A stretch of DNA of 64,000 nt, taken from the NCBI GenBank assembly GCA_964019055.1, contig OZ025223.1, positions 1 to 64,000 of the forward strand. Direction: 5' to 3'. The notes beneath the pieces are model-generated. The model had not been told where the DNA came from and made no database searches. It saw only the letters and a list, made by a program, of their open reading frames with translations. Shown piece after piece: positions 1-64,000 of the stretch. Position numbers and translations under genes: made by a program. Each line of letters starts with the position of its first letter. Positions within the stretch are counted from its first letter, which is position 1. The DNA comes from Anthopleura xanthogrammica. Lineage: Eukaryota; Cnidaria; Anthozoa; Actiniaria; Actiniidae.

Positions 1-3000
1 CCTACCCTACTACCCTAACCCTAACCCTAACCCTAACCCTAACCCTAACCCTAACCTAACCCCTAACCCTAACCCTAACCCTAACCACCCTAACCCTAAC
101 CCTAACCCTAACCCTAACCCTAACCCTAACCCTAACCCTAACCCTAACCCTAACCCTAACCCTAACCCTAACCCTAACCCTAACCCTAACCCTAACCCTA
201 ACCTAACCCTAACCCTAACCCTAACCCTAACCCTAACCCTAACCCTAACCCTAACCCTAACCCTAACCCTAACCCTAACCCTAACCCTAACCCTAACCCT
301 AACCCTAACCCTAACCCTAACCCTAACCCTAACCCTAACCCTAACCCTAACCCTAACCCTAACCCTAACCCTAACCCTAACCCTAACCCTAACCCTAACC
401 CCTAACCCTAACCCTAACCCTAACCCTAACCCTAACCCTAACCCTAACCCTAACCCTAACCCTAACCCTAACCCTAACCCTAACCCTAACCCTAACCCTA
501 ACCCTAACCCTAACCCTAACCCTAACCCTAACCCTAACCCTAACCCTAACCCTAACCCTAACCCTAACCCTAACCCTAACCCTAACCCTAACCCTAACCC
601 TAACCCTAACCCTAACCCTAACCCTAACCCTAACCCTAACCCTAACCCTAACCCTAACCCTAACCCTAACCCTAACCCTAACCCTAACCCTAACCCTAAC
701 CCTAACCCTAACCCTAACCCTAACCCTAACCCTAACCCTAACCCTAACCCTAACCCTAACCCTAACCCTAACCCTAACCCTAACCCTAACCCTAACCCTA
801 ACCCTAACCCTAACCCTAACCCTAACCCTAACCCTAACCCTAACCCTAACCCTAACCCTAACCCTAACCCTAACCCTAACCCTAACCCTAACCCTAACCC
901 TAACCCTAACCCTAACCCTAACCCTAACCCTAACCCTAACCCTAACCCTAACCCTAACCCTAACCCTAACCCTAACCCTAACCCTAACCCTAACCCTAAC
1001 CCTAACCCTAACCCTAACCCTAACCCTAACCCTAACCCTAACCCTAACCCTAACCCTAACCCTAACCCTAACCCTAACCCTAACCCTAACCCTAACCCTA
1101 ACCCTAACCCTAACCCTAACCCTAACCCTAACCCTAACCCTAACCCTAACCCTAACCCTAACCCTAACCCTAACCCTAACCCTAACCCTAACCCTAACCC
1201 TAACCCTAACCCTAACCCTAACCCTAACCCTAACCCTAACCCTAACCCTAACCCTAACCCTAACCCTAACCCTAACCCTAACCCTAACCCTAACCCTAAC
1301 CCTAACCCTAACCCTAACCCTAACCCTAACCCTAACCCTAACCCTAACCCTAACCCTAACCCTAACCCTAACCCTAACCCTAACCCTAACCCTAACCCTA
1401 ACCCTAACCCTAACCCTAACCCTAACCCTAACCCTAACCCTAACCTAACCCTAACCCTAACCCTAACCCTAACCCTAACCCTAACCCTAACCCTAACCCT
1501 AACCCTAACCCTAACCCTAACCCTAACCCTAACCCTAACCCTAACCCTAACCCTAACCCTAACCCTAACCCTAACCCTAACCCTAACCCTAACCCTAACC
1601 CTAACCCTAACCCTAACCCTAACCCTAACCCTAACCCCTAACCTAACCCTAACCCTAACCCTAACCCTAACCCTAACCCTAACCCTAACCCTAACCCTAA
1701 CCCTAACCCTAACCCTAACCCTAACCCTAACCCTAACCCTAACCCTAACCCTAACCCTAACCCTAACCCTAACCCTAACCCTAACCCTAACCCTAACCCC
1801 TAACCCTAACCCTAACCCTAACCCTAACCCTAACCTAACCCTAACCCTAACCCTAACCCTAACCCTAACCCTAACCCTAACCCTAACCCTAACCCTAACC
1901 CTAACCCTAACCCTAACCCTAACCCTAACCCTAACCCTAACCCTAACCCTAACCCTAACCCTAACCCTAACCCTAACCCTAACCCTAACCCTAACCCTAA
2001 CCCTAACCCTAACCCTAACCCTAACCCTAACCCTAACCCTAACCCTAACCCTAACCCTAACCCTAACCCTAACCCTAACCCTAACCCTAACCCTAACCCT
2101 AACCCTAACCCTAACCTAACCCTAACCCTAACCCTAACCCTAACCCTAACCCTAACCCTAACCCTAACCCTAACCCTAACCCTAACCCTAACCCTAACCC
2201 TAACCCTAACCCTAACCCTAACCCTAACCCTAACCCTAACCCTAACCCTAACCCTAACCCTAACCCTAACCCTAACCCTAACCCTAACCCTAACCCTAAC
2301 CCTAACCCTAACCCTAACCCTAACCCTAACCCTAACCCTAACCCTAACCCTAACCCTAACCCTAACCCTAACCCTAACCCTAACCCTAACCCTAACCCTA
2401 ACCCTAACCCTAACCCTAACCCTAACCCTAACCCTAACCCTAACCCTAACCCTAACCCTAACCCTAACCCTAACCCTAACCCTAACCCTAACCCTAACCC
2501 TAACCCTAACCCTAACCCTAACCCTAACCCTAACCCTAACCCTAACCCTAACCCTAACCCTAACCCTAACCCTAACCCTAACCCTAACCCTAACCCTAAC
2601 CCTAACCCTAACCCTAACCCTAACCCTAACCCTAACCCTAACCCTAACCCTAACCCTAACCCTAACCCTAACCCTAACCCTAACCCTAACCCTAACCCTA
2701 ACCCTAACCCTAACCCTAACCCTAACCCTAACCCTAACCCTAACCCTAACCCTAACCCTAACCCTAACCCTAACCCTAACCCTAACCCTAACCCTAACCC
2801 TAACCCTAACCCTAACCCTAACCCTAACCCTAACCCTAACCCTAACCCTAACCCTAACCCTAACCCTAACCCTAACCCTAACCCTAACCCTAACCCTAAC
2901 CCTAACCCTAACCCTAACCCTAACCCTAACCCTAACCCTAACCCTAACCCTAACCCTAACCCTAACCCTAACCCTAACCCTAACCCTAACCCTAACCCTA

Positions 3001-4884
3001 ACCCTAACCCTAACCCTAACCCTAACCCTAACCCTAACCCTAACCCTAACCCTAACCCTAACCCTAACCCTAACCCTAACCCTAACCCTAACCCTAACCC
3101 TAACCCTAACCCTAACCCTAACCCTAACCCTAACCCTAACCCTAACCCTAACCCTAACCCTAACCCTAACCCTAACCCTAACCCTAACCCTAACCCTAAC
3201 CCTAACCCTAACCCTAACCCTAACCCTAACCCTAACCCTAACCCTAACCCTAACCCTAACCCTAACCCTAACCCTAACCCTAACCCTAACCCTAACCCTA
3301 ACCCTAACCCTAACCCTAACCCTAACCCTAACCCTAACCCTAACCCTAACCCTAACCCTAACCCTAACCCTAACCCTAACCCTAACCCTAACCCTAACCC
3401 TAACCCTAACCCTAACCCTAACCCTAACCCTAACCCTAACCCTAACCCTAACCCTAACCCTAACCCTAACCCTAACCCTAACCCTAACCCTAACCCTAAC
3501 CCTAACCCTAACCCTAACCCTAACCCTAACCCTAACCCTAACCCTAACCCTAACCCTAACCCTAACCCTAACCCTAACCCTAACCCTAACCCTAACCCTA
3601 ACCCTAACCCTAACCCTAACCCTAACCCTAACCCTAACCCTAACCCTAACCCTAACCCTAACCCTAACCCTAACCCTAACCCTAACCCTAACCCTAACCC
3701 TAACCCTAACCCTAACCCTAACCCTAACCCTAACCCTAACCCTAACCCTAACCCTAACCCTAACCCTAACCCTAACCCTAACCCTAACCCTAACCCTAAC
3801 CCTAACCCTAACCCTAACCCTAACCCTAACCCTAACCCTAACCCTAACCCTAACCCTAACCCTAACCCTAACCCTAACCCTAACCCTAACCCTAACCCTA
3901 ACCCTAACCCTAACCCTAACCCTAACCCTAACCCTAACCCTAACCCTAACCCTAACCCTAACCCTAACCCTAACCCTAACCCTAACCCTAACCCTAACCC
4001 TAACCCTAACCCTAACCCTAACCCTAACCCTAACCCTAACCCTAACCCTAACCCTAACCCTAACCCTAACCCTAACCCTAACCCTAACCCTAACCCTAAC
4101 CCTAACCCTAACCCTAACCCTAACCCTAACCCTAACCCTAACCCTAACCCTAACCCTAACCCTAACCCTAACCCTAACCCTAACCCTAACCCTAACCCTA
4201 ACCCTAACCCTAACCCTAACCCTAACCCTAACCCTAACCCTAACCCTAACCCTAACCCTAACCCTAACCCTAACCCTAACCCTAACCCTAACCCTAACCC
4301 TAACCCTAACCCTAACCCTAACCCTAACCCTAACCCTAACCCTAACCCTAACCCTAACCCTAACCCTAACCCTAACCCTAACCCTAACCCTAACCCTAAC
4401 CCTAACCCTAACCCTAACCCTAACCCTAACCCTAACCCTAACCCTAACCCTAACCCTAACCCTAACCCTAACCCTAACCCTAACCCTAACCCTAACCCTA
4501 ACCCTAACCCTAACCCTAACCCTAACCCTAACCCTAACCCTAACCCTAACCCTAACCCTAACCCTAACCCTAACCTAACCTAACCCTAACCCTAACCCTA
4601 ACCCTAACCCTAACCCTAACCTAACCCTAACCCTAACCCTAACCCTAACCCTAACCCTAACCCTAACCCTAACCCTAACCCTAACCCTAACCCTAACCCT
4701 AACCCTAACCCTAACCCTAACCCTAACCTAACCCTAACCCTAACCCTAACCCTAACCCTAACCCTAACCCTAACCCTAACCCTAACCCTAACCCTAACCC
4801 TAACCCTAACCCTAACCCTAACCCTAACCCTAACCCTAACCCTAACCCTAACCCTAACCCTAACCCTAACCCTAACCCTAACCC
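1..4884. repeat. Telomere, (CCCTAA)n, left chromosome end
   Basis: The first 4.88 kb is almost pure CCCTAA on the + strand, equivalent to TTAGGG running toward position 1, as expected for the left end of a chromosome. The first 20 bases are slightly degenerate. Rare variant units, CCTAA (one C short) or CCCCTAA (one C long), are scattered, for example near 47-62, 204, 400, 1444, 1636, 1798, 1834, 2115, 4573-4582, 4620 and 4727. The tract stops abruptly at 4884. This is the standard metazoan telomere repeat. Confidence 0.99.
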
Positions 4885-5340
4885 GTTAATTTCTTAAAGG
4901 TATGGATAGGGTTAGGGTTTTTACTACCCTCACGAGGTTTATTTTAAAATTTTAACTACCCTTAAAGGGTGGTAGTGGAATGTTCTACTACCCTTCAAGG
5001 GTGGTAGTCTCACTTATTACTACCCTTTTAGGGTAGTAGTGGAATGTTCAATTTTTTTAAGGGTTGTAGTTTAAGGTACTATTACCCTTCTAGGGTGTTA
5101 ATCAAATGTTATTTAAAACGGTTGTTTAAAACGTTTTATTTAAATTGCTTGATTTTATGTTCAAGGTTTAATGAAATTTTTTGTTGTTTTTTTTCAAGTG
5201 CTTAATGGCGAATACTTGCACGTCATGTGTGAACCTATAATGGAGATCCTGTCAAATGGCATTATTTAAATGTGAATTTTTAACATTAAAGTCTAATTTA
5301 CTGTCGAAGTTGTTCAAATGGTGTTTGAAGCGTATATAAG
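4885..5340. repeat. Telomere-subtelomere boundary with hairpin-forming repeats
   Basis: Directly inside the telomere, several short inverted repeats occur between about 4917 and 5100. Each has the form CTACCCT, a few bases, then AGGGT(A/G)GTAG, so it can fold on itself; clear examples lie at about 4956-4976, 4986-5009 and 5019-5040. The phrase GTAGTGGAATGTTC recurs. From 5105 to 5340 the DNA is AT-rich with no recognised feature. Confidence 0.7.
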
Positions 5341-6830
5341 TGTTTCAATAATCTTTCTCTCCTGATAAGAGGAAAAAACTTTTTTTGGATTTTTGTGAAT
5401 TTTTTCTAAGTGCTAACTCCAACCCTCCCTATGCGGTTAGGGTTGAAACATGGGTTTCCTGGAAAATGAAGTTGGATGTGGTTCTAACTATCAGAAATGG
5501 GGTTTTTAGTGTGAGTTAAATGTCTCTAGTGTGTTTATTTTCTAATAAGACGAAATAATTTTTTCGATTTTCTTGAAATTTTTTCTAAGTGCTAACTCCA
5601 ACCCTCCCTATGCGGTTAGGGTTGAAACATGGGTTTCCTGGAAAAAGACCTTGGATGATGTTCTAACTTTCAGAAACGGTGTTTCTGGTGTAGTTTAGTG
5701 TTTCTAGGGTGTTTATTTCCTAATTAGACGAAATATTTTTTTTGGATTTTTTCAAATTTTTTCTAAGTGCTAACTCCAACCCTTCCTATACGGTTAGGGT
5801 TGAAACATGGGTTTCCTGGAAAAAGACCTTGGATGATGTTCTAACTTTCAGAAATGGGGTTTCTGGTATAGTTAAGTATTTTTAGGGTGTTTATTTCGTA
5901 ATAAGACGAAATAATTTTTTTGGATTTTTTCAAATTTTTTCTAAGTGCTAACTCCAACCCTCCCTATACGTCTAGGGTTGAAACATGGGTTTCCTAGAAA
6001 AAGACCTCGGATGATGATTTAATTATCAGAAACGGTGTTTCTGATGTTAGGTAAGTTTTTCTAGTGTGTTTCTTTACTGACAAGACGAAATAATTTTTTC
6101 GATTTTCTTGAAATTTTTTCTAAGTGCTAACCCTAACTTTCCCTATACGGCTAGGGTTGAAACATGGGTTTCCTAGTAGATGACCTCGGATGATGTTTTA
6201 ACTATCAGAAACGGTGTTTTTGGGGTTAGATAAGTGATCCTAGTATCTTTTTGTTCTAATAAAGTGAAATAATTTTTTTGGATTTTTGTGAATTTTTTCT
6301 AACTGCTAACTCCAACCCTCCCTATACGGTTAGGGTTGAAACATGGGTTTCCTGGAAAAAGACCTTGGATGATGTTCTAACTTTCAGAAATGGGGTTTCT
6401 GGTATAGTTAAGTGTTTCTAGGGTGTTTATTTCCTAATAAGACGAAATAATTTTTTTGGATTTTTGTGAATTTTTCCCAAGTGCTAACTCCAACCCTCCC
6501 TATAGTGCTAGGGTTGAAACATGGGTTTCCTGGAAAAAGACCTTGGATGAAGTTCTAACTATCAGAAACAGTGTTTCTGGGGTTAGTTAAGAGGGTCTAG
6601 TGTGTTTGTTTACTGATAAGACGAAATAATTTTTTCGATTTCTTGAAATTTTTCTAAGTGCTAACTCCAACCCTCCCTATACAGCTAGGGTTGAAACATG
6701 GGTTTCCTAGTAGATGATCTCTGATGTTGTTCTAACTATCAGAAACGGTGTTCCTGGGGTTAGTTAAGGGTATCTAATGACTTTCTTGTGTTGTGGATTC
6801 AAAACCTCGATTTCGCATAGGGTGGGTTGG
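5340..6830. repeat. 178-bp subtelomeric satellite, about 8 units
   Basis: The landmark CTAAGTGCTAACTCCAACCC recurs, with variation, at 5406, 5585, 5763, 5941, 6120, 6299, 6477 and 6654, a spacing of 177-179 bp. Most units contain a G-rich phrase, (C)GGTTAGGGTTGAAACATGGG, that includes a TTAGGG or CTAGGG motif, and a T-rich stretch ending GACGAAATAATTTTTT. Units differ by scattered substitutions, so the array is moderately diverged. No reading frame runs through it. Confidence 0.9.
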
Positions 6831-7975
6831 GGTTAGCACTTTGAAAAATTTTCGTCGATTTTCTCAGAATGAAAGTACCCAAAGTTCCTAGGTGAAAAGT
6901 GATCCACAACCTCTGAAACGCGTAACTAGCATATTGCTGAAGAAACATTTGTCGGTGGGTCGGGGTGGGCACTTTGAAATAATGTCGGTTTTACGAGTCT
7001 ATAGAGAAACTTCATGGATGGATGCATGGTTTCTTCCATTGTGCTTCTGCTATGAACCCTGTCGTTGTTATTAGAAAGACTATCCAAATCCTCACCCTAA
7101 ACCTAACCCGTGGGTGCTAGGGAGTCAGATTTCGGGGTAATGTTAGGATATAGGGTTGGGATGGGGTAGGTATTTAGGGGGTCTGGCGTTCGGCTTTAGG
7201 GTTAGGTTTAGGTTTAGGGTTAGGTTTAGGTTCAGGGTAAGGATTTGGATGGAGTATAGAGTGGAATGTGTGGGTGAGCGGAACTAGTTGAAATGTAAGG
7301 TAATGCGAATGCCTAGAGTGCGTGTTTACGATGCTCTTGCTCACACACATTTCTTTTCGAGGATGGACGAAGGTTACGAGACTGCTGAAGACTGTCATTG
7401 CTGCAGAGACTGTCATTGCTGCAGAGACCAGTGCTGGATAGACTATTGCTGTATAGACTATTGCTGCAGAGACCATTGCTGCATAGACTATTGCTGCAGA
7501 GACCATTGCTGGAAAGAGTATTGTTGCAAATACCCAACCTAACTCTAGGCTAGGGGTCTTTACTGATGACTGTTGTAAGATTTCGAAGACTATCCAAATC
7601 CTCACCCTAACCCTAACCTCGGGGCCTTGAAGTTTATTGAAAAGAAGTGCTGCCATCTCTAGTGAAGCCTGTTATACGATTGCAAAGACTATCCAAACTC
7701 TTTCCCCTAAACCTAACCCGTGGGCCTCTGGACTTCATTCCTCAAACCTTGTCTTATATTAAACCTGAGTAAAATGCCATTCACCTACGAAGCCTGTTGT
7801 TGTCATGAGAAAGTCTGCCCAAATATTTAACCTAAACCTAACCCCTAGGGATTAGGACTCTATTCCTCGAAACGTACACCTACTGAAACCTAAGAAACTG
7901 TTGTTGTCATTAGAAAGACTACCCAAATATTTACCCTAAACCTAACCCCTGGGCCTTTGGACAAGTGTGCTTGTG
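6831..7975. repeat. Subtelomeric blocks with interstitial telomere-like motifs and a 15-bp minisatellite
   Basis: A phrase built on GAAAGACTATCCAAATC followed by CCTAAACCTAACCC and a GTGGGCCT-type tail recurs at about 7070, 7585, 7682, 7810 and 7912. At 7194-7243 a run of TTAGGG/TTTAGG sits in the opposite orientation to the telomere. Between about 7380 and 7535 a 15-bp unit close to CATTGCTGCAGAGAC is repeated roughly ten times. Open frames over this area are products of the repeat, and I see no gene. Confidence 0.75.
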
Positions 7976-8010
7976 CTATGAACCCTGTTGTTGTTGTTCA
8001 TTGTATAGTA

Positions 8011-8460
8011 TAGTGACGTAGAGTGACGTAGAGTGACGTATGGTGACGTATTGTTTAGTATAGTGACGTAGAGTGACGTAGAGTGACGTATTGTGACGTA
8101 TAGTGACGTATTGTTTAGTATAGTGACGTATGGTATAGTTTAGTGACGTATAGTGACGTATGGTGACGTAAAGTGACGTAGAGTGACGTAGAGTGACGTA
8201 TAGTGACGTATGGTGACGTATGGTGACGTATAGTGACGTATAGTGACGTATAGTGACGTATTGTATAGTATAGTGACGTATAGTGACGTATAGTGACGTA
8301 TTACTTAGTATTGTGACGTATGGTGACGTATAGTGACGTATAGTATAGCATAGTGACGTATAGTGACGTAGAGTGACGTACAGTGACGTAGAGTGACGTA
8401 GAGTGACGTAGAGTGACGTAGAGTGACGTAGAGTGACGTACAGTGACGTATTGTATAGTA
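8011..8460. repeat. 10-bp satellite, (TAGTGACGTA)n
   Basis: Forty-five consecutive 10-bp units stay in exact register with no insertion or deletion. By my count 38 of them contain TGACGTA, preceded by TAG, GAG, TGG, CAG or similar; the others are variants such as TTGTTTAGTA or TTGTATAGTA. Long reverse-strand open frames rich in Tyr, Ser and Thr across it arise from the repeat and are not genes. Confidence 0.95.
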
Positions 8461-9105
8461 TAGTGTAGTATAGTATAGTGAGTATCGTATAGTGTAGTAT
8501 AGTATAGTGGGTATTGTATAGTGAGTATTGTATAGTGAGTATTGTAGAGTAGAGTACAGTAGAGTACAGTAGAGTATTGTAGGGTAGGGTACAGTACAGT
8601 ATAGTACAGTATAGTATAGTATCGTAGGGTAAGGTACAGTAGGGTAAGGTACTGTATAGTAGGGTACAGTAGAGTACAGTAGAGTACAGTAGAGTACAGT
8701 AGAGTACAGTACAGTACAGTATAGTATAGTATATTATAGTATAGTACAGTAAAGTATTGTATGTTATGGTACAGTAAAGTATTGTATGGTACAGTAGAGT
8801 AGAGTACAGTGAAGTATTGTATGGTATGGTATAGTAGAGTATAGTATAGTACAGTATAGTACAGTAAAGTATTGTAGGGTACAGTATAGTACAGTAAAGT
8901 ATTGTATGGTATGGTATGGTAGGGTACAGTATAGTACAGTATAGTATAGTGAGTATTGTAGGGTAGGGTACAGTAGAGTACAGTAGAGTACAGTAGAGTA
9001 CAGTAGAGTACAGTAAAGTATTGTAGGGTAGGGTACAGTATAGTATAGTATAGTACAGTACAGTAGAGTACGGTAGAGTACAGTATGGTACAGTAGAGTG
9101 CATAG
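8461..9105. repeat. 5-bp/10-bp satellite of the TAGTA/CAGTA type
   Basis: The register changes to a 5-bp theme (TAGTA, CAGTA, GAGTA, GGGTA, TTGTA), often as paired 10-mers such as TAGAGTACAG, with higher-order phrases like CAGTAAAGTATTGTAGGG. The common GTA core suggests it grew from, or alongside, the TGACGTA array upstream. Long reverse-strand frames reading Leu-Tyr-Ser/Cys-Thr repeats are artefacts. Confidence 0.9.
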
Positions 9106-9116
9106 CGAAGGCTGTT

Positions 9117-9216
9117 GCAAGAAGGAGCCCTGTATTGCAAGAAGGAGCCCTGCAGTGCAAGAAGGAGCCCTGCATTGCAAGAAGGGGCCCTGCAGTGCAA
9201 GAAGGTGAAGGCTGTT
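9117..9216. repeat. 20-bp minisatellite, 5 units
   Basis: GCAAGAAGGAGCCCTGCATT and close variants begin at 9117, 9137, 9157 and 9177, with a diverged fifth unit at 9197. The phrase GAAGGCTGTT flanks it on both sides (about 9107 and 9206). Confidence 0.9.
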
Positions 9217-10144
9217 GTATGTTATATAAATATTGTAGAGTATTGTTCTATATCGTAGTGTCTTCTAGGGTCCTTCTAGTGCGACTTGAACATCGATGGA
9301 CGACCTTGTTGTAGATGTAGAGTAGGTTCACCCACGAAGTACCTACACGATCTAGCACGTATTGACCGAGAAGGCTGCTTGAAATAAACCCCCTGTGCAA
9401 TACATATGAAAGAACCCCCGTCCACAAACCTGTGGAATATATATGGTATATAAACTCTTTATTGCCTTGAAAACAAAAACAAAAACAAACAACGAGAACC
9501 AGCCCGTGAGGGAGCATATCGAAGCCTCTACGTAGTTCCAGCAACCCTGCAGTAGATCCACGAACACTGCAGTAGAAATAGCAGTCGCCCCCAGGGCCTT
9601 ATGGATGGCAGCAAGAACAACCACAGGGTACCCACCATTAAGGGAAACCCGCGTGGAATAACCCTCATCCCAAGCACTGGAAAATATATACTAAGTCTTT
9701 GACCAACAAGCCAATCCACTCGCCGCCACCCCCTACCCTGCTCCAAAGCAAACACAAATTTCATCCCCGTTGGTCCAAGACTCGTTCGCAAGCGAGGGTC
9801 CCTGCTACACTCGTAGGACTCACATTCACATCGGAATGAACCGACTTTTCTCCCGATCCTTGCCGAAAAAGTTTACTTCCCCGTCCTACGAGCGGCAGGT
9901 GTGGACACAGTTCTTCGTGTTCACACGGATTTAAACCCTCACAGGACTTCATGATGTCCTCAGGTCCCTCGTTCCGACTATTCCATACCCCATTTCAGCA
10001 AGCGAGTGACCGCAAAGCCTGTCGGTTCTAATCATAGGCACACCGACCACACACCGACCATACACCGACCACACACCGAGCACACTTCACGTCTTTCGTC
10101 TCGCTCACTCACCTCATGGCAATCTGATGGCTGACTGCAAACAA
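9217..10144. other. Subtelomeric single-copy-looking DNA, no recognised gene
   Basis: This stretch has a more even base composition than its flanks and is not visibly repetitive, apart from a short CAAAAA run at 9475 and a 9-bp minisatellite near 10044-10085 (units close to CACACCGAC). Overlapping reverse-strand open frames of 60-98 codons lie between 9248 and 9952, but none resembles a known family and no splice-linked model was found. It may be decayed transposon sequence. Confidence 0.5.
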
Positions 10145-11200
10145 ACACTCGCTTTTATCAGGTAACAAAACCTCCTATTCTACGCTAAACTGTGCAAAAT
10201 CCAACACAAACATTATTTCTTCTCTTCTACGTATTTAGTTCGTGGGTTACAGCTTTTTTCGTCCTTAAAAAGTTACTTTTTTCCTCGTTACAAATGGAAG
10301 CTTGTTGTCGCAGTTGTTGTCGTTCTCTAACCATTTGCACGTGGTTGGGTTTCCGAGCTAAAAAACACATGAATTCGCTTGTTTTTGCTGCCATTCTACT
10401 CGTTTACCCTTAAGGCTCAAGAGTTTTTCCACAAACTACGTTTCTTTAGCTTAAGTATTTTATTTACGCTTCTTAATACTACTGTAGTCTGTCCTTCCTG
10501 CAACCTGTACGAAAACACTCGCTTTTATCAGGTAACAAAACCTCCTATACTACAATAAACTATCCAAACTCCAAGACTAACACTATTTCTTCCCTCCTAC
10601 GTATTTTGGGCCTTGGGTTAGAGCTCTTTTCGTCCTTCGAAAATTACTTTTTTTCTCGAATACGTAAGCTTGTTGTCGTAGTTCTCGTCGTTGCGTTACC
10701 ATTTGCACGTGGTTGGGTTTTCGAGCTAAAAAACACATGAATTCGCTTGTTTTGGCTTCCATTCTATTCCCTTACCCTTCAGGCTGCAGAGTTTTTCCAC
10801 AGACTGCGTTTCTTTAGCTTCAATATTTTATTTACGCTACTTAATACTACTGTAGTCTGTCCTTCCTGCAACCTGTACAAAAACACTCGCTTTTATCAGG
10901 TAACAAAACCTCCAATACTACATTAAACTATCCAAACACCAAGACAGACATTATTTCTTTCCTTCAACGTATTTAGTTCGTGGGTTATAGCTTTTTTTCT
11001 TCCTTCGAAAATTACTTTTTTTCTCGAATACGCAAGGTTGTTCTCGTAGTTCTCGTCGTTGCGTTACCATTTGCACGTGGTTGGGTTTTTAAGTTAAAAA
11101 ACACATTAATTCGCTTGTTATTCCTTCCATTCTATTGCCTTACGCTTAAGGCTCCAGTGTTTTGCAGAAACTACCTTTCATGCTTGATTTTTTGGGGGTT
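10145..11200. repeat. 369-bp tandem repeat, about 2.9 units
   Basis: The phrase CACTCGCTTTTATCAGGTAA recurs at 10146, 10516 and 10884 (spacing 370 and 368 bp). The units share TTTGCACGTGGTTGGGTTTTC and a TACTACTGTAGTCTGTCCTT tail. Frames of about 73 codons in units 1 and 3 read partly alike, but the second unit does not keep one, so coding is unlikely. Divergence is roughly 10-15 percent by eye. Confidence 0.9.
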
Positions 11201-12276
11201 TTAATAGCCTTTCCTTGCTGGATATATTTGACAACAACAACAACTTGACAGCTTGTCATTCATCTGAGCTTACTCCTACCCTAATTTACACTTATTTCTT
11301 TATTTTAAGCAGCCCTTCTAGCTTCAAGAAGTGCTTTCCAAGGCTAATTAATGCTTGTCATATCGTAGGCAATGAATTAAGGTAAGAAAATTTGTTTTTC
11401 AGTTGCAAAACTGCACTATCCTTTTGTCTCACGCACACAATCTTCAGCATGGTTCAATACACTTGCAGCCCATGTGCAGCACATGTGCATCCACTCCATT
11501 AATAACAAGGGGGCCCGATGGGATCTATAAAGTAAACACTTTGTGTTTGTGAAGGAACTTAGTTAACCCTTTCACTCCTACGGTGCCCGAAACCGCCCGT
11601 AAAAAACGCAACGATGTATTTATATTAAATATAATAGCATGACTTGAGGGTTATTAGTGATTAAATGTCCCCTCAAGCCTCTGGAGGTTTTGTTGAAGTC
11701 CCGATGTCATAGGCAGTCACCTTCAAGTCCTGCTATTAGTTTGTAATATATTATGGCTTAAGAGGAATAAAACTTCTCTTAGGGATGGACCATTAGATAG
11801 TTCATGGGGGGGTTGCGTAAATCCAAAAAAAAATATTGAGCAAGCCCTTAAACCTCAAAAAAAAATTCAAGCACACTGTTCTGTGCAGAAAAAAATATCG
11901 AACAAGCACAGGTCACTTTATAAATATGTTGTGTATGCCCCTTGAATCACTGGAAATTGTATTTCCGAGGGTCTCAATTCCCAAAATTTTTCAGGGGGGC
12001 CTGCCCCAAACACCCCTACAATTACCTGCCTTTGACGATCGTTATCCTTCTTCCCAATAAAATTCGGTCCCTGATAGTGCATAATTGCATTGAACATCAG
12101 AATATAATAAACTAGATGCTCTAGGAGCCTATACTCATGCCCATTGGCGAAAGGCGTAAGCTTTTGATAACATATGCAGGTCTGAAAATAAATAGCAGAC
12201 TTAGTGAGAACTGAGTTATATTGTGGCAAGATTTGGCTCACATCACGTTGTTTATCATTATTCAATTTGCGCTTAA
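11201..12276. other. Intergenic, subtelomeric, probable transposon debris
   Basis: No gene was recognised. The stretch at about 11950-12020, with CAATTCCCAAAATTTTTCAG followed by a G-run and CCTGCCCC, looks like the end of a dispersed element. A reverse-strand open frame of 129 codons covers 11918-12307 and runs into that repeat-like sequence, so I do not call it a gene, although it could be a 3' exon of the frame at 12277-12897. Confidence 0.45.
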
Positions 12277-12897
12277 TCAAGAGAGTAAATCTAACAATGA
12301 CTGACAAGTATACTTTATACTCAGTGTTCTCTTGTAGGTTTTTTGCCTTGTATTAAGTCGATTTTGATACCATAATTTTCTCATCAATCTGAGTGAAACA
12401 TCAGGAACTTTGCATCTTATACCTTTAATCTTCCAATGACAAACTTTAGGACATGACTTCAGTTCTTCGTGGTAAAAATTACATTTATTTACAAAGCAAT
12501 GAATTCTAGATGACATCAGTACATTTTTGGCAATATACTTACAAATGATTTTTTGTACATTTCTGCTTTTGTGCAAAACGCGTTGGAGTTGTTTCACTGG
12601 GATTCTGCTTTGTTCTCTATCACGTGTAGCACGAGGTCTGTGACTAACACACTTTTTATAAATAAACTGGGCATAACGAGACCTGCTTTCCTCTATTAAA
12701 ACTGAGTCTTTATTGTGATAAGCAATTACAGATAACCGTTCAGCCTTCTCAAATATATCAAAATCATTTATCATTGCCTTCGTTGTTGTTATGAAATGTT
12801 CATGTACAATCAGTGCTACGTACAATGGAACGATTAACACGATCGCTATGATGGCCATTGGAATGAGTGACGCACACTTTAAGAAGATATTTAACAT
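12277..12897 (-). CDS. Unidentified 206-residue protein with an N-terminal membrane or signal segment
   Basis: I do not recognise this protein. It is an uninterrupted 206-codon frame in AT-rich DNA, with an ATG at 12895-12897. The first 12 residues are followed by a strongly hydrophobic segment (about residues 10-32, containing IPMAIIAIVLIVPLYVALIV), which could be a signal anchor. The remainder is basic and has about nine cysteines, several close together (NKCNFY, KSCPKVCHWK, IRCK). A stop follows at 12277. No neighbouring exon with convincing splice sites was found, so it may be single-exon, a fragment, or an accidental or transposon-derived frame. The length without a stop in such DNA is the main support. 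Confidence 0.35.
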   Translation of the reverse strand: MLNIFLKCASLIPMAIIAIVLIVPLYVALIVHEHFITTTKAMINDFDIFEKAERLSVIAYHNKDSVLIEESRSRYAQFIYKKCVSHRPRATRDREQSRIPVKQLQRVLHKSRNVQKIICKYIAKNVLMSSRIHCFVNKCNFYHEELKSCPKVCHWKIKGIRCKVPDVSLRLMRKLWYQNRLNTRQKTYKRTLSIKYTCQSLLDLLS

Positions 12898-14675
12898 TAA
12901 TATAAAACAGAATATAGTAATGCATATAAAACTTAGCTTAATGTTCAGTGATATAAGCTTGTATTCAAATCTTCGTTGCTGTCTAAATGCTTTTATCTTG
13001 GAGATGGCATCTACATTTTTCGGGATTTTTTCTCTTGGCTTTATGTGATCAATACAATTGCTGTTAACTGAAGAGTTAGTAATTGTTTTTTTTTCCTCTG
13101 ATAAGCCTCTGAGTACCTTTGAGTTCAGTTGAGTTCATTTGGCATTCGTTTGAGTTCATTTGGCATTCATTTGGCAAAGTTTGGCATTTCTCTTTGAGTT
13201 CGTGGAATGACCCGTTCCAAAAAAGCTCGACATCTTTTAGTGTGGGTCTACCTCGAATGGCGTATGCATTTGTGTGTATTTTGAGCGTCCCTGAAGCAAA
13301 ATAACTCGCCATAATTATCTTCAATTCGATCAAAACCTTCTACAAGTCTGAATCTGAACAATGGTGTTGTGTCACAAGCACATCAACCTTGTGACTTGCA
13401 CGTGGAATGCACATTCTCAACATAGAAGATAGATATAAAGCCCAAACCTAGACTCGGCCCGGCCTAGAGGCCTGGGCACGAGTAATTAGAAAAGAATTCC
13501 AACTGCATGTTCAGTTTTCAATCCTGAAATTGTCAAAAAAAAATTCATCTTACATGTTCATTTTTTTACATGTTCAGTCAATTTAAACTTCAAATTTTGC
13601 TGAAAAGCTCATCTCTGATTGACCAATAAGTAATTTTGCCCTATGATGATTAATAATATTAATTATTCCATACTAGTTTAAAAAAAATATTGTGCAAGGT
13701 CATGATGTTCAAAAAATATACGTGCATGAGGTGAGACAAAAAAATAAATATCATGCAACTAAAATTCCTGCTTCCATTTTGACGAACACTATATAAACAA
13801 TTATTGGATGAGGTTGAGCATGATATCGTAAATTATCAAGACTAAGGCCGTGTTATCTTTCGATAAGAGATTCACTTGCAGTTGAATGAAAAATCTCCAC
13901 TAACTGGAGCACATATTAAGCTTATGTATGATTTGCAAAAAGCAATTTTTCAGCCATTTTGTTGACAAACCAAGTGCTCCACAAAAACTGAAATATCAAC
14001 ACTATTCATTAAAATGAACCCGTTAAACAAAGTACAAGCCAAGAAAAGAATATTTATTTTCCTGAAGGTGTATTTTGGGAGTCAAAGAAGGTACTTGGAA
14101 GCAGTTTACAGATGCATTTTGAAGCACAAACCAGAAGCAATCCTCCGCCATCTTGTTTACAGGAACTAGTGAGGTAATATGCTATCCGGTGGGCATGGAG
14201 TCAGGCTGAAAAACAATATTACAAACCAGCAGTATTTCTAGTCTAATTAACATATAATACACAGCTAGGGCACCCATGCATGTAGTAATATGCATTTTTC
14301 GTCAAATTCTGGAAATTCTGTTCAGAAATCAAATGGAATGCGACAGTTCCTGGTAAGCATTTTTGGATTCCTGGCAAACATTTTTGGAAATTTAGGACAA
14401 CCTTTTCAGCTTGTCCAAACAGTGGAAATTTCGAAAATTTCCCTTCCCATTTTAAATCATTTCCAGAATTAAGAACGTCAGAATCATCCTGTTTCAAAGG
14501 TAGGAAAATGTTCAAAACATCCACCATTTTGAAATGACAAGATCGGTCTGTGGTCTTCCTGTGTTAGTTAGCACGTGACTTTTTCGGCGTGGAGCTTTCC
14601 ATTTTAACAAGAGAGCATTCCAGAAACTAAAACCGATTCAATTTTTGGATTTTTTTTCTAAAGGAAAGTGCCTTA
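12898..14675. other. Intergenic, no recognised gene
   Basis: AT-rich DNA. A 21-bp phrase (GAGTTCATTTGGCATTCG type) is repeated two to three times at 13125-13185 and creates a short reverse frame. Another reverse frame of 94 codons at 14243-14527 contains two near-identical short phrases and resembles no family I know. Nothing else was supported. Confidence 0.5.
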
Positions 14676-14679
14676 TGTC

Positions 14680-15375
14680 TCATCCATCCATCCACTATCC
14701 TTATCCCACCCCACTACATCCTTTCCCATTCATTCATCCACTATACTTATCCTGCCCCACTACATCCTGTCCCATTCATCCATCCACTATACTTATCTAG
14801 CCCACTACATCCACTCCCATTCATTCATCCATCCACTATACTTATCCCACCCCACTACATCATGTCCCATTCATCCATCCACTATACTTATCCCGCCCCA
14901 CTACATCCACTCCCATTCATCCATCCACTATACTTATCCCGCCCCACTACATCCTGTCCCATTCATTCATGTACTATACTTATCCTGCCCCACTACATCC
15001 TGTCCCATTCATCCATCCATTATACTTATCCTGCCCCACTACATCCTGTCCCATTCATCCATCCACTATACTTATCTAGCCCACTACATCCACTCCCATT
15101 CATCCATCCACTATGCTTATCCCACCCCACTACTTCATGTCCCATTCATCCATCCACTATACTTATCTAGCCCACTACATCCACTCCCATTCATCCATCC
15201 ACTATACTTATCCCGCCCCACTACATCCTGTCCCATTCATTCATGTACTATACTTATCCTGCCCCACTACATCCACTTCCATTCATCCATCCACTATACT
15301 TATCTAGCCCACTACATCCACTCCCATTCATCCATCCACTATACTTATCCCACCCCACTACATCATGTGTGTCTC
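14680..15375. repeat. 46-bp minisatellite, about 15 units
   Basis: Units close to CCACTATACTTATCCTGCCC, then CACTACATCCTGTCCCATTC, then ATCCAT, are repeated with two main variants: one has TATCTAGCCCACTACATCCA and is a few bases shorter, the other has the CCGCCCC or CCACCCC form. The variants alternate, suggesting a higher-order unit. The forward open frames across it (up to 243 codons of His/Ser/Pro/Tyr) are repeat artefacts. Confidence 0.95.
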
Positions 15376-17101
15376 ATCCATCAATGCTCAAAATTTTAGA
15401 CTTTCTCAGCTTCCTTTTTTACCTCATCAATTTGTTTTTACTTGTGAAGCTAAAAGGTTTGATCAACTTACCATTTAATAACCCATGGTATGTTATTGTT
15501 TCATTGGAAGGAATGTCGTCATGTTGTGTTGTTCAGTTGTTACATTACATAAAGTCACAGAGATGTTACTCACTCAGTCCATACCTTGTCAGCATTCTAC
15601 AGAGGGGAAGTGAAGAAGTTAACTTATATTTTTGTTGGGTCCCTATTTTCTACTAAAATTTTCTCTTTTAAAGTGCTTGTTATTGCAGTTGTAGCTTCTG
15701 CTGTTGGCTTTTGTTGCATTTTTTTTTTGTGGTTGTTTGTTTGTTTATTTATTCATTAGCTTCACAACTGAGCATAAATGCACATCTAAAAACAGAATAC
15801 ATAATGATCTTACAAAAAACTGATAAAAATAAGAGAATGCTATAGACTTGCACTACACTGGTTGAGGTTGTGACTATCAGGACACAGATCTCATACAAAG
15901 TTCAGTTTTTGGCTACTGTTGTAGATCACAGCTTTTTGTCCTGTAGATCACAGCTCCTTCTCTGAACACCCTCCATGATTCAGATGAAGAAAAGAAAAAA
16001 ATCAAAAATATTAAAGAGCGCCACCCTCACATAAGCACCGCATTCATTCACAACAATGTGGCACATAATTGCTGATTTTCACAGCCGCCATCCTGGTTGA
16101 ATTTAACAAAAGACTTGTCATTAGTCTCTTTTGGTATATCATTGGCCGCCATGTCTTTTTTTATTTCATTCTCTTGTGAATGCTTGAAAACCATGCAGCA
16201 ATCGAAGCATCATCATACTGAGACAGTGAATGGCATTTAAAACATGTTTATTTTGTTGTAAACATTTCCTTTTATCATTATTTTATAAATGTTATGATTT
16301 TATAGAGCGCTTACTCCAAATAAGTGCCCTCACCAAAACACTAAGAATTAAAAGAGCGCCGCAACACTTAATCAAGTAAATATGGTATTTCTTAAGTCCT
16401 GGCTAATGATGAGGGCACATGTTCCAAGTTTTGTTAATTGTTTCCAAAGGTGGCTTAACTGCCAGGATTGGAAAACAAGTGTGACATTGTTTCCATGCAG
16501 CGCTGCCACACTTCAGAAACATATTTGCATTGCACAGCTTTTATTGTAAGTCTGATATAGACTACTTTCACGTGTAGTAGGGCAAAACGAAAGAAATTTA
16601 ATCTCCTGAGATTTGGAGCCTTTTGTTTTGCCCTGGGGGGGGGGGGAGGGGGGGACTCCGGGGGTAAAGTATCGGGTATGCTCGTCGAAAATTTCCAAAA
16701 ATACCCCTAAAAGTTACCAAAAGTTTTTTCAAAAGGGCGTGGCTTGGTAAATTTTAACCCCTAAGAGATATCACAAAAATAATACTATTAAAAAATAAAG
16801 GCTTTTGAAATTTTTTTCCTTGAGTAATATTCTGAGTTTACGCAGACATACGTATTGCGTTATTATGCGATGGGCTAGTTCCTTTTTCAACACCCTAAAA
16901 GATACCAGAAAGTGCTGATTTGCTAAACATCAAATTTGAAAAAATCCTCTGTTTGTTTGTTTTGGTTCTCGAAATCAAAAATTGTCACACATAGCAATGC
17001 TTCGCAAATGGCTGAACTGGGAAACATTGAAGAAGCAATGTGCTCGGTAACATGTTTCCTTGTTTAGCCAGGGCTTTATAGTTTTCTCTTTGCATTTACA
17101 G
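15376..17101. other. Intergenic or intronic DNA with transposon-like pieces and a G-run
   Basis: No gene was found before the exon at 17102. At 15985-16385 phrases such as AAAGAGCGCCACCCTCAC and AAAGAGCGCCGCAACAC look like pieces of a dispersed element. At 16635-16664 there is a run of twelve G, then seven G and five G, a possible G-quadruplex, which opens a transposon-like stretch extending to about 16920. Confidence 0.45.
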
Positions 17102-17344
17102 GAAAGCCATTGCACAAGTGATAACAGCACGTGCCCTAATCCCAGCTATATCCATGTTCTATGACAGTATAGTCATTACAAATTATGTATCTATACCTCT
17201 ACTGATGGGCATCGTGCACAAGACAATCACATGTATGGATAAGCGTGATGTCACTTCCTATCAAGAGCAGTTCTTCAAGTTCTTCTTGGTCATACTGGAC
17301 TTCCATGTGGTTCAACCACAGGTAAACCATCCCCCTATAAAGCA

Positions 17345-17515
17345 TTCAAAGATTCGCCTGTTACTAGTACTCCCTCAAACTATCAATGCTCTTTATTAAG
17401 GCTATTTAAAGCTAAAGTTACACAGAGAGATCCTGAGGATCAAACCATGGACCTCTAGCTCTAAGGCTTCACACTAACCAACTGAGCTGCACCTGCTCCT
17501 ACAGACAGGCTTAAC
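17345..17515 (-). mobile_element. tRNA-derived SINE copy
   Basis: On the reverse strand the sequence contains CAGCTCAGTTGGTTAGTG (tRNA-like A box) and, about 40 bases later, GGTCCATGGTTTGATCCTCA (B-box like, GGTTTGATCC), followed by a tail with TGTGTAACTTTAGCTTTA. A second copy of the family lies at 42125-42330 on the + strand and shares both the tRNA-like head and the tail, which argues for a SINE rather than a tRNA gene. Confidence 0.65.
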
Positions 17516-17562
17516 TTTCCCAGGTTTTGATTAAAGTTACATGTGACATGCTAACATTGTTA

Positions 17563-17725
<163 letters not shown>

Positions 17726-18932
17726 AATATATATTATAATTTATAATTTTTATTCATAATGATGCATGATGCTTATGATGATGGTGATGATTGTGATGAT
17801 GATGGTGATGATAATGATGATATTATGATAATGATAATGGCATTTATTGATAAAATAATCGCACTAATAAGTGAATTGCGAAATTACTTAAAATATACTA
17901 ATAGAAAGTTTAAATGTCTACAATTGTTTGAACTATCTTGGGACTGGGCTTTACAATATTTGAATAAAATATAGATAAAATTTACAATGTACGATATTGA
18001 TTTTAAAGATACGGTCACTACTACAAAATATAAATTCTAAAAATCCTCAAGAGCGGATAACCTGGCAGCGTCCTTTGATAATATTTCTACTATTTCTACT
18101 CTGCAATTATCTATTGAGCTGATTGAACTGCCTTGTCCTGCAAGTTTATCCTCTTTCGATCTAGTGACATTGTCTCAGGTTGAATCAGTGATCAAGAACT
18201 CTCCAACTAAATCGTGTACCTTGTGGATCCTGTACCTACAGTGATCTTGAAGGAATGTCTGCATGACCTTCTCGCCCCAGTCACACAATTGGTCAACACT
18301 TCCCTGTCATCTGGTGAATTTCCATCTGTGTTCAAAACTAGTTGTGTCACGCCCATTCTTAAGAAGCCTACACTCGACCCGGATGTATTTGGTAATTGCA
18401 GGCCTATATCAAACTTATCTTTTCTTTCTAAAGTGTTAGAGCGTATTGTTGCCTTACAATTACACAACCATCTTGCCTTGAATGATCTGTACCCGAAATT
18501 TCAGTCAGCGTATCGGAAGAACCACAGCACGGAGTCCGCTCTATTGAAAGTACAGAACGATCTTCTCATTGCCCTCGATAATGGTCACGAGGCTATACTC
18601 GTGCTTCTCGACTTCTCCGCGGCTTTCGATATAATTGACCACAATATACTTTTCAACAGACTTGAACAGCGCTTTGGCTTATCTGGTACGACATTAAAAT
18701 GGATCAAGTCCTACTTCTCCCAACGTAGTCAGTTTGTCAGTGTCCGCAACAAGGCTTCACCTGATGTGTTAATCAAGCGTGGTGTAGCACAAGGGTCGGT
18801 ACTTGGTCCCCTGTTCTTCTCATTGTATACTTCCCAAATGGAAGATATTTTTTCTGCACATTCCTTAGACGCCATGGTCTACGCAGACGATACACAGATA
18901 TACATCATATTGAAAGATCCGGATAAATCAGC

Positions 18933-19103
18933 TTCATTAAGACGAGTATGGATAAAAAGTTAAATTTTACACCGTAAAAAATAAGAGAGATCACTCACAT
19001 ATTTTTTACGGTGTAAAATTTAACTTTTTATCCATACTGTTTCATTAGAAACACCGACGCAGCCCACACTAGCTTACCGCTAGTTATCATTTCATTAAGA
19101 CGA
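18933..19103. mobile_element. 145-bp hairpin insertion with 13-bp target duplication inside the RT
   Basis: The 13-bp phrase TTCATTAAGACGA occurs at 18933-18945 and again at 19091-19103, and removing the 145 bases after the first copy would make the RT blocks contiguous. The insert begins with a perfect 39-bp inverted repeat (arms 18945-18983 and 19000-19038) separated by a 16-base loop, followed by 52 bases with no partner. No transposase or poly-A tail is present. Confidence 0.75.
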
Positions 19104-19970
19104 CTTGAGTCTTGTATCCAAGAGTATCCAAGATATCAGAACCTGGTCCTTTCTTAACAAGCTTGTACTTAATGATGGAAAAACAGATATCGTCCATATT
19201 TTTTCTAGTTTCTCCAGGCAAGTTCCTATATCATCACATGTTGTCTCATTTGGAAACTGCGTCTTATCCCCGAAGTCTGAAGCTCGCAATCTCGGTGTTG
19301 TTTTTGACAAGCACTTATCACTGAAGGAACACGTTAATAGTATATGCCGTTCAGCATTTTTTGCTTTGAGTAACATTGGAAAGATTCGCAAATTTCTTGA
19401 CCAAAACACTGCTGAATCTTTGGTTCACGCTTTTGTCACATCTTGTCTTGACCAATGTAACTCTCTATTATTTGGACTGACTGCGTACGAAATACAAAAG
19501 CTTCAAAGAGTATTAAACACTGCTGTTCGTATAGTGACTAGGACTCGTCCTGATGCACACATAACGCCGGTATTAAAATCTCTTCATGATCACTGGCTTC
19601 CCATTGAGGCAAGAATACGTTTCAAAATTCTTACAACTGTTTTTAAGGCTTTGAATGAGGCTGCTCCAGCTTCTGTCAAGAACTTACTTTTGCCCCTCAA
19701 GGGCACAAGACTATTAAGATCTTCAAACAAAAACTTTCTAACTATACCTATGTCACGAACACGTACTTATGGTGACAGAGCTTTCTGTATAGCTGGTCCA
19801 AGACTTTGGAACAATTTACCAGACACTCTACGTCTTGAGGATTCTCTGAACATTTTCAAGAAGAAATTAAGACATTCTTATTTGAACATTATTATGGATA
19901 GATATTTTCTTTTTCATTTTCTATTATATATATTTTTTACTTTCTGATCTCATCGTTTTTATATTTTTAT

Positions 19971-20097
19971 TTAGACCCGGTTTGGGCGTTGGGTATCGCG
20001 TGTGCCGAGTTTAGTGCAAATGAAGCCAAACAATAGGTTTCTGCTCGTTTGCATTGGATTCGGCGCATGTGGGGTTTGACGTCTAAACCGGGCCTAA
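19971..20097. repeat. 127-bp imperfect palindrome in the LINE 3' region
   Basis: The sequence from TTAGACCCGGTTTGGGCG to AAACCGGGCCTAA folds on itself almost end to end, with substitutions between the arms (for example GCCGAGTTTAGTGCAAATGA against the complement of a GCCGAATCCAATGCAAACGA arm). It looks like a small fold-back element (MITE) inserted in, or part of, the LINE 3' region. Confidence 0.7.
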
Positions 20098-20264
20098 CCT
20101 AACTTATTAAACTTATTTAGCTTACTTAACTAATTTAACTTAACTATTTATATTTTTATCTGTTTTTTCTATATTGTAAAGAGCATCGAGACTCTTGTTT
20201 GTTATGCGCTTTTTTAAGAAGTAAAGTATTATTATTATTAAAAACCGTGAGCGTGGCGACACAT

Positions 20265-20760
20265 TGTAGGAAAAAATGATGATGGTGATGATATTATGTT
20301 ATATTGTTTATGAATATGATGGTGGTGATGCATGATGATTATGATACTTATGATGATGATGACTGATAATGATGGTTTTGATGATGATGATGATAATAAT
20401 GGTGATGATATATTATATTGTTCATGAATATGATGGTGGTGATGCATGATGATTATGATGCTTATGATGATGATGACTGTGATAATGATGGTTTTGATGA
20501 TGATGATAAGGATGGTGATATATTATATTGTTCATGAATATGATGGTGGTGATGCATGATGATTATGATGCTTATGATGATGATGATGACTGTGATAATG
20601 ATGGTTTTGATGATGATGATAATGATGGTGATATATTATATTGTTCATGAATATGATGGTGGTGATGCATGATGATTATGATGCTTATGATGATGATTGT
20701 GCTTATGATGATGATGATGGTGATGATTGTGATAATGATGGTGATGATAGTGTTGATGAT
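20265..20760. repeat. TGATGA-rich tandem repeat, about 115-bp unit, 4 copies
   Basis: A unit of roughly 105-115 bp starting near ATATTATATTGTTCATGAAT and followed by imperfect TGATGA runs recurs at about 20300, 20408, 20522 and 20635. It is a higher-order repeat grown from a trinucleotide microsatellite. Confidence 0.85.
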
Positions 20761-20969
20761 TAGCGATGGTCAGTATGATGAGGATAATGGCTATGATAAT
20801 GATGGTTGTAAAGATGATTTTGATGAAGATGTTATCTTTTTTATCATTTCCCCACCAGCCTGGCTGATAGACTCAAGAAGCTGATGTTCCTGTTTGCTTG
20901 TTACATCATCAAGAACTGTGCTATTCTGTTAGATGCTAATAACCGATTGTTAAAACAGGTAAATACTGT

Positions 20970-21152
20970 ATGTCTTTTTGTCTGTCTGTCTGTCTATCTG
21001 TCTGTCTGTACATCTATCTGTCTGTCTGTCCATCCTTCTGTCTGTCTGTCGGCCTATCTACCTATCCGTTGTCTGTCTGTCTATCTGTCTGTCTGTCCAT
21101 CCTTCTGTCTGTCTGTCGGCCTATCTACCTATCCGTTGTCTGTCTGTCTTAA
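20970..21152. repeat. CTGT-rich minisatellite, about 76-bp unit, 2 copies
   Basis: CTGTCTGTCCATCCTTCTGT, then GTCGGCCTATCTACC and TATCCGTTGTCTGTC, form a unit seen twice, embedded in CTGT/CTAT tetranucleotide repeats. It starts 12 bases after the donor site of the second HEATR1-like exon. Confidence 0.85.
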
Positions 21153-23483
21153 TGTCTATCTTAAGGTATCAGGATACCATCGAGATCACTTTACGCGCGA
21201 GCCAAATTTCGCGCTGCCTTTTCAATATTATTATATAAAGTATACATTTTCTGGAAGCTAAATAAATTTAGTTTTCGAAAATGAATTTAGAATTTTCTCA
21301 GGGATTTACCGGACGCGCAATCCTTCGTCCCTTACGCAAATAAATTTATGTTGGACTCAAAAATATATTAGAGTGCGTCCAATATGACACAGAAAATATG
21401 TTTCTGCTTGTGTTTTCCTGCTAAAATATAAGGATATGAGTCTAGTGGACCCCAAATGAAGTAACCCAGGTAAACTAAATCTCTGAATACGCTTATCCAG
21501 CCTGAAGAGCGTTTTCGAAAAGTTCCTTTTTCAGTGCCGGACAATAGACCTATATCACGCTAGCGTGATATCAAATTTGTCAAACCAATATTAAAAAATT
21601 GATTCTAAAATGTCGCCATATTATTCAAAGTCCATTCGAATTGTTCATGATAATGCCCTGGGGGTTAATTATTAGAAGAATGCATTTGCATTTGGCTTCA
21701 GTCGCCGTCCTAAAGGCGTAAAGTAATCCACCCACCCACCCTCGTTGAAGACGGGTTTGAACTCTGCGGGAAATTAGTAATTGCGTCGTGTTTACAAATA
21801 CTAAAACCATTGGAGATTTACATGCCTTGTGTTATGCAAATTTCTCTCGTATATTATTTGACCAGTGAAAGAAAACAACTTAAGTGATTTGTTAGGAAAT
21901 ATTAAGCACTAACTTTCCACGAACGGCATTAATTTTAAAGATTTTACAAAACTACGAACCTATGTCTACGAAATTCCCGCCGAACTTCCAAGCATGCGCA
22001 GTGCGCCGTGTCCAATATGGTGCCTTCTAGGAGCTCGGAATTTTGCGAATTCTGGCCGACTGAAAAATCACAAGTTTCCACCAAAACAAATATCGTCATC
22101 AAGCGTCAATTGTTGACACTAAAGAATTTGAAAGTAAAGTTAACATGGCATGCATAAAGTTTGATTTATAATTGTGTTTCGTGCTGTGAGCAGCATATAC
22201 CAAGGAGCTCTCAATTTTGGAAACAAAACTTCAATATGACAAATGAGTTTCAATTTAGTTTCCGTTGTTTACATTGGAGTACGAAAACACAAATTATTTT
22301 TAATCCATTGGACATTTTCAGTTTGCAGATTTTTTTAATATTTGTGTGGTTAACTGGTGATAAGACAGTACGATAACCATACGTGTGCTGATGGGATAGG
22401 CCGGGGGAGTAACCTTTATTATATACGACATTGACCTTTTTTACTGTACCTTTAATCTATATAACTATTGTACAAAACCTGCTGCTGATGTGACTCTGAG
22501 CTGGGTAGTATTTCTCATGACACACATGACACTTGGTAAGTTTAAATATAGAATGATTCTTTACTCCCATCTGACCAAGAAAACAAGAAATACATTACCA
22601 ATTGATCTCGATAACACCTCGCTTCTTTAACTCTTCCTGTCTATTGTTGTGCCCGTGGCCAACTTCATTCGTTAGTAAATGTTTTTACCACCTACAGCGA
22701 CATAAAACAATTCTGTAATTTCATGAACAAATTAAATATCCTAAAGTAATAGAGTTGTTTTAGAAGAGCGATGAGTTGGTCGGTCGGCCGGCACCTTGTT
22801 TGTAATCAGTAAAACATTGGTGCCTGTGCACGCTTTTCTGATTTCTAATAATCAATGACATCTTGGCCCTGCTGAGGAAGGTTAGTCACAAATCAGACAT
22901 TACTCATTCTAGTGTTTTTAAAAAGTGCTGAACATTGCTAAATATACTTCAAGAATAGCTTCCCAATTAGTTTGATACAAGCTAATCGATACACATATAA
23001 CCATAGATTGTAAAACTAGTACGTACTGAACATAAGTTCAAACCAAGGGACTTAAGGGAGCTGATCAAATCCACCTGATACCGATATAGCCGACTGACAG
23101 ACATGATTCGGCAAACTAGTATCTTAGTAAGCTATTTCAAGACTATTTCAAGATTATGTTAAGACTATGTTAAGACTGTTCTTGTACTGAGATACAACAA
23201 AGTTGAGCTGATCACTTTGATTAGAATAACGGCTCTATTGTTTCACCTATGCCCTTCAAAGATATAGCTACTTATTATGTTACAAATGCTGCCGCTATCA
23301 AAGATAGAATATCATTTCTAAGAAATTACTTGATTGTCTCAAATCGAGACAGTATTAGAGAGAAATTAAGGATTAACTAAGCCAACCAAGTGCAGTACAA
23401 GCATTCTATACCTCTTTAGTATTGTAATAAAAATGTTCAAATAGTACTGATGAACATCCGTCGATCCTGACAAGACATGTACC
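21153..23483. other. Intergenic, no recognised gene
   Basis: I searched for the remaining HEATR1 C-terminal exons here and saw none. A perfect 20-bp palindrome, ATATCACGCTAGCGTGATAT, lies at 21552-21571. The rest is unremarkable AT-rich DNA with no convincing exon. Confidence 0.5.
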
Positions 23484-26400
23484 GTCGTATCTGGCCTTCT
23501 CAGTGAACATTGTATGTAGGGGTGTCGTATCTGGCCTTCTCAGTGAACATTGTATGTAGGGGTGTCGTATCTGACCTTCTCAGTGAACATTGTATGTAGG
23601 GGTGTCGTATCTGACCTTCTCAGTGAACATTGTATGTAGGGGTGTCGTATCTGACCTTCTCAGTGAACATTGTATGTAGGGGTGTCGTATCTGACCTTCT
23701 CAGTGAACATTGTATGTAGGGGTGTCGTATCTGACCTTCTCAGTGAACATCGTGTGTAGGGGTGTCGTATCTGGCCTTCTCAGTGAACATCGTATGTAGG
23801 GGTGTCGTATCTAGCCTTCTCAGTGAACACTGTATGTAGGGGTGTCGTATCTGACCTTCTCAGTGAACACTGTATGTAGGGGTGTCGTATCTAGCCTTCT
23901 CAGTGAACATCGTATGTAGGGGTGTCGTATCTAGCCTTCTCAGTGAACACTGTATGTAGGGGTGTCGTATCTGACCTTCTCAGTGAACACTGTATGTAGG
24001 GGTGTCGTATCTGACCTTCTCAGTGAACACTGTATGTAGGGGTGTCGTATCTGACCTTCTCAGTGAACATTGTATGTAGGGGTGTCGTATCTGACCTTCT
24101 CAGTGAACACTGTATGTAGGGGTGTCGTATCTAGCCTTCTCAGTGAACATCGTATGTAGGGGTGTCGTATCTAGCCTTCTCAGTGAACACTGTATGTAGG
24201 GGTGTCGTATCTGACCTTCTCAGTGAACACTGTATGTAGGGGTGTCGTATCTGGCCTTCACAGTGAACATCGTATGTAAGGGTGTCGTATCTGGCCTTCT
24301 CAGTGAACATTGTATGTAGGGGTGTCGTATCTGACCTTCTCAGTGAACATTGTATGTAGGGGTGTCGTATCTGACCTTCACAGTGAACATTGTATGTAGG
24401 GGTGTCGTATCTGACCTTCTTAGTGAACACTGTATGTAGGGGTGTCGTATCTGACCTTCTCAGTGAACATCGTATGTAGGAGTGTCGTACCTGGCCTTCA
24501 CAGTGAACATCGTATGTAGGGGTGTCGTATCTGGCCTTCACAGTGAACATCGTATGTAAGGGTGTCGTATCTGACCTTCTCAGTGAACATTGTATGTAGG
24601 GGTGTCGTATCTGACCTTCTCAGTGAACATTGTATGTAGGGGTGTCGTATCTGACCTTCTTAGTGAACATTGTATGTAGGGGTGTCGTATCTGACCTTCT
24701 CAGTGAACATCGTATGTAGGGGTGTCGTATCTGGCCTTCACAGTGAACATCGTATGTAGGGGTGTCGTATCTGGCCTTCACAGTGAACATCGTATGTAAG
24801 GGTGTCGTATCTGGCCTTCACAGTGAACATCGTATGTAAGGGTGTCGTATCTGACCTTCTCAGTGAACATTGTATGTAGGGGTGTCGTATCTGGCCTTCA
24901 CAGTGAACATCGTATGTAAGGGTGTTGTATCTGGCCTTCTCAGTGAACATCGTATGTAGGGGTGTCGTATCTGGCCTTCTCAGTGAACATCGTATGTAGG
25001 GGTGTCGTATCTGGCCTTCACAGTGAACATTGTATGTAAGGGTGTCGTATCTGACTTTCACAGTGAACATTGTATGTAGGGGTGTCGTATCTGACCTTCT
25101 TAGTGAACACTGTATGTAGGAGTGTCGTATCTGGCCTTCTCAGTGAACATCGTATGTAGGAGTGTCGTATCTGGCCTTCACAGTGAACATTGTATGTAAG
25201 GGTGTCGTATCTGACCTTCACAGTGAACATTGTATGTAGGGGTGTCGTATCTGACCTTCTTAGTGAACACTGTATGTAGGAGTGTCGTATCTGGCCTTCT
25301 CAGTGAACATCGTATGTAGGAGTGTCGTATCTGGCCTTCACAGTGAACATTGTATGTAAGGGTGTCGTATCTGGCCTTCTCAGTGAACATCGTATGTAGG
25401 GGTGTCGTATCTAGCCTTCTCAGTGAACACTGTATGTAGGGGTGTCGTATATGACCTTCTCAGTGAACACTGTATGTAGGGGTGTCGTATCTGGCCTTCA
25501 CAGTGAACATCGTATGTAAGGGTGTCGTATCTGGCCTTCTCAGTGAACATTGTATGTAGGGGTGTCGTATCTGACCTTCTCAGTGAACATTGTATGTAGG
25601 GGTGTCGTATCTGACCTTCACAGTGAACATTGTATGTAGGGGTGTCGTATCTGACCTTCTTAGTGAACACTGTATGTAGGGGTGTCGTATCTGACCTTCT
25701 CAGTGAACATCGTATGTAGGAGTGTCGTACCTGGCCTTCACAGTGAACATCGTATGTAGGGGTGTCGTATCTGGCCTTCACAGTGAACATCGTATGTAAG
25801 GGTGTCGTATCTGACCTTCTCAGTGAACATTGTATGTAGGGGTGTCGTATCTGACCTTCTCAGTGAACATTGTATGTAGGGGTGTCGTATCTGACCTTCT
25901 TAGTGAACATTGTATGTAGGGGTGTCGTATCTGACCTTCTCAGTGAACATCGTATGTAGGGGTGTCGTATCTGGCCTTCACAGTGAACATCGTATGTAGG
26001 GGTGTCGTATCTGGCCTTCACAGTGAACATCGTATGTAAGGGTGTCGTATCTGACCTTCTCAGTGAACATTGTATGTAGGGGTGTCGTATCTGGCCTTCA
26101 CAGTGAACATCGTATGTAAGGGTGTCGTATCTGGCCTTCTCAGTGAACATCGTATGTAGGGGTGTCGTATCTGGCCTTCTCAGTGAACATCGTATGTAAG
26201 GGTGTCGTATCTGACCTTCTCAGTGAACATTGTATGTAGGGGTGTCGTATCTGACCTTCTCAGTGAACATTGTATGTAGGGGTGTCGTATCTGACCTTCT
26301 TAGTGAACATTGTATGTAGGGGTGTCGTATCTGACCTTCTCAGTGAACATCGTATGTAGGGGTGTCGTATCTGGCCTTCACAGTGAACATCGTATGTAGG

Positions 26401-27565
26401 GGTGTCGTATCTGGCCTTCACAGTGAACATCGTATGTAAGGGTGTCGTATCTGACCTTCTCAGTGAACATTGTATGTAGGGGTGTCGTATCTGGCCTTCA
26501 CAGTGAACATCGTATGTAAGGGTGTCGTATCTGGCCTTCTCAGTGAACATCGTATGTAGGGGTGTCGTATCTGGCCTTCTCAGTGAACATCGTTTGTAGG
26601 GGTGTCGTATCTGGCCTTCACAGTGAACATTGTATGTAAGGGTGTCGTATCTGACTTTCACAGTGAACATTGTATGTAGGGGTGTCGTATCTGACCTTCT
26701 TAGTGAACACTGTATGTAGGAGTGTCGTATCTGGCCTTCTCAGTGAACATCGTATGTAGGAGTGTCGTATCTGGCCTTCACAGTGAACATTGTATGTAAG
26801 GGTGTCGTATCTGACCTTCACAGTGAACATTGTATGTAGGGGTGTCGTATCTGACCTTCTTAGTGAACACTGTATGTAGGAGTGTCGTATCTGGCCTTCT
26901 CAGTGAACATCGTATGTAGGAGTGTCGTATCTGGCCTTCACAGTGAACATTGTATGTAAGGGTGTCGTATCTGGCCTTCACAGTGAACATCGTATGTAAG
27001 GGTGTCGTATCTAGCCTTCACAGTGAACATCGTATGTAGGGGTGTCGTATCTGGCCTTCACAGTGAACATCGTATGTAGGGGTGTCGTATCTGGCCTTCA
27101 CAGTGAACATCGTATGTAAGGGTGTCGTATCTGGCCTTCACAGTGAACATCGTATGTAAGGGTGTCGTATCTGGCCTTCTCAGTGAACATTGTATGTAAG
27201 GGTGTCGTATCTGACCTTCACAGTGAACATTGTATGTAGGGGTGTCGTATCTGACCTTCTTAGTGAACACTGTATGTAGGAGTGTCGTATCTGGCCTTCT
27301 CAGTGAACATCGTATGTAGGAGTGTCGTATCTGGCCTTCACAGTGAACATTGTATGTAAGGGTGTCGTATCTGGCCTTCACAGTGAACATCGTATGTAAG
27401 GGTGTCGTATCTAGCCTTCACAGTGAACATCGTATGTAGGGGTGTCGTATCTGGCCTTCACAGTGAACATCGTATGTAGGGGTGTCGTATCTGGCCTTCA
27501 CAGTGAACATCGTATGTAAGGGTGTCGTATCTGGCCTTCACAGTGAACATCGTATGTAAGGGTGT
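23484..27565. repeat. 40-bp satellite, 102 copies, no length variation
   Basis: The unit is close to GTCGTATCTGACCTTCTCAG followed by TGAACATTGTATGTAGGGGT. From 23484 to 27565 the spacing is exactly 40 bp for 102 units, differing only by substitutions at a few positions (G/A in CTGGCC or CTGACC, T/A in CTTCT or CTTCA, T/C in ATTGT or ATCGT, A/G in TAAGG or TAGGG). These variants form higher-order blocks: segments recur after 160, 400, 1240 and 1600 bp. Reverse-strand open frames of 64-136 codons reflect the repeat (40 is not a multiple of 3, so the coding cycle is 120 bp) and are not called genes. Confidence 0.98.
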
Positions 27566-27589
27566 AACGTCAAACGTGCAAACGTTCCC

Positions 27590-28010
27590 TTCATTCTAGC
27601 AATAAAGGATTGTTAGAAGTTCCCAAGTCTAGGCTTAAGTCCTATGGAGATCGTCGGTTTTCTATCCGTTGCTGCACCCAAATTATGGAATAGCATACCA
27701 CTTTTCATAAGACAGGCGCCTAATGTCATTAAATTTTTTATTTCAAGAAGCTTATAATTCTTAGTAGTCACATATTTTATAGAGGTATATTCATAATATT
27801 TTAACACATTTTTATAGCATATATTTCAGTATTATTTATTAGGACTAGGTTTGTTTTCGTCTTTCTCCGTTCGTTTTCGTATAGCTTATGTTAGTCTTAT
27901 AATTTTCAAATATATTTTATACTTATTATATAATTATTTAAAGCGTCTTGGGTAACTAGTGGATTTAGCGCTATATAAATAAAGTTTATTTAATTTATAT
28001 TTATTTATCG
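27590..28010 (+). mobile_element. LINE 3' end (CR1/L2-like), severely 5'-truncated
   Basis: Around 27640-27760 the + strand reads YGDRRFS and, after a frameshift, VAAPKLWNSIPLFIR followed by a stop: the same C-terminal signature as YGDRAFCIAGPRLWNNLP in the element at 18-20 kb. The AT-rich tail ends with AGCGCTATATAAATAAAGTT and a TTTA-rich terminus, typical of LINE 3' ends. Confidence 0.75.
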
Positions 28011-29383
28011 TTTCCTTGACTGAACAGTCTTCAGTGTTTAGGACTGCAGCTTCGTTATCATCAGTTTCTTTTAACTGACTGACAACACTGACAACAATTC
28101 TGCACTTTATCAAAGCCACTTTGGTGTATTACGTTGTTGTCATAGTAACCTGCATAAATGCTCATAGTCGTTTTTCCATTGTCTAATCACACTGAAGTGT
28201 TTCTACAAACTATATTACATATCGTTGGCACTAGAGGGCAAAGGTTCGGTAACCATGTTTCATATCTGAGGAAGAATATCTGTTGTCATTGAAAAAAATA
28301 CCATTGTTCCTGTTCTACAAAAGTGGACAGAGGTGGGCCTGTAACTAGAGCTGAATAGTATATAATGAGATTCATAAGATTCAGACAGCTGATTGACACC
28401 AAACAGTTGAGTGAACTTTCACACATATTGTTTTGTTAGACCTAGTGAGAAAGACTATAAAATTTGCATATAATTCAATGCAAAACTCCTCAAGCCTTTG
28501 TTTGTAGCAAATCCTTCATATTGTGCTTCATACGAGGACAGGATCTCTGTCTACTCAACGGTACGAGTTGTATGTATATCGTACGGACGTCGATCGAACC
28601 TCTTTGACAATTTTACATAATATTGAGGTAATTGTCTTTTGCTTTATTCATAAGAACTAGTTTGATATGGTATGCTACTTGACCCTAGCTTAGCTGGCCG
28701 CGTAATTGCTTGATAATCATTAGCTTGTTAATCATATATAGTTCATATAGTTTATATAGTTTATATAGTTTATTATGCCACATTACACAATTAGCTCATG
28801 TCTAGCATTTCATGGTATCCTAATGAACCGAATGAACTTAAACAAGTTTTGACTTTAAACTTTCGTTTTTCGAATAACTACATTGATTACGATTTGTTAA
28901 CAGCCATTTTAAATGTTTTTTTTAATACCTCAAACATAACTACCGCACTATGGCCCACTATTAGCATAAGTACTATAAGAAGGGCAACCATCATTTTTAC
29001 TGTCCAGTCAACACAGGCCAAGGCGCGCGCCCCCTGGAATCAAAAACAAACTGTGTATCTCTAATAAGACAATGATTCACAAAAGGACGAGAACTTTATA
29101 ATAAATAAAAGTGATATTCGCCTTGGGTGCATGAGAAACCACTCAGCTGGTTCAATAAACTGTTTGTCGAAATTTGATCCGTTTGATCAGTTTTAAATAT
29201 ATATATCTTACAGATAAGCATACTTTATCTACTTTATTCTTACTGCATTTACTCATTGGGATAAAACACCGCACGACGCGTATAAGGGGAAAAGACGGAC
29301 TAGACTGATTCGAGCGAGTGGATCAGTCGTAATCAAAGTATGATTGCTAACCACATCATTCCTCTTCTTTTAGTTTCTTCAAC
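28011..29383. other. Upstream region of the receptor gene, no recognised gene
   Basis: AT-rich, with a short TTCATATAGTTTATATAG repeat at about 28740-28770. A forward frame of 88 codons at 28798-29064 resembles no family. The region immediately upstream of 29384 should hold the promoter and 5' UTR of the receptor gene, but I cannot place a start site. Confidence 0.4.
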
Positions 29384-32300
29384 ATGGCTTGGCTTGTAGT
29401 CATAACACTTGTGTCATTGGTGCATTTACAATCAGTATCGTCTATTTTCCTACCTTACTGGAAAGCCAAAAACCACACCGAAAACTCCTTTCATATTCCA
29501 CTTAACGCTTTGGCAGTTGATGCTGATGTCGCTAAGTTTGGTAAAAAGCTGAGTTCCCTACAGAATATAACCAAAGAGCACTCACTTGATGAACGATGTG
29601 AGACTGGTTTGCCTATGTCTATTGCATGGCACCAATATGCGCCATATGTGACCATGTTTAATTCAATACACAAGAAAAAGGTCGGGTTTACTGTGGAAGG
29701 GATGTTTCCTGCCATACTAACACAGGTCAGTATTCAACACCAGTCAGCTGTCACAAATGATTATCTGCTAGCTGTTTGGACTTTTGTTGCCATTTTTTCT
29801 GGGTGTGGGTTCCTCTTGGTGTCTGATCCCCTTTTAGCCCTGTTTTCCGACCCCCACCCGATTATCTCCCACATCCAACTGAAAGATCAACTTCTCAAGG
29901 CTGCGGGACACAAGGGTGTGTCTGTCTGTCATGATATATGGTGTTTGCTGCGGGACACAAGGGGCTGTCTGTCTGTCTGTCAGTCGTGATATATGGTGTT
30001 TGCTGCGGGAAACAAGGGGTTGTCTGTCAGTTGTGTCTGTCTGTATGCATGTCTGTCGTGATATATATTGTGTTTGTTTTGCAGATACTTGGTTCTTGCT
30101 GTCATCCAAACAGTTCAGTCACATTTGGAAAATTTCTTCGGTCGGCACGTCATGGTGAAGAATTGTTCGTTGAGAATAATTTTGATATAACGTTTCCTCT
30201 GTACGGCTACGAAGCATTTAGGTAAGTTAAAATCGAACAGACTGACTTGCGCTTTTAATAAAGTACTGTATTATTGCTATGTACCCCGCCTACTGAATGC
30301 CATTCTGCTCAATCTGTTATCTGATCCACTTACTTACTTATGTATCCATTTTTTCCATTTAGCAATACCTTTCGCCGCCATGCCTTCATACCTTTAGTCC
30401 GCGCTCCTCGTGTTATTCTTTTGGTGCACGATAATCAGAGTAACACCCAGACATCTGTTTTGGTTAACACTATCATTAGTGCCTGGCCTATGCTTATATT
30501 CATTCTTGTGACCGCTCTCTTTTCTGGAATCGTCCTGTGGTTTCTGGTAAGATGTTTTTTTTGCATGCATTACTTCATGTACGCATCTAGTATTTATTGC
30601 TATATATATTGACAATTCACAAGTCATAATCCGATCATGTTACTAACAACAGCCATTACATACACCACGTTACCATATGAACACTGCTGGTCAGTACTGA
30701 ATGACTGACTTACATTTACATACACCACGTTACCATATCAACACTGCTGGTCAGTACTGAATGACTGACTTACATTTACATACACCACGTTACCATATGA
30801 ACACTGCTGGTCAGTACTGAATGACTGACTTACATTTACATACACCACGTTACCATATGAACACTGCTGGTCAGTACTGAATGACTGACTTACATTGCTG
30901 TTAATATCATTTTAATTCTTCATAGGATCATAATCAAAACCCTGACGAGTTCCCGCCACCGTTTCTCAGAGGAGCATGGGAAGGATTCTGGTGGGCTCTA
31001 GTTACCATGACTACGGTTGGTTATGGGGATCGCTCACCAAAGTCTGCCCTTGGTCGTGTGTTTTGCATCGTGTGGATAATTACAGGCGTTATAATCGTTT
31101 CTATTTTCACTGCTCTTGTCACAGCGTCTCTATCAGCAAGCACTTATCCAAACTTTAAAATCCACGGATCCAAGGTAATTAGATTCAAATACGTGTCACA
31201 TGAGGTTGCTGCTTTCCTTGCCATAACTTTAGATCAAGACTTTAGATCATATGACACATCATTTCTCACTAAGAACCGTATTTTAAAGATATTTGCTGGA
31301 TTGTGTTTATGTGTTCAAAGATTGGAGCAGTCAATGGAAGTGAAGAGTTTCGTCTTGGTGTTAGCATGAATGCTGATATGAAAGGTTTGTACTTTTTCTA
31401 CCACAGCTACAGGGAGGTTGTTACCATATACGCAAATGCGCTCATGCGTTCACTTGAAATAGCATTTCTGCGTATCCTGTTTTCAAAATGTTATTGGTTC
31501 ACGCCTTTGCCGTGACTGTTCTAGTGCCGTGCCGTGTGTGAAGTCATTCGGTGCCGTATCCGCGCCGCGCCACTCCGTAACCGTGCCGCGCCACTCCGTA
31601 ACCACACTCTTACGAAATCTGCGCTATCCAATTTTTATGCGACCGCCTTCTGCAAAAATGTGGATAAAAAGTCTTGGCAGTTTACTTACGCCCTTTTTGA
31701 TTTTAGTGTTTTCGAACGTAATGCAAATGACAAAGGAGCTTCTGAAAAACGAGATTGATGGAGCACTCGTGGATAACTACGTCATCACACACTTCTTGAA
31801 GCTAATCAAAGATGAGCCAATTAGGGTAGAGAAGTATATTGAACATCCAATCACGTATGGAGCTGTATTAGCCCGAAATTCGTCACGACTTGAACGATGT
31901 ATGCGTAATTACATCGTAGACTATCCTCAAGAGATCTTTGAGAAAATTTCTGAAAACTTGATTCCGCTCAAGGTAAATCACATGCATATTAATTAAATGA
32001 CTCGTTTTATTCATGTACAATCCTAAAATGTGGAACGGAATGTATTGCCTTCCCAGAATCCAACCGATGACGTGAGTCAGCAGCTAAAAGCAGCTGAGGC
32101 ACTGTTTTACCAAGAGAAGATATTCGGCCATATGATGTTTGCTGGACTTGGGATAGTTGGAACTCTCTTCTTTTTTGGTATTATCTGGGAATTCGCTTAC
32201 AGGAGACCAAAAATACGTAAGTATTCTGCACTAAAATATATTACCACCACCGAAATCAGTCAAACATTTTGATTTCCATTATATTCTTTTCTTTTCCCAC

Positions 32301-32523
32301 AGAAAATCAGCGCATATGTCTTGGACCAAAAATGAAGTTTAGTTCGAATGATGAAACAGTTAAATTACAAGCGACTGATAACTCACGTCTGGCCAAACTA
32401 GATGATATGATTAGTGAATATCAGATGTTCCATGAAGCCTGGATCAGCAAACTGAAGAAAATACGGGATGCAGAGTTGAACGGCAACGAAATGGAAGGGA
32501 GTAAAGAAATGAGAGAATCCTGA
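29384..32523 (+). CDS. Ionotropic glutamate receptor-like K+ channel (GluR0/AvGluR1-like), 540 aa, 8 exons
   Basis: Exons: 29384-29725, 30085-30221, 30363-30546, 30926-31174, 31321-31384, 31707-31972, 32057-32216, 32303-32523; all introns GT-AG, phases consistent, 541 codons including stop. Residues 1-20 are a signal peptide (MAWLVVITLVSLVHLQSVSS). About 60-195 forms ligand-binding lobe S1, with an iGluR-like APYV...VEGMFPAILTQILG. M1 is about 196-221. The pore loop has WWALVTMTTVGYGDR, with the K+ filter TVGYGD at 251-256. M3 is about 263-294, where FTALVTASL replaces the SYTANLAAF gate. Lobe S2 (about 295-435) shows IGAVNGSEEFRLGV and IDGALVDNY; D348 is a candidate agonist-binding acid. M4 is about 437-460, then an 80-residue cytoplasmic tail. 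There is no amino-terminal domain, which makes it compact like GluR0. In animals a K+ filter in this fold is known from rotifer AvGluR1. K+ selectivity and the ligand are inferred. A plain two-TM K+ channel is unlikely because of S2 and M4. Confidence 0.85.
29905..30060. repeat. Intronic CTGT/GATATATGGTGTTTG minisatellite
   Basis: Three imperfect copies of a unit containing TGCGGGACACAAGGG, CTGTCTGTC and GTGATATATGGTGTTTGCTG, within intron 1 of the receptor gene. Confidence 0.75.
30657..30896. repeat. 60-bp intronic tandem repeat, 4 near-identical copies
   Basis: ACATACACCACGTTACCATA, then TGAACACTGCTGGTCAGTAC and TGAATGACTGACTTACATT, repeat at exactly 60 bp four times in intron 3 of the receptor gene. 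The only change I see among full copies is one substitution in copy 2 (ATATCAAC for ATATGAAC). Confidence 0.95.
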
Positions 32524-32596
32524 AAATATTGTCAGTCTTTTAAGTGATTACTACATGTATATCCTTTTGATGTGATGATGCAATTAAGTACACTAG

Positions 32597-32710
32597 TAGG
32601 GGCAGATCCAGAAATTTGCAAGGGGGTGTCCAAAATGAAAAAATTGACGTTATAGTGAAGTCATCATAATCCTGATCTGATTGCAGGACACCCCCTGGAT
32701 TTGCCCCTGA
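32597..32710. mobile_element. Fold-back MITE
   Basis: The left end, AGGGGCAGATCCAG with AAGGGGGTGTCC, is matched in inverted orientation by GGACACCCCCTGGATTTGCCCCTGA at the right end. It is non-coding, lying just downstream of the receptor gene stop. Confidence 0.7.
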
Positions 32711-32789
32711 CTTGTATGTTGTATGTCCAAGAGCTAGGGGACTGAAAGTAGTTTAATTTAATGGGTGTTCGCTAATTCTAGGGGTGCAT

Positions 32790-33215
32790 TGCACTGTCAC
32801 TATTATTATTATTTCTATTATATTCCTATGTGATAACCTAGTCTTTTTTAATATTAGCTATTATGTCTTTTATAACTTACTATCCACGTATGTATGTACT
32901 GATTGATCATTTTTCTTATCTATAACCTTTTTTAATTACACTGCGTGTGATTCGGGATTCACTAGGTGTGGTGGGTGTGGTGCAGATGGGGTGGATGCCA
33001 TTTTGCTCACCTTGGAGGTGAGCTGGGGTCCACCGCACTCGCGCCCGTCTCGCTGTCCCTGGTGGATCCTGTATCTCACGCAGTGTAAAACAATTATTGT
33101 AATCATTATTATTAGTATTTGTATTATATAGTTTTTTATAAGGGCCAGATTGGAAAAAGACAGTCTTTATCTGTATAACAACCCTAATAAAGATTGATTG
33201 ATTGATTGGCATGTT
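32790..33215 (+). mobile_element. Retroposon 3' tail ending in (GATT)n
   Basis: The segment ends AACCCTAATAAAGATTGATTGATTGATTG, with a polyadenylation-like AATAAA and a simple tetranucleotide tail typical of LINE or SINE 3' ends. No coding part was recognised, so the 5' limit is uncertain. Confidence 0.5.
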
Positions 33216-33473
33216 ACGTCATAGCCAACATGTTGGATAACAAAGCACTCCTTATTAGCTTCTATTGTTACATCAATTGTTATTCATATCCCAAGGGATT
33301 TTGAATCATGTGATTGCACCCTAATTATAGTAAGAAGGCTAATATCCAATCTCCCTTGCCTAAGCCATGGTAAACAAGGACGTACCAACATCATTAATGA
33401 AGGGGTTATAATCAAAACAGCCTATTAGCAAGTGACTTTTTAGGGTGATTTTGAGAATTCGCTCAAATCATTT

Positions 33474-33656
33474 CAAAATAGACCATTTTCAAGATACGCG
33501 AGTGCTTTCAAAAATATCGCAGGCGCAGACATGATCTCGAGGCATTTTCGGGCAGAGTCAATAGCGCGTGTGATCTTGCCTGAAAATGCCTCTTTTTCAT
33601 GTCTGCACCTGCGATATTTTTTGAAAGAGCTTGCGCATCTCAAAAATGGCCTATTG
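33474..33656. mobile_element. Fold-back MITE, about 180 bp
   Basis: AATAGACCATTTTCAAGATA at the left pairs with TCTCAAAAATGGCCTATT at the right, and the pairing continues through AAATATCGCAGGCGCAGACA and its inverted partner TGTCTGCACCTGCGATATTT, with a short unpaired centre near 33560. Confidence 0.8.
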
Positions 33657-34776
33657 CACCAAACGACTTTTTCTTTGGATATCGTTGTTTGGTATCCATT
33701 TTCCATGATTTCGTCCGGAAAAGAACGAAATCCCTTCATAGTTACGCACCGTCTTTGCTTGACAACTGACCACTCTTCTGTGAACTCATGTACATTTGCA
33801 TATTACATGAGTCCTTAGGAAAATTAATTCTTTTTTAGTTTTGCTTATATATTGTTTTTTTATGAGAAAGTACTTTACTTTAGTTATTTTATGAAGCTAG
33901 CCAGTGTGATCATTTACTTTTAAAAACTAATAGCTAATCATTAATAAGTCAAGTTGTTTAGCTTCTACTTGATGGAACCTAGTGCACATTGATATAAGCA
34001 ACATTAATCCAGAGTTGCAAAAACAGGTCAACATTTTTATTCTTTTAGCACTTTTTTAAAATTTTAAATAATTTAATTCTATTTGATATTTTAATATATT
34101 AATTATAATAATCTAAATGCTATCCAACATTTCTACCTCGTAATTAAATAAATGTAACTGCCTGATTTTAAATCCAATATACGTATGCATATTATAGAAT
34201 GAGACATGTTTGAGTGTTTGGACAGCAGGGACCATGGAGAGGATCTTGATACAGATGGCATCTATATATGCTATGTATGCTAGTTATACAATAACTTTGA
34301 ATGGAATATATTTACTATTGAATATCTTTTGGGCAAGTGTATACAACAAAATACTAGTGACAAAGCATTGTATGACTTATCACACACCATTGAAAATACT
34401 CCAGGGCCTAATGCCTAATGGAAAGGAACAGGATTTATTTGGGGGATTCAATTGGATACTTGTGAATATACATTGGCTTCCGTATCTTCTGACTGTATTT
34501 TCAATTGGATGGGATGTATTATTTGATAGTACGAAAAATTACTGTAGTTGCCAAAGCAAAGTCCCTGAAGCCCACACAAGTCTCTGCATGAAGGAATTTA
34601 ATGGAATAGTGCTGTCACCTTGGCATGTGTCAAATAAAATGTTTTCTAAAAGAGCCTTGAACTCCTATGTGAAGAGTTTGAAATAGGATGGCAAGTGTAT
34701 CTGTACCCATCAAATCATTGTTCCTATGCATTTCCCCTCAAAAATATGTTATTTCATTTCTGACTTATGAAACCGG
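33657..34776. other. Intergenic or DHDDS 3' UTR, containing an uncertain 158-codon + strand frame
   Basis: AT-rich. A forward frame with no stop spans 34210-34686 (158 codons, with hydrophobic stretches). Its first codon is not ATG, the first ATG being at 34234. It matches no family I know, and a second forward frame over the same DNA is almost as open, which suggests decayed coding or transposon sequence. Part of it is probably the 3' UTR of DHDDS, which ends at 34777 on the other strand. Confidence 0.3.
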
Positions 34777-37700
34777 TCAACTTGCTACATCACACATTCT
34801 TTCTAAATATACAATTCTTTGATTTTCCAGGGTGTCCAGAAAACAAGCAATTCTTTGTTTTCTCTCATCTTGATATGCTTGAACCTGTTGACACAGACCT
34901 GGTTTCCTCATCAGATCCTCATAATTCCATCCATGTCCCACAGCATTTCTATGATTTTGATGGTTATTTGCACCATTCGATATCAACATGTTGTCAAGAA
35001 CACATTGCAAGTCTGACTCAAGTTCTGTTTGAATCTGTTTTTCTTCAACTTCATTTCTTGCTTGCTGTAAAGTAATAAAAGCAGTTAACAGTGCAACTTT
35101 GTTTACATAAAAGAAAAGAATTTATATGATTAGAGTGCAAACACTTTTAAAATCTTTGAACAAGTACTAAGTTTAGTTTGCACCAAATAGTGTTAGTTAT
35201 AGTTCTAATAGAGGTCAGTAGGTCTTTTTTCCATTGTTTTCTCTCATGAATGTGGATTTGACTATTACTGAATCTATAGTATCAAGCAGTTTTCGTTTGA
35301 CAGGTTAAGTAATATGCCATGTATTCTAGTCCTGTTTCATGGATTAGCGCATGTGTTTGTACTCTAGTTTAGAAGAAAAAGAAAAGTTTTGCCAAAAACA
35401 AAGGTAGGCATCTCTGATCCAAGATCATTACACTTAATTGTCTTTAGCTAGTGGCATCCTCCATAAATAAAGTAATTCAAGTATTAGAAGAAAAACCTTG
35501 TCCTTTAGCCTGTTCTTAAGACTAAACATCTGTTTTTACGAATCATGGTTACCGAAACCCCCATGAATGTCATCCTGATCGGTTTACGTATATTGCTAAC
35601 CTTAATGCTCTGATAGTACCATTGATATGACAGTATGGATGAATAAAAGTTCCAAACAGAAAATTCTGGCCACAGAACCTTTTGAAAGGACAAACATGAA
35701 TAGGAGGACTGAAAAAGAATCAATACAACAGAATGTTAGTAAACACTGTATGATGGTCCAAGGACTGCTGAGCATAGTTTTGAGAAGGATACAGTTGTTG
35801 GGTGAAGTTCAATGGGAGAAAATAAATATTTGAAACTGAGTAACGTACATTGTTACAGCTTACCTGCCATAGAAGAAAATCACTTAAGCGCACTTCTCCA
35901 GATGTTCTAATCAACAAATCTGGATGAGGAGAGCTGTGAGTATACAGACACTTCTCAAGCAAAGATTCGCTCACATCACTGACAAGAAAATGAATTACAC
36001 TGTTAGTTGAGGTAAAAATGATGATGAACAAATATGGTTATAAATGCTGTAGCAAACTAAAAATGTTCAGAGGTTATCCATGCTAAAACCTTTTGAATGC
36101 GAGAATGCTGTGTTAGGTATTTGATAGAAGATATATTGACTGGTACCTTGCTAGAGTATGCACACAATCAGCAGCACTAAATAGTGCAAAATCCTTTTTT
36201 CCATTGTTCAAATTGAATTATTTACACTAATATATAATTAATTATGAAGAAATAGAAAACATGTGCATGTGCTAACAGTGTGCAGTTGTAAAGCATGTGG
36301 GGGTTGGTAGAACACTAGAGAAGTGTTAAGAGAAGCACGATGCATAGTGGTGTGCTTCTCAACACTTCTGGAGTGTTCTGCCAATACCCACGTGCTTTAT
36401 GACTGCACACAGCACAGCAAACAAGTCTTGTATTTCTTTCATAAAATACAAATGACAATCCTTATTTTTGATTCAAATGATGCAATAGAATGTGCATGCT
36501 GTTAGTTCTCATAAAGCACACAACTCCAACCAATCAGACAGCAAGATTTATAACAGTTATTTTATAATAATAGGCTTATTCTGTGAACTCTATCTGGTGG
36601 TTGACAAAACACACTCTTTTTCTTTCTAAATCATCAGAGTCCTGTTGTCTACTATCTCCATCCAGATCATATCCAAAGTTCCAAGCATAAGAATGACCAA
36701 CGCAATGTCCGACATGGGCAATGTATGTCTGGATAACCTGTTAAATGTGTACTTCTGGGTCTTGTGCATGAATGGGTCACACACTTGTATAGTAAATTAC
36801 CTTGGTTTAAGCAAACCTTCCTGAACTCCTTCTGCTAGTTGTTTCACAGCTTCTGCTATTTCATGTCTGGATGTGTAAGCTAGGCAAACATTTAATGTGG
36901 CCCTAAAATAAAAATAGTAAATGTTTAGTGATTTTTAAAGTTATTGCTCAGTCTTTTGCAGATGGTCAGTATAAGCACAGTTTAGACATATCACATACCT
37001 AGTGTTGTGTTTTGAGAAACTGACTGCCCTGGCAATTGACTCCTGTAAGTCTTCTGGAAGCATGGTAAGGTCACCAACAACACGCACACGAACCCCATGT
37101 TTATCCATCATTTCCCTAAGAATCAAGTATGTCATAATTTATCCCATACCATAGAAAATACAGCCAATCAGAAAGCAGGAAAGCTGTTGTATATTTGTCG
37201 GTATTTCACTTTTCCTTCCCATCATGCAATGCGCATTGAATCTACGCATTTGTATTTTCAATGGTGTGGGATAAAATGGTTATACAATGGTTTCTCGTGG
37301 CATACCATGGATATCCCACTCGTCACTTGTATTTTTTTTGTATACACACTCGCCTAAAGGCTTGTGTGTATACTAGAAACTACAAGTAACTTGTGGGATA
37401 TTCCACAGTATGCCACTTGAAACCATTGTATAACTAGTATTTATTATTCAATATTTAGCTGTGTATGTTTTTGGGGAGGGTTAGTTATATTAGCATGCTG
37501 GGATTGGCCAATTATGAGAGAAGTATGGTGCTTAGTAGTGTAGGCCTTTCTCCTAAAACAAGTGTTCTATATTCATGTAACTGTATGCTTTAAACATAAA
37601 CTTTTATTTCTTCAAAACAATCACTACCTACCTTTCTTCCAGCAACCTTTCAAACTTTTGTTTTGCCAAAGACATTAAACCATCAACTTCTTCTTTAGAA

Positions 37701-38204
37701 CGTTTAAAGTTTTCAATGCTGAATGCATAGACAGTAACTTCTGGGATCCCTAACTCAAAACACCATTCTAAGACCTATATAATAAATACAAGAATCATCA
37801 ACAGATAGATGTACCTTGAAGATAGGTCATACCTTCCTTTATACATTATATAGTTAATATCAATATCAGGAAAGTCTAAATGTTGAATAATTTGTAAAGG
37901 CAAATCTTGTATGTTTTGATGGATTCCCGTATCTTTCTGTGGTCTTCACATATTTATCCTCACTTGATCACAGTAAATAGTTATAAGGATGTGGGAATAG
38001 GCTAAAATCAAGAATATTTACCTCAGTAAGTTTTTCGAAGCCCTTTTCGTGTCCTTTGGACCTTTCACAATTCACTTTCTTGGCAAAACGTCGATTACCG
38101 TCCATTATGATGGCGACATGCTTGGGAATTTCACCGGCTTTCAGAACACTGCTACAAAAGTTTCTTATGCAGCTTGTATTCCGTTTATCCTTAAACCAGG
38201 ACAT
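34777..38204 (-). CDS. DHDDS: Dehydrodolichyl diphosphate synthase catalytic subunit, 351 aa, 7 coding exons
   Basis: Cis-prenyltransferase that extends farnesyl diphosphate with isopentenyl units to make the dolichol precursor for N-glycosylation at the ER; in animals it pairs with NgBR/NUS1. Exons in transcription order: 38022-38204, 37632-37774, 36999-37115, 36801-36902, 35864-35978, 35601-35708, 34777-35064; 352 codons including stop, all phases agree. Motifs include [13 protein letters not shown] (substrate-binding aspartate), [56 protein letters not shown] and LWPEF. The last exon encodes a helical tail with the [14 protein letters not shown] segment seen in DHDDS. The ATG at 38202-38204 is chosen because the family starts about 25 residues before the MDGNRR motif. 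It is divergent from the BRWD gene, sharing about 0.55 kb of promoter. Introns carry two fold-back MITEs. Confidence 0.95.
36278..36410. mobile_element. Fold-back MITE in a DHDDS intron
   Basis: GTGTGCAGTTGTAAAGCATG at the left is matched inverted by CGTGCTTTATGACTGCACAC at the right; pairing continues through AACACTTCTGGAGTGTTCT and AGAACACTAGAGAAGTGTT around a centre near 36340. Confidence 0.85.
37270..37437. mobile_element. Fold-back MITE in a DHDDS intron
   Basis: GTTATACAATGGTTTC at the left pairs with GAAACCATTGTATAAC at the right; the inner parts GGATATCCCACTCGTCACTTGTA and TACAAGTAACTTGTGGGATATTCC, and TATACACACTCGCC with GGCTTGTGTGTATA, also pair. Confidence 0.85.
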
Positions 38205-38752
38205 CAAGAAACCAAGAAAAACTAAATCGCTATAAAAACCAAAAAACAGTTTCGTGTTGGAAATTGATCATGTGTGATCATCTGTGAGCATGCGCTTGTT
38301 TCGAGATTCCTCTCTAACCTTGCAAAACATCCTAATATTCGCTTCGTTGATTGGTGGAACGTCATCCTTCAAATAACTGTGATTTATTTCTTTTATTTTT
38401 TTAATTATACGATTAAACTCTAGTAAACCCGATTCTAAAAGATTAAAAGAACACCTTCTTGCGTCAGATTTTTTTAAAAAGCATTTGAAAACAGAGTTTT
38501 GAAGGACACAGCCCTTAGTGTTGTTCGGTAGATTATCCAATCATGAACGTCGTACTTGTAGGTTGAGTAAGAACACGTTGGTGATAGAAGTGATGTCATG
38601 ACAAAGAGGAGTTCAGGGCTGTTTGCCGCCATGTCACGCTGTAACCGTCTTCATTATTTGTAAACTTAAGGATCCTAAAAATCATTATAGGACATTGAAA
38701 TGGACCCTAAATACTTCAAAAGGTATCAATGAACAATCAGTGTACTTCAAAA
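38205..38752. promoter_or_regulatory. Shared divergent promoter region of DHDDS and BRWD
   Basis: About 550 bp separates the two start codons, which face away from each other, so both promoters must lie here or overlap. I see no clear TATA box. A reverse-strand frame of 90 codons with an ATG (38268-38540) lies inside it, upstream of DHDDS; it has lysine-rich, helix-like composition but no recognised family, and could be chance, a small upstream gene or 5' UTR sequence. Confidence 0.55.
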
Positions 38753-54303
<15,551 letters not shown>

Positions 54304-55053
54304 AAAAACAAAACACTAACCAGCTAGCTGCTAACAAGATTCTTTTTCTTTTCTCAATTTATACGAATTTGTACTATTTAATATAAATAAAAGAGATGTT
54401 TTGTATTTTTATTATCAAATTCTTTCCAAATATTATCAATTACCACATCCATTCTTGCATTCAGTATTTCAACTTGATGTACAACAATACTATTTTTCTA
54501 AACTTTCTAGAATGATTGCAATAAATCTGTCGTTGTTGTATTGACAGCTAATCTCTTTTTTATGTCTGCTTGGCGCCAGTATGAGTGCTGCATGTAGTAG
54601 CTGCGAATGAGTTACCTGATTTGATTGGACAAGCGCCATGGAATAACTGTGATCTGCCAATAGTAGTCGAGTACATTACGATAAATACCAACGCTTGTTG
54701 CTTCGGTGAACTTTATCCATTATGCTAATATTTGTAACATATCCAGCCTTAAATAAAATTCTTTTACAAACAAAGTTTCCTTGTAAACTTGATGTTGTAC
54801 ATTTTATATATATATATACTTGCGGTCCACTAGCGTTTGAGATGCAGAGTAGATGAGTTGTTAATAGGCTTTTGAAAGGCGAGAAGTAGATGAGGCCAAT
54901 CGTTTGCCCTTGCTGGCTGATCTGTGTGTGTGTCGTATCGCTAGTTAGCATGACCCGACTGCACACCAACACGGTATACCATTTGTTTGCTGCAAGTTCT
55001 TCTTGCTCCAGCCGTTCAGGAAGATTGGATGTTGACGAAACCCATTGTGTAAC
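54304..55053. other. BRWD 3' UTR and intergenic region before FGF-A
   Basis: A polyadenylation signal AATAAA lies at 54386-54391, 83 bases after the BRWD stop, probably its 3' end. The remainder should contain the FGF-A promoter. A reverse-strand frame of 169 codons over 54676-55185 has no family resemblance and overlaps the first FGF-A exon, so I do not call it. Confidence 0.6.
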
Positions 55054-58000
55054 ATGGATGAAGAAAACAAGGCAAGAGACAAACGAGTAAGTGATAGTTA
55101 TATTATAGTATCGTGTCAGTATACGAAAGTAAGATACTCGATCTCGGTCATCGATATACGTGCGTGTACTTAATATACACAACATTAATGATTATTAACT
55201 TATTATTAATTAATCAAAGTAGGTCAGTGAGACTTGCGCAAATATATTCACGTTTAAATGTTGGTAACTTTGATGAGTATATTCCAGTACGGTATGGCTT
55301 GATATATCTTCACTAAAATAGCATGATCTCAACCGAGTTCACTGAACAGTGATAAGCATCTTTGAAATTAAGGTTGAATTTTCCTGTATCAGTCGATGCT
55401 TGTATTGTTCAAATGGCACGTAATATCTTCACTATTCTCGGATTTTCTTATGACTTTGTTTTCCCATGTATTTAAGTAGCCATTAGATTAAATCTTGAAT
55501 CAAAGCGGCGACTGTTAATTTTTAATGAAAGATCCAGAAGCATGTCAGGTGGATTTGCGGTTCCAATTCTGCATCCAAAATACTTAAAGCTAACATTTGT
55601 AATGGATTATTCCCTAAAATACCGTATTAATCGGTAATCCAAAAGAATTAAGGCAGAATGTATTGTCAACATCTAAAAATATACAAGCTGAAAAGGACAG
55701 CTGAGCCTTGAAGGCGCGACCACTTGACCACTTGACTTGACTCACTTGGAGATGTACCGAACATTTGATTAAATTGAACGGAACGAGATGTTGTACTGCG
55801 TTAATATTGGAATTGATTAAATATAACTCTAAATTCCTTTGTTTCACCTCCCTTGCTGCATTAGCTGTAGGTAGTTTACCACATCACAGTTTCTAGTTCA
55901 GTTTATCGCATAGTTTGAGAAACTGCGTGTTGGTCTCTGCTTGACTTCCCAGTGGGATGAGCTTGTGGTTACGTAGGCAAGAATGCCTTCTACCCTTTTT
56001 CTAATCAGTGTCCGGGTTGTTTTTCAGTCAAGGCGGCTCAGTCAGTGTGGTCTTATCTAATGCCAACTTAGATGGAGTTTTAAAAGGCTAAATTTAGAAG
56101 ATCCACAAAGTTACCGGCAAATGATGCTGGTGATAAGATGAATGGGTGAGGGCAGAACTGCTTTAAATTAATCTGTCTCGTTATTGGATTTTTTTAAGAC
56201 TTAGTGCACTGAGAAACCCAGCGAGAGAGATACGACCTTTCCTCGTATCAAGCATGACGAGACGTTAAACTTGAATATATCTGTATGTTCCTCAGATTAA
56301 CAAGGAAAATCCAGATCACCGCGTTGGGCAAAAGAGGCGATTGGATATTGCTTGTCATTCAGCGTGGTGGACACAGATATTCAACGTAAGTTAAACTTGA
56401 CCTTCAACTGAGCTATAGTCACTAGTTAAAGTACAGTATCTGTATTTAATAGCAAGAATCATATGGCAGAAACCTCATTTCATAAACTATTTTTGATAAT
56501 GGAATTCAAGTAATTGCCAGAAAATGATCAATAAATTGTGTTGATAATATCATGATAGCAAGATAATATCTTGTATATAACACTAGTATTGCAGCGGCCT
56601 CCTTTGAAGACTACCAATTCATCTACTTACGAAACCCTTCAATTCGTTCTGTAAGAAGACCGAACAATATTTGGCCTTTGTAGATCATGATACTCGGGCA
56701 CGCATGGGATCCTTCTGGCTTCCAATAAACACTTGAATATAAATCCTTCCGGTGCAACATATGTAGTCTAGTTAAATCTAGAACCAGTAACTGGCTCAGT
56801 CTCGGCATTTATCCAGTCTTCTCTACTGGTGGACACACGTAGTACATGAGTGGCTGATACATGACAATAACAGACAAGAGGTTTAACCTGGCCCGGCAAC
56901 TCCCCATGGTGATACTTTAGATTAACTCTCGATCGTTCAATTACAATCATTAATCTATTTAGTTTGTTATTGCTTTTGTTTATTGATCTTGACAGGCAAA
57001 CAAATTGGTTATCATCCTTTTCATATGCCTGGCACTACCCAACTGGACCACAACCTCTACTGCCCTTCCAGCCTCGTCTACGCAACACAACCCGAAGCAT
57101 TCTTCTGTACGAAGAAAAGCTAGTCACAGGAACTCTTCTTTATTCTCTTCGTCAAAAGTCCCTACCAACACGCAACAAATACGCTTGTTTTGTCGAGTTG
57201 GGCTCTTTTTGTCAATGGACAGAAATGGAACAGTATCAGGTGTGCTTCAAAAGAACCGCACAGAAGGTGAGTCATCCGTGTTGTCAACTACTACTGCACA
57301 AATGATTTATTGAGTACTTGTTATTTAGAAATCTTCGAGCTCCAGTCATTTGGCCCAAGTATCGTCAGAATAAAGCACAAAGTAACTGGACTTTTCATAG
57401 CCATGAACAACAAGGGAAAAGTCAAAGGACAGGTAAAGTTCTGATTTTGTGTCTAAAGAATAACTAGTAGAATGATCTAGCATCATTCAGGGGGTTCTCA
57501 GTGTAGTTAGTAAACAAACCTACCGTTGTTCAGTTGTTCAATCCATAGAGAAAAGCTCGCTGCCTCTAAAGATTACTACACTATCTTAACCACGAAGAAA
57601 ACGCCTTTGTATCGTTTGCTTCATTTTATCACAAAAAGAAAAAGAAATTATTTGAGATGTTCTTAGGAATAAAACGAGGAGGCGCAGTAAAGAACGGGAA
57701 ACAAACCTCTGTCTCTTGATATTTCACCCACATAGAATACACGGATAATACGTGATGAATAATGTGAATACTACAAATGAAAAGTCGTCAGTACATGGCT
57801 TGATAAGCATATCATCAGACATCAATACAAGATCAGTATTTATAGTTAAGCAATAGAGCATAAATATTTAGCAAAACTTATATTTTTGATCTCACCTCCT
57901 ATTAGGGATTTAAACGTGAGTTTTACTCCAATCGGCTTATCGATAAAATCCTATCCTATCTTAAGAGTGATTATGGCCCAATGTATTATGAACAGTTGCG

Positions 58001-58338
58001 CTAGATTAATAGATTATAAGTTTATTTATTTATCATTATTTTAATTACCAGAACATCTTTCGATGAGATCTAATATATATTTTGAACACTGCATATTTTT
58101 TATGTTCCAGCGTGTTGCAGATGATGAAAGCAAATTTTCTATTACACACGAGTTCAACTTATTCGAGTCATTCTCTTCAGATAAGTATTACATGAACGAG
58201 CACAATGACATGTTCTTAGCGCTTAAGCGTAATGGTCAAGTTAAGTCAGGGATTCACACTTTACCAGGCCAACAAGCTGTACAATTCGTTGCCATGTCCC
58301 TAGACAACTTTCCTGGAAATGCTTCGCGTTCATCTTAA
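55054..58338 (+). CDS. FGF-A, fibroblast growth factor-like, 241 aa in this model, 5 coding exons
   Basis: FGFs are secreted signals acting through FGF receptor tyrosine kinases. Exons: 55054-55086, 56296-56385, 56996-57266, 57329-57432, 58111-58338; 242 codons including stop, phases consistent. The last three are secure: a leader (LVIILFICLALPNW), a basic spacer, then the beta-trefoil core with QIRLFCRVGLFLSMDRNGTV, then the 104-bp middle exon FELQSFGPSIVRIKHKVTGL, then SKFSITHEFNLFESFSSDKY and the end of the core. The first two exons are inferred: both are open, phase 0 and have good splice sites, and they would add 41 mostly basic residues before the hydrophobic segment. Without them no ATG is in place, though the hydrophobic segment could be a signal peptide from another start. 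AATAAA at 58345-58350 follows the stop. It is convergent with FGF-B. Confidence 0.85.
55087..56995. other. FGF-A 5' introns (under the model given)
   Basis: Apart from the inferred exon at 56296-56385, nothing recognisable was seen. The region could instead be promoter and 5' UTR if the first two exons of FGF-A are not used. Confidence 0.4.
57433..58110. other. Last FGF-A intron
   Basis: A 678-bp AT-rich intron of phase 0, with no feature recognised in it. Confidence 0.7.
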
Positions 58339-58837
58339 TGTGAAAATAAAACTAGACGATTAAGTGGTTGCAAGAAATAATATTGAAACTGATGGCTTAA
58401 TAGATGACAATTTTTTTCCAAATAATCAAACCATACTGTTTAGTTATCTGGAAACTATAAAGATTGGTAGTAGGTAAATTAAACTGTCCTTAATACGAAT
58501 GAGAAACTGTTAACTTGGGCCATTTGTCCTCAGTCAAAAATAATCCTTAGTCCATCAATAGGATTGCAGTAAAATGTCCAGCAGTGTGTTATTGAACTAG
58601 AGAAAACACCCAGCTGTGAATAGGTATCGTGAGCGACACATCACGCTCTCACAAACCATAAGGGGATATATATCGAGCGGGATTTGTCTGGAAAGAAACT
58701 TATTTAACTGGGACAAGATTGCAACCACTTAAGATAATTAGATAATTATTTAGTTGATGAAACAAAATTTGTAAAAATTTTACTGGAAGAAAATATAATA
58801 AAAATGCTGCCAGAAAGATCACAAACTTACTGGGACA
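58339..58837. other. FGF-A 3' UTR and flank
   Basis: The AATAAA signal at 58345-58350 lies 7 bases after the stop. No further feature was seen before the minisatellite. Confidence 0.6.
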
Positions 58838-60385
58838 CATCAAGTCTGACTGGGACAGGATGCGCACACATCAAGTCTGACTGGGACAGGATGCGCACAC
58901 ATCAAGTCTGACTGGGACAGGATGCGCACACATCAAGTCTGACTGGGACAGGATGCGCAAACATCAAGTCTGACTGGGACAGGATGCGCACACATCAAGT
59001 CTGACTGGGACAGGATGCGCACACATCACGTCTGACTGGCTGGGTGGGGCAAACATCAAGTCTGACTGGGACGGGATGCGCACACATCAAGTCTGACTGG
59101 CTGGGTGGGGCAAACATCAAGTCTGACTGGGACAGGATGTACACACATCAAGTCTGACTGGGACAGGATGCGCACACATCACGTCTGACTGGGACAGGAT
59201 GCGCACACATCAAGTCTGACTGGGACAGGATGCGAACACATCAAGTCTGACTAGGACAGGATGCGCACACATCAAGTCTGACTGGGACAGGATGCGAACA
59301 CATCAAGTCTGACTGGGACAGGATGCGCACACATCAAGTCTGACTGGGACAGGATGCGCACACATCAAGTCTGACTGGGACAGGATGCGCACACATCAAG
59401 TCTGACTGGGACAGGATGCGAACACATCAAGTCTGACTAGGACAGGATGCGCACACATCAAGTCTGACTGGCTGGGTGGGGCAAACATCAAGTCTGACTG
59501 GGACGGGATGCGCACACATCAAGTCTGACTGGCTGGGTGGGGCAAACATCAAGTCTGACTGGGACAGGATGTACACACATCAAGTCTGACTGGGACAGGA
59601 TGCGCACACATCACGTCTGACTGGGACAGGATGCGCACACATCAAGTCTGACTGGGACAGGATGCGAACACATCAAGTCTGACTAGGACAGGATGCGCAC
59701 ACATCAAGTCTGACTGGGACAGGATGCGAACACATCAAGTCTGACTGGGACAGGATGCGCACACATCAAGTCTGACTGGGACAGGATGCGCACACATCAA
59801 GTCTGACTGGGACAGGATGCGCACACATCAAGTCTGACTGGGACAGGATGCGAACACATCAAGTCTGACTAGGACAGGATGCGCACACATCAAGTCTGAC
59901 TGGGACAGGATGCGCACACATCAAGTCTGACTGGGACAGGATGCGCACACATCAAGTCTGACTGGGACAGGATGCGCACACATCAAGTCTGACTGGGACA
60001 GGATGCGCATACATCAAGTCTGACTGGGACAGGATGCGCATACATCAAGTCTGACTGGGACGGGTGGGGCAAACATCAAGTCTGACTGGCATAAGATGCG
60101 CACACATCAAGTCTGACTGGCTGGGTGGGGCAAACATCAAGTCTGACTGGGACGGGATGCGCACACATCAAGTCTGACTGGCTGGGTGGGGCAAACATCA
60201 AGTCTGACTGGGACGGGATGCGCACACATCAAGTCTGACTGGCTGGGTTGGGCAAACATCAAGTCTGACTGGGACAGGATGCGCACACATCAAGTCTGAC
60301 TGGGACAGGATGCGCACACATCAAGTCTGACTGGGACAGGATGCGCACACATCAAGTCTGACTAGGACGGGATAAGCAAACATCT
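58838..60385. repeat. 31-bp minisatellite between FGF-A and FGF-B, about 50 units
   Basis: ACATCAAGTCTGACTGGGAC followed by AGGATGCGCAC is repeated at 31 bp from about 58838 to 60385. A 28-29-bp variant reading CTGACTGGCTGGGTGGGGCA appears in several places, alternating with the main unit, and a block of about 400 bp seems to recur (compare about 59040-59440 with 59460-59860). It contains no gene; it fills the gap between the converging FGF-A and FGF-B genes. Confidence 0.95.
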
Positions 60386-60448
60386 GACTGAGCACAGTTG
60401 CAAAGCGATATTTTGGTACTAAGCATCTACTAAGTTAATCACACGTAT

Positions 60449-61326
60449 TCAGTAAAGAACTATAAACTGTACTGCTGTTTGTCCGGGCATTGTGGTGAGC
60501 GCTGTTTTGAATGATCCGTTTTTCTTGATGCCAATGAAGAGGTCATGACGATGGCGAAGATAATACTTATGGGATGCAAAGCTGTGGAATCCGTTTCTCT
60601 CAAGTTTAGTTCGGAATAAGCTTTCTTCTCTTAAACGACCCTAAACATTACCAGAATGAGAACATTAGTCAAGGGGTTTACTAGATTGGTGTAGTGAAAC
60701 ATGAAGATGTTTAATCGTACCTGCATTTTCGCTTTCCCCTGCCAATTAATTGCCAAATACTTTCCTGTTCCGAGGCTTCTTAGTCGTACAATACTTTGTC
60801 CATATGACTGTAACTCAAACAAAGCTAAAGAAAACAAACGAATTGAATACATGGAACTGAATATATGTTCATTCATTGAGAACAATAACTGAGTGAATCT
60901 TACTTTGATTGCTTTTGATGTCTGTTGTGCCTTGTAGTCGTTTGTTGGAAGCTTCCATCAGATAACCAGTTCGACAATAAAGGCGTATCACACGAATATG
61001 AGTTGGGCTCGCAACCTTCGGGATGCTGAAGATTTCTCTGTTCAATCGGAGCCTTTTTCTTGCGGCTGTGCCGTTTTCTTTCACACATTTGTGTATTTTC
61101 CAATCTACGTGGGTTTCATTTGAACTGATTGATGCCTGGTGGGCTGCTGAAGTTAAACAGAGGGTAAATACAACACAAACTGCCAGCTGTAAAGAATAAG
61201 AAATAGGTGTTACCAAGGTAAAATGCCATGAATATGTACTGTAGCTCTTAGAAAGATGTGAGTGCAAAGTGTACCTACATGCATGTTCTTAGTAGAGCGA
61301 AAGAATCTTACCTTGAAGTGAATCAT
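60449..61326 (-). CDS. FGF-B, fibroblast growth factor-like, 197 aa, 4 coding exons
   Basis: Exons in transcription order: 61312-61326, 60904-61186, 60721-60824, 60449-60640; 198 codons including stop, with phases 0, 1 and 0. The first exon encodes only MIHFK and joins LAVCVVFTLCLTSAAHQA to make a clean signal peptide of about 20 residues. Next come a basic spacer (ARKRLRLNREIF) and the first core strands (HIRVIRLYCRTGYLMEASNK), then the 104-bp exon (LFELQSYGQSIVRLRSLGTG, then KYLAINWQGKAKMQ), then GRLREESLFRTKLERNGFHS, ASHKYYLRHRHDLFIGIKKN and a Gly-Gln stretch ending in a stop. Order and intron phases match classical FGF genes. It converges with FGF-A and diverges from FGF-C. Confidence 0.92.
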
Positions 61327-63454
61327 TCTGTTCGCATTATGAGCTAAAAACAGGCTCATCTTCTGGTGACAGTTTGAGAAACCTTTAATGAGTGAGTAAA
61401 GGGTTGCCTTGTCCCGCCTGCTCAATCAGACAGGTGATCAATAGAGTACCATCTGCAAATTGCCCAGTTTCAGTTAATCATACATCATAAATGTTCTGTA
61501 AAACCATGGTTAACAAGATCGAACTGAAGATACGCCGCTTCCATGTAGTCACAAGATCTATGTTTTAAGATCGTAGTGTTATTTGTGCATCCAATCGGAT
61601 TATTGACTCAAGTAGCAGGAGGAACAATGTTCTCCCTATTAACTAGACATGAATCTTGATATTGAATGTCGGCCTTCATAAACTCATCATTAAAAACAAT
61701 GAAAATATTGAGGACTTTTAGGGGATCCGAAAATACTGTACGTCGTTTAGTTATTTTTTAAGTCAGTATGATTAACTATATAACTAGTACAATCCATGTA
61801 TCACAACCTCTCAGCACATAAGCCGATTGTACCTGATTCTTAAAGATTTTCTCATAATCTAAGCACAAAATATTCTTTATAATCAAAGCGGCCCCTGAAC
61901 TCAGCACTACAAGCCTCTTTGCGGTTTGAATTCGTTAAACCACACAAATTGTTGTCATGATGACGTCTGATTGGCTCGCACATTACATAGACGACAAGAC
62001 TCATTCTACAAGACGCAAAATATATTTTATTAGTCTTCAAGAATAGGGTCTGAACAGTGGACTTAGAGCACAAAGTCATACCGACGCTTATTATGCGGTG
62101 TGAATGTCGTTCCTAAATGACTGGCTGATAATACAGTTCCGACACGTTGAATGATCGATCCGTTACAAATCTCGGCTCAGACTCGCAGCATGAAGTTGTT
62201 GGTCACGAAATGATGTTGTGTTGTTTTTTTCTTTTGACATGTCTGATGGCTTCCCTCCCACTCGACAGCCTTCTTTTCATGTTCGTATTCCTAGAGTTCG
62301 AAAGAATTGTTTTTGGGGAGGAGGGCGGTCTCACTGTAATTAACTTCCTTTCATCTTTCGTTTTGCAAATCATTCTTTGTTGTGATGAAGTTCTTTAGGA
62401 CATGTCTACGTTTGTTTTCGAAAGATCCTTAACAAAACAAAAGGCAATTATTTTATGAAAACAAAAACAATTGTAAATAAACAATGAAGTGAACCAAGGC
62501 AGGAAAACGATACAAGAGGCCAACACAACGTCACATGCTTACAATTCCTTCACTTTTTTCAATGTTTTATAGTAGGATTAAGTTGTTAATCTAGCGTGAA
62601 AATCAATGAATATGTTTCTCATTTGCTATCCTTGTAGTTCTTTATGAGTAGAACACAATGGAATCGTCTAGTTTAAGTGTTAATTGCGGAAGAACAGGTC
62701 TACAAAATATTGTCCTGTGATGCCCAACGTCATCAGACAGAACAAGAACACGACCAGTACCGACGCTTCGCCTGCTGCTGCTGCTGCCTTAGAGGTTATT
62801 CTATGCTCACCAACATTACCACACTGACCAAGTAGGCTGTTCTGGGCGGTAAGTTGAGTATTATCGCTTAACTATTTTGATGACTGTGGTCAGTAGATTC
62901 CTGTGCTTTGTTTAGATCCAGAATTAAGACAACTATAGAGATGACTGCATGGCATGACAGAAAGAAAAAAAAGAAAAAAATTTCACAACGAATTTGTTCA
63001 TCGTTATAATTAGTGGCATCAACTGCAAATATTGAGTTTTAAAAAAGAAAGAAATAACCAAACAAATTCTTTTCAAATGTTAAGAACTATTTTGTATCCT
63101 GATAGATCCATTCGACCACCAACATGCTGGTCACTTAGTTAGTTGTTAAAACAATCTATCTGTAATTCAGTGAGTAAATCATATCGACCATCAATCACTT
63201 GCTCTGAATCTTATCAAGTTTGTAGTTCATCCTTGGTAAAAAACATCCTTGGAATCTCAAACTCCTTTTCTTGGGGACTGGGTGTGCTAGCTGATTGAAT
63301 CCTATAGTTCTGTACTGCGAGATGTGAAAAGTCATTTTCTTTACAGCTGAACCAGAAATCAGCTTATCAAATATTGAGTCAAATACAAATAATAGTATTA
63401 ACTGTAAGTTTTTATTCATTTACAGATTTAAGAAAAAACGAATTCATTAGAATA
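61327..63454. promoter_or_regulatory. Shared upstream region of FGF-B and FGF-C
   Basis: About 2.1 kb lies between the two divergent FGF start codons and should carry regulatory sequence for both. I see no additional coding exon. FGF-C probably has a 5' UTR intron ending with the acceptor TTTACAG at about 63424. Reverse and forward frames of 75-83 codons (61852-62079, 62147-62398) have no family resemblance. Confidence 0.5.
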
Positions 63455-64000
63455 ATGGTCAAAAATGTCAATATTCTGTTAGTCATCCTACTTGTGTGTT
63501 ACGAACCGTTGGTTGTCAGCAAAAAACTACGCAATAAAACTGAAATATCGTCAAGATTTAGAAACAAAACCAAAAGCCAAGCAACGAAAGTATTCTATCA
63601 TAGAAATACGAAATGGCCATCTCCAAGGATTAATGTTAACTGGATGAGTATTTACGTCATCACCAAGAAACCAACCAATCGCGTGCATTGTAAGATCTTT
63701 TGTCGAAGCGGCTATCATCTACAGATTTTACCAAGTGGTCTGGTGAGAGGTACAATCGTGCAAACCAGCAAACATGGTGAGTAACAGAAACAATAACCTT
63801 AACGTAACCTATGGCAACAATACTTGTGACCTAAAAGTAGCTATGGTAACTATGACCTCAGCTGAGATCCAGACAAATCAATAATTCATTTATTTTTATA
63901 GTTTTGTTCGAGATGCAGTCATTTGGACCAAGTCTTGTCAAGATAAAAAGTGTGGCAACAGGTCGTTATCTATCCATGAGAAGAGACGGCACCTTGAGGG
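63455..64000 (+). CDS. FGF-C, fibroblast growth factor-like, partial (runs off the window)
   Basis: Exon 63455-63776 starts at ATG and encodes a signal peptide (MVKNVNILLVILLVCYEPLV), a lysine/arginine- and asparagine-rich spacer with potential N-glycosylation sites (RNKT twice), then the first core strands (VHCKIFCRSGYHLQILPSGL, then VRGTIVQ). It ends in phase 1 (CAT G|GTGAGT). The next exon begins at 63902 and reads LFEMQSFGPSLVKIKSVATG and RYLSMRRDGTLR up to the window edge; a 104-bp length would take it to 64005. It is most like FGF-A and FGF-B among genes here. The C-terminal exon is outside the window. It is divergent from FGF-B. Confidence 0.9.

Follow-up and report, generated by a model that had tools for sequence, protein, structure and literature searches.

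Two receptors of the K+ type are named in passages of PMC12226733, PMC12332018, PMC3483616 and PMC11479355: the bacterial GluR0 and the rotifer AvGluR1. A passage of PMC11479355 states that GluR0 has no M4, and the rotifer receptor is termed "highly atypical" in part of PMC12226733. In 2010, the combination of a binding site with a K+ filter was known "only in bacteria", in the words of a passage of PMC2950845. A classification of the animal glutamate receptors (iGluRs) names four subfamilies in passages of PMC6307864; the terms "potassium", "K+ channel" and "GluR0" are absent from the main text of this paper. Likewise, the iGluRs of Nematostella are regarded as excitatory in part of PMC13335744, where proof of glutamate binding is said to be missing. 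In full-text searches of an open-licence library, AvGluR1 was the sole animal K+-type receptor found, and no description appeared of the family to which the channel reported here belongs.

We analyzed a 64-kb stretch of sea anemone DNA, called here the window. It contains a channel gene that combines the iGluR order of segments with a K+ signature. The existence of this gene is confirmed, far beyond what chance would produce (Table 1).

An eight-exon receptor gene

Table 1. Features of the receptor gene, in window coordinates.
Feature	Position	Strand	Basis
Whole coding region, eight exons, 540 residues	29384-32523	+	Splicing and comparison with relatives
Exon 1: hydrophobic N-terminus and start of S1	29384-29725	+	
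Hydrophobic N-terminus, putative signal peptide	29384-29443	+	Hydropathy only
Exon 2: middle portion of S1	30085-30221	+	
Exon 3: end of S1, bulk of M1	30363-30546	+	
M1, interrupted by intron 3	30484-30928	+	Model of P0001, hydropathy
Exon 4: end of M1, pore helix, filter, M3	30926-31174	+	
K+ selectivity signature TVGYGD, residues 251-256	31013-31030	+	
M3 helix; its FTA corresponds to the gate motif of iGluRs	31046-31141	+	
Exon 5: start of S2, with NGSEEF	31321-31384	+	
Exon 6: remainder of S2	31707-31972	+	
Asp348; pairs with an Asp conserved in S2 of bacterial GluR0-type channels	31772-31774	+	
Exon 7: linker, then M4	32057-32216	+	
M4	32117-32212	+	Model of P0001, hydropathy
Exon 8: cytoplasmic tail, stop	32303-32523	+	
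Amphipathic helix conserved in the tail, LDDMISEYQMFHEAWISKLKKIRDAE; candidate coiled coil	32398-32475	+	Tail motif of relatives, hemichordate model

All seven introns of the gene are GT-AG, their phases are consistent, and TGA closes the frame of the spliced translation. The uncharacterized protein P0001 (Actinia tenebrosa LOC116301975 isoform X2) aligns with the window translation over 500 residues without gaps, at 90.6% identity (82-100% per exon). A Nematostella protein is 70% identical across 98%. The gene models of relatives therefore support the eight-exon chain. An earlier note on this DNA had proposed the spliced 540-residue frame, and the introns, the phases, the stop codon and the alignment with relatives agree with it. 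That note had also considered that exons 1-3 and 4-8 might belong to different transcripts. P0001 matches every exon, so both sets share one protein in the Actinia gene model, which speaks against such a split.

We searched the window by tblastn with 15 family members as queries, and no further family gene was found beyond 29384-32523. Intron 3 holds four tandem units of 60 bp at 30660-30899 (starts 30660, 30720, 30780 and 30840). Elsewhere, positions 1-4600 contain 756 copies of the telomere repeat CCCTAA, against 65 across the other 59400 bases; with this density, the window probably begins at a chromosome end. Reverse transcriptase ORFs of a retroelement lie at 18211-19947 (+), the first with a match to RVT_1 (1.4e-25). 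A tandem satellite at 24140-26739 (-) gives rise to four long ORFs, all repetitive and 133-159 residues in length. Exons of a PHIP/BRWD-like gene with WD40 (1.8e-6) and bromodomain (9.4e-10) matches occupy 41477-54303 (+), and amid them is a long AAAG-type microsatellite (52047-52610, KKER reading frame). Finally, two ORFs at 60869-61288 (-) and 63308-63784 (+) share a similar C-R-x-G-Y stretch, FGF-like in look. The Pfam FGF model reached E 0.0073 in the second, below the cut-off, and had no match in the first.

Hydropathy of the window protein gives a hydrophobic N-terminus plus three membrane helices. We obtained an AlphaFold2 model for P0001, the 91% identical relative, built on 97 relatives (mean pLDDT 85.5, pTM 0.71). 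It places S1, M1, the pore helix, M3, S2 and M4 in sequence. More precisely, S1 (about 72-190) and S2 (about 303-414) form one two-lobed domain, M1 spans 201-222, the pore helix 234-249, the filter 251-256 and M3 262-293, and M4 lies inside 435-473. The pore is flanked by two TM helices; a charged S4 is absent, and the segment ahead of M1 is a lobe of binding-protein type. The N-terminal helix is separated from S1 by about 50 residues, so an amino-terminal domain is absent. Structural matching gave an amino-acid-binding-protein fold for the binding domain in two distant members, with GluR0 as the top-ranked match. The iGluR order, the TVGYGD pore and the missing amino-terminal domain had been claimed from the DNA letters; the model, the profiles and hydropathy bear them out. 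The structure of the S1-S2 clamshell, a check suggested at that time, is two-lobed in the P0001 model and ranks GluR0 first.

In the spliced window protein, Pfam recognized Ion_trans_2 (7.5e-16), Ion_trans (1.9e-10) and Lig_chan (3e-9; 37.3 bits against a cut-off of 30.8). It did not recognize SBP_bac_3 or Lig_chan-Glu_bd in this protein. So, among the Pfam families suggested earlier, Lig_chan and Ion_trans_2 matched and SBP_bac_3 did not.

For S2, the amino-acid-binding fold is also supported by sequence, with an S2-only profile. An S1-only profile (18 of 23 cut sequences) found no PDB match at E up to 10. The assignment of S1 depends on the fold for this reason. M3 reads SIFTALVTA in the window protein, and the exact gate motif SYTANLAA is absent. 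Among 97 relatives, 85 have T283 and 79 have A284, and AMPA and NMDA receptors are still the first matches of an M3 profile. The M3-S2-M4 profile had 29 matches: 26 NMDA GluN1, two GluR0, one ancestral binding protein and no K+ channel. In alignments A6, A7 and A9, gappy rows were dropped by eye before the searches, leaving 22 of 23, 18 of 23 and 17 of 22 cut sequences; A8 keeps 25 of 25. Alignment A1 has 23 rows, six of them bacterial.

A patchy animal family and its possible origins

By its sequence, the channel belongs to an animal-wide yet patchy family. The matches listed (the best 120 of 314-350 homologues) include sea anemones, stony corals, octocorals and the jellyfish Rhopilema; the hydrozoans Hydra, Hydractinia and Clytia; the hemichordates Glandiceps, Saccoglossus and Ptychodera; and the annelids Dimorphilus and Owenia. 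No named sponge, ctenophore, placozoan, vertebrate, arthropod or mollusc is among them, and AvGluR1 is absent by name. In these best 120, the bacterial binding-domain label is missing from 86 homologues, and the other 34 are of the bacterial type. The earlier reading was of a lone receptor in an early lineage. The singularity does not stand, since hemichordates, annelids and other cnidarians have relatives.

In public records these relatives are "uncharacterized", "potassium channel domain-containing", or wrongly named. Names such as "Cubilin" are borrowed from fused domains. Pfam found front fusions in the 52 members scanned: CUB and Ig in five, fibronectin in one. All 52 relatives gave a Lig_chan match at E of 0.01 or lower, with the hemichordate P0068 (30.0 bits) slightly below the cut-off. 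The Dimorphilus protein P0079 has two receptor units per chain, with TVGFGD in the first and TVGYGD in the second. In the Actinia record P0127, the receptor is joined to a glycosyltransferase, perhaps a fusion of gene models.

We made trees by a quick method with SH-aLRT support only. In a tree of 58 rows, one branch (100) splits 43 family rows from 15 bacteria. The bilaterian rows (three hemichordate, three annelid, one metagenome) form a single clade (99) beside several cnidarian lines. Hence, the family probably existed before cnidarians and bilaterians diverged. Contamination or recent transfer is an unlikely source of it.

The family may be a survivor of an ancestral K+-type design or may have regained the filter, the two options of the earlier note; an old gene transfer, which that note did not name, is a third candidate, and AU tests do not decide among them. 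Under regain, an animal iGluR might have shed its amino-terminal domain and evolved the filter anew. This is rather unlikely. Like eukaryotic iGluRs, the channel has M4, which is missing from GluR0 (passage of PMC11479355), and a grouping of the family with GluA2 and GluN1 is not rejected by the AU test (p 0.097; 0.156 without the pore columns). Nevertheless, the surroundings of the filter closely match bacterial GluR0-type channels. Moreover, GluA2, GLR3.4 and a GluN1 fragment, the only eukaryotic iGluRs in the trees, cluster with one another (98; in a second analysis 96, or 88 once the pore columns are removed) and not with the family. In the best trees these three adjoin the bacterial rows or sit among them.

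Transfer of a gene from a bacterium to an early animal, with M4 and tail acquired later, is likewise doubtful. It would fit a kinship with bacterial GluR0-type channels that spans all of S1-S2, and the fact that sponges, ctenophores and placozoans are unnamed among the matches listed. However, a grouping of the family and the eukaryotic iGluRs against the bacteria is not rejected by the AU test either (p 0.42; 0.35 without the pore columns). A recent event is opposed by the introns and by the two clades described above, animals against bacteria and bilaterians among animals.

Putative ligand pocket and proposed function

Conservation was counted in alignment A3, with 97 hand-picked relatives; fragments, near-copies and the two-unit P0079 were excluded. 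TVGYGD is intact in 96 of the 97, with V252 replaced by M in one. Pro152 is present in 96, and residue 348 is acidic in 95. In the profile alignment, Asp348 pairs with the Asp of bacterial GluR0-type channels; compared with E705 of GluA2, it is offset by one column. We take position 348 to be the counterpart of the acidic iGluR residue that contacts the amino group of the ligand. The conserved R106-type arginine of bacteria, presumably the residue contacting the ligand carboxylate in iGluRs, occurs in at least 90% of bacterial GluR0-type channels. It is not conserved in the family, where the nearest column has K in 29 and R in 27 of 97. With the acidic residue kept and the arginine not, an amine, or an amino acid gripped otherwise, is likelier as ligand than classically bound glutamate.

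The tail carries a motif (hydrophobic-x3-Trp-x2/3-hydrophobic) in 68 of 87 tails of at least 45 residues, whereas 200 shuffles averaged 8.8 such tails and never exceeded 17; this motif was picked post hoc, from the same sequences. Its region is a helix (485-534) in the hemichordate model, and it may form a coiled coil.

We consider it fairly probable that the protein serves as one subunit in a tetrameric, ligand-gated K+ channel within the glutamate-receptor superfamily, hyperpolarizing and opened by an amine- or amino-acid-like ligand. The gene, its domain order and filter, the fold in the P0001 model, and the family with its distribution are established by the data. Tetramer, ligand opening, ligand kind, K+ selectivity and hyperpolarization are features that we infer from the anatomy. 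S1 and S2 would form an extracellular clamshell that shuts around the small ligand. Once closed, it would tug on M3 and open the pore with the TVGYGD filter. K+ would then exit the cell and hyperpolarize it. M4 and the conserved tail helix might aid tetramer assembly or anchoring.

The clamshell might instead bind no ligand, and the K+ channel would leak, or obey partner proteins, pH or ions. The unconserved carboxylate arginine and a binding domain invisible to Pfam are in line with this. So are the fused CUB, Ig and fibronectin domains, of which the CUB/Ig forms suggest adhesion. This alternative seems unlikely, because two distant members retain the amino-acid-binding fold and nearly all relatives (95/97) the acidic pocket residue. 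In addition, in insect IRs and in AvGluR1 the classic carboxylate contact can be changed while binding persists. It is very improbable that a common K+ channel, voltage-gated or two-TM, has been mistaken for a receptor: the best matches of the pore are Shaker-like channels and several relatives are called potassium channel in public records, but the voltage sensor is absent, the S1/S2 fold is present, M3 is iGluR-type, and the M3-S2-M4 matches are to NMDA GluN1 and GluR0 with no K+ channel among the 29. The plain K+ channel was set aside on the last two points, and the earlier note's question of a placement among two-TM channels is answered in the negative.

The ligand-gated K+ receptor remains our preferred reading. 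The occurrence of such a family in cnidarians, hemichordates and annelids, several of which are laboratory animals, would make two questions testable: whether the earliest animal glutamate-type receptors passed K+, and whether cnidarians inhibit cells through ligand-gated K+ channels. Tentatively, the family could represent a new inhibitory K+ class of iGluRs outside AKDF, NMDA, epsilon and lambda. Such a class would have kept a GluR0-type pore and gained M4, the tail helix and, in some members, domains of the adhesion type. It would have provided early fast K+ inhibition beside chloride channels, and would still serve cnidarians, hemichordates and annelids. We think this broader proposal possible, although short of probable.

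Comparison with known receptors

Voltage-gated K+ channels and the anemone protein have the stretch FWWA.VTMTTVGYGD in common. These channels possess an S1-S4 voltage sensor, whereas the anemone protein has none, and its M3 and flanks are of the iGluR type. AvGluR1, from the rotifer Adineta vaga, was compared with the family by fold only, and is not among the 36 PDB matches of the S2-only profile.

The bacterial GluR0-type channels (Synechocystis GluR0; Group 1 in a passage of PMC2950845) share with the family the S1-M1-pore-M3-S2 order, the K+ signature and the absence of an amino-terminal domain. The profile of one against the other gives E 2.3e-49, and GluR0 leads the fold matches of the binding domain, which supports the early suggestion of a GluR0-like design. 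In contrast, the family adds M4 and a cytoplasmic tail helix. Pfam binding-domain models match 23 of 23 bacterial channels and 0 of 52 family members, and the arginine conserved in the former is not conserved in the latter. This blindness of Pfam may explain why surveys starting from that domain overlooked the family.

With the metazoan AKDF, NMDA, epsilon and lambda iGluRs (passages of PMC6307864 and PMC12226733), the family has in common the type of M3, S2, M4 and the fold. AKDF, NMDA and epsilon receptors carry an amino-terminal domain; the family has none, and some relatives have CUB/Ig or fibronectin domains at that place. Finally, the pore of the metazoan classes has a Q/R/N site, where the family has the K+ signature.
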